NCBI GenBank assembly: GCA_900542565.1
Contig: UQOC01000004.1
Location: 1-64,000 of the forward strand
Reading direction: 5' to 3'
Source: an uncultured Eubacteriales bacterium
Lineage (GTDB): Bacteria > Bacillota > Clostridia > Peptostreptococcales > Anaerovoracaceae
DNA length: 64,000 nt
This document shows positions 1 to 64,000 of the stretch, piece by piece. Position 1 is the stretch's first letter, and each line of letters starts with the position of its first letter. The position numbers and the translations under genes were made by a program. Below the pieces are notes generated by a model. The model saw only the letters and a list, made by a program, of their open reading frames with translations. It was not told the DNA's origin and did not search any database.

Positions 1-58
1 AATCCGCTTCAATCTGTTTTTCTTTCTCACGCAGGGAAGGCTCCCGCTTCTTCCCCAT
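1..58 (-). CDS. Start of an unidentified protein, cut by window edge
   Basis: An ATG at 58-56 opens a frame that runs off the left edge of the window. It is preceded by an AAAGG-type ribosome binding site and overlaps the last 11 codons or so of the methyltransferase gene. The visible 19 codons encode a highly charged Lys/Glu/Arg-rich start (MGKKREPSLREKEKQIEAD). No family can be assigned from so little sequence. The overlap and ribosome binding site suggest a translationally coupled next gene of the repair operon. Confidence 0.4.
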   Translation of the reverse strand, partial: MGKKREPSLREKEKQIEAD

Positions 59-548
59 CTGCCTTTTCCAACTGCAACAATTTTATCTTTTTATCTATTC
101 CCCCGGCGTAACCCGTTAGGCTGCCGTTTGTGCCTACGACACGATGACAGGGAACAATGATTGAAATTTCATTGTGGCCCACCGCGCCGCCTACGGCCTG
201 CGCTGACATACGGGACAATCCTTTCTTCACGGCGATCTGCTTTGCAATTTCGCCGTATGTCATAGTCTGGCCGTATGGAATAGTATAGAGGATTTCCCAT
301 ACCTCAGTCTGAAAGTCTGTGCCTGTGAAATGAAGCGGTACAGTAAAGTCCGGCTCTTTCCCCGAAAAGTAAATATCAAACCACTGTTTTACTTTTTCAA
401 AAAGGGGAACTTCTTTTTCCTCATGCTCTTTGTCCAGATAAAGCGCAAAATATTTTTGCCCCTCGAACCATAATCCGGTTAAGCCAATATCATCTGCGGC
501 TAAAAGAATATCGCCAATGGGGTAACAATAATGACTGGTGTACTGCAT
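27..548 (-). CDS. ogt: Methylated-DNA--protein-cysteine S-methyltransferase
   Basis: This 173-residue protein is the suicide enzyme that moves the methyl group of O6-methylguanine onto its own cysteine. The active-site motif IVPCHRVVG lies near residue 135, followed by the usual GYAGG-containing tail, and the helix-turn-helix part precedes it. Length matches Ogt/MGMT proteins without an Ada regulatory half. The ATG at 548 is preferred to an upstream TTG because AAGGG sits six bases before it. It overlaps the end of the upstream monooxygenase-like gene by a few bases and is probably co-transcribed with the Ada zinc domain and glycosylase genes. Confidence 0.93.
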   Translation of the reverse strand: MQYTSHYCYPIGDILLAADDIGLTGLWFEGQKYFALYLDKEHEEKEVPLFEKVKQWFDIYFSGKEPDFTVPLHFTGTDFQTEVWEILYTIPYGQTMTYGEIAKQIAVKKGLSRMSAQAVGGAVGHNEISIIVPCHRVVGTNGSLTGYAGGIDKKIKLLQLEKADGEEAGAFPA

Positions 549-550
549 TA

Positions 551-910
551 TCAACCCTTCAATTCAAAATACTGATTAGAGTCCTGTGGAGCCTGTGTGC
601 GTTCTGTGTTCGTGTAGGAACGGATTTCGGAGCAGACCGTAATTTTATAACTCTCAAACAGTTTTTCTCGTCCCTCTTTCTGGCTCATGCGGTGCTGCAT
701 GGCGTTTCTCCAACGCTCTACGGCGGCCTCGTCCGTCCATATATTCATGGACAGCAGTTTACCGTCCTCATTCAGACTGGAAAACCGCTCTGCCCGGATA
801 AAACCCTCAAATCCGGCAAGCAAAGGTTTCAACATAGCCGCAAGGTCGAGGTATTTCTTCATTCCGGCCTTTGTGGGCTTCACTTCAAACAAAACAACAA
901 TATTTGCCAT
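551..910 (-). CDS. Antibiotic biosynthesis monooxygenase (ABM) family protein
   Basis: This 119-residue protein starts with a beta strand (ANIVVLFEVKP) and carries a central WTDEAAVERWRN-type segment, the pattern of the ABM ferredoxin-like barrel fold. Family members range from small quinol oxygenases to heme-degrading enzymes. No substrate can be inferred here. A GGAGG site lies before the ATG at 910. The gene sits between the Ada zinc-domain gene and ogt in one operon, so a role in handling oxidised or alkylating metabolites is possible but unproven. Confidence 0.72.
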   Translation of the reverse strand: MANIVVLFEVKPTKAGMKKYLDLAAMLKPLLAGFEGFIRAERFSSLNEDGKLLSMNIWTDEAAVERWRNAMQHRMSQKEGREKLFESYKITVCSEIRSYTNTERTQAPQDSNQYFELKG

Positions 911-929
911 TTCTTACTTCCTCCTATTT

Positions 930-1145
930 TCAAATCATTTCCGGCTTGCACCGTTTACAAGGGCGGTAGCCGTTTATCAATGCTTCTTCCAAAGTATCAA
1001 AAAACACAATATTTTTCTCTAATGGTGTGCACGATGAACAGGACGGGCAGCAAACAATTTTTGTAGATTTTACTGCAACAAAAAATTGTCCGTCATACCG
1101 TTTATCCTTGTTTTTGACCGCTTTTATCTTTTCTTCTCGTTCCAC
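930..1145 (-). CDS. Stand-alone Ada-type metal-binding domain protein
   Basis: The roughly 71-residue product matches the N-terminal zinc domain of Ada: YDGQFFVAVKSTKIVCCPSC near the start and GYRPCKRCKP at the end, giving four cysteine ligands. In Ada one of these cysteines repairs methylphosphotriesters and so senses alkylation. Here the domain is free, not fused to AraC or methyltransferase parts. A GTG at 1145 has AAGGAG six bases upstream. A longer ATG start at 1169 is possible but has a poor site. It overlaps the end of the upstream glycosylase gene by 44 bases. Confidence 0.8.
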   Translation of the reverse strand: MEREEKIKAVKNKDKRYDGQFFVAVKSTKIVCCPSCSSCTPLEKNIVFFDTLEEALINGYRPCKRCKPEMI

Positions 1146-1788
1146 GGCTTTCTCCTTTCTTCGGCGCATAGTCTTTCATGCCGGGAATAGCCCCGCCCGC
1201 AACAGCCCACAAATACAAACTGGCAACGCTGCAATAAGGACTGAACCGCCTGCGGTATTTTTCAAACAACTTGCGGTCTATTTTCCTGTGGTGGTAGACC
1301 ATACGCAGCCCACGCTGGATTGCCAAATCGTCAAAACTGAAAATATCGGGACGCTGCAAGCAGAACAGCAAAATCATTTCCGCTGTCCATACGCCTATGC
1401 CTTTAAGGGAAGCTAATTCTTTAATTGCGTCTGCGTCCGGCATAAGGGCGATACGCTGCAAGTCAAATTCTTTATCCTGTACCTTTTTTGCAAAATCCTG
1501 AATGTATTCTGCCTTGCGAAATGTCATGCCAAAAGACTGTAATTCGGAAATGCTTGCTTCAGCAATAGCCGCAGCATTTACATCTCCAAAACTGTCTTTC
1601 ATTCTCTGCCAGATGGTAGCCTGCGCCTTTGTTGATATTTGCTGGCCGATAATGTGATGGACGACAGAGGAAAACAAATCGGTGTCTATCTCGCGGTCAA
1701 CATGACCGATTTCATCAATGACAGCACCTAAGATTTTGTCCTTGCCTTTCAAATATTCCACTTCGGTTTTTCCATAAAGGAAATACAA
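1102..1788 (-). CDS. DNA-3-methyladenine glycosylase II (HhH-GPD, AlkA type)
   Basis: The 228-residue protein is a base-excision glycosylase of the HhH-GPD superfamily. The hairpin LASLKGIGVWTAEMILLFCL lies near residue 130, followed by the catalytic-aspartate region FSFDDLAIQRGL. It lacks the N-terminal beta domain of E. coli AlkA, as is usual for short clostridial forms. The start is a TTG at 1788 with GAGGG upstream; the first residues (MYFLYGKTEVEYLK) fit the family. It is the first gene of the minus-strand repair operon and is divergent from the AraC gene. Confidence 0.9.
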   Translation of the reverse strand: MYFLYGKTEVEYLKGKDKILGAVIDEIGHVDREIDTDLFSSVVHHIIGQQISTKAQATIWQRMKDSFGDVNAAAIAEASISELQSFGMTFRKAEYIQDFAKKVQDKEFDLQRIALMPDADAIKELASLKGIGVWTAEMILLFCLQRPDIFSFDDLAIQRGLRMVYHHRKIDRKLFEKYRRRFSPYCSVASLYLWAVAGGAIPGMKDYAPKKGESRGTRRKDKSGQKQG

Positions 1789-1831
1789 TCACTAACCCTC
1801 CCCTCTGTCTTGACTTTTTCTTTTGGACATA

Positions 1832-1848
1832 TTGTGATTTTATCACAA
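1832..1848. promoter_or_regulatory. Dyad TTGTGAT-N3-ATCACAA in the divergent promoter region
   Basis: This perfect 7-bp dyad lies between the divergent glycosylase and AraC genes. It could be an operator for a dimeric regulator of either direction. No binding protein is identified. Confidence 0.45.
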
Positions 1849-1858
1849 AAAACGGGCT

Positions 1859-1887
1859 GATACTATTATAAAATCACCGGATACTAT
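1859..1887 (+). promoter_or_regulatory. Direct repeats GATACTAT 21 bp apart (candidate AraC-family site)
   Basis: GATACTAT occurs at 1859-1866 and 1880-1887. The 21-bp spacing is two helical turns, typical of AraC/XylS-family sites bound on one DNA face. The repeats end about 28 bp before the AraC start codon, so autoregulation is the simplest reading. Confidence 0.5.
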
Positions 1888-1914
1888 CATTATATTTCCA
1901 AAGGAGAAGCGGTA

Positions 1915-2817
1915 ATGGAAAACGGAAAAGAGGATTTCATCAATTCGGTCAATCTGAATATCAACACGGATTTTCCCTATCTGGTTCTTGATGTTATCAA
2001 CGATAAATCCTATCCCAGAAATCCGGGCTTTCAGGTCATGCACTGGCATGAAGATTTGCAATTCATCTATGTACTGAATGGCATAATAGAAGTACGGACA
2101 CTTGATAATGCGATACGGGTACAGGCAGGAGAAGCAATTTTTATCAATAAGAATATAGTGCATATGGTAAGTCGGCTTGGAGATTGTCACTATAACAGCT
2201 TTATTTTCCCCGCATATTTCCTTGAATTTTATCCCGGAAGTCCGGCGAAAATCTTTGTTGAAAACATAACGGCAAACGAACAGCTTTCCGTTTTCCGGTT
2301 TTCTTCCCTTGTTGACTGGCATAAAGATATGACAGTGATATTACAGCAGTTAGTAGAGATTGAAAGAAATAAAACGGCATTTTATGCCTATGAGGTTTTA
2401 GTCCGGCTTTCTGCCCTGTGGCTAATTATGAGAAAAAACATAACAATCTCGCCAGAAGGAAAGGAAAGCGTTGTCAATCTTCGTATGCAAAAAATCCTTC
2501 GCTATATTGAAGAACACTACGCAGTTACATTAGCTGATTTATCAAAAAGCGCAAATATCAGCAAATCAGAGTGTTCCAGATGTTTCAAATTAAGTCTGAA
2601 TACTACGCCTTATAAGTATCTCACTGAATATCGTCTGTCAATGGCAGCGCAGCTTTTGAAAACTACAAGAGAACCTGTTGGCAATATTGCGGCCAGCGTT
2701 GGTTTTCGCCAAATGAGCCATTTCGGAAAATGCTTTAGAGAAAAAACGGGCTATTCTCCGAAAGCATATCGTGAAGTGGAGAATAACCCTTATAATCTGT
2801 ATCATGCTGCGGAATAG
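1915..2817 (+). CDS. AraC family transcriptional regulator with cupin sensor
   Basis: This 300-residue regulator has an N-terminal cupin-like part (HWHEDLQFIYVLNG near residue 42, then an AGEAIFINKNIVHMV strand) and a C-terminal double helix-turn-helix (about 190-290), with the family signature AASVGFRQMSHFGKCFREKTGYSPKAYR split over two helices. The sensor part is not Ada-like, so it probably binds a small ligand. AAGGAG precedes the ATG. It is divergent from the alkylation-repair operon and may control it or itself through sites at 1832-1887. Confidence 0.92.
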   Translation: MENGKEDFINSVNLNINTDFPYLVLDVINDKSYPRNPGFQVMHWHEDLQFIYVLNGIIEVRTLDNAIRVQAGEAIFINKNIVHMVSRLGDCHYNSFIFPAYFLEFYPGSPAKIFVENITANEQLSVFRFSSLVDWHKDMTVILQQLVEIERNKTAFYAYEVLVRLSALWLIMRKNITISPEGKESVVNLRMQKILRYIEEHYAVTLADLSKSANISKSECSRCFKLSLNTTPYKYLTEYRLSMAAQLLKTTREPVGNIAASVGFRQMSHFGKCFREKTGYSPKAYREVENNPYNLYHAAE

Positions 2818-2902
2818 TGGTCTGCTGTCTAATAAGTTCTTGTGTGTTACTTTATGGCACATGAGCATTTACTCAAGGCACATATTTCCCCACATATAGC
2901 AA

Positions 2903-2932
2903 ACGACGATACTCCTTTTAAGAATATCGTCG
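2903..2932 (+). terminator. Hairpin after the AraC gene
   Basis: CGACGATA (2904-2911) pairs with TATCGTCG (2925-2932) around a 13-base loop, followed by a short T-containing stretch. It is about 85 bp after the AraC stop codon. The remaining unassigned sequence between 2933 and 3141 holds no supported gene. Confidence 0.5.
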
Positions 2933-3141
2933 CTTTACTGTATCATTATATAAGATTTGTCACATCAAGGCGCTTTCAAAAATGGTGTAGCAGTGGTGTA
3001 GTAAGCGCTTTTCCGCTCCATAAAACCATTGATTTTACTGGCTTTTTCGGGACTTTTCAAGATACTGCCGTGGCAGATGAAAAGCACTCGTATCATATAC
3101 TAAAATTCTCCTGCCTTATCAAAATTACCATTCACGGATCC

Positions 3142-3804
3142 CTACTTTTCCATCAGCTCCAGGATGGCCGCTGCCATGTTTTCCTTGGAGATCGGTTTCA
3201 GCATGCTCCTGGTGATATCCAGCTCGTATGCCGGCTTGTATCCGTAGAATTTGTGGCTCTGGATATACTTTGCCGGTATCTCGTTCCTGAAATCATATAT
3301 GGCGAACTCCCCTGTGGTGGTGGAAATGGCTATGAACAGAGCCTTGTCTTTCTGAAGCTGGGTGTACTTTGCATCTCTCAGGTGCAGCTTGCCGCTCCTG
3401 GCCCAGAAGCCGGTGTAGTCGTTCATCAGTTCCAGCTTTCTGTGTCTGTCTCCTTTTACTACCAGAAAGTCACTGGTAGCGGAAGTCTTTACATCAGGCA
3501 GTATCCTCCTGTTCCTGTCCGCTCCGCCCAGATACAGATCATATTTATCTGAGGACAGCACGCTCAGGAAATGATCTTCTATAAGCCATGAAGCCACCAG
3601 GTCCTGCCCATATTCTATTGGTTTTCTCCTGTCAGCGTGATGAACGCAGCTTATCAGATTGTCATATGTATCAGGAAATTTTTTCTCCAGCTGGTCTATG
3701 TCGCCTTTAAGGACGATGATGTTGTCCTCGCTGTAGTTCATGCTTTCTGCTACTTTCCAGAGGGACTGCTTGAAAAACTCCCCTGCTCCTTTAAATGCTC
3801 CCAT
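3142..3804 (-). CDS. Uncharacterised protein, possible nuclease-like fold
   Basis: I do not recognise this 220-residue soluble protein. It has no signal peptide or membrane segment. The middle contains RRILPDVKTSATSDFLVVKG (about 100-119) followed by KLELMNDYTGFW, and strand-like stretches such as ALFIAIST and EFAIYDF. The PD...E...K arrangement faintly resembles PD-(D/E)XK nucleases, but that is only a suggestion. It is the last gene of a minus-strand operon with the DUF1847 gene 42 bp upstream. Confidence 0.6.
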   Translation of the reverse strand: MGAFKGAGEFFKQSLWKVAESMNYSEDNIIVLKGDIDQLEKKFPDTYDNLISCVHHADRRKPIEYGQDLVASWLIEDHFLSVLSSDKYDLYLGGADRNRRILPDVKTSATSDFLVVKGDRHRKLELMNDYTGFWARSGKLHLRDAKYTQLQKDKALFIAISTTTGEFAIYDFRNEIPAKYIQSHKFYGYKPAYELDITRSMLKPISKENMAAAILELMEK

Positions 3805-3846
3805 GTTTGTCTCATCCTCCCGTCATTTAAGTATTTTATCTTCAGT

Positions 3847-4473
3847 TCATTTTTTTAGCTTGCTGTAATATGAGTCGGCAGTATAAAGAGCTGCTGCCGG
3901 ATTGTGGCCCAGCACCCGGTCCTTGGTGACGGCTGTGGTCACCAGCGCATCCGAATATTTATAAAAAAGGCTGTCGTGGCCTACGCACAATCCAACCACT
4001 ATGTTCAGGTCGGTCTTTTCTTTGTTCAGCAGCTTGGCCTGCAAGATGGGATTGCACATATTTTCGCCGATCTCGCTGCACTTTTGCGGTATGCCGACCG
4101 ATGTCTTTTTCTGTGTTCCTGCCTTACATGCTATCCCATAGACTTCAAATCCGTGGCTGCGCAGGATAGCGGCCAGGATACGGCTTTCTTTGAGGAGACC
4201 TACGCAGGTTGCGATCCCCAGCTTTTTCGCACCTATTTTGTGAGCAAAGTCCATGATCTCCTCTATCCTGGTATATTTGCAGTAGTGCTCGAATTCCACC
4301 TCAGCAGCCGCGATGGTCACCTGACGGACTTTTTCGTCCTCATAACATTTCATGGCTTCTTCCAGCACTTTCTGGTCCATGTGGGTAGTAAGGCAAAATT
4401 CCGGAAAGGTTTTGTCCATCTGGCTGCAATTTTTGACTGCGCAGTCGATACATGACATTTGATCTTTTTTCAT
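3847..4473 (-). CDS. DUF1847 family cysteine-rich protein
   Basis: The 208-residue protein begins with MSCIDCAVKNCSQMDKTFPEFC, a clustered-cysteine start typical of DUF1847 and suggestive of metal or cluster binding. Later come IGIATCVGLLKESR-like and VGLCVGHDSLFYKYSDA segments, the latter with a conserved Cys and His, and a C-terminal DRVLGHNPAAALY. The family is found in anaerobes and its function is unknown. GGAGAT precedes the ATG. It lies between the 220-residue unknown gene and a 61-codon gene in one operon. Confidence 0.85.
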   Translation of the reverse strand: MKKDQMSCIDCAVKNCSQMDKTFPEFCLTTHMDQKVLEEAMKCYEDEKVRQVTIAAAEVEFEHYCKYTRIEEIMDFAHKIGAKKLGIATCVGLLKESRILAAILRSHGFEVYGIACKAGTQKKTSVGIPQKCSEIGENMCNPILQAKLLNKEKTDLNIVVGLCVGHDSLFYKYSDALVTTAVTKDRVLGHNPAAALYTADSYYSKLKK

Positions 4474-4497
4474 AGTTTATCTCCGTTCTTTTTTCTC

Positions 4498-4683
4498 TTA
4501 AATTTCTTTTTCCATATTGATCGCTCTCAGCAGCGGCATCGCATCTTCCTTTGATATATAAAGTGTACAGAAATTATTTGCAAAATATACGATGTATTCT
4601 TTTTTCTTTTCTTCAATATAGCATATCATATCCGTATTGACGATGATATCTTTGTCAGACAGGTTTAACTTTATAAAACTCAT
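4498..4683 (-). CDS. Small hypothetical protein, 61 residues
   Basis: A short beta-rich protein (MSFIKLNLSDKDIIVNTDMI...). Its shape, with an opening lysine/leucine strand and an N-T-D-M-I segment, faintly recalls FlbD/SwrD-like small proteins, but the match is too weak to name it. It has a plausible AAAGG site before ATG and fits an operon between TraX-like and DUF1847 genes, with gaps of 36 and 24 bp. Confidence 0.55.
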   Translation of the reverse strand: MSFIKLNLSDKDIIVNTDMICYIEEKKKEYIVYFANNFCTLYISKEDAMPLLRAINMEKEI

Positions 4684-4719
4684 TTGACCACGCCTTTCAT
4701 CATTTATCTTTCTCCAGTC

Positions 4720-5463
4720 TTATCCCAGCAGCCTTATGGCTCCTATCAGCGCCAGATGGGCCGGGTAATATATATAGAAAAACCATTTTGAAAAGTTCCT
4801 GCCTTTTTCCATGCGGCGGCCGTTATAGCCAAAGACTATGGCAACTCCTGCCAGAGCAGGCCCTGCCATGTTTTCCAGAGCGTATATAAGGCTTTCTGCC
4901 GGAGGGTAGATCCCGTAAACCGCCATGAACCTGTACAGCCCCTGGAGCAGTACAGCCGCCACGAAAGCGCCCTTGACCTTTTCCTCGTCTTTTCCGGCCC
5001 ACTGGAACATCAGCGTGAACATCGGCGCCACATAGGACCAGTCCGAGTAACCTGAAAGGTAAAATGCGCCAAAGACGATCAAAACTTTCAGGAGCACATT
5101 TTCAATATCCTCAAGCGCCCATACCATGCAGAAGCACAAAAACAGGGTGAATATCATGTTCATGCCGCAATAGGCGATCCCGTCAGTCCCGACAAAGGCC
5201 TCTGAAAAAGCCATGCAAAAGGGCAGCTCGGAAAGGGCGGAGAACAAAAGCAGCCTCAGGCCGTATTTTAGCTTCGATCTGGTATAGTGACAGCCTTCCA
5301 CCAGAAAATAGCACATTACCGGCGCCGTAAAATATCCTATATAGATAAAGACTTCATACATGACCGTACCCGGCGTCAGGAATACTCTCGCCACATGGTT
5401 GAGCGTCATGGCCGCCATGGCAATGTATTTTATCACATCTCTGTTCAGCGGTCTTGTGTCCAT
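4720..5463 (-). CDS. TraX family membrane protein
   Basis: This 247-residue integral membrane protein has about eight hydrophobic segments and begins RPLNRDVIKYIAMAAMTLNH, the conserved start of TraX/YfcC-type acyltransferase-like proteins. F-plasmid TraX acetylates pilin, but chromosomal clostridial copies have no conjugation genes nearby and probably modify another envelope component. GAGGTG precedes the ATG. It is the first gene of the minus-strand operon reaching to 3142. Confidence 0.85.
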   Translation of the reverse strand: MDTRPLNRDVIKYIAMAAMTLNHVARVFLTPGTVMYEVFIYIGYFTAPVMCYFLVEGCHYTRSKLKYGLRLLLFSALSELPFCMAFSEAFVGTDGIAYCGMNMIFTLFLCFCMVWALEDIENVLLKVLIVFGAFYLSGYSDWSYVAPMFTLMFQWAGKDEEKVKGAFVAAVLLQGLYRFMAVYGIYPPAESLIYALENMAGPALAGVAIVFGYNGRRMEKGRNFSKWFFYIYYPAHLALIGAIRLLG

Positions 5464-5567
5464 TTCTCACCTCTCCGGCTTGCGGCCTATCCGGCCGGGC
5501 CTCGTACAATCGCTTCTTATATTTTAGCACATGGAGCAAATTGTTGGTACACTTTTATAGGAAAATA

Positions 5568-5576
5568 TGCTATACT
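5568..5576 (+). promoter_or_regulatory. Extended -10 promoter before the dehydratase operon
   Basis: TGC-TATACT (hexamer 5571-5576) forms an extended -10 with no good -35. It would give a leader of about 100 bases before the ATG at 5685. Confidence 0.45.
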
Positions 5577-5684
5577 GTTTTTATTTTCCGGGTCTAAGGA
5601 CATCCTTCTTGCGGAATAATTTTTTTGCGGCCAGAAGTTTTCCTCCGCGCACATAATATCATACTACATAATACGAGGTGAACA

Positions 5685-6953
5685 ATGTCCATTGTAGAAA
5701 AATATATAGAATATGTAAAAAATGAAGCTGTGAAAAAGCCTGAGAAGAGCTGGAACAAGATCCTGCTGGGCTATAAGGCCAACAAGTTGATTACCAGGAT
5801 CGCTCCCAACAGAGACATCTCAAAGGGATATCAAAAGCTGGAGGCCATGATGATGTCCCTGGTGGCCGATTCCCTTGTAAAAAAAGACAGTTATGTCTGG
5901 GGAAATATTTTCGCTCCCAGCGAGATCATGCAGTGCTTCGGGCTCAACAGCCTTTCCATCGAATGTCTGTCCTGCTATCTGGGCGGATTCCATCTTGAAG
6001 ATTATTTCATTGACTATGCCCAGGACATGGGGATCGCCCCTACTCTGTGCTCATATCACAAGACTTTTGTAGGCGGTGTGGAAAGCGGTGTCGTACAGCC
6101 GCCCCGCTATGCGGTCACCACTTCCCTTTCCTGCGACGGAAATCTCAACACTTTCCGCTATCTGGAAAAAACTGCCGGAGTGCCTTTCACATTTCTCGAT
6201 GTGCCTTACGACGATGACGACCTTTCAGTAAAATATCTGGCCGACCAGCTCCGCAGCCTGGCTGACAACCTGGCGGAACTGACCGGAAAACCTTTCTGCG
6301 AAGAACAGCTAAGGGAGATCATCAGGGTTGAAAACGAGACCAGAAAAGAGCTGAAAACATTTTTCCACCATCAGAAAGAACGCCATTATCCGGCGGAACT
6401 GGTAAGCCACCTGTACCTGATGATGGGCATGCACCTTCTGATCGGAAGCCGGGAATTTCTTGATCTTATCCGATTTATGAACGATGAGATCAGCCAGGCC
6501 CCGTCTTTTGAAGGAACCAAGATAATGTGGGTCCACCTGATACCATTTTATCAGGAGACCCTGAAAAAATATTTTAACAGCAGCAGCGACTATCAGATAG
6601 TTGCCACCGATATGAGCCTTGATTTTGCTGAAATGCTGGACGAGGACCATCCTTTTGAGGCCCTGGCCAGAAAGACCATCAAAAACCTTTTCAACGGCTC
6701 ATACGATCAAAAGAGCCGGAGGCTGGCCCAAATGGCTTCGGAGCTTCGGCCGGACGCGGTCATCAACTTCTGCCACTGGGGCTGCAAACAGGCCTTCGGC
6801 GGCAGCATGCTCCTTAAAGAAAAAATGCAGGAGCTGGGTATCCCCATGATAAATCTGGACGGCGACGGCATTGACAAGAGGAACAGCCACGACGGCCAGA
6901 TAAAGACCAGGCTGGAAGCCTTTCTGGAAATGATAAAGGAGACAAAATGTTAG
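5685..6953 (+). CDS. 2-hydroxyacyl-CoA dehydratase subunit, HgdB-like
   Basis: The 422-residue protein belongs to the iron-sulfur 2-hydroxyacyl-CoA dehydratase/benzoyl-CoA reductase family, which removes water from (R)-2-hydroxyacyl-CoA by ketyl-radical chemistry. Likely cluster ligands are in PTLCSYHK (about 126) and INFCHWGCKQAFGG (about 363). The tail GIPMINLDGDGIDKRNS is typical of the family. GAGGTG precedes the ATG. It overlaps the next gene by seven bases, so the two subunits are made together. No CoA transferase or dehydrogenase lies nearby, so the substrate is unknown. Confidence 0.88.
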   Translation: MSIVEKYIEYVKNEAVKKPEKSWNKILLGYKANKLITRIAPNRDISKGYQKLEAMMMSLVADSLVKKDSYVWGNIFAPSEIMQCFGLNSLSIECLSCYLGGFHLEDYFIDYAQDMGIAPTLCSYHKTFVGGVESGVVQPPRYAVTTSLSCDGNLNTFRYLEKTAGVPFTFLDVPYDDDDLSVKYLADQLRSLADNLAELTGKPFCEEQLREIIRVENETRKELKTFFHHQKERHYPAELVSHLYLMMGMHLLIGSREFLDLIRFMNDEISQAPSFEGTKIMWVHLIPFYQETLKKYFNSSSDYQIVATDMSLDFAEMLDEDHPFEALARKTIKNLFNGSYDQKSRRLAQMASELRPDAVINFCHWGCKQAFGGSMLLKEKMQELGIPMINLDGDGIDKRNSHDGQIKTRLEAFLEMIKETKC

Positions 6954-8707
6954 GATATATATGCAAATACGCCCCTGTGGAAGTGTTCACTTCCATGGGT
7001 GTTGAGATGAAAAGGATAGAGCCTGATGTGACCAGCTTCACTCAGGCTGACATAAAAATGCACCCCAACATATGCAGCTTTGCCAAAGGCGTCCTGGAAG
7101 ATGTGCTCGCCAACGACTACGAAGGCGTGATCCTCACCACCTGCTGCGACAGTATCCGCAGACTGTACGATGTCCTACGGGAAGAACTGCCCGGAAGATT
7201 CATCTACATGCTGGACACGCCCCGCACCACCAAAGAGGCCGGCGTTGCCCTGTACGAGACCCGTATCAGGAACATGATAAAAGCCTATGAGGAGTTTTCC
7301 GGAAAATCTTTCAACGAGGATGATCTGGCCCGTCTGCTGGAGCCTATGACCAAAGACCAGACCATCTCCATAAAGAGAGATCGCCTGAACATCGGGCTGA
7401 TCGGCGCAAGGGCCAACGAGACCATCGTTGACATCCTCTCGGCCAAGGGCGCCAATATAGCTTTCGATCTGACCTGCACCGGCATAATGAGAAAATACCT
7501 GCTGGAGCCGGGCCATGTGCTGGAAGGCTACACCAGAGGCCTGCTGAGCCAGTTCCCGTGCATGCGCATGGAAGAAGCCGCCGGACGGGACAAGTTCATA
7601 GACCGCTTTGCTGACAGCGTAGACGGGGTGATCTACCACACTGTCCAGTTCTGCGACAATTATTCTTACGAATACGCCTGGCTCAAAAAGACGGTAAAGA
7701 GCCCTATGCTCCTGCTGGAGACCGACTACACCAGGCAGAGCCGCGGCCAGATCCTGACGAGGATAGAGGCCTTTCTTGAATCTCTGAGGCCTGCGGCTCC
7801 TGAGCGTTCGGCCGGCGGCAGGTCACATGCCGACGGGATACATGCCAACAGGACATATGTCGGCGAGGTAACGGCCGGCGGCGGCTCCTCTCAGAAGGCG
7901 GAAAAGCAAATTTCAAAAGGGAGAGATCATAAAATGTATGTAATGGGAATAGACAGCGGTTCCACTTCGACCAACGCTGTGATAATGGATGCAGATAAAA
8001 AGATCATCGCTTCTACGGTCGTCAGGACAGGAGCCAAATCGGCAGACAGCGCGGCCCGCGCCCTTGAGGAAATCCTCAGAGCGGCCGGACTTTCGCAGAG
8101 CGACCTTTCATATATAGTTTCCACCGGCTACGGCCGGGTGAGCATAGACTTTGCCGACGAAAATGTCACTGAGATCAGCTGTCACGGCCGCGGCGCCCAC
8201 TATTTCAACCCGTCCATCAGGACTATCCTGGACATCGGCGGTCAGGACAGCAAAGCGATCCATCTGAACAGTTCCGGGGAAGTTACTGACTTTGTAATGA
8301 ACGACAAGTGCGCTGCCGGCACGGGCCGCTTTCTGGAGATGATCGCCCGTACTCTTGAGATAGACATTTCGGAGCTGGGCCCTGCCGCCCTTAATTCTAC
8401 CGAGGAAATAGAGATAACCAGCATGTGCTCGGTTTTCGCCGAATCGGAAGTCATCTCCCTCATTGCCAACAATAAGGAAAAGCCCGACATCGCCTGGGGC
8501 GTATGTAAGGCCATAGCCAACAAGGCCTATTCTCTCCTCAAGCGGGTAGGTATGGAAAAGGAGTTCATGATGACCGGCGGAGTTGCTAAGAATCCCGGCG
8601 TAGTAAAAGCTGTAGAAGAACGGATCGGAGCCAGTCTCTACATCTGCGATGAGCCTGAAATAGTCGGCGCCGCCGGAGCCGCCCTTTATGCGGTGGATAA
8701 GCTGTGA
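6947..8707 (+). CDS. 2-hydroxyacyl-CoA dehydratase subunit fused to its ATP-dependent activase
   Basis: Residues 1-280 form a second dehydratase-like subunit (TTCCDSIRRLYDVL near 63, FPCMRMEE near 203, VQFCDNYSYEY near 229, LLLETDYTRQSRGQI near 258). A low-complexity linker of about 50 residues follows, and residues 330-586 are a complete BadF/BcrA/HgdC-type activase: MGIDSGSTSTNAVIMD phosphate loop, DIGGQDSKAI, and the cluster region NDKCAAGTGRFLE with a second cysteine in TSMCSVFAESE. Activases are normally separate homodimers of about 260 residues. Met330 (ATG at 7934) has AAAGGGAGA before it, so a free activase may also be made. Confidence 0.88.
   Translation: MLGYICKYAPVEVFTSMGVEMKRIEPDVTSFTQADIKMHPNICSFAKGVLEDVLANDYEGVILTTCCDSIRRLYDVLREELPGRFIYMLDTPRTTKEAGVALYETRIRNMIKAYEEFSGKSFNEDDLARLLEPMTKDQTISIKRDRLNIGLIGARANETIVDILSAKGANIAFDLTCTGIMRKYLLEPGHVLEGYTRGLLSQFPCMRMEEAAGRDKFIDRFADSVDGVIYHTVQFCDNYSYEYAWLKKTVKSPMLLLETDYTRQSRGQILTRIEAFLESLRPAAPERSAGGRSHADGIHANRTYVGEVTAGGGSSQKAEKQISKGRDHKMYVMGIDSGSTSTNAVIMDADKKIIASTVVRTGAKSADSAARALEEILRAAGLSQSDLSYIVSTGYGRVSIDFADENVTEISCHGRGAHYFNPSIRTILDIGGQDSKAIHLNSSGEVTDFVMNDKCAAGTGRFLEMIARTLEIDISELGPAALNSTEEIEITSMCSVFAESEVISLIANNKEKPDIAWGVCKAIANKAYSLLKRVGMEKEFMMTGGVAKNPGVVKAVEERIGASLYICDEPEIVGAAGAALYAVDKL
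7921..7936 (+). promoter_or_regulatory. Internal ribosome binding site and ATG for a free activase
   Basis: AAAGGGAGAG ends a few bases before an in-frame ATG at 7934. Initiation here would give a 257-residue activase of normal family length. Confidence 0.55.
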
Positions 8708-8775
8708 TATGAGTTTTTTCCATGCGGTCCCCATGCCGTAAAATACGGTCTGAAAAAAGCTGTCACCGTCTCAAA

Positions 8776-8820
8776 AAAAGTCTCACCAGCACCGCAAAAA
8801 GCGAGCCAGGTGAGACTTTT
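8776..8820. terminator. Bidirectional terminator between activase and MerR genes
   Basis: AAAAGTCTCACC (8776-8787) is a perfect 12-bp inverted repeat of GGTGAGACTTTT (8809-8820), with T runs in both directions. It serves the convergent dehydratase operon and merR gene. Confidence 0.88.
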
Positions 8821-8859
8821 ATATGTCAGGATTCTCTAAAACCTGCATGGATTTGCTCG

Positions 8860-9642
8860 TCAGATCGGCACCTGTACCTCGTAATTCCATTGCAAGATAC
8901 CGGACACGACTATCAGCTGCACCGTGAATCCCGGCTGCAAGCCATACCGGTCCCAGGCTGCATCTTTGAGCCTGCGGACCGTTTCTTTTCTGTCCTCTTC
9001 TGTGCATCCTGCGCACAGGTATCTGCCCGCCGGCAATATCACAAGCCCGTTGATCTCCTCATATCTCGTGCAGACAGAAAACAGCCTTGAAGTCCCCTTT
9101 TCCGCATATATTCCGGCCAGATCCTCAAATTGAAACCGGTCTTTTAAATCTTCAGGGATCATATGGTAAAAATGGCTCAGATAATTCCACAGATTGGCGA
9201 CCGTCGGTTCTTCCAATGTATCGGACAGCATGATCACCCGCTCCGGAAGTTCCTTTATGGCAAGGCCTTCCATACCCTCAATCCCCTTTAGCTTTCTCTC
9301 ATAATCGGCTTTGGCAGCTTTTATCTTGGCCTTGCTGTACTGAAGGGCCGCTATCTTTTCGTCAGCCTTTTTTTCCGCCTGCTTTAGAAAATCAACTATC
9401 TTTTCCAGATCGTTGTATTCCAGCACCTCTTTTATCTCTTTGAGGGAAAGATCCATGAGCTGCAAGGCGCGGACAGTATTGAGCCTTACGATGTCCTGTC
9501 CTGTATAATAGCGATAGCCGGTCCATGGGTCTTTTCTGCTGGGTCTGACCAGCCCTATCCTGTCGTAGTGCCGGAGGGTTTCGCTGGTTGTTCTGGCGGC
9601 GGCTGCGGCCTCACCTATTGTAAAAAATTTTTCTTTTTTCAT
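8860..9642 (-). CDS. MerR family transcriptional regulator with effector domain
   Basis: The 260-residue regulator has an N-terminal MerR winged helix (FTIGEAAAAARTTSETLRHYDRIGL, split by its turn, residues 5-30; WTGYRYYTGQDI to 52), a long coiled dimerisation helix (about 75-115), and a C-terminal ligand-binding part of about 140 residues with a GyrI-like look (PAGRYLCAGCTEE). The start at 9642 is chosen because GGGAGAAG precedes it and the family begins there; a longer frame from 9741 lacks support. It is divergent from the lipoprotein gene and the shared promoter carries a MerR-type operator. Confidence 0.92.
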   Translation of the reverse strand: MKKEKFFTIGEAAAAARTTSETLRHYDRIGLVRPSRKDPWTGYRYYTGQDIVRLNTVRALQLMDLSLKEIKEVLEYNDLEKIVDFLKQAEKKADEKIAALQYSKAKIKAAKADYERKLKGIEGMEGLAIKELPERVIMLSDTLEEPTVANLWNYLSHFYHMIPEDLKDRFQFEDLAGIYAEKGTSRLFSVCTRYEEINGLVILPAGRYLCAGCTEEDRKETVRRLKDAAWDRYGLQPGFTVQLIVVSGILQWNYEVQVPI

Positions 9643-9652
9643 ACTTCTCCCG

Positions 9653-9683
9653 TTGACATTTGTGTTGCACAAAGGTTTATTAT
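9653..9683 (+). promoter_or_regulatory. MerR-type promoter (TTGACA-N19-TATTAT) with operator in the spacer
   Basis: TTGACA (9653-9658) and TATTAT (9678-9683) are 19 bp apart, the long spacing that MerR proteins correct by twisting DNA. The spacer contains the perfect dyad TTTGTG-N3-CACAAA (9659-9673). The promoter reads toward the lipoprotein gene at 9742. Confidence 0.82.
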
Positions 9684-9685
9684 CC

Positions 9686-9714
9686 ATTTTAGCATGGGTG
9701 ACCATGTTAATCAA
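9686..9714 (-). promoter_or_regulatory. Promoter of the merR gene
   Basis: TTGATT and TAAAAT with a 17-bp spacer are seen on the minus strand. Transcription would start within the operator at 9659-9673, which predicts autorepression. Confidence 0.6.
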
Positions 9715-9741
9715 TCGGATCATATATCCGGGAGGAAGCAC

Positions 9742-10398
9742 ATGAAAAAAGGATTTATACTCATATCGTTTTTAATGGCCGCCTGTCTGGCTCTGACCGG
9801 CTGCTCCAGCGAAAGCGAGCCCTTTGAGGCCAAAAGCTACACACCCGATGTGCCTGTCAGAGGAATAGAGCTGGATGTCCGGGACCGGGCCGTCGAGGTG
9901 ACAATTTCCGAAGATCAGCATGTCCACATCGAGTATTCGGAAAACAGCAAGGAATATTACGACATCGCAGTCTCAGAGGACAGCATCCTGACCGTGACCG
10001 GCGCCTCAGACAAGGATCTGTCCGATTATATGGGCGGCAAGCCGTCCGATGAGGACCGGAAGATCTCCATACAGATCCCCGATTCCATGCTGGACTCACT
10101 GGACATTTCCACCACCAATGAGGACATATCCCTTGAAGCTCTGGCTGTAAATGGCAGCATAAGCCTTTCCTCAAACGGCGGCAATATCTCTTTTGACGGC
10201 CTCGATGCCGGGAAATCCATATCCCTTGACACCAAAAACGGCAATATAGAAGGTACCATCAGGGGCTGCTGGGATGATTACTCCATAAGGGCCGAGATCA
10301 AGAAAGGCGAAAGCAACCTGCCTGAAAGCAAGGAAGGCGGCGCAAAGACTCTGGATGTGTCGGCCAACAACGGCGATATAGACATCAAATTCGCATAA
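9742..10398 (+). CDS. DUF4097 family lipoprotein
   Basis: The 218-residue protein has a lipoprotein signal (SFLMAACLALTGCSS, lipobox LTGC, Cys about 20) and then a repetitive beta-helix-like region with parallel strands such as ISLSSNGGNISFDGL and ISLDTKNGNIEGTIRG, ending DVSANNGDIDIKFA. This is the DUF4097/putative adhesin pattern, which is often linked to envelope-stress systems. GGAGG lies before ATG 9742. It is the only gene after the MerR-controlled promoter, so it is the predicted target of the divergent regulator. Confidence 0.85.
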   Translation: MKKGFILISFLMAACLALTGCSSESEPFEAKSYTPDVPVRGIELDVRDRAVEVTISEDQHVHIEYSENSKEYYDIAVSEDSILTVTGASDKDLSDYMGGKPSDEDRKISIQIPDSMLDSLDISTTNEDISLEALAVNGSISLSSNGGNISFDGLDAGKSISLDTKNGNIEGTIRGCWDDYSIRAEIKKGESNLPESKEGGAKTLDVSANNGDIDIKFA

Positions 10399-10404
10399 AA
10401 AACA

Positions 10405-10440
10405 GGTGGAAAGTCATGTGCTTTCCACCCTCTCGTTTTT
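10405..10440. terminator. Terminator after the lipoprotein gene
   Basis: GGTGGAAAG (10405-10413) and CTTTCCACC (10421-10429) form a perfect 9-bp stem, with TTTTT on the plus side and AAAAAA on the left. It also suits the convergent nth operon. Confidence 0.85.
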
Positions 10441-10451
10441 ATCTTATGGCA

Positions 10452-11093
10452 TTATTCGGCACTCTGTCCGTTCACATATTCACAGTACTCTACTATCGGG
10501 CACTGGTCGCATTTTGGCTTGCGGGCGTCGCAGCACTGCCGTCCGTGGAAGATCAGGCTGTGGTGGGTCCTGGACCACCTATCCTCTGGTATCCTGTCCA
10601 TCAGGGCAAGCTCGGTCTTGAGCACATCCTTTTCGTGTACCAGCCCTATCCTGTTTGCCACCCGGAAAACATGGGTATCCACAGCTATCCTCTGATGCCC
10701 GAAGCCCACAGAGAGGACAACATTGGCTGTCTTTCTGCCCACTCCCGGCAATGAGACGAGGGCGCCATAATCGTCGGGAACCTGGCCGCCGAAGTTTTCC
10801 ACCAGCGACTTGGCAAGGCCCACGATGTTTTTGGATTTTGTCTTATACATCCCTATGCGCTTTATGTACTGAGCCACCTCTTCCGGGTCGGCCACGGCCA
10901 GCTCGTAAGGAGTCGGATATTTTTCAAACAGCGCCGGAGTCACCTGATTTACCGACTTGTCCGTTGTCTGGGCGGAAAGGGCTACCGCCACGATGAGCTG
11001 ATAGACATTTTGGTGATCGAGGGCGCACTCAGCCTGTGGATAAGTTTCTTCCAGTATGTCAAGTATCTTGTTTATGTCTTCTTTCTTTACCAT
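10452..11093 (-). CDS. nth: Endonuclease III
   Basis: This 213-residue bifunctional glycosylase/AP lyase removes oxidised pyrimidines. It has the helix-hairpin-helix LPGVGRKTANVVLS with the catalytic Lys (about 118), the catalytic Asp in AVDTHVFRVANRIGL, and the C-X6-C-X2-C-X5-C [4Fe-4S] ligand set near the C terminus (first Cys about 189). Length is normal. AAAGGA precedes the ATG, and the start codon overlaps the stop of the frameshifted small gene upstream. Confidence 0.97.
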   Translation of the reverse strand: MVKKEDINKILDILEETYPQAECALDHQNVYQLIVAVALSAQTTDKSVNQVTPALFEKYPTPYELAVADPEEVAQYIKRIGMYKTKSKNIVGLAKSLVENFGGQVPDDYGALVSLPGVGRKTANVVLSVGFGHQRIAVDTHVFRVANRIGLVHEKDVLKTELALMDRIPEDRWSRTHHSLIFHGRQCCDARKPKCDQCPIVEYCEYVNGQSAE

Positions 11094-11402
11094 GATGATT
11101 CCTTTCTATATAAGATGCAGGGGATAAAGCTGTTTTTCTGATCTATGGGCATGACTTCTCCGCACATACAGATAATGCCTCTGCTGCCCTGTACTAAGGC
11201 CGTCCTGTCGAGTACCTGATATTTTTTGATCTCTCTGCGGTCGGGCCATGGCGGATTCTCCCGGCGACAGGATTTTTAAACAAAAAGAGAACTCGGCCGG
11301 CCAGATTCTTTCTGACAGCACTTTGTCCATGCGAAAGAGATAATTATACCGTCTAAAATTCTCCCAAAGATGCCTGCTGCCTTCGCCGAGAGAATTTCGC
11401 AT
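11087..11402 (-). pseudogene. Small gene of unknown function with a +1 frameshift
   Basis: An ATG at 11402, after AGGTGAGG, opens a frame that passes through WENFRRYNYLFRMDKVLSE and then derails at an A5 run on the minus strand (11273-11277). Removing one A joins it to a frame encoding KKYQVLDRTALVQGSRG and IICMCGEVMPIDQKNSF, with three cysteines, ending at a TAA that overlaps the nth start. The restored product is about 104 residues. I do not recognise the family. Without the correction the frame continues as low-quality sequence to 11106. It overlaps the end of the MmcQ-EVE gene only slightly. Confidence 0.55.
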
Positions 11403-11410
11403 AAGTGGCC

Positions 11411-12463
11411 TCACCTTTCAAGCTCCTCCGCCAGATCTTCCGGAATACCTCTGGGGCCTCTTACACCCTTGATCCCAAAGTTCATGAGCCTCTTTCTGGT
11501 GAACAGGTCCCTGGGATATTTGCGGGTCAGCTTGAGCAGCATTGCCCTGGAAATACTCAAGTTCTTGTCCCTGTATCTGTAGGGGATGTCCACCTCCACC
11601 GCAACGCAGCGAAACAGCACGGCCGAAACCGGAGCGCCCACATAGATATACACTGTGTCTCCTGCTTTCACATGGCTCGACTGCTTCCATCGGATCGTGT
11701 CCGTGTCCTCAAAGGCCCCTATGATATCGTAATACTGCGGATTTGCGGGTATGAGCCACTGTCCGGGTCTGCCCTTAGCCGCCGTTCCGGCAGGCCGTCC
11801 GGCAGAAGCTTTATGACTGATCTGGATCATCTCATGGATCTCATCATCAGAAAGACTTTCATCGAGGACAACGCTGACCCAGCTCTGCTTGTTCATATGA
11901 TAAGCCTTGTAGATCCCTGATTTTTCCAGACAGCCCGGCGCCAGCCCGTCCAGCTTCACATTGAGTATCTCGACCTCTCCGGTCTTGCCTTCCTCAAGCT
12001 TGCTCCTGTCTATATCCATGATGACGGCAAACCATTTGCGGCTTTCCGGATTGCGGAAAACCCCATAGCCGGGAGCCGTCTTCCATAAAAACTCCGGCTC
12101 TGCGCCATATTCACGATTGATATACTGCTCTATCCTGTTGCTCTGGTCAGAAGCAAAGTGGAAGCTATCAAAACAATTTTCTCTGATTTCCTCCAGGATA
12201 GCGATGTATTCCGCTTTCACACAGCCTGCAAACTTTCCCGTCGCTCCCTGCACCCGAAAAGCCGTATATTCGTCTTCGGCAGCCTTGTCAAAGACCTTTC
12301 CTGTCAGTTTCATTTCGCTGTCTATCTCCACGACGGCCCTCATTGCGCCTCCGGCAAAATCCCTTTCATAGATATATCTGCCGTCTGTCTTTGTGAATCC
12401 ATATTTTTTCAGCCTGCCTGCGTCGGCTCTGCTTTTTCTGAAAACATCCTGTTCCAGACTCAT
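11411..12463 (-). CDS. MmcQ/YjbR-like protein fused to an EVE-type PUA domain
   Basis: The 350-residue protein has an MmcQ/YjbR DNA-binding-like region at about 100-225 (KWFAVIMDIDRSKLEEG, VEILNVKLD, AYHMNKQSWVSVVLDESLSD). A C-terminal EVE-like domain follows (about 240-345: QWLIPANPQYYDIIGAFEDT, WKQSSHVKAGDTVYIYVGAP). EVE domains belong to the PUA group and often bind modified bases or RNA. The first 90 residues are unassigned. GGAGGGGG precedes the ATG. It directly follows the phosphoesterase gene and precedes the broken gene and nth. Confidence 0.82.
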   Translation of the reverse strand: MSLEQDVFRKSRADAGRLKKYGFTKTDGRYIYERDFAGGAMRAVVEIDSEMKLTGKVFDKAAEDEYTAFRVQGATGKFAGCVKAEYIAILEEIRENCFDSFHFASDQSNRIEQYINREYGAEPEFLWKTAPGYGVFRNPESRKWFAVIMDIDRSKLEEGKTGEVEILNVKLDGLAPGCLEKSGIYKAYHMNKQSWVSVVLDESLSDDEIHEMIQISHKASAGRPAGTAAKGRPGQWLIPANPQYYDIIGAFEDTDTIRWKQSSHVKAGDTVYIYVGAPVSAVLFRCVAVEVDIPYRYRDKNLSISRAMLLKLTRKYPRDLFTRKRLMNFGIKGVRGPRGIPEDLAEELER

Positions 12464-13330
12464 TTAAGCCCCCTCCTGTCCGGACTTCAGGGTAACGGAC
12501 ACCAGCTCCGGCCTGTTGCCCACTCTGAAAGGAAAAATACTGTTGCCTATACCGCGGCTCACCACCATGACCGTGTCGTCCTTTTTATAGGTTCCGGCTG
12601 TATACTTTGGAAAAAATCCCTGATCCGGCGCCACGAGTCCTCCGATAAAAGGAAGCCTGATCTGTCCGCCGTGGGCATGTCCGGAAAACACCAGTCCGGC
12701 TCCTGCTTCGGCATATACTTCAAGAAGCTCCGGCCTGTGGGAAAGCAGGATAGTATATATGTCTTTGTCATAGCTTATGCTCCTCAGGACGGTGCGGGCA
12801 ATTTCGCCGTCATCTACGCCAAATTCATGGGCAAAGTCCGGATCATCTATTCCGACTATGTTTACAGCCTCTCCGCCTGCCTCGATCTGTTCCGCCTGTC
12901 CCGACAATATATGTACACCCAAACCCTTGAGTCCTTCTGCCAGATCTTCATACTCATCTGCGCGCGCCTCATGGTTGCCGGTAACATAAAATATGGGACA
13001 CATGCCTGCGATCTGCCTGACCGTATCAAGAGCCCTGTCCGCATCCGCATGCCTTGAATCTATCAGATCCCCTGTGATGACGATCAAATCAGGCTTTCGC
13101 TCCTTTATCCCGGCTATCAGGTCGGCTGTCACCTTATCCGAACCGGTGTTGTGCAGATCCGATATCTGTATTATCTGGTATCCGTCAAAAGACTCCGGTA
13201 TGTCCTGACCGGATATCACATGTTCTGTGACAGTCAGTGATGTATTCTCAAAGTGCAGGTAAACCCCCGCAGCAGCTGCAAATATCAGTGCCACCGTCAA
13301 TATCTTCCATCGTTTTTTCCGTTTTTCCAT
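12464..13330 (-). CDS. Membrane-anchored metallophosphoesterase (YkuE/YaeI-like)
   Basis: The 288-residue protein has an N-terminal membrane anchor (about 8-27) and the calcineurin-like metal site in order: ISDLHN, VITGDLIDSRH, YVTGNHEA, LLSHRPE and FSGHAHGGQIRLP. Relatives include YkuE and E. coli YaeI, which act at the membrane, the latter on phospholipids. Length fits. It starts the minus-strand operon leading into the MmcQ-EVE gene, with no gap between them. Confidence 0.92.
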   Translation of the reverse strand: MEKRKKRWKILTVALIFAAAAGVYLHFENTSLTVTEHVISGQDIPESFDGYQIIQISDLHNTGSDKVTADLIAGIKERKPDLIVITGDLIDSRHADADRALDTVRQIAGMCPIFYVTGNHEARADEYEDLAEGLKGLGVHILSGQAEQIEAGGEAVNIVGIDDPDFAHEFGVDDGEIARTVLRSISYDKDIYTILLSHRPELLEVYAEAGAGLVFSGHAHGGQIRLPFIGGLVAPDQGFFPKYTAGTYKKDDTVMVVSRGIGNSIFPFRVGNRPELVSVTLKSGQEGA

Positions 13331-13412
13331 GATCTGATTTTACCACAAAGGAGTCTGTGAGTCTACCTGGGGCCGATCATTTCCGACCGTTTGCGGACTG
13401 ACATGCGTGCAC

Positions 13413-13456
13413 AAAAAAAGGCCGCCCCCTTGTGCCTTTATGGGAAGCGGCCCTTT
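13413..13456. terminator. Terminator after the first aldo/keto reductase gene
   Basis: AAAGGCCGC and GCGGCCCTTT pair with one bulge around a 20-base loop. The A run at 13413-13419 gives a T tract on the minus strand, suiting the reductase operon. Confidence 0.72.
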
Positions 13457-13466
13457 GCTGCATATA

Positions 13467-14324
13467 TTAAAATTCTTCGTGTACTTTGTATGCGTGGAGT
13501 GATTTTATGAGAGCCGGATCAGTGTGGTCGATGATCTCGCTGTGGCCTATGTCCATGGTCTTTATCTTTTCCATGTCCTCTGCCGAAAGCTCAAAGTCAA
13601 ATACATCGAAGTTCTGCTCCATCCTGTTTTTGTGCACCGACTTAGGGATGACAACGACACCCCTCTGAATATTCCAGCGGAGAGCCACCTGAGCGGCGCT
13701 CTTGCCGTACTTGGCACCGATCTCTGTCAGTATCGGATCGGTAAAGAAGTTTCTCTTGCCCTCGTTGAACGGGCCCCAGGCTTCCGGAACAACTCCGTAA
13801 GAATCCATGGTGTCTACATTGAGCTGCTGCTGGAAAAACGGGTGCATTTCCACCTGATTTACCATAGGCCTTATCCTTACGGTTTCGCACATATCGGCGA
13901 TTATCTGCGGATAGCAGTTGGCCATACCTATGGTTCTGACTTTTCCGGCCTCGTAGGCTTCTTCCAGAGCTCTCCACGCCCCATAATAATCGCCCATGGG
14001 CTGATGCAGCAGGAGCAGGTCGATATAGTCGGTATCCAGTTCAGAAAGAGCCAGGTCCACGGCCTTCCGACATTTTTCATATGAGTTGTCCTGCATCCAG
14101 ATCTTGGTGGTCAGGAAGATTTCTTCCCTGGCCACTCCGCTTTCTCTGATGGCCTCGCCTACGGCTTTCTGGTTCATGTATGACTAGGCCGTGTCGATCA
14201 GTCTATAGCCGACGCTGATGGCGTCCTTTACAACTTGTCTGCACTGTTCATGATCTCTTACCTGAAATACTCCGTATCCCAGCATAGGCATCTTCACTCC
14301 GTTTGCCAATGTTCTGTATTCCAT
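13467..14324 (-). pseudogene. Aldo/keto reductase interrupted by an amber codon
   Basis: The full frame runs from ATG 14324 (GGGAGA before it) to 13467, 285 codons, and aligns throughout with the intact paralogue just upstream. Codon 47 is TAG (14186-14184), inside the conserved DTAxSY motif and between catalytic Asp and Tyr. A CAG-to-TAG change is the simplest origin. The part after the stop, 236 codons from Met at 14177, keeps the catalytic Lys (IFLTTKIWM) and His (LLLHQPMG) but would lack the Asp and Tyr, so any restart product should be inactive. A sequencing error cannot be excluded. Confidence 0.85.
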
Positions 14325-14406
14325 TTCAATGTCTCCCTTCTGCATGTCAATCTTTATTGTCTACTGCACGGTCAATGCCGGCCGCCTGAGGGTGTGCCGC
14401 ACCGTA

Positions 14407-15252
14407 CTATTTCTGACTGTCCAGATCAAGGGTCATGGACGCATATGCTTCTTCCTGTTCCGGTGTGGCGTTATAGTATCTTACGCCCTTGTCTATGGCT
14501 GCTATCTCTTTCATTTCATCTTCGGTCAGTTTAAAATCGAAGATTTCAAAGTTTTCCCTCACATGGTCAGGATTCTTGCTGCCCGGTATCACTATGAAGC
14601 CCATCTGGGTGTGCCATCTGAGGATGATCTGGGCAGGGGTCTTGCCGTATTTTTCCGCCAGCTTTGCGAATACAGGCTCATTGATGAGAGCTTTGTCCCC
14701 GTGTCCCAGCGGGTACCATGCCATGATCCTGATGTCATAGTCCTTGAGTTCTTCTCTGAGGGCGGTCTGCGGAAAATACGGATGAGCTTCCGTCTGTATC
14801 ACCTGCGGCTTGATCTGGGCGTTTTCCAGTATATCCCTAAGCTTTTCATCGTGGAAGTTGGAGATCCCGATGGCCTTGATCTTGCCTTCTTTGTAAGCCT
14901 TCTCCATCTGCCTGTAGCCCGCCATGTAGTTGCCTGCCGGCTGGTGTATAAAAAGCAGGTCGACATAGTCCAGGCCCAGCCTCTTTAATGTCTCGTCCAC
15001 TGCGTTGTTATCTTCGTACACCGTAGGCCACAGCTTTGTGCTGACGAAAATTTCTTCTCTATTCACACCCGACCTTCTGATGGCTCTGCCTACGGCTTTT
15101 TCGTTCATATAGGCGTTGGCAGTATCTACCATCCTGTATCCGCACTGAAGAGCTTCATACACCGATCTTTCCGCCTCATCAGGTGAGAGCAAAAAAGTTC
15201 CTATGCCGAAATCCGGCATCTCTACTCCGTTGTTAAGTCTGATAATTTCCAT
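14407..15252 (-). CDS. Aldo/keto reductase
   Basis: This 281-residue NADPH-dependent oxidoreductase is intact. The catalytic tetrad is visible as Asp43 and Tyr48 (VDTANAYMNEKAVG), Lys73 (IFVSTKLWP) and His103 (LLFIHQP). The cofactor-binding end is IVIPGSKNPDHVRENFEIFDF. It resembles 2,5-diketo-gluconate reductase-type enzymes, but the substrate is unknown. AAAGGGGAAA precedes the ATG. It lies 15 bp after the TetR gene and upstream of the broken paralogue, consistent with an operon controlled by that regulator. Confidence 0.95.
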   Translation of the reverse strand: MEIIRLNNGVEMPDFGIGTFLLSPDEAERSVYEALQCGYRMVDTANAYMNEKAVGRAIRRSGVNREEIFVSTKLWPTVYEDNNAVDETLKRLGLDYVDLLFIHQPAGNYMAGYRQMEKAYKEGKIKAIGISNFHDEKLRDILENAQIKPQVIQTEAHPYFPQTALREELKDYDIRIMAWYPLGHGDKALINEPVFAKLAEKYGKTPAQIILRWHTQMGFIVIPGSKNPDHVRENFEIFDFKLTEDEMKEIAAIDKGVRYYNATPEQEEAYASMTLDLDSQK

Positions 15253-15267
15253 TTATGTTTCCCCTTT

Positions 15268-15876
15268 CTATTCTGTCAGATATGGTTTGATCATCTTTGT
15301 CACTGCCGTGTCGAAATAGCTTTGCGTCCACCGGCTCGGAGTAAATTTTCCATCGGACATGCACCAGCAGACCATCATGCCATAGAGAGTATTGATGAGA
15401 AAGTTGGTCAGGATGTCCAATGGCGCATCTTTTGCCAGCTGTTCTCTGTCGACAGCTCTGTTTAAGATTTCCATGAGACAGCCGGTATCATATTCCAGCT
15501 TGGAAAAAGAATTATTGATGTTCTTTGCGTTGGGATCGATCACATTTTTAGTCCACTGTCTGGCCATCTGTATCCCGCCTTCCTCGATATATTCCATGAA
15601 ATTTATCATATAATAGCTGAGCTGCTCCATGATCGTCTTGTCAGTCATGGCTGCGATCTCATCTTCCAGCTTGACGAAAGGATTGTTATTGATAAGCTGT
15701 ACAAGGTCCTCTTTGGAATTGAAATATGTGTAGAAAGTACCTTTGGCAAGACCGCAGTCCTTCGTTATATCTTCTACGGAAACATTGTCGAATCCTTTTT
15801 CCATGATCATTTTGCGTCCGCTGTCTATGAGCTTTTTTTTCGTCTTTTCGGCAGCTTCCTGTCGTCTGGTCATCAT
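15268..15876 (-). CDS. TetR family transcriptional regulator
   Basis: The 202-residue regulator has the TetR helix-turn-helix at about 10-56 (GRKMIMEKGFDNVSVEDITK, then GLAKGTFYTYFNSKEDLV) and an all-helical ligand domain. A GGGAGGTGAG site precedes two tandem ATG codons. It leads an operon with two aldo/keto reductases, and tandem palindromes overlap its promoter. The likely logic is autorepression relieved by an aldehyde, quinone or similar substrate of the reductases. Confidence 0.94.
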   Translation of the reverse strand: MMTRRQEAAEKTKKKLIDSGRKMIMEKGFDNVSVEDITKDCGLAKGTFYTYFNSKEDLVQLINNNPFVKLEDEIAAMTDKTIMEQLSYYMINFMEYIEEGGIQMARQWTKNVIDPNAKNINNSFSKLEYDTGCLMEILNRAVDREQLAKDAPLDILTNFLINTLYGMMVCWCMSDGKFTPSRWTQSYFDTAVTKMIKPYLTE

Positions 15877-15898
15877 CTCACCTCCCCGGCATGGTCAT

Positions 15899-15927
15899 AT
15901 GATAACATCTTTCTGACTTAAAGTCAA
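15899..15927 (-). promoter_or_regulatory. Promoter of the TetR-reductase operon
   Basis: TTGACT (15922-15927) and TATCAT (15899-15904) are 17 bp apart on the minus strand. The -35 lies inside the operator palindrome. Confidence 0.7.
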
Positions 15928-15940
15928 TGACTTTAAGTCA
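15914..15940. promoter_or_regulatory. Tandem 13-bp palindromes, candidate TetR operator
   Basis: TGACTTAAAGTCA (15914-15926) and TGACTTTAAGTCA (15928-15940) are each perfect dyads, centred 14 bp apart. They cover the -35 of the operon promoter, as expected for a repressor that binds as two dimers. Confidence 0.8.
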
Positions 15941-15957
15941 TTTTGTTGAAAACTTTG

Positions 15958-16008
15958 CAAAAAAATAAGCAGTCGCAGATTTTGACAATTAATTTTGTCA
16001 AAGTCTGC
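15958..16008 (-). terminator. Terminator of the alarmone synthetase gene
   Basis: GCAGATTTTGACAA and TTGTCAAAGTCTGC pair over 14 positions with one G-T. An A run at about 15960-15965 supplies the T tract on the minus strand. Confidence 0.82.
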
Positions 16009-16018
16009 GGCAGCCTCT

Positions 16019-16699
16019 TCATTTATCATATACCGCACTCCGAAGATGGTCCATTCTTTCATCCAGTTCGGCGCTGATCTGGGCGCACCTGTAGAGCTCA
16101 GCCGCCATATCGTCTGTAAATTCCAGATCTTTTTTGTAGCGGAGCTGGTGCTCCAGCGTGGCCCACGAATCCATGGCGATGGTCCGAAGCTGTATTTCCA
16201 CTTTCATCCTCCGCTTTTCGTCAGCCAGGAATATCGGCACGGTGACGATAAGATGCAGACTTCTGTATCCATTTGGTTTCGGGTTTGCTATATAATCTTT
16301 CTTTTCAATAAGCGTTATATCATCCTGGCTCAGCAGAGCATCGGCTACACGATAAACATCCTCCGTAAATGAGCATATGACTCTGACTCCCGCAATATCG
16401 TGGAGATTTTCTTCCATGGATTCCACAGTCAGGGGCCAGTCGTTTTTTTCAAGTTTTTTCTGTATGCTGTCCAGCTTTTTAAGCCTTGTCTTGATATTGC
16501 TTATTGGATCCCGGTCATATTGAAGTGAAAATTCTTCATTGAGTACATTGAGTTTCGTCTCAACCTCCATCATGGCGCAGCGGTAATATGACATTATGCC
16601 GCGGAAGTTTTCCAAGATGGGTTTTGCCACATCTATTATGCCCTGGTTTACAATGGATTCAAGGCTCTGTTTTGTCTTGTTTTTCTTTATTCTGAACAT
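16019..16699 (-). CDS. Small alarmone (p)ppGpp synthetase
   Basis: The 226-residue protein holds a single RelA/SpoT synthetase domain without hydrolase or regulatory parts. Key segments are LHDIAGVRVICSFTEDVYRV (about 110), KPNGYRSLHLIVTVP (about 150) and VEIQLRTIAMDSWATLEHQL (about 170), which form the pyrophosphate-transfer site. This fits the SAS class (YjbM/YwaC type), which makes ppGpp or pppGpp from ATP and GDP/GTP in response to expression level. It is followed by a strong terminator and lies 20 bp after the PPC-domain gene. Confidence 0.93.
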   Translation of the reverse strand: MFRIKKNKTKQSLESIVNQGIIDVAKPILENFRGIMSYYRCAMMEVETKLNVLNEEFSLQYDRDPISNIKTRLKKLDSIQKKLEKNDWPLTVESMEENLHDIAGVRVICSFTEDVYRVADALLSQDDITLIEKKDYIANPKPNGYRSLHLIVTVPIFLADEKRRMKVEIQLRTIAMDSWATLEHQLRYKKDLEFTDDMAAELYRCAQISAELDERMDHLRSAVYDK

Positions 16700-16719
16700 C
16701 CGATCCGATGCCTTCCTTT

Positions 16720-17142
16720 CTACAGGAATTTAAACAGGTTAAGGCCTATTTCGTCGCTGTACTGTCTTTCTACAGTACCATTGATGATGGTAATTACCAT
16801 TTCGCATGTGGCGCTGACCACAGCCCGATTCAGATGTCCGCCCCAGACCTTTCCCTCCGTATCTCCTATGCTCATGTGCAGATGTGAATAAAATTCTCCA
16901 TTCATGGTGGTTATGGTCCCGGTCAGTGAGGTGATCTCAAAATCACCTTTAAAATTATTGGAATAATATTTTTTCTCCCCGGTCTTAAAGACTCCGGCGG
17001 TAACATCGCCCACAGCCCCAAGAGCGCTTATATGGGCCAGCTTAATATCTTCCTTGATGGCGATCTTCTTTATCTGCTCAAGGATTTCCTCGCCTTTGTC
17101 CATCCTGGCCACTATGTGGCCGCCAAATCTCCTGTAATCCAT
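16720..17142 (-). CDS. PPC (DUF296) domain protein
   Basis: The 140-residue protein is a single PPC/DUF296 domain. The start YRRFGGHIVARMDKGEEI, the SALGAVGDVTAGVF strand and the metal-site-like HLHMSIGDTEGKVWGGHL (about 88-105) are characteristic. Plant relatives are AT-hook DNA-binding proteins, while bacterial copies are stand-alone trimers of unknown role. AAGGAG precedes the ATG. It probably shares a transcript with the downstream alarmone synthetase gene. Confidence 0.9.
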   Translation of the reverse strand: MDYRRFGGHIVARMDKGEEILEQIKKIAIKEDIKLAHISALGAVGDVTAGVFKTGEKKYYSNNFKGDFEITSLTGTITTMNGEFYSHLHMSIGDTEGKVWGGHLNRAVVSATCEMVITIINGTVERQYSDEIGLNLFKFL

Positions 17143-17156
17143 TTTACTTCTCCTTT

Positions 17157-17291
17157 TTATTTTTTTACTTTTCTGTCGGGCAGCTGAGGGTACATTTCCC
17201 TTATCATTACCTGGAGTTTATCCTTTTCTTCTAATATCGTCACCGGCACCAAGGGGACCGCTCCTGCCAGCCTCTCATCAGATGAGGTCAA
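17157..17291 (-). CDS. Possible 44-residue ORF
   Basis: A frame from TTG 17291 to TAA 17157 encodes a protein-like sequence (SSDERLAGAVPLVPVTILEE...VMIREMYPQLPDRKVKK). It fills the gap between the 68-residue gene and the PPC gene, but no clear ribosome binding site or ATG is seen. It may be a decayed C terminus of a larger gene. Confidence 0.3.
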   Translation of the reverse strand: MTSSDERLAGAVPLVPVTILEEKDKLQVMIREMYPQLPDRKVKK

Positions 17292-17296
17292 ATAGC

Positions 17297-17503
17297 TTAT
17301 AAATTATCCAGCATATTTCTGTACATCATCTTGTTGCCCATATGCTGGCCGTAAGTGGCAGTCTTATTTTTTCCTGCTGCTTTCAGTTCTTCCATTTTGC
17401 TGAGAGAATCTTCGTAATTCTTCCAGACAAAATCCAGCATCTTCTCAAAAGCTTCAAGGCGCGCTGTCTTGTCCTCAATGATCATCTTATCTCCTTCACT
17501 CAT
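17297..17503 (-). CDS. Small hypothetical helical protein, 68 residues
   Basis: The ATG at 17503 has GGAGG nine bases upstream and overlaps the acetyltransferase stop by eight bases, so coupled translation is likely. The product is helical and charged (AFEKMLDFVWKNYEDSLSKM, then EELKAAGKNKTATYGQHMGN). No family is recognised. A longer frame from 17623 overlaps the acetyltransferase and is not supported. Confidence 0.65.
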   Translation of the reverse strand: MSEGDKMIIEDKTARLEAFEKMLDFVWKNYEDSLSKMEELKAAGKNKTATYGQHMGNKMMYRNMLDNL

Positions 17504-18155
17504 GGTCGGCCTCCTGCTGGCATCCAAGCTGTCCCGGCAGCCTGAGCTTTTGTTTCGGCGGAAAACATTTGTCAAATCTGTCGACTTCTTCAGGATCTGT
17601 AATATAGCCCGGCGGATCCTCAAAACATCCGCTCACACCTTCCAGCGCCCCGTTTTCCAGTTCCTTCACGAGGAAATAGGGAAAGTCCTCTCCTTCCGGT
17701 GCTCCTGCATAGCGTATGCCCTTCTGAGCGCCGCTGACAAATCCAAATCTGCTGTAGTACTGGGGATTACCTGTTATCGTCACGATTTTAAACCCCATCC
17801 GGGCAGCTTTTTCCATGGTCAGCTCTATCAGGGCGCCGCCTATACCTGTGCCCTGATATTCCGGAAGAACGCTGACAGGGCCAAACACAGCAGTTTCTAT
17901 CGCTCCGCCTCCGTCCTTTTGTATCTTTCCTCGGCTGTACATTATATGGCCCACGATCTTACTGCCGATTTCAGCCACATAGGTCAGTTCCGGCACAAAG
18001 TCCGGATCTTTTCTGAACCTGTGGAGCACATAATGCTCACAGCATCCCGGATTGTACACATTCCAGAAAGCTTCTCTGGTCACATATTCTGAAGCTCTCC
18101 TGTCCCTTTCTTCTTCAATCCTCAAATTCACTTTCATGTTCTCTGAAAAAATCAT
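17496..18155 (-). CDS. GNAT family N-acetyltransferase (YhbS-like)
   Basis: The 219-residue protein has the GNAT core at about 15-160. The acetyl-CoA loop is VLPEYQGTGIGGALIELTM (about 97-115), and the NPQYYSRFGF segment is typical of the YhbS group. The C-terminal 60 residues extend beyond the core. The start at 18155 is supported by AAGGGAG. It overlaps the upstream ATPase gene by about 40 bases. The substrate is unknown. Confidence 0.9.
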   Translation of the reverse strand: MIFSENMKVNLRIEEERDRRASEYVTREAFWNVYNPGCCEHYVLHRFRKDPDFVPELTYVAEIGSKIVGHIMYSRGKIQKDGGGAIETAVFGPVSVLPEYQGTGIGGALIELTMEKAARMGFKIVTITGNPQYYSRFGFVSGAQKGIRYAGAPEGEDFPYFLVKELENGALEGVSGCFEDPPGYITDPEEVDRFDKCFPPKQKLRLPGQLGCQQEADHE

Positions 18156-18975
18156 AATACTCCCTTATATTTGCGATCTGTGTCCACTTCTTTTCGGCGA
18201 CGGGCGTCTCGTCCATATCGTAGACCTTCGCTCCTTCGATGGATGCAATGAAAGGCGAATGAGTTGCGATTATGAACTGCCCGCCGAAAAATCTGGCTGT
18301 GTCCCTTATATATTCTGCCAGCTCTTTCTGCCTTGCTGTGGAAAGGCTGTTTTCCGGCTCGTCCATCAGATACAGTCCCTCGCTCTCTGTTTTCTGCACA
18401 AAATATTTAAAAGCGCTTTCTCCGTTGGAATGTTCCCTGACATTATCCATCAGCCCCTTCCTCACATACCGTGATTGGGTGATGCGCCTTGTCAGGTTTA
18501 CTTTTTTCAGCCGCTCATAGTCCTCCATGGTCTTAAAATGAAAATCCGAGTATTTGGCGTCCAGGTAGTCCTCGAACATTTCCTCCCGCCTCATATCTAT
18601 GCCTTCGTTCATCATACGCAGGTTCAATACATAATCAAACACATCGTCACTGGTGATGACACGGCTTGCAGCAGGCGGGGCTTTGGAAAGCCTGTAGCTG
18701 CAGAGTTTTATATAATCATCAAAAAAACTGCTCCGGTTATACAGGGTGTCCCGCTCAAGTCCGAGGGCCTCTCCGATAACATTTAGGGCCGTGGTCTTTC
18801 CGCTGCCGTTACCCCCGCACAATATGGTGACAGGTTCAAATGTCATGAAAGGCATTTCCAATTGTGAGAGTATCTTAAACGGATAAACGGTGTCATAACA
18901 TGTCCGCTTAATATCTGTGATGAAATGGTTTTCGGCCTGCTGGCCAGGAAAATTAAATTGCGATAGATACAGCAA
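18115..18975 (-). CDS. AAA family ATPase (ABC-like, MoxR-independent)
   Basis: The 286-residue protein is an ABC/SMC-like single ATPase. The Walker A is CGGNGSGKTTALNVI (about 53-67), and Walker B is GLYLMDEPENSLS (about 212), followed by a Q-rich D-loop region and the switch histidine in FIIATHSPFIAS. Similar lone ATPases occur in housekeeping and defence settings (OLD or RloC-like), but no nuclease partner is present. The start is a TTG at 18975 with AGGAG upstream. It leads the operon into the acetyltransferase gene. Confidence 0.85.
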   Translation of the reverse strand: MLYLSQFNFPGQQAENHFITDIKRTCYDTVYPFKILSQLEMPFMTFEPVTILCGGNGSGKTTALNVIGEALGLERDTLYNRSSFFDDYIKLCSYRLSKAPPAASRVITSDDVFDYVLNLRMMNEGIDMRREEMFEDYLDAKYSDFHFKTMEDYERLKKVNLTRRITQSRYVRKGLMDNVREHSNGESAFKYFVQKTESEGLYLMDEPENSLSTARQKELAEYIRDTARFFGGQFIIATHSPFIASIEGAKVYDMDETPVAEKKWTQIANIREYYDFFREHESEFED

Positions 18976-19108
18976 TGGCAGCGTCTCCTATCCTATCCGG
19001 TCTGTGCTGTTTTAATTATACCACGGTCCGCCGCATCAGTTCAATGGCGTAATATTCTTATATGCGCTTTAGCGGCGGCTAGGCCCCTGCTCCGCAACAA
19101 ATATGATA

Positions 19109-19147
19109 TTGACTTGCAGCTCTTTACTATGATAAAATTGTATACGA
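19109..19147 (+). promoter_or_regulatory. Promoter and candidate GntR operator
   Basis: TTGACT (19109-19114) and TAAAAT (19133-19138, preceded by TG) are 18 bp apart. TTGTATACGA (19138-19147) overlaps the start region and resembles FadR-type GntR sites, so autoregulation is plausible. Confidence 0.55.
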
Positions 19148-19220
19148 TCAAGGGGTTTGCGGGAGTCATTTTCGGGGGAAGCCTGCCCAGGCGGGCATGT
19201 CTAAGGAGGCTGCACAGACC

Positions 19221-19880
19221 ATGATAAAACTCGATTTTCTCAGCAACGACTACAAGGAGCGCAAAACTCCCGCCCAGATAGTGGAGGAAGCCATCGCTGT
19301 TGATATCATAACCGGCAAGATTCCCTCAGGAAAAAGGCTTAACGAGACAACTCTATGTGAGCGCTTTGCCATGAGCCGCACTCCTATCAGAGAAATTCTG
19401 CGCCGTATCGAAGGCAGCGGTCTGGCCCGCTCTGTACCCAACAGAGGCGTTTTTGCAGTAGGTCTTACAAGCACAGATATTGATGACTATTTTTATCTTA
19501 AAAGTATTCTTGAAGTACAATGTACAAGATGGGCAATAGAAAGAATAGACAAGGAGCTCATGGAGCTCCTTGAAGAAACATTTGACTTTATGCAGTTCTA
19601 TACCATGAGCAACGATCTGCCCAAGATACTGAGGATAAACGATGGTTTTGATGCCATCATATACAATGCTTCCCAGAACAAAGAGATAGAAAAGCGTCTT
19701 GCCAGATACAGTTTCATCCTCAAACATGCTACTGCAGATGTTACCTATCCCCTCAACTACCTTCCGACTGTCCTTGAGGAACACCGGGCCATATTTGAAG
19801 CTTTCAAAGCCAAGGACCCGGACGCAGGGGCCGAAGCTGCCCAAATACACATGTACAAGACCATGCTCCGCCGCAAATAG
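19221..19880 (+). CDS. GntR family (FadR/FCD subfamily) transcriptional regulator
   Basis: The 219-residue regulator has a winged helix at about 12-75 (RLNETTLCERFAMSRTPIRE, then RRIEGSGLARSVPNRGVFAV) and an all-helical FCD ligand domain (about 90-215). AAGGAGG lies about 12 bases before ATG 19221, which is preferred to an ATG at 19197. No metabolic gene adjoins it: mntP is convergent. The regulated pathway is therefore unknown. Confidence 0.9.
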   Translation: MIKLDFLSNDYKERKTPAQIVEEAIAVDIITGKIPSGKRLNETTLCERFAMSRTPIREILRRIEGSGLARSVPNRGVFAVGLTSTDIDDYFYLKSILEVQCTRWAIERIDKELMELLEETFDFMQFYTMSNDLPKILRINDGFDAIIYNASQNKEIEKRLARYSFILKHATADVTYPLNYLPTVLEEHRAIFEAFKAKDPDAGAEAAQIHMYKTMLRRK

Positions 19881-19945
19881 CCGGGGCTCCAGTGGTCACC
19901 GGAGCGCCCGGACCGCCGGTGAAGCCAGGACTTTATCCGTATGGC

Positions 19946-20518
19946 CTAAAGCACGCCCAGGTGCTCAAGCAGGATCTTTGTGCCGATTATGATAAGGATA
20001 AGGCCTCCGGCCACGGAAGCCTTGTTTTTATATTTTGAACCGAACTTCTTTCCTATGACAACTCCGGCAGAAGCGAGCACAAATGTAGTAACGCCGATGA
20101 GCAGTGCCGCCGGGCCGATGTCAACGCCAAGGAAAGCCATGGATATTCCCACGGCAAGAGCGTCTATGCTGGTGGCCACCGCCAGCAGCAAAATCTCTTT
20201 CAGATTGAGCTTATTCTCGTAGACATCGCAGCTTTCCGGGTCGTCCTCTTTGAAAACATCCACTATCATCTTTCCGCCTATGAAAAGCAGCAGGACGAAA
20301 GCGATCCAGTGATCCACCGAAACTATGTATTCCTCAAACTGTTTTCCCAGAAAATATCCTATGGCCGGCATCAGCGCCTGAAATCCGCCGAAAAACAGAC
20401 CTATTGTCAGAACATTTTTCAAAGTCGCCCGTCTCATGGAAAGCCCCTTGCATATAGCCGCAGCAAACGCATCCATGGAAAGGCCCACGCCGACCATAAA
20501 AACCTCAAAAAAACCCAT
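19946..20518 (-). CDS. mntP: Manganese efflux pump MntP
   Basis: The 190-residue protein has six membrane helices in two homologous halves, with the acidic metal-path motifs [15 protein letters not shown] (about 12-26) and [15 protein letters not shown] (about 110-124). It exports Mn(II). The ATG at 20518 is preceded by GGAGGGC; a longer frame is unsupported. No yybP-ykoY riboswitch fits in the short leader. Confidence 0.95.
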
Positions 20519-20562
20519 ATGCCCTCCTGTTGTGTTTATCGATAATGTGCAAATACCATACC

Positions 20563-20591
20563 ATTGTACAACATATGATGGTATCATTCAA
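20563..20591 (-). promoter_or_regulatory. Promoter of mntP
   Basis: TTGAAT (20586-20591) and TACAAT (20563-20568) are 17 bp apart on the minus strand. An inverted repeat ATACCAT...ATGGTAT spans this region and could be an operator. Confidence 0.6.
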
Positions 20592-20618
20592 CAACATTCG
20601 AGGGCATTGAATGGTTTT

Positions 20619-21269
20619 TTACAGATATTTTTTTAGGATCGGATATAGCTTTTCGGAGCTTATCACATAGCTGGTGTGGGTCTCGCCGGGCAATATCTCA
20701 AGTATGCTCCCTGGAATGGACCGGGCGATCTTTTTGGTGTGGGAAGTCCTGATGGCATCGTGCTCTCCGGCAAGGATCACCGTCGGAATCTTTATCTTTT
20801 GGAGCTCCCTCGCCTTTATATGAGGCTCTTTGAACATCATCCTGTAGACCTTGTCTCTGTGGATGGCCTCCTTGATCATTGCCGGAAACAGAGTAAGCTT
20901 CATACCTGTCGGATAAAGGTCCGCGCCGCTTGAGATCAGCTTGGACAACAGGTCAGGCTCTTTCATGGCTATCATCAGGCCGATGACCCCGCCGTCGCTG
21001 AACCCGTAAAGTATCGGCTTGTGGATGTCCAGTTTTTTGATAAACTGGATCATATCGTCGCACATGAGATCATAGGAAATCCTTTCCGTGTTCTCGCTCT
21101 GACCGTGGCAGCGGCTGTCCACCGCATATACCGTATGATCTTTTGCAAGGCTCGGTATCAGCACATCGAAGATCTCATGGGTCTCGCTGTTTCCGTGGAC
21201 AAGGATGATGGCAGGCCCCTGCCCCCATACTTCGTAATAAAGCTCCGCTCCGTTTACTCTTATCTTCAT
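20619..21269 (-). CDS. Alpha/beta hydrolase
   Basis: The 216-residue protein has the fold's oxyanion segment VHGNSETHEI, the nucleophile elbow YGFSDGGVIGL (Ser about 97), an acid region LAGEHDAIRTSH and the catalytic His in LPGETHTSYV near the C terminus. It lacks a signal peptide. It resembles small esterases or C-C hydrolases; the substrate is unknown. It lies about 170 bp after the terminator of the cohesin operon. Confidence 0.92.
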   Translation of the reverse strand: MKIRVNGAELYYEVWGQGPAIILVHGNSETHEIFDVLIPSLAKDHTVYAVDSRCHGQSENTERISYDLMCDDMIQFIKKLDIHKPILYGFSDGGVIGLMIAMKEPDLLSKLISSGADLYPTGMKLTLFPAMIKEAIHRDKVYRMMFKEPHIKARELQKIKIPTVILAGEHDAIRTSHTKKIARSIPGSILEILPGETHTSYVISSEKLYPILKKYL

Positions 21270-21281
21270 GTTTCTCAGGTC

Positions 21282-21307
21282 GGGCGGCCTGATGAGGACA
21301 GCCGCCC
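21282..21307. other. Hairpin GGGCGGC/GCCGCCC upstream of the hydrolase
   Basis: A perfect 7-bp GC stem sits 13 bp before the hydrolase start codon. It may be an attenuator or an unrelated structure. The 130 bp to its right hold nothing recognisable. Confidence 0.3.
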
Positions 21308-21441
21308 TTTCCTCCGTTGTGGGATATTGTCGTTGCGGGCTTGCGCCCGGGGTCGGTTGATAATATTTTACAGCAGCGGGATGGATGGTTCAAGGGGTAG
21401 TTTTGGGAGGGCTGGCTTATATTTGGTAACACATAAACTTG

Positions 21442-21483
21442 AAAAGGCCCCGGATAAAGCGTTTTGCTTTTCCGAGGCCTTTT
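21442..21483 (-). terminator. Terminator of the cohesin-dockerin operon
   Basis: AAAAGGCC-CGG and CCG-GGCCTTTT pair with one mismatch around an AT-rich loop. It lies 14 bp after the stop codon of the cohesin-like gene. Confidence 0.85.
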
Positions 21484-21496
21484 CTATACTTTACAT

Positions 21497-23209
21497 TTAA
21501 TTATTGTTTTTCCTTTTAGCTGCCAGCACCGCAAAGGCTCCCATGCAGGATAGCATGATCGTCAATGGTATCCAAAGGTCATTATTATCTGAAGTCTTTG
21601 GGGTCTGTTCGTCTGCTGTCTTTGGGATCACGGTATCTGCTAATGATATCTCATTGTTCCCATCTATGTCACTGTAAAGCTTTCCACATTTGGTACAGGT
21701 GTAATACTCGGTATTGCCTTGCTCTTGGGCGGTTGGCTCTTTGGCTTCTACTTTTACCATGTTGTGGGTATGAGTCAGTTTTGGCGTTACTGTTCCGTCA
21801 GCGATTTTAAGTCCGCAGTCTCTGCACCACACATCGCCTGTATAGCCTTCTTTGTCTTCTGTTGCGGCTATATATCCGCGGATCTCGGTATTGACATGGT
21901 TATCGCTGTCTATCGCACCGTATTCTGTTCCGCAAACGCTGCACTCGGCCTTGGAAACACAGGTTGCCTCGCCACCTTTATGTTTTTCAGTATCAAAGAT
22001 TGCACCGCAAGCACATGTATGCCAGTGATTTTCGGTGTCGGATTCCCATTTATTGTCTGCATCCACATGGACGCCGGTTGCCGGCAATACTTTGCCATCA
22101 GCTATCTTGGTGCCGCAGCCCAGGCAATATGTATCCCCGCTGTAGCCGTCCTGAACACATGTAGCTGCGACGGCACCGCGTATTTCCGTACCGCCGTCAT
22201 GGTTTTCCGCATCAACCGGAATCGTGATGGATTCTATTGTTATGCTGCAAGCTTCGTCGGCATAATATATGCCTGCGCATTTATCACTTGCACATGTCCA
22301 ATATCCGGCGGTTCCTGTCGAGTGGCAGGTGGCCGCCACCTCAGGGTGGAAAGTAACCCCTGTGTGGGTATGCTCCAGTACCGGAATCTCTGTATTTTCG
22401 TTGCGTGTAAATCCGCAGACGGTACATTCTTCATGTTGAAGGCCGGTCTCATCTTCTGTTGCAGGCTTGTCTATCTTCCATGTGAATGTGTGCGAAGCTC
22501 TGGTGCTTTCAATGATCATGCCACACCCATCGTTAACGCATACTTTCCAGTGCTCATCATTGCCGCTTGTCCATTCATCTGCCGGAAGATGTCCCAAAGC
22601 CGTTAATACAAGAGCTTCTTCTGTGGTCTCGTTTTTGTTTTCGTCAAACAGCTTATGGCATACAGAACATTCATAATATGCAGCTTTGCCCTCTGCCTCA
22701 CATTTGGCTGGTACTTCCGGGATGAGATCGCCGTATATATGCTCACTGCATGAAACATTTACCGTTGCGGTCAGACTTGTTTCAGGTGAGACATCGGTGT
22801 TCTCCTCGTTTTGCAGCTGCGGTTCGATCACTATATCCATTGAACCGGCATCTGCCGCATCCTCTTTGGCTCTGAGTGTCAGAGAGAAAATGTCGCCGTT
22901 GATGTCCCGTGCAGTAGCGTAGTTGAATACACCGTGCATCCTTTCGGTATTGAAATCCTGGATCAACGGATTGTCTACCAGCCATTGTCCTGATACAACC
23001 TCAAATACATCTGTATCGAGATTAAAAGCGAGCGCGCCGGCTTTGATAGGTTCTAATCCACTGACAGATACGGTGATAGTGAACATGTCTCCCATCTTCA
23101 CATCATCGGCAGATTTTGTGACGACTATCTGAGCTTCATCTGCAAAAGCAACGCTGAAAGAAGCAAAGACCATAGTCAGGCACAAAATGATCGCAGTTAT
23201 TTTTTTCAT
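21497..23209 (-). CDS. Surface protein with cohesin-like domain and C-terminal anchor
   Basis: The 570-residue protein starts with a signal peptide (about 1-24). Residues 25-150 look like a cohesin: KMGDMFTITVSVSGLEPI, then ALAFNLDTDVFEVVSG and a strand-rich remainder. Residues 150-530 hold five or six cysteine-pair modules (CSVC, CTVCG, CLGCG, CSVCG, CRDCG, CTKCG) common on gut clostridial surface proteins. The tail is PKTSD, a hydrophobic helix and AAKRKNNN, a variant sortase or membrane anchor. It is downstream of two dockerin genes and is their likely docking partner. The cohesin call is from pattern, not alignment. Confidence 0.78.
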   Translation of the reverse strand: MKKITAIILCLTMVFASFSVAFADEAQIVVTKSADDVKMGDMFTITVSVSGLEPIKAGALAFNLDTDVFEVVSGQWLVDNPLIQDFNTERMHGVFNYATARDINGDIFSLTLRAKEDAADAGSMDIVIEPQLQNEENTDVSPETSLTATVNVSCSEHIYGDLIPEVPAKCEAEGKAAYYECSVCHKLFDENKNETTEEALVLTALGHLPADEWTSGNDEHWKVCVNDGCGMIIESTRASHTFTWKIDKPATEDETGLQHEECTVCGFTRNENTEIPVLEHTHTGVTFHPEVAATCHSTGTAGYWTCASDKCAGIYYADEACSITIESITIPVDAENHDGGTEIRGAVAATCVQDGYSGDTYCLGCGTKIADGKVLPATGVHVDADNKWESDTENHWHTCACGAIFDTEKHKGGEATCVSKAECSVCGTEYGAIDSDNHVNTEIRGYIAATEDKEGYTGDVWCRDCGLKIADGTVTPKLTHTHNMVKVEAKEPTAQEQGNTEYYTCTKCGKLYSDIDGNNEISLADTVIPKTADEQTPKTSDNNDLWIPLTIMLSCMGAFAVLAAKRKNNN

Positions 23210-23254
23210 TAGTTCACCTCATTTCGTTTGATTATATTGAAAGATATATGAAAT

Positions 23255-23551
23255 TTATTCTTCCCACATCTTTTGACAATACGGACACTCATCCGCGCTT
23301 GTTGCATATATTTCATCCAATATTTTTTTGATCTGAGCATGAAAAAGTCTATAATCATTATCTTTCGGATGTTCTTTTTTCAGTATACTTGTCGCCTGCG
23401 CATATATCTCCTGCTCATCAATAACAAAATTCCTATACAGAAAATCACTGTGCATTTCGCATCTACCGATCACATTCAATCGCAGCAATATTTCTTCTGC
23501 CAAGTCGTGATAATATTCTTCTTTAGCCATCCAGTCTTTACTCGCACTCAC
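23255..23551 (-). CDS. Hypothetical protein, 98 residues
   Basis: The product is helical and acidic, with a start such as SASKDWMAKEEYYHDLAEEI and a C-terminal cysteine pair (ECPYCQKMWEE). No signal peptide is seen, so it is probably cytoplasmic. The GTG start has GGAGGT seven bases upstream. It lies between the first dockerin-LRR gene and the cohesin gene, 19 and 45 bp from each, so it belongs to the same operon. No family is recognised. Confidence 0.7.
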   Translation of the reverse strand: MSASKDWMAKEEYYHDLAEEILLRLNVIGRCEMHSDFLYRNFVIDEQEIYAQATSILKKEHPKDNDYRLFHAQIKKILDEIYATSADECPYCQKMWEE

Positions 23552-23570
23552 TTAAATCACCTCCTTCTTT

Positions 23571-25892
23571 TCAATTTAGCGGATAGTCATCCGGATAGAA
23601 GACATGGTACAGCAAATATGTTGCGTCATCGCTGGTCACACTGCCGTCTCTATTAAAATCACAATCCTGCCTTAAAGGATAGTCTGACGGGTAGAAAATG
23701 TGATACAGCAAATATGTTGCGTCATCGCTGGTGATGATATTATCTGAATTTGAATCTCCCGGATAATATTCACCTGCCGGTAAAATATGGGTTTCTTTTT
23801 CCTCGCAGATGGAACATATCCTATACTCAAGTCCATCTTCTTCAGACGAAGCAGGTTTTTCTACTATCCAGCTGCCGAAAGTATGACCATTAGGACCTAT
23901 AGTCCTTGTTTCTTCTTCACCGCACTCACATACTCTATACTCTGTTCCGCCTTTAGTACAGGTGGCTGACTCAAGCACCTGCCAGTCAGAAAAAGTATGA
24001 GAATGCTCAGTTAGGTGAACAAAAACCAACATCTCTCGTCCGTCTTTACCCACATCATAATTATATGTAAAGTATGGTATGCTTTCTTCAAAAGTAATAA
24101 TACCTGTTTCAGAATTGAAATCGCCATCGCTTATGAAGCTGATCCTGTCAAAATTATTTGGAGACACCATTTTGCCCATATCGACAGTCCATGCGCCATC
24201 CTTGGCGATGAGGTATTGGGATGGGGAATTTAGACTGCATATTAGATTATTCAATTGATGGTTTTTACTCACATCTAGCTCCGCAAGTTGATTACTTTCA
24301 CAATACAGCCATATTAATTTAGGATTATTACTTACATCTAGCTTAGTCAAATTATTGTCCCCACAATCCAATGTCACCAACTCAGAATTATTACTTACAT
24401 CCAGCTCTATCAATTGATTTCCTCTACAAAACAACCCTACTAATTCTGGATTGTTACTTACATCCAGCTTTGTCAGGTAAGTGTACAAGCAAGTCAGACT
24501 CGATAATCGGGAATTATTACTGACATCCAGCTCTGTTAATTGGTTGTGTTCACAACCCAAGCTTGTTAACTCTGGATTATCACTGACATCCAGCTCTGTT
24601 AATTGGTTATTCCCACACCACACTTCCTCTAATTTGGGATTACCAGTTATATCCAGCTCTGTCAGTAGGTTGTTGTCACAGTGCAAAACCGTTAATTTCA
24701 GATTATCACTGACATCCAGTTCTGTTATTTGATTGTATCTGCAAAGCAAAACCGATAGTTCTGGATTGCTATTTGTATTAATCTCTATCAATTGATTATT
24801 ATCGCATCGCAATTCCGCTAATTTGGGATTACTAGTTATATCAAGCTTTGTAAGTTGATTGTCATAACAGTCTAACCTTGTCAACTCTGGACAATTACTT
24901 ACATCCAGTTTGATAAGTTGATTGCTTCCGCAACTCAAGCTTTCTAATTCTGGTTTATTACTTGCATCCAACTCCGTCAATTTATTATCATAACAAGACA
25001 AACCTATTAATTTTGGACTATTACTTACATTCAGTTCTGTTAATTGATTGTGGTTACAATCCAAGCTTGTTAATGCTGGACAATTACTTGCATCCAGCTC
25101 TGTCAATTTACTTTCATAACAAGACAAACCTATTAATTTTGGACTATTACTTACATCCAGCTTGATAAGTTGATTTCTTTCACAACCCAAGCCTGTTAAC
25201 TCTGGATTATTACTGACATCCAGCTCTGTCAGTTGGTTGCTTCCACAACCCAAGCTTGTTAACTCTGGATTATTACTGACATCCAGCTCTGTCAATTGGT
25301 TATTATCACACATCAAGCTTATTAGCTCTGGATTATTACTGACATTCAGCTCTGTCAATTTATTACGGTAACAAATCAACTCTACTAATTGGGGACAATT
25401 GCTCACATCCAGCTTGGTAAGTTGATTGTTGGAACAGAACAGAGATGTTAATTTCGGATTATTACTTACATCCAACTTTGTCAATTGGTTTCCGTCACAA
25501 TATATACTCTGGATTTTACTAAAAAATTCAATTCCCTCAATACTATGAATTGATGATTCAATTATATAAAATGAATGTACACTATTTATACCATTTTCAG
25601 TGCAGTAACCATTTTCCGTACCAACAAGATTTCCTACATATATCCTAAAATTCTCATCCGGAAAATTATTCTCGCATACATGCAGTTCTCCGTTTTCATT
25701 CACACACGCCGGAACTCCGCTGACTGTTCCCAGCACATGGCCGTCACATGCTTCGGTTGCGCCCAGCTCATCGTTTGCTTCTGCCGCAGAATTGTCTGGA
25801 ACTTTATCAGTGTCAGCAAACGCGCTAAAATTAACACTGAAGGCACTGATCAACAAAGCAACAGACATAAAAATTGATAACATCTTTTTCAT
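23571..25892 (-). CDS. Secreted leucine-rich-repeat protein with type I dockerin (copy 1)
   Basis: The 773-residue protein has a signal peptide (about 1-27) and about 19 tandem 21-residue LRR units (about 120-560) of the form LTELDVSNNPELTSLGCGSNQ with small changes. Two cysteine modules follow (about 629-706: ATCTKGGTEYRVCECGEEET and GLEYRICSICEEKET). A dockerin ends the protein (about 711-773) with two calcium loops, GDSNSDNIITSDDATYLLYH and CDFNRDGSVTSDDATYLLYH. The near identity of LRR units points to recent repeat expansion. It is likely secreted and held by the cohesin protein encoded downstream. Confidence 0.9.
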   Translation of the reverse strand: MKKMLSIFMSVALLISAFSVNFSAFADTDKVPDNSAAEANDELGATEACDGHVLGTVSGVPACVNENGELHVCENNFPDENFRIYVGNLVGTENGYCTENGINSVHSFYIIESSIHSIEGIEFFSKIQSIYCDGNQLTKLDVSNNPKLTSLFCSNNQLTKLDVSNCPQLVELICYRNKLTELNVSNNPELISLMCDNNQLTELDVSNNPELTSLGCGSNQLTELDVSNNPELTGLGCERNQLIKLDVSNSPKLIGLSCYESKLTELDASNCPALTSLDCNHNQLTELNVSNSPKLIGLSCYDNKLTELDASNKPELESLSCGSNQLIKLDVSNCPELTRLDCYDNQLTKLDITSNPKLAELRCDNNQLIEINTNSNPELSVLLCRYNQITELDVSDNLKLTVLHCDNNLLTELDITGNPKLEEVWCGNNQLTELDVSDNPELTSLGCEHNQLTELDVSNNSRLSSLTCLYTYLTKLDVSNNPELVGLFCRGNQLIELDVSNNSELVTLDCGDNNLTKLDVSNNPKLIWLYCESNQLAELDVSKNHQLNNLICSLNSPSQYLIAKDGAWTVDMGKMVSPNNFDRISFISDGDFNSETGIITFEESIPYFTYNYDVGKDGREMLVFVHLTEHSHTFSDWQVLESATCTKGGTEYRVCECGEEETRTIGPNGHTFGSWIVEKPASSEEDGLEYRICSICEEKETHILPAGEYYPGDSNSDNIITSDDATYLLYHIFYPSDYPLRQDCDFNRDGSVTSDDATYLLYHVFYPDDYPLN
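23579..23885. repeat. 307-bp repeat, copy 1 (dockerin-coding)
   Basis: This stretch is nearly identical to 26072-26378. It encodes the last cysteine module and dockerin of the first LRR gene. The high identity against diverged LRR parts implies recent duplication or gene conversion. Confidence 0.92.
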
Positions 25893-25905
25893 TGTAATTC
25901 TCTCT

Positions 25906-26031
25906 CCTAATCCAATAAATCGACTTTTCTTGTATTTTACAGTTGTGTTCAGCTAATTTTGCAAAAACTACTTGAGAGTTCTGATATGTTTTAACACGGA
26001 TATTTTTTATATATGAATTGTGCCATACCAT
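25906..26031 (-). pseudogene. Remnant of a DUF2971-like gene 3' end
   Basis: The minus strand encodes NIRVKTYQNSQVVFAKLAEH and then NCKI, matching the C terminus of the gene at 28769 (NIISVRTHPNSNKEFVKLVEH then DCKM). A one-base loss shifts the frame near the old stop, and no 5' part remains. It sits immediately upstream of the first LRR gene exactly as the intact gene sits upstream of the second, marking a tandem duplication. Confidence 0.82.
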
Positions 26032-26057
26032 TATCTACATTTTTCAAACATCCAAAA

Positions 26058-28754
26058 TCAATTACTGACAAGCGGATAGTCATCCGGATAGAAGACATGG
26101 TACAGTAAATATGTTGCGTCATCGCTGGTCACGCTGCCATCTTTATTGAAATCACAATCCTGCCTTACAGAATAGTCTGACGGGTAGAAAATGTGATACA
26201 GCAAATATGTTGCGTCATCGCTGGTGATGATATTATCTGAATTTGAATCTCCCGGATAATATTCACCTGCCGGTAAAATATGGGTTTCTTTTTCCTCGCA
26301 GATGGAACATATCCTATACTCAAGTCCATCTTCTTCAGACGAAGCAGGTTTTTCTACTATCCAGCTGCCGAAAGTATGCTCTGTTTTGGGGATAGATCTT
26401 GTTATTTCTTCGCCACATATACATACCGTATATTCTTCGCCTTCCTTCGTGCATGTCGGCTGGGTTCTCACTTCCCATTCAGTAGGAAGTATGTGGATAC
26501 AAACCGGCAGATCATACTGCTCGTTTCCTGTGTTGTAATAGTAAGTAAATGCGTCTATGTCTTTGGTGAGAGTCACAATTCCGGTTTGTTTATCAAAATC
26601 TCCATCGGTAACTGCGATAACATTTTCCATTTCATCTTTTGATAAAATAGTATTTAAGTCTATTGTCCACTGCCCGTCTTTTTGTTCTCTTTCCAAATGT
26701 ACTCGCTGTTCTAATTCTGTTGGATAAACGCTCAGATTTTGATTATCACTCAAATCTATCGTCGCTATTTCGTTCCACATAATTCCCAGATAAGAAAGTT
26801 CATTTAATCCGGTCACATCTAACTCTTCTAATTTATTCCATCCGCAATAAAGCTCATTTAATGATGTGCTTTTTTTAACATCTAAATTTGTTAATTCATT
26901 ATTATTACAATAAAGCCCAGTCAGTTGTGTAAGATCTGATGTGTTTAATTCTTTGATCTGGTTATAACCACAATCTAACCAAACTAACGATGATAAATTG
27001 CTGACATCTATCTCACTTAACTGATTATTACTGCAATATATCCGTTCTAATCCATAAAGATTACTAATGTCTATCTCTTTAAGTTCGTTGAAGCTGCATC
27101 TAAGGTCTTTTAACGAAGATAGTGCGCTTACATTAAGTTCTTTTATTTTATTATTACTGCAATATAGCTGTTCCAATGACAATAAATCTTTTACCTCCAG
27201 CTCAGTCAGTTGATTGTCACCGCAGTTCAAATTTATCAGCATGGTTAAACCGGAAATGTCTAATTCCTCTATTTCATTTTCACCACAGTTTAAATTAGTT
27301 AATGAAGTGAGCTTTTCTACATCCAATTTTTCAATCTGGTTAAAGCTGCAATCTAATTCTTTCAACAAAACAAGGTCTTGAATATCAAGGTTATTTAGCT
27401 TATTGTTGCTACAATAAAGGTATTCCAAAGAATACAAATATCCAACATTCAATTCACTTATTAGATTATCATTACAATTTAAGCTTACCAGTGCCTTATT
27501 GTTTTGTATGTCTAATTCACTTATCAAGTTAGAATCACACCATAATGTCGTCAATGACTGTAAATTACTAACATTAAGTTCAACCATTTGATTGCTGCCG
27601 CAAAATAATGCTGTCAACATTGAATTATCAGAAACATCAAGTTTTGATATCGAGTTAAAACCACAATCTAATGACTGCAGTGAGGGAATATTGCTTACAT
27701 CAAGTGATGTCAGCTGATTAAAGCTGCAATGTAAAGCGGTCAAGGCTGTTAAATCACTTGTATCGATTTTTCTTAATTGATTTTCCTGGCAATATAGACT
27801 GTTTAATGATATTAAGCCACTTAGATTTAAATCAGTTAACTGGTTTAACTCACAACTTAACTCCGTTAATGCAGTCAAACCGCTCACATCAAGTGAGGCC
27901 AAATTATTATTGCCGCAATATAATGTTTCTAATGAAGAAAGGTTAGATACATTTATATTTCTCAGTTGATTGTATTCACAAGAAATATTCTGTAAGAATT
28001 CAAGATTGCTTACATCAAGCTCTATTAACTGATTTGAATGGCAGTTTAAGTCTTGTAGTTCGCTGAGGCTACTCAGTTTCAACTCAGATAAGTTGTTAGA
28101 ATGGCAATACAGGGTTTTCAAAGAAATTTGTTTATCGACATCAAGCTCTGTTAATTGATTGAAGCTACAATCTAAATATTCAAGTTTTGTGTCTCCCAAC
28201 TCCAGAGTTGTTAATTTATTGTCGCTGCAAGACAGGCGTTCTAACTTTTCTAACTTGCTTACATCTAATGTCTCAAGTGCATTATAACTACAGCTTAGTT
28301 CTACTAAAGAAGGCAGAGCATTCAAATTTAATTCTGTGAGTGCATTCCCGGCACAATCTAATTTCTTTAATGAGGTGAAATATTCTATACCTTTTAGGCT
28401 GCCTATGCCAGAATAATTCAAATAGAGATATTCTATGTTTTCGCATTCTTGGCTATCCAAATAGCCATTTTCGATGTACTGACTATATTGCTCTTTGATT
28501 TTCTCTCTTAAATTTGTGTCTGGGAAATTATTTTCACATATATGTAGGTCACCGCTTTCATTCACACACGCCGGAACTCTGCTGAAGTTTCCCAGCACAT
28601 GTCCATCACAGGCTTCGGCTGCGCCCAGCTCATCGTTTGCTTCTGCCGCAGAATAATCTGAAAGATCATCAGTGGCAGCAAATGCGCTAAAATTAACACT
28701 CATAACGCCGATTAGCAAAACAACAGACATAAACATTGATAATATTTTTTTCAT
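26058..28754 (-). CDS. Secreted leucine-rich-repeat protein with type I dockerin (copy 2)
   Basis: The 898-residue paralogue has the same signal peptide type (about 1-27) and about 26 LRR units of 21 residues, more varied than in copy 1 (for example LTELSCELNQLTDLNLSGL). One or two cysteine modules follow (about 755-830), then the dockerin (about 831-898). The start ATG 28754 has GGAGAAAG and lies 14 bp after the DUF2971-like stop, so it is in an operon with it. Calcium-dependent binding to a cohesin partner is expected from the family. The LRR surface could bind host or bacterial ligands. Confidence 0.9.
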   Translation of the reverse strand: MKKILSMFMSVVLLIGVMSVNFSAFAATDDLSDYSAAEANDELGAAEACDGHVLGNFSRVPACVNESGDLHICENNFPDTNLREKIKEQYSQYIENGYLDSQECENIEYLYLNYSGIGSLKGIEYFTSLKKLDCAGNALTELNLNALPSLVELSCSYNALETLDVSKLEKLERLSCSDNKLTTLELGDTKLEYLDCSFNQLTELDVDKQISLKTLYCHSNNLSELKLSSLSELQDLNCHSNQLIELDVSNLEFLQNISCEYNQLRNINVSNLSSLETLYCGNNNLASLDVSGLTALTELSCELNQLTDLNLSGLISLNSLYCQENQLRKIDTSDLTALTALHCSFNQLTSLDVSNIPSLQSLDCGFNSISKLDVSDNSMLTALFCGSNQMVELNVSNLQSLTTLWCDSNLISELDIQNNKALVSLNCNDNLISELNVGYLYSLEYLYCSNNKLNNLDIQDLVLLKELDCSFNQIEKLDVEKLTSLTNLNCGENEIEELDISGLTMLINLNCGDNQLTELEVKDLLSLEQLYCSNNKIKELNVSALSSLKDLRCSFNELKEIDISNLYGLERIYCSNNQLSEIDVSNLSSLVWLDCGYNQIKELNTSDLTQLTGLYCNNNELTNLDVKKSTSLNELYCGWNKLEELDVTGLNELSYLGIMWNEIATIDLSDNQNLSVYPTELEQRVHLEREQKDGQWTIDLNTILSKDEMENVIAVTDGDFDKQTGIVTLTKDIDAFTYYYNTGNEQYDLPVCIHILPTEWEVRTQPTCTKEGEEYTVCICGEEITRSIPKTEHTFGSWIVEKPASSEEDGLEYRICSICEEKETHILPAGEYYPGDSNSDNIITSDDATYLLYHIFYPSDYSVRQDCDFNKDGSVTSDDATYLLYHVFYPDDYPLVSN
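26072..26378. repeat. 307-bp repeat, copy 2 (dockerin-coding)
   Basis: Partner of 23579-23885, with the same orientation and a 2,493-bp offset. The two direct repeats could recombine and delete or expand the LRR gene between them. Confidence 0.92.
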
Positions 28755-28768
28755 AACACTTCTTTCTC

Positions 28769-29539
28769 CTAATCCAATAAATCTGACTTTCCTTTGAAAG
28801 CATTATTTATTCCATGCATTTTGCAGTCATGCTCGACTAATTTTACAAACTCTTTATTTGAGTTCGGATGTGTTCTGACGCTTATGATATTGTTTATATC
28901 AAACTTCGCTATTTCATCTTCCGTACCAAGTTCATCGTAGATATTGTTAAAATGCATTATGAGAAAATCCTCCAGAGTATCGCCATGAGCATTGTAGTTC
29001 GCCCCATGATCTTCCGGTATCAGAAAGAGTCTGTGCTCATCCTCGTATGAAAATACCTCTTTTTTAACGCTTAGTGGCACCGATAGTTTTCTCTCATACA
29101 TGGAGAACTGCTCAAACAATGCCTCTAAGTCTACTTTCTCTTTGTAAATTATGTTTCTGTGTTTAAGTCTATTCTCTTCATATGGATAATCATCAAACAC
29201 ACTTGATTTCACACCTACACATACAGAATCTATACAATTCCTATCATTCCATAAAACTAAATCGTCTTCTTTTTTTGTCCAGCATTGGCAGCGAGTTTTA
29301 AGCATGAGTGTGAGCATAACTGCAATACCTGTCCCTAAGCCTCCCTCTGACCATTCCGGATGAATTTTTCTACAGTATTTTACAAGTTCTGTTACTTTTT
29401 CTTTACTACGCATATATCTCAATATTAAAGCTTCAAGCTGATCCGGCCAGTTGCCGGGATATCTGAATATCAATGAATTATATACGAGCATATACCTGAA
29501 CTCTGTATATCGCATATATCTATAAATCATGTCTTTCAT
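28769..29539 (-). CDS. DUF2971-like protein
   Basis: The 256-residue protein begins with YRYMRYTEFRYMLVYNSLIF and carries CQCWTKKEDDLVLW near residue 95, a W-T-x-x-x-D-x-x-L-W segment characteristic of DUF2971. It has no signal peptide, so it is probably cytoplasmic. Function is unknown; family members are seen beside mobile and defence genes. It is the first gene of the operon with the dockerin-LRR genes, and its promoter should lie in 29540-29740. Confidence 0.72.
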   Translation of the reverse strand: MKDMIYRYMRYTEFRYMLVYNSLIFRYPGNWPDQLEALILRYMRSKEKVTELVKYCRKIHPEWSEGGLGTGIAVMLTLMLKTRCQCWTKKEDDLVLWNDRNCIDSVCVGVKSSVFDDYPYEENRLKHRNIIYKEKVDLEALFEQFSMYERKLSVPLSVKKEVFSYEDEHRLFLIPEDHGANYNAHGDTLEDFLIMHFNNIYDELGTEDEIAKFDINNIISVRTHPNSNKEFVKLVEHDCKMHGINNAFKGKSDLLD

Positions 29540-29583
29540 CTTCTCTACCCAGTTGTTTGTTCTTTTCTCATACTGCCAAAATG

Positions 29584-29702
29584 TGTACTTTATGACACCT
29601 GCCAGGCAGCGGCGTTTTTTTCAAAAAAAGTGCCAGCCTGCTCCGGAAATGAGCTTAAACTACTTGTTTTTTTCTGCTTTGCGTGCTATATTTATGAAAG
29701 AA

Positions 29703-29723
<21 letters not shown>
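29584..29723. repeat. Perfect 14-bp inverted repeats enclosing 112 bp
   Basis: TGTACTTTATGACA (29584-29597) is exactly repeated in inverse at 29710-29723. The enclosed segment carries a plus-strand promoter-like pair, TTGTTT (29664-29669) and TATATT (29687-29692), 17 bp apart. A serine recombinase gene ends 15 bp beyond the right repeat. The arrangement suggests an invertible promoter, but the right repeat also overlaps a hairpin. No gene is seen in 29540-29737. Confidence 0.65.
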
Positions 29724-30745
<1,022 letters not shown>

Positions 30746-30787
30746 TATGAATCGCCCCGCCCCCTGCAAGCCGCCCCTGCCAACCGC

Positions 30788-30834
30788 AAAAAAACAGCAC
30801 ATCCCCGAGACTTGATATGGTCTCGGGGATGTGC
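30788..30834 (-). terminator. Terminator of clpB
   Basis: GCACATCCCCGAGAC and GTCTCGGGGATGTGC form a perfect 15-bp stem with an 8-base loop. An A7 run at 30788-30794 gives the T tract on the minus strand. Confidence 0.9.
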
Positions 30835-30835
30835 A

Positions 30836-30862
30836 GGCCCCGGAGCTTGCTGCTCCGGGGCC
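30836..30862. other. Perfect 11-bp GC hairpin after clpB
   Basis: GGCCCCGGAGC and GCTCCGGGGCC pair around a 5-base loop between the clpB stop and its terminator. It lacks a T tract and may stabilise the mRNA 3' end. Confidence 0.6.
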
Positions 30863-30883
30863 GATCCTGTATCTTATGCCAAA

Positions 30884-33475
30884 TTATCTGGCCGTGATCT
30901 TCAGTTCTTTTCCGTCGCTGTCTATGTGGATGGTCTGGCCGTCTACTATATCGCCTCTTATTATCATGGAAGCAAGTTCCGTCTCCACATGTTTCTGCAG
31001 ATACCTCTTGACAGGCCTTGCGCCGTAGTGCGGATCGTAGGCTTCGTCAGCCATGAACGCTCTCGCCTCGTCGGTGATCTCAAGGCTCATGTCACGGTCT
31101 TTCAGACGGTTTTCAAGGCCCTTGAGGGACAGACTGATTATATCCATGATCTGGCTCTTGGTCAGAGGGCTGAACAGGATTATATCGTCTATCCTGTTGA
31201 GGAACTCAGGGCGGAAGTAATTCTTGAGCTGGTCGGTCACCTTTTGCTCCACTTCCGGTGCGATCCTGCCGTCATCCTGCATGTTCTCGATCAGGTCGCT
31301 GCTTCCTATATTGGAAGTCATTATGACGATGGTGTTCTTGAAGTCCACAGTCCGGCCCTGATTGTCTGTCAGCCGGCCGTCGTCCAGCAGCTGGAGCAGG
31401 ATGTTGAAAACATCCGGATGAGCCTTTTCGATCTCATCGAACAGGATAACGCTGTAAGGTTTGCGCCGTACGGCTTCGGTCAGCTGTCCGCCTTCATCGT
31501 AGCCCACATATCCCGGAGGGGCTCCCACCAGTCTCGACACTGAATGTTTCTCCATGTATTCGGACATGTCTATCCTTATCATGTTCTTTTCCGTATCGAA
31601 CAGGGCCTCTGACAGGGCCTTGGCCAGCTCGGTCTTTCCTACTCCCGTAGGTCCCAGGAAAATAAACGAGCCGATAGGGCGGTTTTCGTCCTTGAGGCCG
31701 GCACGGGCTCTGAGGATGGCTTCGGAAACGGCTTCCACGCCGTCCTCCTGGCCGATGACCCTCTTGTGGAGGATCTCAGGCAGCTTGAGGAGTTTTTCCC
31801 TTTCGCTTTCTACCAGCTTGGCAACAGGTATGCCGGTCCAGCCGGAAATGACCTCTGCGATCTCTTCTTCGGTTACTTCTTCTTTGAGCAGCCTGTCGCC
31901 GTTATCTTCTGTGGCTTCTTTCTTTTCGGCCTCCAGCTTCTTTTCCAGTTCAGGCAGGGTGCCGTATTTGAGTTTGGCCAGGGTCTCCAGGTCGTAATTT
32001 CTTTCGGCCTCCTCCATCTGGTGGCGGACTTCCTCGATCTGCTGCTTTGTGCTCTTGACTTCGGAAATAGCCTGCTTCTCGGTCTCCCACTGGGCGCGCA
32101 TGGCGGCGTTCTCATCTTTGAGGGCTGCAAGCTCTTTTTCAAGAGCGGCCAGCCGGGCTTTGGAGCCTTTGTCTGTCTCCTTGCTGAGAGCCTGCTTTTC
32201 TATTTCAAGCTGCATGATCTTTCTTGAGATCTCGTCCAGTTCCGACGGCATGCTGTCGATCTCGGTCCTTATCCTTGCCGCCGCCTCATCCATCAGGTCG
32301 ATGGCCTTATCCGGCAGGAATCTGTCGCTTATATACCTGTCGGACAGTGTGGCGCAGGCTATCAAGGCGTTGTCGGTTATCCTTACGCCGTGGTGTATCT
32401 CAAACCGCTCTTTGAGACCTCTCAATATGGAGATGGTGTCCTCCACTGACGGCTGGTCTACCATGACTTTCTGGAAACGCCTCTCAAGGGCCGCATCCTT
32501 TTCAATGTATTTTCTGTATTCGTCCAGAGTGGTGGCGCCTATACAGTGGAGTTCTCCTCTTGCCAGCTTAGGTTTGAGCAGGTTGCCGGCATCCATTGAG
32601 CCTTCCGTCCTTCCTGCGCCTACGATATTGTGTATCTCATCGATGAACAGGATTATCCTGCCTTCGGATTTTTCCACCTCGTTGAGGACAGCCTTGAGCC
32701 TTTCCTCGAACTCGCCTCTGTACTTGGCGCCCGCTATCAGGGAGCCCATGTCAAGGGCAAAGATGGTCTTGTCTTTGAGGCCCTCCGGCACATCGCCGTT
32801 CAATATCCTCTGGGCCAGTCCCTCTACTACGGCGGTCTTACCTACGCCCGGCTCGCCTATGAGCACCGGGTTGTTCTTGGTCCGGCGGGAAAGTATCTGT
32901 ATTGTATGCCTTATCTCGGCGTCCCTGCCGATGACAGGGTCCAGCTTTCCCTCTCTTGCCATATCCACCAGGTCCCTGCCGTATTTGGAAAGAGCGTCGT
33001 AGTTATCCTCCGGGTTCTGGCTGGTGACCCGCTGATTGCCCCTTACCTTGGAAAGAGCTTCAAGGAATTTATCCTTGGTTATGCCGTATCTGGCGAAGAT
33101 CTTGGTGCTCGGCGTACCCCGTTCTTCCAGGAGTGCCAGGTACATGTGCTCCACGCTGACATATTCGTCCTTGAACCTTTCGGCGATCTTTTCAGCGTCC
33201 AGCAGCAGCTTGGAAAGCCGCCTTGACGAGTACATGTTGTCGGCAGCTCCCGAAACCTTAGGATATTTTTCGATCTCCTCCTGCAGATCTCCGATGACAG
33301 CCGTCACATCGACTTTCATGTACTGGAGCAGCTTAGGTATCAGGCCATCCTTCTGCATGAGCAGGGCCAGGTGCAGATGTTCCCCTTCAAGCATCTGATG
33401 GCCTTCGGAAATTGCTATATTCTGACAGTCCATTATGGCGGACTGAGCGTTCTGTGTATATTTCTCTATGTTCAT
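30884..33475 (-). CDS. clpB: ATP-dependent disaggregase ClpB
   Basis: The 863-residue Hsp100 protein dissolves protein aggregates with DnaK. It has two Clp-N repeats (1-145), AAA domain 1 (Walker [16 protein letters not shown] about 206), the long ClpB middle coiled coil (about 400-525, rich in Glu/Lys), and AAA domain 2 ([16 protein letters not shown] about 605, and [19 protein letters not shown]). Length matches ClpB, and the coiled coil separates it from ClpA/ClpC. Expression is predicted to be heat-inducible through the CIRCE element and sigma-A promoter upstream. Confidence 0.97.
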
Positions 33476-33506
33476 TAAAAATCATCCCCTTTCTGATCAC
33501 TCATAT

Positions 33507-33535
33507 ATTATATACCCATAAATTTCAAATGTAAA
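33507..33535 (-). promoter_or_regulatory. Sigma-A promoter of clpB
   Basis: TTTACA (33530-33535) and a perfect TATAAT (33507-33512) are 17 bp apart on the minus strand, about 32 bp before the start codon. Confidence 0.85.
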
Positions 33536-33542
33536 GACTTTT

Positions 33543-33569
33543 TTAGCACTCAACACAAAAGAGTGCTGA
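33543..33569. promoter_or_regulatory. CIRCE element (HrcA operator) upstream of clpB
   Basis: TTAGCACTC-N9-GAGTGCTGA matches the consensus TTAGCACTC-N9-GAGTGCTAA with one change. It lies just upstream of the clpB promoter, so HrcA control is predicted. hrcA is outside this window. Confidence 0.93.
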
Positions 33570-33625
33570 TAATTTTTTGTAAAAAAGAACCGGCCCAAAA
33601 AAGCCCGGTCAGTGATCCCCCAAGA

Positions 33626-34342
33626 TCAGAAAAACAGGTTGATAAAGAAGCTTATGGCCGGCGTAAGTATCATGTCGGTAATGTTGAATATTATCAGTAC
33701 CATCAGGATTATAAATCCGTTGTTATATACCACCGGATACCAGCTGTACCTGTCAAGCTTAAATATCTGCGTGATGATGTTGAACCCGTCAAGAGGCGGC
33801 ACCGGCAGCAGATTGAACACCATGAGCATTATGTTTATGGTCATTATGTAATATACCACAAGATAGAGCGTTTCCGACACCCCGAACATGATGCCGTATG
33901 TCTGGCGGATGATCAGCTTGAGTATCAGCGAGGCTATGAAAGCGACCACAAGATTAGCTGCAACACCTGCCAGCGCCGTAAAAAGTTCGTCCCTTCTCCT
34001 GTGCTTGTAGTAGCGCGGATCAATGGCCACCGGCTGTCCCCATCCGAAGCCGGCGAATATCAGCGCCAGAAATCCGACCGGATCGATATGTCTCAGCGGG
34101 TTGAGAGAAAGCCTGCCGTACATCTTGGGCGTCGGGTCTCCCAGCCAGTGGGACACATAGGCATGGGCTGCCTCGTGGAAAGTGAGTCCGATTATTATGC
34201 CCGGCAGCATCAAAAGCTCCGAGTAAAGCCAATCGCCTATGTTCATGTTGGAATACAGCACCCTGTTGATTATGAGGGCGGCAATGACTATCAGGATGGC
34301 GGGATTGACATTCCTGAACATTCCGTTAAAATTATTTTTCAT
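33626..34342 (-). CDS. Site-2 protease family (M50) membrane metalloprotease
   Basis: The 238-residue protein has about five membrane helices. The zinc motif HEAAHAYVSHWLGDPTPKMY (HEXXH, about 55) and the third-ligand region NLLPVPPLDGFNI (about 180) are intact. It belongs to the short YwhC/Rip-like group without PDZ domains, which are thought to cleave membrane substrates. It is monocistronic, between clpB and the divergent LysM gene. Confidence 0.93.
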   Translation of the reverse strand: MKNNFNGMFRNVNPAILIVIAALIINRVLYSNMNIGDWLYSELLMLPGIIIGLTFHEAAHAYVSHWLGDPTPKMYGRLSLNPLRHIDPVGFLALIFAGFGWGQPVAIDPRYYKHRRRDELFTALAGVAANLVVAFIASLILKLIIRQTYGIMFGVSETLYLVVYYIMTINIMLMVFNLLPVPPLDGFNIITQIFKLDRYSWYPVVYNNGFIILMVLIIFNITDMILTPAISFFINLFF

Positions 34343-34451
34343 CCTTTTCCCCTTTTTTCAGATTATTCATATATTTTAGCACATTTTCCGCCGGTTTAAA
34401 ATAATATATTGTAATAAAAGAAGTTTAGCGTAACCAGAAAGGTGGTTTTTT

Positions 34452-34802
34452 ATGAAGACATCTCTTGTTTGTATTGATGTTTACACCATAAGTGAAGGAG
34501 ACACCCTGTATTCCATTGCGGAAAAATATGATCTTCCCGTAAGCCTCCTCATGAAAGTCAACGGCATTGACAACCCGTACAATCTCCGAATAGGCACCAG
34601 ATTATGCATCCCCGGCACCGAGGACCAGCTTCCGCAGCCTCCTGTCCAGTGTCCCAAAACACATACGGTCGTTCCCGGCGACACTCTTTACTTAATAGCC
34701 AGAAAACATGGCATAAAGCTCGACAGCCTTATGAGGGCCAATCCCAACATAGACCCTTATAACCTGCTCATAGGCACTCAGCTCTGCATACCTGCCCAGT
34801 AA
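34452..34802 (+). CDS. Protein with two LysM domains
   Basis: The 116-residue protein is two LysM peptidoglycan-binding repeats (about 10-55 and 70-115; YTISEGDTLYSIAEKYDLPV and HTVVPGDTLYLIARKHGIKL) with a short Pro/Gln linker. There is no signal peptide or membrane segment. In spore formers such proteins can be made in the mother cell and deposited on the spore, as with SafA-like proteins, but that is inference. AAAGGTGG precedes the ATG. Confidence 0.9.
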   Translation: MKTSLVCIDVYTISEGDTLYSIAEKYDLPVSLLMKVNGIDNPYNLRIGTRLCIPGTEDQLPQPPVQCPKTHTVVPGDTLYLIARKHGIKLDSLMRANPNIDPYNLLIGTQLCIPAQ

Positions 34803-34837
34803 GATATCAGGGCCTTACAATATCTGTATCACAAATA

Positions 34838-34873
34838 AACAGAGCTGTAGGCAGATCACCTTACAGCTCTGTT
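34838..34873. terminator. Hairpin overlapping the gatD stop codon
   Basis: AACAGAGCTGTA and TACAGCTCTGTT form a perfect 12-bp stem. It lies between convergent LysM and gatD genes, with T-rich sequence on the minus strand. Confidence 0.72.
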
Positions 34874-35626
34874 CTTTAGATTTGTCTTTTTATTCAAGGC
34901 AAAAGCTTTTTTGACTTCCAGGGATTTCATTTCCAGATCCATATCTATGTCCGTCTCGGATATTTCGAGATTTCCTGCCGCAGCCGCCCGCTTTATCATC
35001 TCCACAGTGAGCCATGGGTTCAGAACGAGGGCCGGCCCAAGAAGATTTGTAAATATTGAGTTTTTCTTTACGATGCCTTCGGCAGAGCCTTCATTGTTTC
35101 CGAACCCGTATATTATAGTCCCCAGTTCTTTTTCCCTGCTGGCTATATCCATCATCTGTATCTGTACTCCGAAGCACTGGTCATATCCTGCACAGTAGTC
35201 TGTCCTGATACACAGGTCATCTCCGTAGACCAGTTTTCTTTCTCTGTAATCACAGTCTATGATGCCGAGGCCATCAAAATCCGGCCCGTCGCTGCGCTCT
35301 GTCCTGCCTCCGAAAATGCACTGGCTGGTTCCGGTCACAAGCAGCACCCGCCCCGAGTCGATGAAGTTTTCAAGTTCCTCCCTGTGAGGTCTCAGCCTTT
35401 CTATGATACCGGGCATAGATACCATCTCCCCCGGCGGGCAGAAGATGATGTGATAGTCCATGGGTTCAAAATCTTGGATGCCGTCATCGATCTTTGCGAC
35501 CTCTGTCTCAAGTCCCATCATTGCTCCTAAGCGTTCCAGCGCCAGTATGTTTCCCCTTTCTCCGTGGAGATACAAGATATCCGGAAAAAGCCATGCGATC
35601 TTTAATCTTTTCTTTTCTTCTTTCAT
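34856..35626 (-). CDS. gatD: GatD-like glutamine amidotransferase (lipid II isoglutaminyl synthase subunit)
   Basis: The 256-residue class I amidotransferase pairs with MurT to amidate lipid II D-glutamate. The nucleophile region VLLVTGTSQCIFGG keeps a Cys (about 101). The later GNNEGSAEG and LLGPALVLNP segments match the family, but the position of the catalytic His (usual GTYLHGP) appears to be Leu in TNLLGP. It may use another His or free ammonia. A site AAAAGGA lies within the end of murT, six bp upstream. Confidence 0.82.
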   Translation of the reverse strand: MKEEKKRLKIAWLFPDILYLHGERGNILALERLGAMMGLETEVAKIDDGIQDFEPMDYHIIFCPPGEMVSMPGIIERLRPHREELENFIDSGRVLLVTGTSQCIFGGRTERSDGPDFDGLGIIDCDYRERKLVYGDDLCIRTDYCAGYDQCFGVQIQMMDIASREKELGTIIYGFGNNEGSAEGIVKKNSIFTNLLGPALVLNPWLTVEMIKRAAAAGNLEISETDIDMDLEMKSLEVKKAFALNKKTNLKNRAVR

Positions 35627-35632
35627 TTGGGT

Positions 35633-36985
35633 CTATTCCTTTTCTTTGAGGTTTACCTTCTTTTGCAGGTCATGGAAAGTGTGGATCCATGTTATGAGAT
35701 ATATGTTGTCGGTCTTGGCGTTCCTGACTGCGTCAAATATCACATCTCCGTCTTCGGTGTTCATTATCTTTATCTTTTCACGGGGAACACCTGCGTAGAT
35801 AAGCCTTTCTGCCACATCATAGCAGACATATTCCGTAAATGACATATAATCTTCCACATTACTTTCTGTCACTCCTGAAAAATCGCAGTCGAAAGTATAG
35901 AAAGTATTGGTATAGCTTGGTATGACATCAGGGATATGTCCCATTCCCAGGCATACGGTCTTTGGCGTCTTGTCCTGGGCGATGATGTTGAGGCTGGTCT
36001 GCAAAGTCTCAGGATTTTCTTGTTTTATCCGCATGTATTTTATAGTCTTACCTTCAAATTCCAGAACTTCATAACGGCCGCCCACATTCTTGAAATTCTT
36101 GAACGCACCGGCAACTGAATCCATAGGTATGCCGCCCATTTCCCTGGCCACCGCTATGGCAGCCGCATAATTGTAGAGCATGTAAGGTATATCGTACGGC
36201 ATGTTAAATTCCGTGCCATCGACGGTAAATGTCTTGTCCGCAAAAGAAATATCTTCTGCCCTGTACCGGGCCTCTCCCTGTCTCAGTCCGCATGACAGGC
36301 ACCGGAAGCCTCCCATGCCGTCGTTGTTGTAATAATCAAATTCTATCCTGCCATGACATACAGGACAGGCCATGGTCGGAAATGTTCCATCTTTCATAAA
36401 AGCTTCGCTGTGCTTTTCCACTCCATAGGTCACATAGGACGGGTTCAGTGAAGAAAGTGCAAAGCTCCGCGGTTCATCTCCGTTCAGGAAAACTCTGGCG
36501 GCCTTTTCCACAACGGGGCTTATCTTTCTGTAAATGAAATCCGGGTCGCCGTTCCTGTGTACCTGGTCTTTCTGCAGATTGGTCACAAGTATATTCTCGG
36601 CAGGCAAAAGAGCATAGACAGAAGCCAGATACCGCTCATCCACTTCAAAGATGAAAAAATCGCCTTTTATCCGCCCAAATATGCTGGATCGCTTGATGAG
36701 TGCCGTTGCGATGCCTGCCATCAGATTGGCGCCTTCAAGATTGGATACCACATCATACCCGTTTTCCCGAAAGATATGATAGACCAGATTATTTGTTGTA
36801 GACTTGCCGTTGGTGCCGGTTATGAACAGCATTCGCGAACAGTCAACACCTTTAAACTTTTTTATCATCTGCGGATCGACCACTATGGCCTTCTCGCCTG
36901 ACAGATTACTGCCGCGGCTCTTATCGATCATCCTTATGAGAAGATTTATGATCTTACCGAGCCACAAAGCCAAATAAAACTTCAT
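35633..36985 (-). CDS. murT: MurT-type Mur ligase (lipid II isoglutaminyl synthase subunit)
   Basis: The 450-residue protein has the Mur ligase ATP loop FITGTNGKSTTNNLVYHIF (about 55), a four-cysteine zinc ribbon (about 203-228: CPVCHGRIEFDYYNN then CLSCGLRQGEA) that is typical of MurT, and a C-terminal DUF1727 domain. It activates the alpha-carboxyl of D-Glu in lipid II with ATP and receives ammonia from GatD. AAGGAG precedes the ATG. It is 12 bp after the cardiolipin synthase gene. Confidence 0.94.
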   Translation of the reverse strand: MKFYLALWLGKIINLLIRMIDKSRGSNLSGEKAIVVDPQMIKKFKGVDCSRMLFITGTNGKSTTNNLVYHIFRENGYDVVSNLEGANLMAGIATALIKRSSIFGRIKGDFFIFEVDERYLASVYALLPAENILVTNLQKDQVHRNGDPDFIYRKISPVVEKAARVFLNGDEPRSFALSSLNPSYVTYGVEKHSEAFMKDGTFPTMACPVCHGRIEFDYYNNDGMGGFRCLSCGLRQGEARYRAEDISFADKTFTVDGTEFNMPYDIPYMLYNYAAAIAVAREMGGIPMDSVAGAFKNFKNVGGRYEVLEFEGKTIKYMRIKQENPETLQTSLNIIAQDKTPKTVCLGMGHIPDVIPSYTNTFYTFDCDFSGVTESNVEDYMSFTEYVCYDVAERLIYAGVPREKIKIMNTEDGDVIFDAVRNAKTDNIYLITWIHTFHDLQKKVNLKEKE

Positions 36986-36997
36986 CTTTTTTTCTCC

Positions 36998-38461
36998 TTA
37001 CAATATATCTGAAAGCAGCCTGGCGATCGACTCTTTTATCTTTATCAGCACGCTGCGCTTTTCATATTCATCTACCGTCAGCTCATGGCCGTTCTCCATA
37101 TCTTTCTCATATGTCCTCTCCATGAGCTGCGCAAATTCTTCGTCAAACACGAAAGCGTTGGTCTCAAAATTAAGCCTGAAACTCCTGTTGTCAAAATTGG
37201 TGGATCCTACGGTCGCCACCTGTCCGTCTACAACAAGGGTCTTTGCATGAAGGAAACCTTCGTCATATATAAATACTCTTACTCCTGATTTGATCAGATC
37301 TCCCACATAAGAGTATGTCGCCCAGTATACAAATATATGGTCCGGCATGCATGGTATCATCACTCTTACATCTATACCCGACTGCGCCGCCATTTTGAGG
37401 GATTCGATTATGCTGCTGTCAGGTATGAAATAAGGAGTCTGGACATAAACATTTTTCTGGGCATATGTTATCATGCGCATGAACGCCCTCTTGACTTCTT
37501 CCTTTGGACCGTCGGGTCCGCTTGAAACTATCTGTATGCCCTTGTCGCCGCTGTTGTTTTCATGGAATACCGCAGGCACCGCTTCCAGCTTTTCTCTGGT
37601 GGTGAAACGCCAGTCCATTATGAAACGGGCGTTAAGGTCGTAGACGGCTTCTCCCTCTATCCTTACATGGGTGTCACGCCAATATCCGAATTTTTTCTTT
37701 TCTCCCACATACTCCTTGGCCACATTGTAACCGCCCGTATATGCGATCTTGTCATCTATGACGACTATCTTTCTGTGATTTCTGTAATTGAATCTTACCC
37801 CGAAGAATATAAACTTGGGCTTGAAGAAATATCCCACTTTGCCTCCGGCATTGAGATAATCCTTAAGAAAACCCTTGTTTATGTACCGGCTGCCCAGAGC
37901 ATCCAAAAGAAGGCGTACCTGTACGCCCTGAGCGGCTTTCTCCGTAAGCACATTTATGAAGCGCCTGCCGATCTTATCTCGTTTAAGTATATAGTATTCC
38001 ACATTTATTGTTTCTTTTGCCGCTTCAATGTCTTCTATTATAGACTCAAGGAGCATCTTGCCGTCTGTAAAGAGCTTTATGCCGTTGTTCTGAGTATAGT
38101 AAGCTTTTCCATATACCTGATTGAGCTTGATAAGATGTTTCCAGCGCACTGCACTCTCGGAATTAAATTCATATTCGCCTCTGTCCATGGCTACCATCTG
38201 CTTGCGCAGAGCCCCGCCGGCCACAAGCTTTTCGTTTTCCGTAAGTCTGCTTATCTTGCTCCTGGAAAGGTTCTGATTGAAAACCAGATAAAAGATGAAC
38301 CCTACTATCGGTATAAATGTAAGTATCATTATCCACGCCAGCGTTGCCGACGGAGCTTTTCGTTCATTAAAAATGACTGTAAATATCAGCAAGATATTTA
38401 TCACATAAAGAGCGATCGATGATTCATACATTCCTACGATAAAATTTAAAATTGTTTCCAT
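36998..38461 (-). CDS. cls: Cardiolipin synthase
   Basis: The 487-residue membrane enzyme joins two phosphatidylglycerols. It has two N-terminal membrane helices (about 5-65) and two phospholipase D motifs: HRKIVVIDDKIAYTGGYNV (about 230) and HAKTLVVDGQVATVGSTNFD (about 405). ATG 38461 is used because the longer frame starts with a TTG lacking a site. It heads the minus-strand cluster cls-murT-gatD, which links membrane lipid and wall precursor synthesis. Confidence 0.96.
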   Translation of the reverse strand: METILNFIVGMYESSIALYVINILLIFTVIFNERKAPSATLAWIMILTFIPIVGFIFYLVFNQNLSRSKISRLTENEKLVAGGALRKQMVAMDRGEYEFNSESAVRWKHLIKLNQVYGKAYYTQNNGIKLFTDGKMLLESIIEDIEAAKETINVEYYILKRDKIGRRFINVLTEKAAQGVQVRLLLDALGSRYINKGFLKDYLNAGGKVGYFFKPKFIFFGVRFNYRNHRKIVVIDDKIAYTGGYNVAKEYVGEKKKFGYWRDTHVRIEGEAVYDLNARFIMDWRFTTREKLEAVPAVFHENNSGDKGIQIVSSGPDGPKEEVKRAFMRMITYAQKNVYVQTPYFIPDSSIIESLKMAAQSGIDVRVMIPCMPDHIFVYWATYSYVGDLIKSGVRVFIYDEGFLHAKTLVVDGQVATVGSTNFDNRSFRLNFETNAFVFDEEFAQLMERTYEKDMENGHELTVDEYEKRSVLIKIKESIARLLSDIL

Positions 38462-38506
38462 TTCCCCTCGCTTCAAACCTAATGCTGCAATGATTATATA
38501 ATTATA

Positions 38507-39901
38507 TCATGGTTTTCTCCTCAGCGCCATAAAAAATCCAGGTATACATAAGCCGGCAAAAATAAAAAAGGAAATCTTCATTATATTTGCCACGATCCTG
38601 GGATCTGCCCCTTCAAGGCTTTCCTGCCCCATATATACTCCTATTATCCCGGTAATGACAGCCATGCTTAAAGTATGTCCCGCCGATCTCATTGTGGCAA
38701 GGATCGATGAAGTTATCCCATGATCGCAGGCGTTCACCGATGACATGACCTCTTTGGTATTGGGAGCCGCAAAAAAGGCAAGTCCAAGACCTGACAGCGC
38801 CAATACCGGCACAGTGAGCCAAATATCGCTGTCTTTTGCCATGATTCCCGCCATGGATGCACCAAGCAAAAGAGCGGCAATACACAGGACCATGCCCGCT
38901 GACGACAGGATCCTGGGCGGATACTTGTCAGAAAGCTTTCCCATTACAGGAGAAAGAACAGACATTATACCCGGCGACACTACGAGCAAAAGGCCTGCCT
39001 GCTGCGGATCCATGCCCATAACCCCCTGCATATAGATGGAAAGAAGGTATGTCAGTCCAAAATTTGAGCCAAAGTTCATCATTGTCGCCAGGCTGGCGGA
39101 AGCGCAGGTTTTGTTCCGGACAAATTCATTTATATCTAACATGGGGCGTATTACCGATGTCTCCCTTTTAACAAAAAAGATCATCATGATGATGCCGGCT
39201 GCCAGCAAGACAGGCCCGGCACCAGACGAAAGGAGTTCGGATAGTCCGTACATGACCAGGATCATAAATCCCATATAAAGGGCCATGCCTGTCATATCCA
39301 TATGTCTGTCACCATTTTTTCCGCCATAAGGCTTGTCCTGCATTTTTTTCAGAGCCACAAAAAAAGCTGCCGCTCCTATGACTGCCGAGACTGCAAACAC
39401 AGAACGCCACCCGAAATGATGGTTTAGGATTCCGCCCACGGCAGGTCCTGCAGAAAGTCCCCCATAGTTTGCGCATGTGACATATCCCAGCGCTTTTCCA
39501 CGGCGGTTTTCCTCCTCTGAATTGACAAGGACAGCTATATTGGTGCTGAATATCATAGAAGCTCCGACACCCTGCGCTGCCCTGCAAATTATAAGCATGG
39601 CCATATTAAAAGAAAATGCAGCGGCTGTACAAGCCAATGTAAAGATAAATATCCCCCATCTGAGGATAAGATTCTTTCTGCCGGTATCAGCGATCTTTCC
39701 GAAGGGAACAGTAAGCGCCGCACATGTAAGCATATAAACCGTTATTATCCAGCCTGCTTCTGCGGCGCCCGTCTGAAAATCCCTTTCGATGGCTGGTACT
39801 GCCAGGTTCAGGGCACTTCCCATAAAAGTAGTTATAAATGATGTTGCAGCCGATACCAGAATGACGCTTTTCTGCGTACACACAGGTGATTTCTTTTCCA
39901 T
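38507..39901 (-). CDS. MFS transporter, DHA2 (EmrB/QacA) drug-exporter type
   Basis: The 464-residue protein has about 14 membrane helices. Motif A-like KIADTGRKNLILR follows helix 2 and motif C-like GPAVGGILNHHFGWR is in helix 5, both typical of proton-driven multidrug exporters. The start has no strong ribosome binding site. Between it and spoIVA there are 42 bp. The substrate is unknown. Confidence 0.93.
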   Translation of the reverse strand: MEKKSPVCTQKSVILVSAATSFITTFMGSALNLAVPAIERDFQTGAAEAGWIITVYMLTCAALTVPFGKIADTGRKNLILRWGIFIFTLACTAAAFSFNMAMLIICRAAQGVGASMIFSTNIAVLVNSEEENRRGKALGYVTCANYGGLSAGPAVGGILNHHFGWRSVFAVSAVIGAAAFFVALKKMQDKPYGGKNGDRHMDMTGMALYMGFMILVMYGLSELLSSGAGPVLLAAGIIMMIFFVKRETSVIRPMLDINEFVRNKTCASASLATMMNFGSNFGLTYLLSIYMQGVMGMDPQQAGLLLVVSPGIMSVLSPVMGKLSDKYPPRILSSAGMVLCIAALLLGASMAGIMAKDSDIWLTVPVLALSGLGLAFFAAPNTKEVMSSVNACDHGITSSILATMRSAGHTLSMAVITGIIGVYMGQESLEGADPRIVANIMKISFFIFAGLCIPGFFMALRRKP

Positions 39902-39943
39902 ACAGGATATTATGTGTATTTGCAGAAAAGTGATACGATGATT

Positions 39944-41422
39944 TTAAAGAATTATGCAGATAAAGTAATCCTTTCCGTCATCGCTGATCTTTTGAAGCGA
40001 TCTTTGTATCTTTCCCCTGAGCGATTCGGGCATGTCGTTGACTTTGCTCTCCATCTGTTCTGTTACCATCTCTCTCAGGGATTTGCCAAACAGATTTGTA
40101 TCCCAGATCTCATCGCCTCCCTTTTCAAACTGGCCAGTAAGGGAGTCTGCTAGTTCTGCCGACTGGCTTTCCGTACCCACCAGCGGTGAGACTTCGGTGG
40201 AAATGTCAGTCCTGATGATATGCAGGCACGGGGCCTTGGCCTTCATACGCACGCCATATTTATTTCCCTGTCTGAACACTTCAGGTTTTTCAAGAGCCAT
40301 TTCAGAAAGCTTCGGAGCCACTATCCCGTAGTCTGTTGTCTGGGCCTGTTCGATCGCTCCTTTAATATTATCATATGCCCTTTTCGCTTCAGTGTACTCC
40401 CTGAGCAGCGTAAAAAGCTGTCTGTCCCCGCTGACCGGTGCATCCATGAGCTCTTCTATCACTTTATAGTACAGCGACGGCTCCAACTTGGGTTCTATGC
40501 TTACTATGCCCTTTGACATGTCTGCCCATGATATTTTAGCTGATCTTACCACTCTGCCATCAGCTATGTCATTGCAGCTTTCCATCACCTGGCCGATATT
40601 TTCAAATCCGTCCATCCAGTTTCTGACACTTTCTATCATCGTAGCCTTTATCCAGTGATCTTCCGGCAGGGCGTCAAGATATCCCGGCAAGTCAAACCTG
40701 ATCTCTGAGGCGGGGAATTGGTATATGAGTTTTTCAAACAGTTCATCAAAGTTCTCCTCTGACATCTTCTGGCAGTTTGCAAGAAGTACAGGCACCTGAT
40801 ATTTTGCTTCCAGTTCTGCTGCAAGTTCTTTGCTCTTGGCACTTTGAGGCGTTGCTGAGTTAAGTATTATAATGAACGGCCTGTGCAGTTCTTTCAGCTG
40901 CCCCACAGTCTTTTCCTCTGCTTCCAGAAAGCTGTTCCTTGGCAGTTCTCCGAAACTTCCGTCAGTCGTGACGACTATCCCTATGACCGAGTGATCTTTT
41001 ATGACCTTTTCCGTTCCTACTTCTGCCGCCTTGCTGAACGGCACCTGTTCCTCAAACCATGGAGTGGTGACCATTCTCTCCTTTCCGTCCTCCATGTTGC
41101 CCAGCGCACCTGGTACAAGATAGCCTACGCAGTCTACCAGCCTCACATTGAATCCGGCTCCTCCTTTAGTGTTGACCCTGACGGCTTCGGGAGGTATGAA
41201 TTTCGGTTCAGTGGTAGTTATGGTCTTTCCTTCTCCGCTCTGGGGCAGTTCATCCATTACTCTTGTTTTTTCATAAGGGTTTGCCATATTCGGAAATACC
41301 AGTACATCCATGAACCGCTTAATAAATGTTGATTTTCCTGTGCGGACCGGCCCGACTACTCCTGCATATATATCTCCTCCGGCCCTTGTGGCAATATCCT
41401 GATAAATTGATGTGCTTATCAT
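39944..41422 (-). CDS. spoIVA: Stage IV sporulation protein A
   Basis: The 492-residue ATPase polymerises at the forespore surface to form the coat basement layer; the length equals the B. subtilis protein. The Walker A is GVVGPVRTGKSTFIKRFMD (about 24). Conserved parts include FNVRLVDCVGYLVPGALG and the C-terminal anchoring tail ending DGKDYFICIIL. ATG 41422 has GGAGGGG; an upstream extension is unsupported. Its presence marks the organism as an endospore former or a recent descendant of one. Confidence 0.97.
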   Translation of the reverse strand: MISTSIYQDIATRAGGDIYAGVVGPVRTGKSTFIKRFMDVLVFPNMANPYEKTRVMDELPQSGEGKTITTTEPKFIPPEAVRVNTKGGAGFNVRLVDCVGYLVPGALGNMEDGKERMVTTPWFEEQVPFSKAAEVGTEKVIKDHSVIGIVVTTDGSFGELPRNSFLEAEEKTVGQLKELHRPFIIILNSATPQSAKSKELAAELEAKYQVPVLLANCQKMSEENFDELFEKLIYQFPASEIRFDLPGYLDALPEDHWIKATMIESVRNWMDGFENIGQVMESCNDIADGRVVRSAKISWADMSKGIVSIEPKLEPSLYYKVIEELMDAPVSGDRQLFTLLREYTEAKRAYDNIKGAIEQAQTTDYGIVAPKLSEMALEKPEVFRQGNKYGVRMKAKAPCLHIIRTDISTEVSPLVGTESQSAELADSLTGQFEKGGDEIWDTNLFGKSLREMVTEQMESKVNDMPESLRGKIQRSLQKISDDGKDYFICIIL

Positions 41423-41542
41423 ATAACCCCTCCGCATAATCGTCCTGATAAGACAAATATATGAGCGTAAAGACGGAATATTCACTTTTTCTGCGCTTAC
41501 TGGACGAAGGTCGCCTCTGTTTTACACCGGAAAAACTGATAT

Positions 41543-41631
41543 CCTGTGCTGACCAAATGCGGTGTGCGAGGGGGTCCCTGTGCTGACCAAATGCGGTGAA
41601 CAGGGTTCCCCTGTACTGACCAAATGCGGTG
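41543..41631. repeat. Three 22-bp direct repeats with 33-34 bp period
   Basis: CCTGTGCTGACCAAATGCGG recurs at about 41543, 41577 and 41610 (third copy with one change), separated by unlike 11-12 bp. It is too short and irregular for CRISPR. It lies in the 650-bp gap between spoIVA and miaB, which shows no gene. Confidence 0.8.
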
Positions 41632-41663
41632 TATGTGGGCCCCCTAAAAAACATCAGACACGA

Positions 41664-41990
41664 AGATTAGGGGGAGCCACTCCCCCTGAAAATATGTTTT
41701 TTCGCAGTTCAGGGGGGATCATTCTTCCATATATTTACATTTTCTCTGGTCTCCCTTATTAGAAATGTGGATTATATGCCAATACTCCATATTCTGCTCC
41801 CCCTATATCTTCTAAACAATAAAAAACAGGGGGAAGTCATCCCCCTGAATAGCCTAAAAATATGAAGATCGGTGGAGGCGCTCCCCCTGAAACTTACTTT
41901 TTCGTCAAAATGGGTGGTATGGACACCCTCCTGCTGAACATTTGATCAACTCTCCTGAAAATCCGATCAATCATCCTGCTGAACATTGCT
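41664..41990. repeat. GGGGGA/TCCCCCTGAA repeat and hairpin region
   Basis: Several copies of TCCCCCTGAA or its complement occur, including a perfect hairpin CAGGGGG-N7-CCCCCTG at about 41827-41847, and a CCTGCTGAACATT repeat near 41930-41985. It looks like decayed minisatellite or repeat-element DNA. Confidence 0.55.
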
Positions 41991-42010
41991 GGCCGCTCCA
42001 TGAAAGAACA

Positions 42011-42040
42011 AGATAGCCTCTCTGCAGAAAGCGGCTATCT
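42011..42040 (-). terminator. Hairpin after miaB
   Basis: AGATAGCC and GGCTATCT pair perfectly around a 14-base loop, about 40 bp after the miaB stop. It lacks a strong T tract but probably ends the core operon. Confidence 0.55.
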
Positions 42041-42080
42041 TCCTGGAGGAAAGGCCAGTCTGTCCGGTCCTCCTGCCCCG

Positions 42081-43400
42081 CTATTGGGCAATCTCGCCTG
42101 TCAGGCTGAAAGTATTGGCGCCGGTTATCCTGACATTCACCAGTTTACCTTCAAGCCCATCTCTGCCATGAAAATTGACAAGTTTGAAGCTGTCAGTCCG
42201 CCCTTCCCATGCGGAAGAACCATTCCGGCTCCTGCCGTCCACCAGTACTTCCTTTACCGAACCGATATATCCTGCGTTCTTAGATGCCGCAGACTTGTTT
42301 ATCACATCGACCAGACGGTTAAATCTGCTGTGTTTGATATCTTCCGGTATCTGATCCGGAGATTTGGCCGCAGGAGTACCCTCTCTCATGGAATATAAAA
42401 AAGTAAATGCCGAATCATAGCCGACTCTTTCTGCCAGATCCAGGGTATCCTCAAAATCCTTTTCAGTCTCTCCCGGAAAACCTACGATTATATCAGTTGA
42501 AATGGCTATGTCCGGTACAGCGTCCCTGAGCTTTTCAACCAGACTGAAATACCGTTTCCGGTCGTACTTTCTGTTCATGGCCTTGAGGACCGCATCCGAG
42601 CCGGACTGGACAGGCAAGTGTATGTACTTGCATAACTTGTCGCAGTCCCTGAACGCTCCTATCAGCTTGTCGGACAGATCTTTTGGATGGCTTGTCATGA
42701 ACCTGATCCTTTCAATGCCTTCTACTTCAGCCAGCATATAAATAAGATCGGTAAAGTCAGCTTCCTCGCCTTTATATGAATTTACATTCTGTCCCAGAAG
42801 CGTTATCTCTCTTACTCCATCGGCGGAAAGATGGTGTACTTCCCTCAGTATGTCCTGTGGTCTGCGGCTGCGCTCACGGCCTCTGGTATAGGGAACTATG
42901 CAGTAACTGCAAAAGTTATTGCATCCATACATTATATTTACAAAGCTTTTATGTCTGAACAGCCGTTCCGCCGGCAGGTTTTCTGTTATACCTCCGTCAG
43001 GCCATATGTCAAACTGTTTTTTCTTTTCAGTGTATAAATTTTCCAGCAGTTTAGGAAGCTCATGGAAATTATGGGTGCCGCACACAACATCCACCCAGGG
43101 GTATTTGGCCTTTAAGGTGTCTGTAATGTGCTGCTGCTGCATCATGCAGCCGCATACGCATACGGTAAAGTTTTCCTTTTCCTGTTCTTTCCTGTGCTTA
43201 AGCTGGCCCAGTGTGCCAAAAAAGCGCTTGTCAGCGTTTTCCCTGATACTGCAGGTATTGAAGATGACTATATCGGCTTCATCCCTTGAGGATGCCTGCA
43301 CATATCCGTTTTCAATCAGCAGTCCTGCCATGATCTCAGAATCATGTTCATTCATCTGGCACCCGAAAGTTGTTATGTGAAATGTCCTGTTTTGCTTCAA
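42081..43400 (-). CDS. miaB: tRNA-2-methylthio-N6-dimethylallyladenosine synthase
   Basis: The 439-residue radical-SAM enzyme adds the methylthio group to i6A37 of tRNA. It has the N-terminal cluster domain (TFGCQMNEHDSE; NTCSIRENAD), the radical SAM triad YGCNNFCSYCIVPYTRGRE (about 153) and a C-terminal TRAM domain (about 375-437). The start is a TTG at 43400 with GGAGG, overlapping the gpsA stop by four bases, so translation is coupled. It is the last gene of the plsX-to-miaB block. Confidence 0.97.
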   Translation of the reverse strand: MKQNRTFHITTFGCQMNEHDSEIMAGLLIENGYVQASSRDEADIVIFNTCSIRENADKRFFGTLGQLKHRKEQEKENFTVCVCGCMMQQQHITDTLKAKYPWVDVVCGTHNFHELPKLLENLYTEKKKQFDIWPDGGITENLPAERLFRHKSFVNIMYGCNNFCSYCIVPYTRGRERSRRPQDILREVHHLSADGVREITLLGQNVNSYKGEEADFTDLIYMLAEVEGIERIRFMTSHPKDLSDKLIGAFRDCDKLCKYIHLPVQSGSDAVLKAMNRKYDRKRYFSLVEKLRDAVPDIAISTDIIVGFPGETEKDFEDTLDLAERVGYDSAFTFLYSMREGTPAAKSPDQIPEDIKHSRFNRLVDVINKSAASKNAGYIGSVKEVLVDGRSRNGSSAWEGRTDSFKLVNFHGRDGLEGKLVNVRITGANTFSLTGEIAQ

Positions 43401-44410
43401 GCTCTGTATCCTCCAAACATCTCGTTTTTCATCTCTCTGCCCATAAGAGCATCAACTGCTTTTTCTGCAGTTATCTTGTCCCTGATGAGAGCGCATATAT
43501 TTTCAGTTATGGGCATTTCAATATTATATCTGTGTGCAAGAGCTTCCGCTGCTTCAGCAGTAGAAATTCCTTCCACCACCATGCCGACTTCTTCTATGGC
43601 CTTGTCAGCTTTTACTCCTTTTCCCAGCAACATACCGCATCTGCGGTTTCGAGAATGCATGCTGGTGCATGTGACGATCAAGTCTCCCAGTCCTGTTATT
43701 CCGGAAAATGTACTTTCATTGGCGCCCATAGCTTTACCCAGCCTGCACATTTCCGCAAGACCCCTTGTCATCATGGCCGCCTTTGCATTGTCACCAAATC
43801 CCATACCGTCAGAAATACCGGCGCCCAGTGCTATGATGTTTTTCAGCGCCCCGCCAAGTTCAACACCTGTTATATCGTCGTTGGTATATACACGGAACCT
43901 GTCAGTATTGAAGATTTCCTGTATCTTCCTGTCAGAGGTCTCGTCTTTGGATGCAACTGCTACGATGGTCGGAAGCTGGCGCGCCACCTCCTCGGCGTGG
44001 GAAGGACCTGACAATGTGACATACGGAACTTCAGGAAGTATCTCTCCGGCGATTTCAGAAAGCCTCATAAGGCTTGTTTTTTCGATGCCCTTGGCTACAT
44101 TTACCACTGTCATATCTGTACTTATGTAAGGAGAAGCGGCAGAAAATACACTCCTGAAACTTTGAGCCGGTACAGCAAACAGCGCGATTTCCGCACCTTC
44201 CAATGCTTCCTTCATGCTGTAGGCTATCCTGATAGTTTCCGGCAATCTGACGCCGGGCAGATAATGAGGGTTTTCTCTTATCTCTTCCATAAGGGACATG
44301 AGAGATTTCTTTCTGCCCCAGAGGGAGACATCATGGCCCTTGTTCGTTAAGAGTATCGCAAGGGCAGTTCCAAAACTTCCTGCACCGATTATCCCGATCT
44401 TATTTTTCAT
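43397..44410 (-). CDS. gpsA: Glycerol-3-phosphate dehydrogenase (NAD(P)+)
   Basis: The 337-residue cytosolic enzyme makes sn-glycerol-3-phosphate from dihydroxyacetone phosphate for lipid synthesis. It has the Rossmann start KIGIIGAGSFGTALAILL and the catalytic region GVELGGALKNIIALGAGISD (Lys about 192). ATG 44410 begins the conserved protein, so the longer frame is rejected. It overlaps plsY by 11 bases, joining G3P supply to the acyltransferase that uses it. Confidence 0.97.
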   Translation of the reverse strand: MKNKIGIIGAGSFGTALAILLTNKGHDVSLWGRKKSLMSLMEEIRENPHYLPGVRLPETIRIAYSMKEALEGAEIALFAVPAQSFRSVFSAASPYISTDMTVVNVAKGIEKTSLMRLSEIAGEILPEVPYVTLSGPSHAEEVARQLPTIVAVASKDETSDRKIQEIFNTDRFRVYTNDDITGVELGGALKNIIALGAGISDGMGFGDNAKAAMMTRGLAEMCRLGKAMGANESTFSGITGLGDLIVTCTSMHSRNRRCGMLLGKGVKADKAIEEVGMVVEGISTAEAAEALAHRYNIEMPITENICALIRDKITAEKAVDALMGREMKNEMFGGYRA

Positions 44411-45005
44411 TCTTTTCTTCTTTCTTGCTGAATAATTTAGGTTCTTCACCTTTTATGAGCCTCTTGATATTTGGTATATGCTTTATCAGTACGATAAAGG
44501 CCATCAGGCTTCCTATATAAATAAAGTCACGCTCTATGAGCCAGCATATCAGCGGGAATGAAACTGCACCAAGCAATGAGCCGACCGACATGCGCTGGGA
44601 CAGGAGAACTCCTGCAGCTACCACGAACAATACCAGAAAAGCCATTAGCCAGTTTACGGCCAAAAGTGCGCCAAAGGCCGTAGCAACACCTTTGCCTCCT
44701 TTGAAGCTGTACAGGCACGGCCAGATGTGGCCGCAGAACACGGCAAGAGCACAGGCCATGGCTATCTCATCGTTGCCGAACCTGCTTCCCAGGTACACAG
44801 CCAAAACTCCTTTGCCTATGTCTATGACCAAAGTGATGACTGCGGCTTTTTTGCCTAGTACCCGAAGGGCATTGGTAGTGCCGGCATTGCCGCTGCCTTC
44901 TTTTTTGATGTCAACGCCTTTGAGCTTTCCGAGGATTATGGACGGAGAGATATTTCCGATGAAATATGCTGCGGCTACCCATATGACAAACTTAATGACA
45001 TCCAT
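44400..45005 (-). CDS. plsY: Acyl-phosphate:glycerol-3-phosphate acyltransferase
   Basis: The 201-residue membrane enzyme moves the acyl group from acyl-phosphate (made by PlsX) to G3P. It has about five helices and the three family motifs: GNISPSIILGKLKGVDIKKE then GSGNAGTTN, GHIWPCLYSFKGGKGVATAFG, and a later loop. GGAGG precedes the ATG. It is two bp after der. Together with plsX and gpsA in the same block it covers the first step of phospholipid synthesis. Confidence 0.97.
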   Translation of the reverse strand: MDVIKFVIWVAAAYFIGNISPSIILGKLKGVDIKKEGSGNAGTTNALRVLGKKAAVITLVIDIGKGVLAVYLGSRFGNDEIAMACALAVFCGHIWPCLYSFKGGKGVATAFGALLAVNWLMAFLVLFVVAAGVLLSQRMSVGSLLGAVSFPLICWLIERDFIYIGSLMAFIVLIKHIPNIKRLIKGEEPKLFSKKEEKNEK

Positions 45006-45007
45006 CC

Positions 45008-46333
45008 TTATTCCTCCTTTTCGCCTTTTTCTCTGAACACGAATTTTATGGAAGTCCCGTCAAAGCCGAACCCTTCCCTTATCTTATTTTCCAGATAACG
45101 GGCATATGAAAAATGCATAAGATCCCTCTTGTTTATCTGGAAGCTGAAAAGAGGCGGCTTTACTCCTACCTGGGCAGCATAGTATATCTTGAGCCTCTTT
45201 CCCTTGTCCGACGGCGGCTGCTTCATCATGACCGCATCTGTGATAAGGCTGTTGAGCTGACCTGTAGGGACTCTCATGGCTCTGTTTTCCGCCACATACC
45301 TGACAGTCTCCATGACCTTGTTTATCCTCTGTTTTTCAATTACGGAAATAAAAATAACAGGAGCGTAGGACATGAACAGCAGTTCCGATTCCAGATTCTT
45401 TTTGTAATCCCGCATGGTGTTGGTCTCTTTGGTGATCAGGTCCCACTTGTTTACGGCCACTACTATGCCTTTGCCCGATTCATGAGCGATCCCGGCTATC
45501 TTCTTATCCTGTTCTGTCAGGCCCTCGGCTGCATCTATCATCAGCAGGCACACATCGCACCTTTCGATGGCTGCAACGGCTCTGACCACGCTGTATTTTT
45601 CTATATTTTCATTTACCTTGCTCCTGCGCCTTATGCCGGCGGTATCTATGAGCATGTATTTTTCTCCGTCTTTTTCAAAAGGCGTATCTATGGAATCTCT
45701 GGTCGTGCCGGCTATAGGAGAAACTATCACTCTGTTTTCTCCCAGCAGGCAGTTGACAAGAGAGGATTTTCCCACATTTGGCTTGCCTATTACTGCGATC
45801 TTGATGGTGTCCTCGTCCTCAGGTTCCATGTCCTTCGGAAAGCTTTCCACGATCTCATCCAGCACATCTCCAAAATTCAATTTGTTCACAGCAGATACTG
45901 CAATGGGTTCTCCAAGTCCAAGCTCGTAAAAGTCATAGAAATCTCCGGGAAGCTCCCATGGCTTGTCTACTTTGTTGACCACTAGGATGACCCTCTTTCC
46001 TGTGCGCATGAGCATCATGCCTACTTCCCTGTCGGCAGCAGTCAGGCCCTCTTTTCCATCAACTATAAAGAGGATCACATCGGCCATGTCCATGGCGATC
46101 TGAGCCTGCTGTCTCATCTGGGAAAGTATTATGTCATTGCTGCGCGGTTCAATGCCTCCCGTATCTATAAGGGCGAAAGGCACCGAATTCCATTCGGTCT
46201 CAGCATATATCCTGTCTCTGGTGACTCCGGGCGTATCTTCCACAATAGAAAGCCTCTGTCCGATTATATTATTGAAAAAAGTCGATTTACCAACATTCGG
46301 CCTGCCTACTATGGCTACTACAGGCTTACTCAT
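45008..46333 (-). CDS. der: Ribosome biogenesis GTPase Der (EngA)
   Basis: The 441-residue GTPase has two G domains (VGRPNVGKSTFFNNIIG about 7; IGKPNVGKSSLVNCLLG about 182) with DTGG/DTAG, NKVD and NKWD motifs, and a C-terminal KH-like domain. It acts in 50S subunit maturation. It overlaps ftsY by eight bases and has GGAGG inside the end of that gene. Confidence 0.98.
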   Translation of the reverse strand: MSKPVVAIVGRPNVGKSTFFNNIIGQRLSIVEDTPGVTRDRIYAETEWNSVPFALIDTGGIEPRSNDIILSQMRQQAQIAMDMADVILFIVDGKEGLTAADREVGMMLMRTGKRVILVVNKVDKPWELPGDFYDFYELGLGEPIAVSAVNKLNFGDVLDEIVESFPKDMEPEDEDTIKIAVIGKPNVGKSSLVNCLLGENRVIVSPIAGTTRDSIDTPFEKDGEKYMLIDTAGIRRRSKVNENIEKYSVVRAVAAIERCDVCLLMIDAAEGLTEQDKKIAGIAHESGKGIVVAVNKWDLITKETNTMRDYKKNLESELLFMSYAPVIFISVIEKQRINKVMETVRYVAENRAMRVPTGQLNSLITDAVMMKQPPSDKGKRLKIYYAAQVGVKPPLFSFQINKRDLMHFSYARYLENKIREGFGFDGTSIKFVFREKGEKEE

Positions 46334-47225
46334 CGAAAATTCCTCCTATAAATTCTTCCGGCACAAAGGCCTTCAGGTCATCTATGCCTTCTCCCACGCC
46401 TATGAATTTGATAGGCATGTCGAATTCGTCAGCGATGGTCACCGCTATACCCCCTTTGGCTGTGCCGTCAAGTTTGGTTATCACTATCCCGGTTATGTCG
46501 GTCACCTGGCTGAATTCCTGGGCCTGAGAAACGGCATTCTTGCCAGTAGTGGCGTCCAGCACAAGCAAGGTCTCCCTGGCCGCATCAGGATATTCCCTTT
46601 CTATGACACGGTTCATCTTTTCCAGTTCAGCCATCAGGTTCTTTTTATTTTGCAGGCGGCCTGCCGTATCGCAGATAAGGACATCAGCCTTTCTGGCTTT
46701 TGCCGACTGGATAGCATCATATATGACGGCCGACGGATCGGCGCCTTCCCCGTGCTTAATGACACTGACACCGTTTCTCTGCCCCCAGATGGAAAGCTGC
46801 TCTGCGGCGGCGGCTCTGAAAGTATCGGCGGCCGCAAGCATGACGGTCTTTCCTTCTTGTTTGAACCTGTGAGCCAGTTTTCCTATGGTGGTAGTCTTTC
46901 CTCCGCCGTTGACGCCGATGACCAGTATTATCAGCGGTGTCTCGCCGGAAATCAGGTTCCGTTCGCCCTTGTCAACCAGCCGGGTCATTATCCCTTTGAG
47001 GGCTGTCTTTACGCCTTCCGGCTGTGTTATATACTGATTTTTGACTGTATCTCTCAGTTCTTCCATGATATTCATGGTGGTCTCCATGCCGATGTCAGAG
47101 GTTATGAGTATTTCCTCCAGCTCATCCATCAGCTCTTCATCCACTTCGGCCCTTGCCATTATCACATCGCTTATCCTCTCGGACAGACGGCCGAAAAAAG
47201 ATTTTTTTTCCTTAAAAAGCGACAT
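46326..47225 (-). CDS. ftsY: Signal recognition particle receptor FtsY
   Basis: The 299-residue protein is an SRP receptor of the short type, without a long acidic A domain. It has an N domain (about 1-90) and a G domain with GVNGGGKTTTIGKLAHRF (about 108), DTAGRLQNKKNLM (about 190) and TKLDGTAKGG (about 248). The usual GVNGVGKTT is GVNGGGKTT here. AAGGGGG precedes the ATG. ffh does not follow in this genome. Confidence 0.97.
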   Translation of the reverse strand: MSLFKEKKSFFGRLSERISDVIMARAEVDEELMDELEEILITSDIGMETTMNIMEELRDTVKNQYITQPEGVKTALKGIMTRLVDKGERNLISGETPLIILVIGVNGGGKTTTIGKLAHRFKQEGKTVMLAAADTFRAAAAEQLSIWGQRNGVSVIKHGEGADPSAVIYDAIQSAKARKADVLICDTAGRLQNKKNLMAELEKMNRVIEREYPDAARETLLVLDATTGKNAVSQAQEFSQVTDITGIVITKLDGTAKGGIAVTIADEFDMPIKFIGVGEGIDDLKAFVPEEFIGGIFDE

Positions 47226-47270
47226 ATATCCCCCTTTCTGTCCATCCCATTCGGGAGCCGCATATCAAGC

Positions 47271-50200
47271 TCACAGTTCAAAATCATCTCCCATTCTCAG
47301 GGATATCACTTTTGAGATCCCCTGCTCAGGCATTGTCACACCGTAAAGAACATCGGCATGCTCCATCGTAGCTTTCTGGTGGGTAACGATGGCAAACTGT
47401 ATATCTTTAAAGTTGCGCAGATATTTTCCGAACCTGTCGATATTGTTGTCATCCAATGCCGCCTCGACCTCGTCAAGTATGCAGAAAGGCGTAGGTCTTG
47501 TCTTGAGCACTGCGAACATCAGCGCTATGGCGGTCATGGTCTTTTCGCCGCCGGACATCAGATTGATATTCTGCAGCTTCTTTCCGGGCGGCTGTGCGAT
47601 TATCTCAATGCCTGACGACAGTGGATCCTCCTCGTTGTCCAGTCTCAGCTCCGCATGGCCTCCGCCGAAAAGCTGCTTAAATATCGCTTCAAAATTTATC
47701 ACTACCTGATCAAAATTGCTTTTGAATTTGGTCTTTATGGTCTTTTCCATGTCATCCACAATGACCTGAAGCTGATCCATGGCCTCGGTAATGTCTTTTC
47801 TCTGTTCTGTGAGGAACTGGTACCTTTCGCTTACCTGGGCATATTCTTTGATCGCACCCACATTTACATCGCCCAGTTCTTTTATGCGTTCCCTTATTTC
47901 CCTGCTCTCTTTCTGGGCTGACGACATGACGAAATCCTCTTTTCGCATCTCAAGCGCCTGCAGATAGGTTATCTCAAAGTCCTCCCAGAGCCGTTCCTTG
48001 AGGGTGTCCAGCTGTGTCTCATTTTTTGCCAGCCTGATCTCCTGGCGGTATTTCTGGTCCTGATAATCGTTAAGCTGCCGGCGCAGTTCTTCCTGCTCTG
48101 CTTCAAGCTTCTCATTGGCAGCGGAAATGGCAGATTTTTCTTCAGTTACCCTGGAAATGTATTCTGTAAGCTCGTCTCTTTCTTTGGATTTTGCAGTTAC
48201 CTTATCTTCCAGGCCTGCCGAACCTGATGTTATGTCATTTCTTTCATTGACATATGCTTCAAGCAGGTTTTCCTTTTCTCCGATCTGGATGTCCAGCTCT
48301 TTTATGCTGTCCTCTACCCGTCTGAGAAGGCTTAGTATGTTATCACGCTCGCTGTCTTGTCTGTTCTTTTCTATCCTGGCAGCGGTGATCTCTTCTGCGG
48401 CTTTGTCGGCTTCAGCCTTGGTTTTTTCATATGCTTCCATCAGCCGTCCGGCTTCTGCTTTGGCTTCATCGGCTTCTTTGTCACAAAGATCTGCCTCGTC
48501 ATAAAGCTGTTTTTCCATTGCGGACGCTTTCTCAAGATCTTTTTCTATATTGACAAGCTGTTCTCTCTGTTTTTGGGCGCTGTCTTCTGTTTCACGAGCC
48601 GCAGCGCCTGCCGCCTGTATCTTTACGGCAAGCTGGCTTGCGGTCATCTTAAGATCGTCCGCTGCTGCTTCTTTTTCTTTTATTGAATGAACCAGCTGCT
48701 CAAGGTCTGCCTTGTGATCTTTCAGCCTCTTTTCTGCCTCTGCCGCATGGGCTTTCAGATCCTCTATCCTTGACGCCAGCATATTTATTTCTTTTTTTCT
48801 TTCCAGCAGGTTTGCAGTGTTATTTTTGTATCTGCCTCCTGTCATTGCTCCGCTGGCGTTGACCACTTCCCCTTCAAGGGTGACAAAGCGTACACCGCTG
48901 CCGGTTTTCTTGGAAAGGGATACGGCATCATCCATAGTTCCTACCACAGCAACCCTTCCGAGAAGATAAGTAAATATGTCTCCATATCGTTTATCGAATT
49001 TTATAAGGTCACACGCAAGGCCTTTCATTCCTTCTGCGTTCCTGACATTTTCAGGCAGAGACGCCCTGACTGCCTTTATGGATTCTACAGGCAGGAAAGT
49101 CAGCCTTCCGGCCTTATTTTCTTTCAGTGCTCTGATGGCAGCTTTTGCATCGTCATCCTTTTCACATACTATGTTCTGTATCGAAGCTCCCATGGCGGTT
49201 TCGATGGCTGTTTCAAGGCCTGACGGCACAGTCATCAGATCGGCGGTTACGCCTTTTATGCCTTTCATGCCTCTTTTCATTATGAACCTGACTGCCCCGC
49301 TGTATCCTTCATAGTTGTTTTCCATTTCCTCAATGGTCTTCATGCGGGCAGTGTCCCTGCTTTCCTGTATGCTCAGGTGGCTGATCTGCCTTTCGTTCTC
49401 TCTTATACCTTCTTCTGTCTTTTGTCTTTCTGCACGCAGTTTATGCAGTTGGCCTGCAAGTTCCTCAGCCGATTTGTCGCAGGCTGCCTTCTCCTCACTG
49501 AGCCGCTGGATGTCTGCCGTACTGTCGGCTTTAGCCTGTTCAAAGCGGGCCTGTTCACCCGCTATCTGTTCCCTTCTCTGCTCAAGAGATGCTTTGTAGC
49601 TTTCCATGCTCCTGGCCTCTGATCTTTTGGCCGCACTGCGGTTATAGAGGGTATACATGGAATTTCTGTTTTCATCTATCCTTTCTGTCAGCTGTGAAAC
49701 CTCTGCGTTTATCTGGGCTGCGGCAGTGATCTTTTCCTGCAGGAGGAGTTCTGTTCTGTTCAGCTTTATTGCCGCCTCTTTGTCCCGTTCCCTGAGTTCA
49801 CCGGCAGAATGGTCCTCCCGGAGCTTCCTTTCTTTAAAGGCTTCGATTTCTTCTTCTGTTCTCTGAAGATCTTTGGCAAGTGCGCCGAGTCTTTCATTGT
49901 CAACACGGCTCTTTCCTGTCAAGTCGCTTATTTCTTCAACGGTCTGAAGAAGTTTATCTCTTGCCTGGCTTCCAAGTTTGTCCAGATCATCGGCCTTCTG
50001 GCGGTTGCTGTTTACAGAGCTGTCTATCTGGGCTTTTTTTGCAGATAGTTCTCCTATTTTGCCGCTGACATCATCTATATCATGACGGGCAGCATTGCTG
50101 GAGCTTTCAAGTTTTTCTACGCTCCTGAGAGTTATGTTTATCTCCAGTTCTCTTGAACGGTCCCGGAGTTTGAGATATTCCTGGGCTTTCTGGCTGTCCT

Positions 50201-50819
50201 CCCTGAGACCGCCGATCCGGCTTTCTATTTCTCCTATTATATCGTTTACTCTTTCAAGATTGGCTGATGCAGATGAAAGTTTACGCTCAGACTCAGCCTT
50301 TTTGCTTTTGTACATGACAACGCCGGCGGCCTCTTCGAATATTTCCCTCCTGCTTTCAGGCTTGCTGCTCACGATATCCGCTATACGGCCCTGACCTATG
50401 ATTGAGTAGCCTTCAACACCTATGCCGGTGTCCATTATCAGCTCTCTTATATCTTTAAGACGGCACTGGTTGTTGTTGATAAGGTACTCGCTTTCTCCTG
50501 ACCTGTACATGCGCCTTGTTATGGCCACCTCATTGTAATCTATTGGCAGGATCCCTGCCGTGTTATCTATGACAAGAGTAACTTCAGCCATGCCTCTGGA
50601 TTTGCGGCTGGCTGTGCCTGCAAAGATGACTTCCTCCATCTTGCCTCCCCTGAGCATTTTAGGGCTCTGTTCCCCAAGTACCCAGCGTATGGCGTCACTG
50701 ATATTGCTCTTTCCGCTGCCGTTGGGCCCGACTATGCATGTGACTCCCTCATGGAATTCTATGACGGCAGGCTCGGCAAAGGATTTGAACCCGTGCATCT
50801 CCAGTCTTTTAAAGTACAT
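47271..50819 (-). CDS. smc: Chromosome segregation protein SMC
   Basis: The 1182-residue condensin ATPase has Walker A VGPNGSGKSNISDAIRWVLG (about 31), two long coiled coils (about 165-500 and 680-1020), a hinge (about 515-640, GMKGIKGVTADLMTVPSG), and the C-terminal signature LMSGGEKTMTAIALMFAV with Walker B FCILDEVEAALDD. Length is typical. Its start codon shares one base with the rnc stop (TAATG), so the genes are translationally coupled. Confidence 0.98.
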   Translation of the reverse strand: MYFKRLEMHGFKSFAEPAVIEFHEGVTCIVGPNGSGKSNISDAIRWVLGEQSPKMLRGGKMEEVIFAGTASRKSRGMAEVTLVIDNTAGILPIDYNEVAITRRMYRSGESEYLINNNQCRLKDIRELIMDTGIGVEGYSIIGQGRIADIVSSKPESRREIFEEAAGVVMYKSKKAESERKLSSASANLERVNDIIGEIESRIGGLREDSQKAQEYLKLRDRSRELEINITLRSVEKLESSSNAARHDIDDVSGKIGELSAKKAQIDSSVNSNRQKADDLDKLGSQARDKLLQTVEEISDLTGKSRVDNERLGALAKDLQRTEEEIEAFKERKLREDHSAGELRERDKEAAIKLNRTELLLQEKITAAAQINAEVSQLTERIDENRNSMYTLYNRSAAKRSEARSMESYKASLEQRREQIAGEQARFEQAKADSTADIQRLSEEKAACDKSAEELAGQLHKLRAERQKTEEGIRENERQISHLSIQESRDTARMKTIEEMENNYEGYSGAVRFIMKRGMKGIKGVTADLMTVPSGLETAIETAMGASIQNIVCEKDDDAKAAIRALKENKAGRLTFLPVESIKAVRASLPENVRNAEGMKGLACDLIKFDKRYGDIFTYLLGRVAVVGTMDDAVSLSKKTGSGVRFVTLEGEVVNASGAMTGGRYKNNTANLLERKKEINMLASRIEDLKAHAAEAEKRLKDHKADLEQLVHSIKEKEAAADDLKMTASQLAVKIQAAGAAARETEDSAQKQREQLVNIEKDLEKASAMEKQLYDEADLCDKEADEAKAEAGRLMEAYEKTKAEADKAAEEITAARIEKNRQDSERDNILSLLRRVEDSIKELDIQIGEKENLLEAYVNERNDITSGSAGLEDKVTAKSKERDELTEYISRVTEEKSAISAANEKLEAEQEELRRQLNDYQDQKYRQEIRLAKNETQLDTLKERLWEDFEITYLQALEMRKEDFVMSSAQKESREIRERIKELGDVNVGAIKEYAQVSERYQFLTEQRKDITEAMDQLQVIVDDMEKTIKTKFKSNFDQVVINFEAIFKQLFGGGHAELRLDNEEDPLSSGIEIIAQPPGKKLQNINLMSGGEKTMTAIALMFAVLKTRPTPFCILDEVEAALDDNNIDRFGKYLRNFKDIQFAIVTHQKATMEHADVLYGVTMPEQGISKVISLRMGDDFEL

Positions 50820-51514
50820 TACTTTTCGCTCCTCTTTAAAGTATCAAGGGCGGCTTTGGCGGCATTCTGCTCCGCTTCTTTTTTGCTTTTGCCGCTGCCC
50901 TCTCCTAAAACTTTACCGTCACACGAAAGATGTACAAAAAAAGTCTTGTCGTGGTCTGGTCCTTCTTCCCTGTCAATCTCGTATGAGATGATACGGCTGC
51001 GTCCTCTTTTTTGCAGCACCTCCTGGATCTCAGACTTGTAGTCTGAAAAAAGCTTCCCCTGGACAGCCGCTTCAATGGTCTCTGCAAATGTACGCAGCAC
51101 AAAATCCCTTGTCCGGTGATACCCGCCGTCAAGGTAAAGAGCCCCTATGACTGCTTCCATGGCGTCTGCCAGTGTGGAAGTTCTTTCTCTGCCTCCAGTC
51201 ACCTCTTCGCCGTGTCCCATTAAGATATACTTTCCCATTTCTATCTTTCTTGCGGCTGCGGCAAGGGACTCCTCGCATACTATGCTGGCTCTAGTTTTGG
51301 TCAGCTGTCCTTCTGAACTTTTCTCCATTTTCTGAAAGAGTTCAGCGCTGACTATCGCATCAAAGAAAGCGTCTCCAAGAAATTCCAGCCTTTCATTGTC
51401 CTGATGCTTAGTATTCTTTTCTCTGTTATATGAGCTGTGGGTAAGGGCTCTCTCAAGCAGTCTCTTGTTCCTGAAACAGTATCCTATCATCTGCTCAAAT
51501 TCGTTAATACTCAC
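50819..51514 (-). CDS. rnc: Ribonuclease III
   Basis: The 231-residue double-strand RNA endonuclease has the signature NERLEFLGDAFFDAIVSAEL (about 40) and the second acidic site DAMEAVIGALYLDGG (about 115), followed by a dsRNA-binding domain (about 155-228, FFVHLSCDGKVLGEGSGKSK). The start is GTG 51514 with GGAGAT; it overlaps the plsX end by 11 bases. acpP, often present between plsX and rnc, is absent. Confidence 0.97.
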   Translation of the reverse strand: MSINEFEQMIGYCFRNKRLLERALTHSSYNREKNTKHQDNERLEFLGDAFFDAIVSAELFQKMEKSSEGQLTKTRASIVCEESLAAAARKIEMGKYILMGHGEEVTGGRERTSTLADAMEAVIGALYLDGGYHRTRDFVLRTFAETIEAAVQGKLFSDYKSEIQEVLQKRGRSRIISYEIDREEGPDHDKTFFVHLSCDGKVLGEGSGKSKKEAEQNAAKAALDTLKRSEK

Positions 51515-52520
51515 TTAATGTTATCTCCTCGATCTCCAATACAGAATTTTGGATCTTATCTACAACATGCTCGCTGACATATGGTATTCCTTTGAGTATA
51601 GTATTCTTTACGGCATTGGCATTGGAGGATCCATGCATCTTTACAATAGGCCCTCTTACTCCCAGGATCGGCGCTCCGCCGTATTCTGAATAGTCAAATT
51701 CTTTTTTCAGTCCTTTGATCTTGTCAAGTAAAAGCGCTGCTCCCAGTTTGGCTTTCACACCGTCTGTAAATCTCTGCTTGATGACCTGAAGGATATTCCA
51801 TGCCAGACCTTCGGTAAGTTTCAAGAGGACATTTCCGGTAAATCCATCTGTGACGATAACATCACATGCTCCCTTTGGTACTTCTCTAGCCTCAACATTG
51901 CCTGTAAAGTTCAGATGACTCTGTTCAAGCAGGTCATATGCTGCTTTTGTCAGGGTAGAGCCTTTGGCCGCTTCGGCTCCGATGTTCACAAGGCCCACCC
52001 GCGGCTGTTCTCTTCCCAGGACTTTTTCCATATAAATGCTTCCCATCATTCCGAATTCCAGCAGATTATTTGGCTTGCAGTCTGCATTTGCTCCGGCATC
52101 CACCAGAAGAGACGGTATGCCGCCTATTATAGGATAAATTGATGCCAAAGCAGGCCTGTCGATCCCCTGTATCCTTCCCAGTATGAAAAGGCCTCCCGCC
52201 AGCAGGGCTCCTGTGGAACCGGCAGAAATAAAGATATCTCCCTCGCCATGTTTGACCATATTTATCCCCCTGACGATAGATGAATCTTTTTTTGATCTTA
52301 CAGCCCTTACGGGGGCCTCATCATTGGATATGATCTCTGTTGCATTTATGACTGATATCTTATCTGCATCATATCTGTGATTATCCAATTCTGCTCTTAT
52401 TTTTTCTTCCTGTCCTATTATAAGGATCTGGTGTTCAATTTCTCTTGAAGCAAGAACTGCTCCCTCTACTATGGCCTCCGGCGCATTGTCTCCGCCCATG
52501 CCGTCGAGAATTATCTTCAT
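51504..52520 (-). CDS. plsX: Phosphate acyltransferase PlsX
   Basis: The 338-residue soluble enzyme converts acyl-ACP to acyl-phosphate for PlsY. The start KIILDGMGGDNAPEAIVEGA and later VDAGANADCKPNNLLEFG, GAEAAKGSTLTK and VTDGFTGNVLLKLTEGLA are diagnostic. ATG 52520 has AAAGGAGG; the longer frame is rejected. It is the first gene of the core block. No fabD/fabG cluster follows, unlike B. subtilis. Confidence 0.97.
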   Translation of the reverse strand: MKIILDGMGGDNAPEAIVEGAVLASREIEHQILIIGQEEKIRAELDNHRYDADKISVINATEIISNDEAPVRAVRSKKDSSIVRGINMVKHGEGDIFISAGSTGALLAGGLFILGRIQGIDRPALASIYPIIGGIPSLLVDAGANADCKPNNLLEFGMMGSIYMEKVLGREQPRVGLVNIGAEAAKGSTLTKAAYDLLEQSHLNFTGNVEAREVPKGACDVIVTDGFTGNVLLKLTEGLAWNILQVIKQRFTDGVKAKLGAALLLDKIKGLKKEFDYSEYGGAPILGVRGPIVKMHGSSNANAVKNTILKGIPYVSEHVVDKIQNSVLEIEEITLSEY

Positions 52521-52633
52521 GCTGTTCCTCCTTTGCCCGGGCACAAATATACATATTTTATCTTAGCATAAAATACCGGAATTGCCAATAGGCCCAATGG
52601 GCAAAACCTACACTCAATGGTCAAAACCTCACG

Positions 52634-52665
52634 AAAAAACCCGGACGCCGTAACTGGCGTTCCGG
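52634..52665 (-). terminator. Terminator upstream of plsX, for the amidohydrolase transcript
   Basis: CCGGACGCC and GGCGTTCCGG pair with one bulge. The A6 run at 52634-52639 provides T6 on the minus strand. Confidence 0.78.
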
Positions 52666-52715
52666 CGTAAAACCGCCCTAAACACCAGATTCAGCATCAT
52701 CTTAATCCCCAAAAA

Positions 52716-52753
52716 GTTAAAGGCCAACGCTCATTTTAGCGCCGACCTTTTAA
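52716..52753. other. Hairpin in the 52.5-53.0 kb gap
   Basis: GTTAAAGG and CCTTTTAAC pair, with an inner CGCT/AGCG stem. A second 12-bp inverted repeat, GCAGACTGTCTG/CAGACAGTCTGC, lies at 52950-52961 and 52992-53003. The 490-bp gap shows no gene. Confidence 0.5.
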
Positions 52754-53014
52754 CACGATCGCATATTATTATTTTTGGATCACGGGCATCTTAGCGCATT
52801 TTGCACCGGCAATGAGCAGCATCTCCTCTGATACATGCATCTGCTATCCTTGCAGGCTGTATCCGATGCTCCGGATTTGCTAACATGTTCGGAACGGCGG
52901 CAAGATCTCCTATCTGGTTTTCCGCGCTGCTGCCCTGAGCTTTCTGCCCGCAGACTGTCTGTGGCTGCGCCCCGTGGGGATCAGCCGGTCTCAGACAGTC
53001 TGCTGTATCACCGT

Positions 53015-54649
53015 TTACATTTCATCATGATTTTTATATACTATCTTGCCGCCTACCATGGTCATGACAGGCAGTATATCTTTGATCTCCATAGGATCGA
53101 CTGTAAATATATCACGATCCAGAAGGACCACATCTGCATAATATCCTTCCTTTATCCTGCCCTTGCGGTCTTCCATAAACTCAGCATAAGCGCTTTCTAT
53201 GGTATATGCATCTATTGCGGTTTCCACATCAACACACTCTTCAGGATAAAAACCGTCTTCCGGCCGTCCTTCTCTGTTTTTTCTCGTTACAGCCATATAT
53301 ATGTTCGGGAAAGGATTACAATCTTCGACCGGACAGTCGGTACCATAAGAAAGGTGTACGCCCTTTCTGATCAAAGTACCAAAAGCATAAGAAGTTGACG
53401 CCAGTTCCTTACCGCAGAGTTCCTCAACGATGCTCATGTCATAATCAAGGAAGATCGGCTGGGCAAACACCAAAATACCTTTTTCAGCAATCCTGTCCAG
53501 CAGTTTCTGGTCTGTGATCTGGCAGTGTATCAGCCCGTGCCGCAGTTTATTTTCACCATCAACAAAAGCGTGTTCATAACAATCGATGGTCTTTTCAATC
53601 GCCTCATCGCCTATCACATGAGTCACTACCTGCATGCCGTGTTCTTTGGCCATCTGGCAGTACTTTTCCATTTCTTCGGGTTTTATCCACTCAAGGCCGT
53701 GATTGTCTCTGTCCCCAGCATATCCGTTCTTCATGAAAGCTGTTCGGGCGCCAAGACTGCCGTCTTTAAACAGTTTCAAAGGTCCAAGGGTCAGCCATGA
53801 GTCTTTTTCATACTTGCCTTCGGCAAATTCACCATTTTCCAGATAATCTGCAAAAGCTTCGATATCGTTGAAGCATACCTGATGCCTGTATCTGATCAGA
53901 GCCTCGCCATTATCATATATGTCATGAAACATTTTAAAAGCGGCAGGTCCATCCATGAATGTGGTACCCACATCGTTGCTCTGTATACTGGTCAATCCAT
54001 GTGAGACAGCATATTGCATGGTATCGAGCATTATCTGCCTTCTTTCCTCCATTGAGAAATCAGGAATTATGGCCTTGGCGATATTGCAGGCGTTTGCAGT
54101 GAAAATACCGTTTGGATAGCCGTCATCCCCTATCAAAAAATCTCCATCCGGAAACTGAGGTGAGTTTCCGTCTATTCCCAGAATTTCAATGAGCTTTGTA
54201 TTAGTTGAAACGATATGTCCGCACACTCTTTCAAGTACTATAGGATATTCTGTACTGATCTTGTCCAGATCATGCCGGTCCGGAAGTCTGTCGCCGTCCG
54301 TAAAAAGATCCTGATTCCAGCCTATGGCATGCATACCGTTCCTGACCCTTTCAGGATGTTTCTCCGCAAACTCTCTGCAAATCCGGATCATTTCGTCAAT
54401 GGATGTGACTCCATCGATCTGAGCCTGGTTCAGCGTCTCGCCAAACTGCATAAAATGCATATGAGAATCATTAAGACCCGGTATGAGAGTCCTGCCACGG
54501 CAGTCTATGATATGTGCTGCATCACCGCCTGAGCTGAGGATCTCTTCGTCTGATCCTACCTTTTTTATGACCCCGTTTTCTATCAGAACAGCCTGAGCAT
54601 AGCGCCCCTTTTCAAGGTATACTTTAGCATGATAAAGAATCGTTTTCAT
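53015..54649 (-). CDS. Amidohydrolase family protein (YtcJ-like)
   Basis: The 544-residue protein is a metal-dependent hydrolase of the amidohydrolase_3 group. Visible elements are LIPGLNDSHMHFMQFGETL (metal His pair, about 57), VTHVIGDEAIEKTIDCYEHA (about 340), LIHCQITDQKLL and LSYGTDCPVEDCNPFPNIYM (metal Asp about 455). The substrate is unknown; relatives act on N-acyl or aryl compounds. GGAG lies two codons before the ATG inside the end of a degraded transporter-like frame, suggesting a former transporter-hydrolase operon. Confidence 0.92.
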   Translation of the reverse strand: MKTILYHAKVYLEKGRYAQAVLIENGVIKKVGSDEEILSSGGDAAHIIDCRGRTLIPGLNDSHMHFMQFGETLNQAQIDGVTSIDEMIRICREFAEKHPERVRNGMHAIGWNQDLFTDGDRLPDRHDLDKISTEYPIVLERVCGHIVSTNTKLIEILGIDGNSPQFPDGDFLIGDDGYPNGIFTANACNIAKAIIPDFSMEERRQIMLDTMQYAVSHGLTSIQSNDVGTTFMDGPAAFKMFHDIYDNGEALIRYRHQVCFNDIEAFADYLENGEFAEGKYEKDSWLTLGPLKLFKDGSLGARTAFMKNGYAGDRDNHGLEWIKPEEMEKYCQMAKEHGMQVVTHVIGDEAIEKTIDCYEHAFVDGENKLRHGLIHCQITDQKLLDRIAEKGILVFAQPIFLDYDMSIVEELCGKELASTSYAFGTLIRKGVHLSYGTDCPVEDCNPFPNIYMAVTRKNREGRPEDGFYPEECVDVETAIDAYTIESAYAEFMEDRKGRIKEGYYADVVLLDRDIFTVDPMEIKDILPVMTMVGGKIVYKNHDEM

Positions 54650-54651
54650 CT

Positions 54652-54786
54652 TACTCCACTTCTTTCTTATTTTTCTTTTTGTTTTTCACATCAAATATGT
54701 AATATACTATGTCTCCTGCTGCCAGTACATTAAACACCATTCCGGTAACTACCGCCATATTGGCAAGCTGATCCAAATGCCATCAG
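54652..54786 (-). pseudogene. Remnant of a membrane transporter C terminus
   Basis: The minus-strand frame ending at TAA 54654-54652 encodes HLDQLANMAVVTGMVFNVLA and then AGDIVYYIFDVKNKKKNKK, one hydrophobic helix with a basic tail, as at the end of many permeases. A stop lies just upstream and no larger frame remains. It ends two bp before the amidohydrolase ATG. Confidence 0.45.
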
Positions 54787-54834
54787 CTTTCATCCCGTGT
54801 ATGGAAATTTCCCCATAGCCAACATGAGATCATC

Positions 54835-55059
54835 CTATCTTCCGTTAAAAAAGCTGCGGATCTTATCCAGCTCGTTGGGTTTTTCTACCCAGTTTTCCAC
54901 ATAACCGCAGTTACAGCATACATAGCGGATAACAGGTATTTTCCCGAACAAGGTGACTGTGGTCGTATAGATATTATTTCCGCTCGCATATCTGCCGTTA
55001 TCAGGAATGCGTTTGATTTCTGCTGAACCACATTTTGGACAGCAGTGATTATTTTTCAT
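54835..55059 (-). CDS. Small zinc-ribbon protein, 74 residues
   Basis: Two cysteine pairs (CCPKCGSAEIKRIPDNGRY and YVCCNCGYVENWVEKPNEL) frame a basic and aromatic strand region, a typical zinc ribbon. GGGAG precedes the ATG. It is just downstream of the ABC permease gene, which ends 63 bp away. Function is unknown. Confidence 0.75.
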   Translation of the reverse strand: MKNNHCCPKCGSAEIKRIPDNGRYASGNNIYTTTVTLFGKIPVIRYVCCNCGYVENWVEKPNELDKIRSFFNGR

Positions 55060-55122
55060 CTCATTTCTCTCCCACTAAAATTTCTGTCGTTGGCCCAGAT
55101 AAATCCTGACTGGTCTATCAGA

Positions 55123-55755
55123 TCATATCTCCTTCTTCTTGTATACCTTTATGGAAAGAAGCCACGATACTGCCAGCAAAACAACGGATACAGAAGTAAT
55201 GACCGGAATGAGCCAGGACTGCATGGATATCATCAAATTGGCCAGATCAGCTTCTTCTCCAATGGCGCCCAGAACTCCAAAGACAGCACAAAAACCGCAG
55301 ATTATCACATAAAACACGATGCGTCCTTTTTCTGCACCGAATTTAAAAATAGCAGGAAGCATCAAAGAAGGCGCCAAAATTCCCATCGCCGGCAGCAATG
55401 CGACCAAAGAAAGCACCAAATCCACATCAAAGGCATTGTTTATCGCCATTCTTGCGATCTGTCCGGCCAATGCGAGTATAACTGCAAAAGCCAGCGCAAT
55501 AAGAGCTATCAGATATTTGACCGATACCAGCTGCTGCCTGGAATACGGAAATACACCAGAGTAACTGCTCCACTTGCTTTTTTCATCATAGGATATCAGG
55601 TTGACAGGGATAACGCTCGCCAGCAATATGGGATATGCTATAAGGAACGATGTATTGCCCCAGATTGAGAAAAGAGAAAACACCACTGCGATCACAACAT
55701 ATGCGCGACAATATTTCATCGCCATATAAAAATCTTTCAGAAGTAATCCTTTCAT
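55123..55755 (-). CDS. ABC-2 type transporter permease
   Basis: The 210-residue membrane protein has about six helices and the start MKGLLLKDFYMAMKYCRAY typical of ABC-2 permeases paired with YtrB-like ATPases. ATG 55755 has GGAGG and overlaps the stop region of the ATPase gene; the longer frame is not needed. It likely exports or detoxifies an antimicrobial peptide or lipid, as for other GntR/YtrA-controlled systems. Confidence 0.88.
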   Translation of the reverse strand: MKGLLLKDFYMAMKYCRAYVVIAVVFSLFSIWGNTSFLIAYPILLASVIPVNLISYDEKSKWSSYSGVFPYSRQQLVSVKYLIALIALAFAVILALAGQIARMAINNAFDVDLVLSLVALLPAMGILAPSLMLPAIFKFGAEKGRIVFYVIICGFCAVFGVLGAIGEEADLANLMISMQSWLIPVITSVSVVLLAVSWLLSIKVYKKKEI

Positions 55756-55756
55756 C

Positions 55757-56599
55757 TTAATCGGCCTCCTTAACCATGAAAATAAATAGCTGTTCGATAT
55801 CAACGGGACTAAGCTGCAGAGCCGCCGGAACTTTATCCCGCTCTACAATGGCTTCAACACCGTATGCGGATTCCTTTTTTCCTTTTACTGCTGCCGGATC
55901 GAGTTCTGCCAGCTGGTCTGCGGAGCAGCGGAAGATCCCGTATTCTTCCATTATCCTGTCCTTTTCTTCACAGAGGAGCAATCTGCCCTTATGAAGAAAA
56001 GCGATATAATCACAGATTTTTTCAAGATCGCTCACGATGTGAGACGACATCAAAACTGCGTGGTTTTCATCCCGCGTAAATTCACTGAAAATGTCAAGGA
56101 CCTCATCTCTGATGACCGGATCCAGTCCGCTGGTCGCCTCATCCAAAATAAGAAGCTTGGGATCATGAGACAGCGCTGCTGCGATACCCAGTTTCATCTT
56201 CATACCGCGTGAGAACTCTTTGAATTCTTTGTTCTCCGGCAAAGCCAGTTCTTTCATATACTTTTTATATACATCCGGGTCCCAGTTGCGGTAAGTATTT
56301 TTCATAATATTTCCCACTTGCTGCGGGGTCAGGCATTCCGGAAATCCAACCTCATCCAGGACAACACCCAGATCTTCTTTCGTAAGGGCAATGTTTTCGG
56401 TATTGTCTTTTCCAAGGATCCTGATGCTTCCCGAATCTTTCTGTGCCATTTCAAGGATCAATCGAATGGTCGTGCTTTTGCCTGCGCCGTTTTCACCGAT
56501 CAGACCCATGATACAGCCCTGGGGCAATGTAAGGGTCAGATTTTGCAGTGAAAAGCCGGGATAGGATTTGCATAGATCTCTGATCTCAAGAGCATTCAT
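55757..56599 (-). CDS. ABC transporter ATP-binding protein
   Basis: The 280-residue ATPase has Walker A GLIGENGAGKSTTIRLILEM (about 33), signature FSRGMKMKLGIAAALSHDP (about 128), Walker B LLILDEATSGLDP (about 150) and a switch His in MSSHIVSDLEKIC. The C-terminal 80 residues are a sensor extension. GGAGG overlaps the end of the GntR gene. It is paired with the following permease gene. Confidence 0.95.
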   Translation of the reverse strand: MNALEIRDLCKSYPGFSLQNLTLTLPQGCIMGLIGENGAGKSTTIRLILEMAQKDSGSIRILGKDNTENIALTKEDLGVVLDEVGFPECLTPQQVGNIMKNTYRNWDPDVYKKYMKELALPENKEFKEFSRGMKMKLGIAAALSHDPKLLILDEATSGLDPVIRDEVLDIFSEFTRDENHAVLMSSHIVSDLEKICDYIAFLHKGRLLLCEEKDRIMEEYGIFRCSADQLAELDPAAVKGKKESAYGVEAIVERDKVPAALQLSPVDIEQLFIFMVKEAD

Positions 56600-56603
56600 C
56601 GTT

Positions 56604-56975
56604 TTATTCCTCCATCATATAATCGAACATTTCAAGGATCTCTGTTTTTGTAAGGTTACAGGAAACTGCCAGCCGGGCGATCTGCTCCATATGTTCTTCA
56701 ATCTTTTTCAGATTTGTCTCCCGCAATAGCTCAACATTCTTTGCAGCTACAAAGCAGCCTTTGGCCGCTATGGTATATATGAACCCCTCTTTTTCAAGCT
56801 CGTCATACGCCCGTTTGGTCGTTATCACGCTGATCCTCAGATCTTTTGCCAGATTGCGGATAGAAGGCAGCGGATCGTCTTCCTGCAAAGTTCCGTTTAT
56901 TATCTGTTCTTTGATCTGCGTATATATCTGGTCATAGATTGGTGCACCGTTTTTATTATCTATGAATATGTTCAC
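56604..56975 (-). CDS. GntR family regulator, YtrA subfamily
   Basis: The 123-residue repressor has an N-terminal winged helix (ITTKRAYDELEKEGFIYTIA about 50-70) and a short helical tail, as in YtrA. GTG 56975 has AAAGGAGG. It leads its operon, so it most likely represses the ABC transporter until an inducing antibiotic appears. Confidence 0.92.
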   Translation of the reverse strand: MNIFIDNKNGAPIYDQIYTQIKEQIINGTLQEDDPLPSIRNLAKDLRISVITTKRAYDELEKEGFIYTIAAKGCFVAAKNVELLRETNLKKIEEHMEQIARLAVSCNLTKTEILEMFDYMMEE

Positions 56976-57009
56976 CAGATCGCCTCCTTTGTGTTCTCTG
57001 TATAGGTAC

Positions 57010-57038
57010 AGTATATACAGTTATAACAGTTTTGTCAA
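57010..57038 (-). promoter_or_regulatory. Promoter of the GntR-ABC operon with dyads
   Basis: TTGACA (57033-57038) and TATACT (57010-57015) are 17 bp apart. The spacer includes GTTATAAC and GTATATAC, both palindromes, candidates for the YtrA-type operator. The gap 57039-57397 has no supported gene. Confidence 0.78.
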
Positions 57039-57397
57039 TGCTGATCTTAAAAAACTGAACATGATGTATAAAGAATGCTGTCCGATATTTCCTTTGCTTC
57101 TATGCAGATTTACTGTACCGGCAAGATGTGGAGCATGATCTGCCTTACAGGCGCAGTCCGGACAATCCTGAGGACACAAAAAATCCACCGCAGATAACCA
57201 AGTGCTGTCTCCTGTCCTCACGGGCAGATCTTTCCCCTGACGGATGAGATCCCGCCTTGTTATCCAGATGGATTTTTCTCATCTATGGATTGATTAAATA
57301 TGCCATGCAGCATATCTGCCACCCTGCATCCATACGGAAGCCCTGCTCCCATGGAAATAAAAATGGCGCCGGATAAAAGTGCTGACAAAGTTCCACC

Positions 57398-58441
57398 CTA
57401 TCCTATCACTTTGATCACATTTCCATTTGCGTCTTTGATTTTTGTCGGTACCACTTCGATGGTCACAGGAGATGCTGTCATCGGATAAATGCCTGCATGG
57501 GACTGGAGTCTACCGCATAGTTCCTCCAAGGCGGCTGCCGGCAAGGTTAATGTGACCATATCATCCTCTTCGGTTACCTTTGCCTCCATTCCCGGACTGA
57601 ATAAAACAGCATTCTCCCTGCTCTGGATAAGCAGCGTTCGTCCCTTGCCTACTCTCGCCTTCAACATATCAGCAGCAGTAATGTCATGTCCGGCGCCTAT
57701 GCGGATCGTAATATGGCCGTTTTCTGAACGCACATCCAGTTCATCCATATAAAGAAATGCGGTGGATGAGCCGTCTTTTGCCATCCCTTCCTGCCAGGCT
57801 CTGTAAAAATCAGAGTTTTCCATCATGGAGCTGCGGGAAAGGTCAGTAACACATAACGGGCAATATTCTTCCATGGCCGCTAAAAACTTTTCTCCATTCC
57901 AACACATCATTGAGTTCATCTCATCTTCTGTGATACCGACGACCTGCAGAAATGTCATTGTCCCATTGGGAGTGTCCTTCTCCGCCAGTTGCGGATCTGT
58001 TCTGAAACCTAAAGCGGTGAGCTTGGTATCCGTCTCCAGAGCAATAGGCCCGTTTGCATTCATATGATGCCCAGGTCCGAACACATTACCGCTGGAAAAC
58101 ACATAGCGGGCAAGATTTTGCAGCAAGCTGATGGGCCATGCCGGAGGCTCGACCTCGTCGCCACGCTTAAGCCGGAAAGTCAGTTCAAAGCCATAACCGC
58201 TCACACTGGGATCATCGCTTTCTTTTTCATACAGTTCGGTAAAGCCATAGGTCACATAATGCCAGTGAGGAATACCTTTCTGGCTTTTCCAGACCTCCAC
58301 GCCATCCAGCGGATCGCTCCCTCCCAGGAAATACGGTATGACCGTGCCATAGTAAAGGCCCTCCTGATCGGGATACAGTTGGTGCATTGCCTCTGCAATG
58401 GCGTCAAAGCCTGCCTGTGTAAATTCTTTTTCATTACACAT
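57398..58441 (-). CDS. Suppressor of fused (SUFU) domain protein
   Basis: The 347-residue protein has a SUFU domain at about 30-190: HWHYVTYGFTELYEKESDDP, GYGFELTFRLKRGDE, ISLLQNLARYVFSSGNVFGP then GHHM. The C-terminal half is less clear. In bacteria SUFU proteins are often immunity proteins to polymorphic toxins, but no toxin is seen here. AAGGAGG precedes the ATG. It lies 83 bp downstream of an unrecognised 258-residue gene. Confidence 0.82.
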   Translation of the reverse strand: MCNEKEFTQAGFDAIAEAMHQLYPDQEGLYYGTVIPYFLGGSDPLDGVEVWKSQKGIPHWHYVTYGFTELYEKESDDPSVSGYGFELTFRLKRGDEVEPPAWPISLLQNLARYVFSSGNVFGPGHHMNANGPIALETDTKLTALGFRTDPQLAEKDTPNGTMTFLQVVGITEDEMNSMMCWNGEKFLAAMEEYCPLCVTDLSRSSMMENSDFYRAWQEGMAKDGSSTAFLYMDELDVRSENGHITIRIGAGHDITAADMLKARVGKGRTLLIQSRENAVLFSPGMEAKVTEEDDMVTLTLPAAALEELCGRLQSHAGIYPMTASPVTIEVVPTKIKDANGNVIKVIG

Positions 58442-58524
58442 AAGTCTGCCTCCTTATTATACATAAAATCTGCGGTGCCGTCCGCCGTCATCCTTTGAGT
58501 TCTCAGATCATTCAAAGTTTATCA

Positions 58525-59301
58525 TCAGAAGTCCAGCAGGATGGGAACTTGCTGTTCTTCCGAAAACCTCATTGCACGCCAGAATATGGAAAAGGCAAAT
58601 TTGGCAAGGGAGTCCGTATCATACTCGGTATGCTCCATAATGTCTGCTTTGCTGTACTGTCCATCCGGCCCTATGGTGCCGTCTGCCGGATACCCCTCCG
58701 TATCTGCCCAATCAAGGATGGTATCCTCATCAGCCTGCCACGCCAACCGGTTCAGCTTCTCCAGCTCCTTTCTAAGTCCGCCCGCCGTACCTATAACGGC
58801 AGTGTCATCGTTGGGCAGCGGACCTCGGAACATAAAACTGTCCGACAGAGGAAGCCACCATGTGGCACCGCGAAACAACGACCACATTCTCTCTTTATCT
58901 TTCGCAAGACGGACGATCAGCGGGTTTTCGCCAAAGTTCCATCCCTTTTCCACCGTTGGCGGCACAGTATCCCCATAAGTATGACAGGCGGCCACCAGCA
59001 GCATGGCTCCCAATGCGTCCCAGTCTGGTTTATCGGTATAATATGGCTTTTCGTTATTTTCCGTCCATGGAGTGTAAGCGGGCTGGTCCGGCTGAGAAAT
59101 GGCGTTCAGGATCTTATCCCGCCAGTTCTCCACAATTTCCTGTACTTCAGCAGGGCTAAGTTCCCCATCGTCGGCAGCTTCGCCCTGCGGCGTGATTTTC
59201 TGAAATGTATATCCGTTTTCCTCAGCCCACTGCTGGACAACGGTTTTCCAGTTGTGTGAGTAATACCGGGTCAGCGTCCCGGCATAGATGTCAAGTCCCA
59301 T
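58525..59301 (-). CDS. Uncharacterised 258-residue protein
   Basis: The soluble protein begins MGLDIYAGTLTRYYSHNWKT, with AAAGGAGG before ATG 59301; a longer frame from 59352 is unsupported. It is rich in Trp and acidic residues (for example PLPNDDTAVIGTAGGLRKEL), with no signal peptide or membrane helix. I do not recognise the family. Next to a SUFU-domain gene, an immunity-type or toxin-neutralising role is conceivable. The gap 59302-59540 holds only the terminator of the permease gene. Confidence 0.75.
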   Translation of the reverse strand: MGLDIYAGTLTRYYSHNWKTVVQQWAEENGYTFQKITPQGEAADDGELSPAEVQEIVENWRDKILNAISQPDQPAYTPWTENNEKPYYTDKPDWDALGAMLLVAACHTYGDTVPPTVEKGWNFGENPLIVRLAKDKERMWSLFRGATWWLPLSDSFMFRGPLPNDDTAVIGTAGGLRKELEKLNRLAWQADEDTILDWADTEGYPADGTIGPDGQYSKADIMEHTEYDTDSLAKFAFSIFWRAMRFSEEQQVPILLDF

Positions 59302-59502
59302 GACAATGCCTCCTTTTCTGTCAGGCTTACATCGGCAGGCAAGATGCACCATTCACCTGTTCCTTATTATACCTTTCCACCCCCAGCAGACAGTTTCACT
59401 ATCTGCCTGTCCATATCGATATCTATTGTTTTTAATTATATCATAATTCATAAAATGTGGGAAACACATGTCCTTCATTGTCAAGTCCAAAATATCAACA
59501 GT

Positions 59503-59537
59503 CAAAAAATCCCGCCTGATGATCTCACAGGCGGAAT
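59503..59537 (-). terminator. Terminator of the second ABC operon
   Basis: CCGCCTG (59512-59518) and CAGGCGG (59528-59534) form a stem, with A6 at 59504-59509 giving a T tract on the minus strand. It is four bp after the permease stop. Confidence 0.8.
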
Positions 59538-59540
59538 TCC

Positions 59541-60179
59541 TTATAAATCTACTTTCTCGAATCGTTTCACAGAAATCCGGTATGCCACTGAGAGCAGTAT
59601 TATATAGCATACGATCCCGATCAGCAGGATGGGAAGCTGCCTCAGCTGATCTTGCACAGCATAACTGTCCAGCCAGGCAAGCGCCGGAATATGGACTGCC
59701 CCTTCCACGATGACCATTAACAGCAGCATAGGCACCGCAGCGATCACAAACGCTTTACCGGCTTTATACCCGTTTTTATAATAGGCCGGAAAAAATACCA
59801 GATCGAAAACAGCGTAAATGATAAGCCCCAGCCCATACCAAGCCACTGTTGCGTCAATCCCGACCGGATTGCTCTCCACTTGGAGGATTCCCCGCAGAAC
59901 AACACAAGGAATGGAGATCAGCAGCTGGAACAGCTGGATGGAAACGATCAGCTGACATTTTCCCTTCACGCTCTCCCGCTTGGTAACAGGAAGAATGGCG
60001 GTATACCAGGCGTCATTGGTTTCCCTGGCATAAAGGAAAGTAATATAGGGAGCTAAGCAGCCGAACATGAAGATCACAGTATAAGGATATGCCGGCACGA
60101 CCACAAGACATCCCAAAAATGCAAAGACAATAGATGTGGGATGGGCGGCAAGCATCAGTTCTTTATAGAGCAGTTTCAT
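59541..60179 (-). CDS. ABC-2 type transporter permease (second module)
   Basis: The 212-residue membrane protein has about six helices and starts MKLLYKELMLAAHPTSIVFA. It resembles the first module's permease in size and order. GGGAGG precedes the ATG, which overlaps the ATPase gene by 17 bases, implying coupled translation. Confidence 0.88.
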   Translation of the reverse strand: MKLLYKELMLAAHPTSIVFAFLGCLVVVPAYPYTVIFMFGCLAPYITFLYARETNDAWYTAILPVTKRESVKGKCQLIVSIQLFQLLISIPCVVLRGILQVESNPVGIDATVAWYGLGLIIYAVFDLVFFPAYYKNGYKAGKAFVIAAVPMLLLMVIVEGAVHIPALAWLDSYAVQDQLRQLPILLIGIVCYIILLSVAYRISVKRFEKVDL

Positions 60180-60921
60180 CTAAGGTCCTCCCTTCTGTAC
60201 GCAGCATGATCTCCTCCAAAGTAAGCGGGTTGGTATCTTCTGCTGTTTTCAGGTGCTCAAATGAATGCAGAAATGTATCTTTGTCTGCACTCTGCAGGAC
60301 CTTTCCGTTTTGGATATAGGTGATGTCATCAGCACATCGGTCCAGATCAGAAGTAATATGGGTGGAAAACAGGACGGATCGCTTTCCGTCTTTTACGATG
60401 CGGGTGAAGATATGAAGGATCTCATCCCTTGAAACCGGATCCAGCCCGGAAGTCGGTTCGTCCAAAAGATAAAGGGTGGCGTGATGTGATAATGCTAATG
60501 CCAGCAGGTACTTTACCTTCATTCCGTTGGAAAGAGACCGGAACTGCTTGTCCTCATCCAGAGAAAACTGGCGGAGATAATCATTATACCGTTCCTGATC
60601 CCAGTCTTTATAAAACCGCCGGGTAACAGCGGTAATGGCGGAGAGCTTTTTCAGCGGATAAAAGTCAATCCCTCCAAACACAACGCCGATGTCCTGCTTA
60701 CATTCCTTTTCATTCGCATAAAAATCCTTTCCCAGCATAGTGACCGTTCCGGATTCTGGCCGCACCATGTTCAGAATGGATTTGAGTGTTGTACTTTTGC
60801 CTGCTCCGTTTTTGCCGATCAGTCCCATAATGCGCCCAGGCTTTACTGAGAAAGAAATGTCTTGCAATGTAAACCCCGGATACTGCTTGCTCAGGTGCTC
60901 AACCTGCAAAAGCTCTGTCAT
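60163..60921 (-). CDS. ABC transporter ATP-binding protein (second module)
   Basis: The 252-residue ATPase has Walker A GLIGKNGAGKSTTLKSILNM (about 34), signature LSNGMKVKYLLALALSHHA (about 131), Walker B LYLLDEPTSGLDP and the switch His FSTHITSDLDRC. It overlaps the regulator gene by four bases (ATGA) and the permease gene by 17. It is about the size of the first module's ATPase but lacks the long C-terminal extension. Confidence 0.95.
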   Translation of the reverse strand: MTELLQVEHLSKQYPGFTLQDISFSVKPGRIMGLIGKNGAGKSTTLKSILNMVRPESGTVTMLGKDFYANEKECKQDIGVVFGGIDFYPLKKLSAITAVTRRFYKDWDQERYNDYLRQFSLDEDKQFRSLSNGMKVKYLLALALSHHATLYLLDEPTSGLDPVSRDEILHIFTRIVKDGKRSVLFSTHITSDLDRCADDITYIQNGKVLQSADKDTFLHSFEHLKTAEDTNPLTLEEIMLRTEGRTLDETAL

Positions 60922-61385
60922 AGATTTTCCTCCTTTTCATCGCTTAGCATATCCCGCAGAAAAGCGATATTGCGCAGTACGGTATCTCCGGGCACCAAAG
61001 CGATACCGGCGCTTTCCGGGTTTTCGTCTCCCAGTACCACAAGAAGATCTCCCTGCTTGATATGGAAAAGGTCCCGTGCTTTTTTGGGAAGAACGATCTG
61101 CCCTCGCTCTCCCACTTTAACCGTACCAAAAAGATGCTTGCCTCGCGGCGGTATGGGCATATGCTCTTGCTCTTGGTCGTAGTGGATAAGGGTATCCACC
61201 GAGACATCGTAAAGCTCTGCCAAAGCATCGCAGTTAAGGATATCGGGAACCGTTTCACCCGACTCCCACTTTGCCACGGCCTGCCGGGTCACGCCGACTT
61301 TTTCCGCCACTTCTTCCTGGGAATATTTATGATACTGCCGCAGCGCAGTTAAATTCCGAGAAATCATATTTGTTTGTTTTTTCAT
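60918..61385 (-). CDS. XRE-type HTH fused to an AbrB/SpoVT domain
   Basis: The 155-residue regulator has an N-terminal XRE helix-turn-helix (about 10-65: YSQEEVAEKVGVTRQAVAKW then ESGETVPD) and a C-terminal AbrB-like swapped-hairpin domain (about 85-130: GTVKVGERGQIVLPKKARDL then HIKQGD). Each can bind DNA, so the fusion may bridge two half-site types. AAGGAGG precedes ATG 61385. It leads the second ABC operon and is the probable regulator. Confidence 0.93.
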   Translation of the reverse strand: MKKQTNMISRNLTALRQYHKYSQEEVAEKVGVTRQAVAKWESGETVPDILNCDALAELYDVSVDTLIHYDQEQEHMPIPPRGKHLFGTVKVGERGQIVLPKKARDLFHIKQGDLLVVLGDENPESAGIALVPGDTVLRNIAFLRDMLSDEKEENL

Positions 61386-61501
61386 GTATTTCCAGCCTCC
61401 TTGCTCATATTATATCGCATTCTTTCCGGATTTCTACCAACAGACGCTGACAAAAAGTGTTCGGATTGGTTGCGTGCTTTCAATAACACTTTATTTGTAT
61501 A

Positions 61502-61531
61502 TTGACAATACAGTATGACATACAGTATAAT
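61502..61531 (+). promoter_or_regulatory. Promoter of the PadR operon with repeats
   Basis: TTGACA (61502-61507) and TATAAT (61526-61531) are 18 bp apart. ATACAGTAT occurs twice in the spacer region, and GTATGACATAC is a perfect dyad, suggesting PadR autoregulation. Confidence 0.75.
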
Positions 61532-61551
61532 GACATTAGGAGGTGACGCTG

Positions 61552-61896
61552 ATGGGAGAAGAAAAAGATTTATTATCCTCTTTGCTTTTGGAGCTTCGCA
61601 GAGGCACACTGACAATTAGCGTACTCAGCCAGATGAAAGAACCGAAGTATGGGTATGCTTTGGTACAGAGCTTGGAAGAAAAAGGCGTTGCCATTGACCC
61701 CAACACCTTGTATCCTCTCCTTCGCCGGCTTGAGAATCAGGGGCTTTTGGAAAGCAAGTGGGAAACCGGTGGCGCAAAACCGAGAAAGTATTATCAGCGG
61801 ACAACATACGGAACGGAAATTTATGAGAAGCTGAAAGCATACTGGCAAAACTTATCTGCCGGAATGGAACGGTTATTGAGGGAGGAAGAATCATGA
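61552..61896 (+). CDS. PadR family transcriptional regulator
   Basis: The 114-residue protein has the PadR winged helix (ISVLSQMKEPKYGYALVQSL, then NTLYPLLRRLENQGLLESKW) and a short dimerisation helix. AGGAGGT precedes ATG 61552 by six bases, so an earlier ATG at 61543 is less likely. It overlaps the next gene by four bases (ATGA). Confidence 0.95.
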   Translation: MGEEKDLLSSLLLELRRGTLTISVLSQMKEPKYGYALVQSLEEKGVAIDPNTLYPLLRRLENQGLLESKWETGGAKPRKYYQRTTYGTEIYEKLKAYWQNLSAGMERLLREEES

Positions 61897-63008
61897 CGCC
61901 AAATGGAAAGGAATATATGGATCGATATATTTATCAGGTAATTCGCCGGCTTCCCAAAGCTCAGCGAGATGAAGTGCGTATGGAGCTGGAAGAGCTGATC
62001 AGCGATATGTATACGGATAAAGGCTCTATGGAAGAGGTTCTGACTGAACTCGGCGATCCTGCTGAATTCGCAAAACAATATCAGAGCGACCAAAGATATC
62101 TGATAGGCCCGGAATACTTTGACACCTATCTGTGGTTTGTTAAAGTCGTCTTAATCTGTGCTGCCATACCGATTTTGGCTATTTCCCTGATCAATGCAAT
62201 AGGAGAAATACCTACGATTACCGCGCAGAACTCTACTTCTGTTATTATCCGAGCCATTGTAGACGGTCTGATCACCGGAATTACTGATGCTGTTCTGTCC
62301 TGTGTGTCCGCATTCGGTGCAGTGACCTTGACTTTTGCCATTATGGAACGGAAGAAGGTTCAATTCGAGCTGAAAAAGGCAGAAAAATGGTCCTTAGAAA
62401 GTCTGTCGGGAGAAAGCAAAACTCCAACTTCCCGCTCCCGCTGGACGCCAAAATTCTTAGAGCCTGTACCCGATAAAAAAGCAATCATAAGTCGGGGTGA
62501 CAGCATTGTAGGCATTATATTTATCGTTATTTTTAGCGTACTGCTGATTTTTGCCCCTCACTTCTTTGCTGCGTTCTTTACAGAAGACGAAACCGTAATG
62601 ACTGTGCCCATTTTCAATCTGGAACAATGGGGCATCGTTCTTCCCGCCTTTATACTGAGTCTGCTGATCGGTCTCGCAGACGAGATATTACGCTTGATTG
62701 TCGGTGTCTACTGCAGACTGGTAATGATCAGTAATATCGTGTGCGGAGTCCTTCAAATTGTATTGAGCATCGTTGTGTTAAAGGTTTTACCCATTTGGAA
62801 TCCGAATTTTGCACTTGAGATTGAACGGGTATTAGGCGATAATGTAGATACGGGAGCAAAATTTCTCACCTACTGGAACGCTGATATGGTATCCAATGGA
62901 CTGCTTATCTTCATCGTGGCAATTACCATATTCGAGATAAGCGTAACGACCTACAAAACGCTCCGCTACGGTGCTTCCGTAAAAAAACGGATGAATCAGT
63001 TCTTCTAA
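61893..63008 (+). CDS. HAAS-domain membrane protein paired with PadR
   Basis: The 371-residue protein starts with a HAAS-type signalling region (about 5-65: RRLPKAQRDEVRMELEELIS, LTELGDPAEFAKQY), which couples to PadR proteins. Five or six membrane helices follow (about 80-345) with a cytoplasmic loop. Such pairs sense envelope stress. GGAGG precedes the ATG, which overlaps the padR stop. Confidence 0.85.
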   Translation: MTPNGKEYMDRYIYQVIRRLPKAQRDEVRMELEELISDMYTDKGSMEEVLTELGDPAEFAKQYQSDQRYLIGPEYFDTYLWFVKVVLICAAIPILAISLINAIGEIPTITAQNSTSVIIRAIVDGLITGITDAVLSCVSAFGAVTLTFAIMERKKVQFELKKAEKWSLESLSGESKTPTSRSRWTPKFLEPVPDKKAIISRGDSIVGIIFIVIFSVLLIFAPHFFAAFFTEDETVMTVPIFNLEQWGIVLPAFILSLLIGLADEILRLIVGVYCRLVMISNIVCGVLQIVLSIVVLKVLPIWNPNFALEIERVLGDNVDTGAKFLTYWNADMVSNGLLIFIVAITIFEISVTTYKTLRYGASVKKRMNQFF

Positions 63009-63027
63009 AAATCGTGGTCTTCAGAAC

Positions 63028-63135
63028 ATTATGATTTAGAAGCAATAACGCTTGTTATCTGTGTGCTTTACAGCATTGTCGTCAGCATTTTGGTATACCG
63101 CCTTGCGCCGAAAACATTTAGATTGAGAACATAAC
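63028..63135 (+). pseudogene. Remnant of a membrane protein C terminus
   Basis: The frame EHYDLEAITLVICVLYSIVV, then SILVYRLAPKTFRLRT and a stop, reads as one helix and basic tail of a permease. No upstream portion is present, so the rest was lost. Confidence 0.4.
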
Positions 63136-63185
63136 GGGACGGCTTTGCTGTCAGAAATCCATAGAAAGAAACGGAGGATTTATTT

Positions 63186-63380
63186 ATGAGAAAGTGTCTC
63201 AGATGTGGAACGGAAATGAAAGAAAACTGCGCCATCAAGGTAGAAGGCGCAGGATACGGAATTATAATGTCATCGGACGAAAACAAGCTGTTCGGCGGCA
63301 GGATCGGCAAGCCGAAGGTAGCAATCTGTCCGAAGTGCGGCGAAGTTTCCATCTATGTCGAAGATGTAGAAAAGCTATGA
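63186..63380 (+). CDS. Zinc-ribbon protein, 64 residues
   Basis: Two cysteine pairs (RKCLRCGTEMKENC and AICPKCGEVSIYVEDVEKL) frame a Gly-rich strand region. The form is common in small clostridial proteins of unknown role. GGAGG precedes the ATG. The 125 bp after it show no convincing gene. Confidence 0.8.
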   Translation: MRKCLRCGTEMKENCAIKVEGAGYGIIMSSDENKLFGGRIGKPKVAICPKCGEVSIYVEDVEKL

Positions 63381-63505
63381 TCTACGAAAGGGACAGCGAT
63401 GAAAATAGAGATTTATGTTGCTTATGCCTGCGCCGCAAGACCTTGTTACCGGAGATCTGAGTAAGATAAAGACTATAAGCGAGAAGTAATTTACGGAGGT
63501 TCAAT

Positions 63506-64000
63506 ATGATCGTAAAAAATCAATACCCCATATGTGAATTTAATACCAATAAAAATCCCATCATTCATCCGACAAGCTTTCTGCCGGAAAGTCTCCCGAA
63601 AAAATGTGTGATCACCTACTTGAGGAAGGAATTAGAGCGATTTGTAGAAGAAAATAAGCTTCCGATCATTGGTCACCTTAACTCGGAGGTATTTGATATA
63701 CCGATTTACGAATACGCAAACGATACAGACAGACTTTGCATTACAATGGCGCTTTGCGGTGGACCGGGCGCAGCAGTAGCACTTGAAGAATTGCACGCAA
63801 TGGGATGTGAAACATTTATCGTCTGTGGCGGAGCAGGAGCCTTAACCAATGACAGCAAGGTTGGGGAGATCATTGTTCCTGTCTCTGCGGTTCGGGATGA
63901 GGGGACCTCTTATCATTACTTAGAACCTTCCCGTGAAATAGAATGCCATAAAGAGATCATTGAGAAAGTCGTTTCATGCTTAAAAGAAATGGAAGTTCCA
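63506..64000 (+). CDS. Nucleoside phosphorylase family protein, cut by window edge
   Basis: An ATG at 63506 with ACGGAGGT opens a frame that stays open for 165 codons to the window end. The sequence carries LCITMALCGGPGAAVALEEL and FIVCGGAGALTNDSKVGEII, the glycine-rich phosphate and nucleoside-binding region of the PNP/UDP phosphorylase superfamily. The C terminus is missing. It probably releases bases from nucleosides; which nucleoside cannot be told. Confidence 0.85.
   Translation, partial: MIVKNQYPICEFNTNKNPIIHPTSFLPESLPKKCVITYLRKELERFVEENKLPIIGHLNSEVFDIPIYEYANDTDRLCITMALCGGPGAAVALEELHAMGCETFIVCGGAGALTNDSKVGEIIVPVSAVRDEGTSYHYLEPSREIECHKEIIEKVVSCLKEMEVP

Follow-up and report, generated by a model that had tools for sequence, protein, structure and literature searches.

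Organization of the locus

The window, i.e., the whole stretch of 64,000 nucleotides that was analysed, carries a cluster of genes whose minus-strand order is a 256-amino-acid gene, a first leucine-rich repeat (LRR) gene, a second LRR gene, a 98-amino-acid gene, and a cohesin gene. The first LRR protein (26058..28754, minus strand, 898 amino acids) has a signal peptide, 26 LRRs of 21 residues, cysteine-rich repeats, and a C-terminal dockerin. The second (23571..25892, minus strand, 773 amino acids) follows the same plan of signal peptide, 21-residue LRRs, cysteine-rich repeats, and C-terminal dockerin. The cohesin protein (21497..23209, minus strand, 570 amino acids) combines a signal peptide, a cohesin domain, cysteine-rich repeats, and a C-terminal hydrophobic tail. 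The initial annotation gave the coordinates and reading frames of these three genes correctly and overlooked the small gene that separates the second LRR gene from the cohesin gene (23255..23551, minus strand). This 98-amino-acid open frame starts with GTG and has a AAGGAGGTG site upstream; its function is unassigned, and tblastn gave no match to it at E ≤1 in the related loci compared up to that stage. Also unassigned is the 256-amino-acid gene (28769-29539, minus strand), which adjoins the first LRR gene on its upstream side and whose product has no significant Pfam family. This product gives a short, weak match (E 0.008) to a DUF2971 protein whose gene precedes the LRR-dockerin gene of a related locus, L004; a conserved DUF2971 accessory gene beside the cluster was considered and dropped, as DUF2971 occurred in 1 of 14 genomes.

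Could the last four genes form one operon, as originally claimed for three of them? The gaps between them (165, 19, and 45 bases) fit, and a scan that performs near chance level listed no terminator-like site on the minus strand from 28754 to 21497. A single operon of these four genes is thus plausible. A promoter scan of the window was uninformative, with 26 found against 30.0 expected. Outside the cluster, the window contains a SpoIVA gene, which suggests that the DNA comes from a spore former.

Two further features of the region deserve mention. The two LRR genes (23571-28754) are alike at both ends (84% over 236 bases and 92% over 368 alignment columns) and divergent in their LRR middles, as if cassettes had been swapped or the ends homogenised. 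Upstream of the cluster lies a gene for a serine recombinase of the resolvase family (29738-30514, minus strand), and six TGTTGGCTTTTT-like boxes of alternating orientation are found at or just upstream of its start (30491-30736), against 0.65 expected; allowing one mismatch, the rest of the window has no such box. Perhaps these boxes are the recombination site of the enzyme.

A single cohesin on an anchor-like protein

Residues 33-152 of the 570-amino-acid protein (22754..23113, minus strand) match Pfam Cohesin (PF00963) with 25.0 bits, marginally above the cut-off of 24.1; a database protein that is 98% identical (P0001) falls just below it, with 23.5 bits. The predicted structure of the domain (pLDDT 92.4) has the cohesin beta-sandwich fold, and its first 33 Foldseek rows are all chains of cohesin entries. 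The search with the cohesin family HMM that the initial annotation had proposed and the structure prediction of the domain by itself both bear out its cohesin-like domain, and the marginal Pfam scores, here and for the dockerins described below, are backed by structure models whose nearest folds are cohesins and dockerins, respectively. By Pfam, and counting within the cluster, there is one cohesin in this protein.

Cohesins are also used outside cellulosomes, as the cohesin modules of Clostridium perfringens illustrate. Cohesins of C. perfringens glycoside hydrolases (2vo8, 2jh2, and 2w1n) are among the closest solved folds to the window cohesin. In that organism, however, the cohesin belongs to a glycoside hydrolase (based on the titles of 2vo8 and 2w1n), whereas the window cohesin is carried by an anchor-like protein that has no enzyme domain.

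The C terminus of the cohesin protein (21500..21604, minus strand) consists of TPKTSDNND, a hydrophobic stretch, and KRKNNN, with a mean hydropathy of 2.03. This tail resembles a sorting signal or a membrane segment and looks like an anchor, either to the wall or to the membrane. The wall-anchor signal model TIGR01167 scores 14.5 bits, below its cut-off of 15.9. Thus, of the earlier proposal of a membrane- or wall-anchored protein, the anchor-like tail stands, and wall and membrane are not distinguished.

Two LRR proteins that end in dockerins

Type I dockerins are built from two 12-residue calcium-loop motifs, each followed by a helix. Both loop motifs are visible in both window dockerins, which accordingly have the type I motif, and the earlier statement that each LRR protein ends in a two-loop dockerin is confirmed. 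The dockerin of the first LRR protein (residues 830-895; 26070..26267, minus strand) scores 23.2 bits with Pfam Dockerin_1 (PF00404; cut-off, 22.9), and that of the second (residues 707-773; 23574..23774, minus strand) scores 21.5 bits, below the cut-off; the latter dockerin is a seed of the subtype profile used below and so matches that profile by construction. An AlphaFold2 model of the first dockerin (pLDDT 89.7) has helices at positions 18-29 and 50-61, and the first 30 rows of its Foldseek search all are chains from dockerin structures, with a best E value of only 0.004. A database protein of 533 amino acids (P0015) has nearly the same N terminus as the second LRR protein and, at its very end, half a dockerin with a single loop.

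Counted by regular expression, there are 26 and 19 LRR units of 21 residues in the first and second LRR proteins. The arrays are like that of Listeria internalin J, with NF033187 scores of 338 and 314 bits and a match of the first LRR protein to 3bz5 at E 1.5e-46. Unlike internalin J, the window proteins carry a C-terminal dockerin, and both of them score far below the NF033187 cut-off of 1700 bits and so fall outside the internalin J class.

Is there any sign of how these dockerins might bind? In a set of 12 dockerins drawn one from each genome, the halves of a single protein share 79% identity, versus 54% when first and second halves are compared between genomes, a difference reached in 0 of 20,000 permutations. 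At the 11 variable positions, the within-protein identity of the halves is 70%, against a permuted mean of 37%. Such a kept two-fold symmetry is what would be expected of a dockerin that binds in two orientations; the same pattern could arise from repeated duplication of one half.

Adjacency of cohesin and dockerin genes in relatives

A large protein database holds three matches to the window cohesin region at E 0.001 (98, 59, and 33% identity; 512 candidates), and a search from the third of these gave five more at E 0.01. The window and four database proteins supplied an alignment of five cohesin regions, with no dockerin included. A pattern scan with two degenerate peptide patterns, run over one genome for each of 84,980 species and yielding 363 stretches, gave four confirmed relatives (loci L001 to L004), which is a lower bound. 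These loci come from goat, deer, and rumen-type metagenome-assembled genomes, and each of the four cohesin genes from this cohesin-only scan is immediately preceded, on the same strand, by a dockerin gene, the gaps being -20, 12, 15, and 35 bases. Pfam Dockerin_1 gives 29.2 bits for L002 and no match for L001 or L004 at E 0.001; in a genome search, the Pfam dockerin scores are 23.2 bits for L004, above the cut-off, and 21.2 for L003, below it, with the loops plain in the alignment. Within one scanned set of 10 dockerin proteins, Pfam lists Dockerin_1 in only 3 (L002, L061, and L063), and the others are assigned through the subtype profile and the loops seen in the alignment.

Our wider sample comprised 394 genomes from the order of one of the pattern-scan relatives. 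A cohesin profile that still included the signal peptide (A2) was rejected as a measure of the family: it matched 72 of the 394 genomes at 1e-5, many of them through roughly its first 70 positions, i.e., the signal peptide. From the A2 search we retained 18 genomes, those scoring 60 bits or more (a cut chosen after the list was seen), and took 20 regions; adjacency was scored with a profile from which the signal peptide had been removed, at a threshold of 45 bits. There are 19 loci outside the window with an unfused cohesin of at least 45 bits, a count that takes in the first four loci and leaves out the dockerin-fused cohesins in L055, L057, and L062. The dockerin gene is directly upstream of the cohesin gene in 11 of them and directly downstream in 2; of the remainder, one is at the edge of a contig and 5 lack a neighbouring dockerin gene. 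Three loci below 45 bits were dropped, two of which (L067 and L068) have no dockerin in the stretch examined and one of which (L069) has a dockerin in the same protein as its weak cohesin; L070 is a repeat of L001.

Of 18 genomes (a set that includes G002 and leaves out G105), 13 have the cohesin gene and a dockerin gene side by side, against 0.05 expected from dockerin density under uniform gene positions and 950 genes per megabase; these genomes are not independent, as the similar loci of G086 and G222 indicate. Removing the four genomes that seed the dockerin profile leaves 9 of 14. Seven of the upstream genes did not serve as seeds, and the dockerin of each gives an E value of 1e-23 or better with the six-row profile.

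How would the cohesin be held at the cell in these relatives? C termini are complete in 15 of the 19 cohesin proteins, and 12 of those 15 have a hydrophobic tail. Among the 13 loci with an adjacent dockerin gene, the tail is present in 8, the protein is complete but tailless in 3 (L060, L062, and L063), and the C terminus is cut off in 2 (L001 and L052). Since the three tailless proteins are encoded beside dockerin genes, a tail of this kind can explain cell attachment for only some members of the family. In G105, a 1,491-amino-acid protein (L057, 2323-6798) joins a dockerin, the same cohesin subfamily, and three S-layer homology matches, and this fusion is perhaps another way of tethering the same cohesin.

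Co-occurrence of the two subfamilies

A 14-row dockerin profile (A5) was set aside as circular for adjacency, since it contains adjacent dockerins; co-occurrence was scored instead with a six-row profile (A6), whose rows came exclusively from the window and the first four loci, run over the 394 genomes. At 1e-10, the A6 dockerin subtype is matched in 27 genomes, namely 16 of the 18 cohesin genomes versus 11 of the 376 others (Fisher 1.6e-19); with the three profile-seeding genomes removed, the figures are 13 of 15 versus 11 of 376 (Fisher 3.8e-16). In eight genomes (G003, G004, G041, G046, G214, G227, G280, and G339), one strong subtype dockerin was found and it is at the cohesin locus, as scored with A5, which includes these adjacent dockerins; 20 other dockerins elsewhere in G227 match the subtype weakly. 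The exceptions are G189, with 21 dispersed subtype dockerins, G377, with a strong but nonadjacent one, and G236, with weak matches only, and among the best-scored candidates of G114 no subtype dockerin was found. Three genomes (G079, G133, and G322) have at least 15 subtype dockerins each, spread over many contigs, and only weak matches to the cohesin profile.

A second sample, of 376 genomes from the class, contains 6 with the dockerin subtype and 2 with the cohesin subfamily at 1e-10, both of them among those 6. Beyond G004, five of the six remain. Pfam cohesins lie on the dockerin's contig in G465, G564 (where the dockerin is between two cohesin matches), and G593 and not in G689, and no Pfam cohesin was found in G642. 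In the order and class searches alike, the best 9 to 10 candidates per genome were scored for cohesin and the best 15 to 16 for dockerin, which makes absences soft.

In total, the two subfamilies lie side by side and co-occur far more often than expected by chance, and the observed gene pair is real and more widespread than the window alone could tell. The conserved adjacency and the co-occurrence support a role for the cohesin protein as a putative receptor for the LRR-borne dockerins. To this extent the earlier pairing of cohesin with dockerins holds up, with binding itself being what these gene patterns suggest. Might the two not bind each other at all, the cohesin-like domain being a generic beta-sandwich adhesion domain and the dockerins pairing elsewhere? 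The fold is common to proteins that are not cohesins (the CLIPPER domain 9ifr, BcpA 3kpt, and reeler domains), and Ruminococcus albus is described as deficient in cohesins and yet encoding dockerins (PMC4081043). The best structural matches of the window domain are cohesins, however, and neither the adjacency nor the co-occurrence of the subfamilies would be expected on that reading, which we regard as very improbable.

Cargo of the subtype dockerins

What else does this dockerin subtype carry? Our sample was 47 subtype dockerin proteins outside the window, a chosen set, neither random nor exhaustive. LRRs are present in 13 of the 47, and 9 of these 13 are BspA-type. Other cargo includes Ig-like domains, InlB-type repeats, GLUG, GDSL/SASA esterase, transglutaminase-like, metallophosphatase, phosphodiesterase, CHAP, and M23 domains, a WbsX domain (L090), esterase domains (in L003), and cohesin-dockerin proteins (e.g., in L002, L063, and L052); several of the scanned proteins have nothing beyond the dockerin or no family at all. 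Directly beside a cohesin gene are 13 proteins, 12 of which were scanned (all except L058:8612): 4 of the 12 contain LRRs (L001, L003, L004, and L051), and none contains a glycoside hydrolase. Among the relatives, LRRs are accordingly just one of several kinds of cargo.

The initial annotation noted that the locus has no glycoside hydrolase, and by Pfam there is none in the cohesin protein or the two LRR proteins. In the chosen set of 47, 46 proteins have no Pfam glycoside-hydrolase family, and one (P0012) is GH36-like. Thus, the absence of glycoside hydrolases holds for the three window proteins and nearly, but not wholly, for the subtype.

These data bear on whether the locus is a satellite of an ordinary cellulosome, with scaffoldins and glycoside hydrolases elsewhere in the genome and the LRR proteins as accessory subunits, as in Ruminococcus flavefaciens. 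Table 1 of PMC5301203 lists R. flavefaciens LRR-dockerin proteins as binding the cellulosomal cohesins A1 and B3 and names the LRR-dockerin protein ZP_06144651, together with ScaI (LRR-Coh-Doc), as a binder of ScaE. Pfam dockerins of the generic kind occur in 237 of the 394 genomes of the order, and the GH36-like P0012 does bear a subtype dockerin. Against this, the one strong subtype dockerin found in each of the eight related genomes adjoins the cohesin gene, and the cargo of the other 46 proteins is as described above. Within the cluster itself, there is neither a scaffoldin with several cohesins nor a dockerin-bearing glycoside hydrolase. The tailless cohesin proteins and the presence of LRRs in 4 of 12 adjacent partners add weight to the satellite reading, which we nonetheless consider unlikely.

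A model for the display of LRR proteins

We consider it likely that the locus is a small cohesin-dockerin module for the surface display of LRR proteins. In this model, the 570-amino-acid protein would be held at the wall or membrane by its C-terminal tail and would present its one cohesin near the N terminus. The two secreted LRR proteins, in which a dockerin takes the place of the wall anchor that one might expect, would plug this dockerin into the cohesin in a manner that is probably calcium dependent and may allow two binding modes. The LRR solenoids would thereby be kept at the surface, where they could meet their ligands, and would be exchangeable on one tether. We draw here on the domains and folds, the anchor-like tail, the conserved adjacency, the co-occurrence, and the two-fold dockerin symmetry, all of them computed. 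Our confidence is lower than it would otherwise be given the three complete cohesin proteins that lie beside dockerin genes and have no visible tail, and given that only 4 of 12 adjacent partners contain LRRs.

Are the displayed proteins adhesins? Both the internalin J family and the BspA-type LRR families include known adhesins. The resemblance of the window LRRs to internalin J, along with the nine BspA-type proteins among the 13 relatives with LRRs, suggests that the window proteins may be adhesins as well. Alternatively, display could occur as proposed and the LRR proteins could be structural or scavenging parts, in keeping with the transglutaminase-like, GDSL/SASA esterase, phosphodiesterase, metallophosphatase, M23, and CHAP domains of the related cargo. 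We give this alternative, which is compatible with the display module, appreciable though less than even credence.

Relation to known cohesin-dockerin systems

The pairing of cohesins with dockerins is known mainly from complexes that degrade fibre and starch. The closest parallel to the display module is ScaE of R. flavefaciens, a sortase-anchored surface protein with, likewise, a single cohesin, to which LRR proteins bind through dockerins (PMC5301203); in the window such binding is what we propose, and the likeness drawn here is one of architecture. Unlike the window cluster, ScaE also anchors ScaB and CttA, i.e., a cellulosome and a cellulose-binding protein, and the available text of PMC5301203 describes no LRR-dedicated operon. 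Dockerin proteins of that strain contain 28 LRR modules (PMC2930009), and according to PMC5301203, most LRR-borne dockerins gave no interaction with the cohesins tested. In the amylosome of Ruminococcus bromii, the scaffoldin Sca5, which has a sortase signal, similarly holds the starch-binding protein Sas20 by its dockerin; this system differs in its starch-directed cargo and in the two cohesins on Sca5 (PMC9112005).

The listing of an LRR-dockerin protein for ScaE means that LRR display by a surface cohesin already has a precedent, within a cellulosome. Among the literature matches listed (titles and abstract starts of open-licence papers only), no LRR-dedicated cohesin-dockerin operon is described. 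The earlier suggestion of a new surface-assembly system thus survives in part: the principle is that of ScaE (PMC5301203), and what is new to us is a small stand-alone cluster, plausibly one operon, without glycoside hydrolases or other cellulosomal enzymes, with its own cohesin and dockerin subfamily, that recurs in rumen and gut Clostridia.

Implications

Parts known from cellulose-degrading machines may also hold quite different proteins at the cell surface. Taking the relatives together, we lean, by a little, toward the broader proposal that rumen and gut Clostridia possess a stand-alone, noncellulosomal "adhesosome" built on a separate cohesin/dockerin subfamily. In such a system, a tethered receptor with a single cohesin would show exchangeable LRR, Ig-like, and InlB-repeat proteins, small cohesin-dockerin proteins would serve as adaptors in some genomes, and receptor and plug would be encoded side by side and evolve as specific pairs. 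The one-to-one gene pairs in eight genomes are ready sets for testing this specificity. If the proposal is true, it would also hint at where to seek the partners of those R. flavefaciens LRR-dockerins that bound no tested cohesin. And if the chief use of one subfamily is to attach LRR and other surface proteins to the cell, these bacteria would be able to change their surface in a modular and reversible way, without an anchor for each protein.
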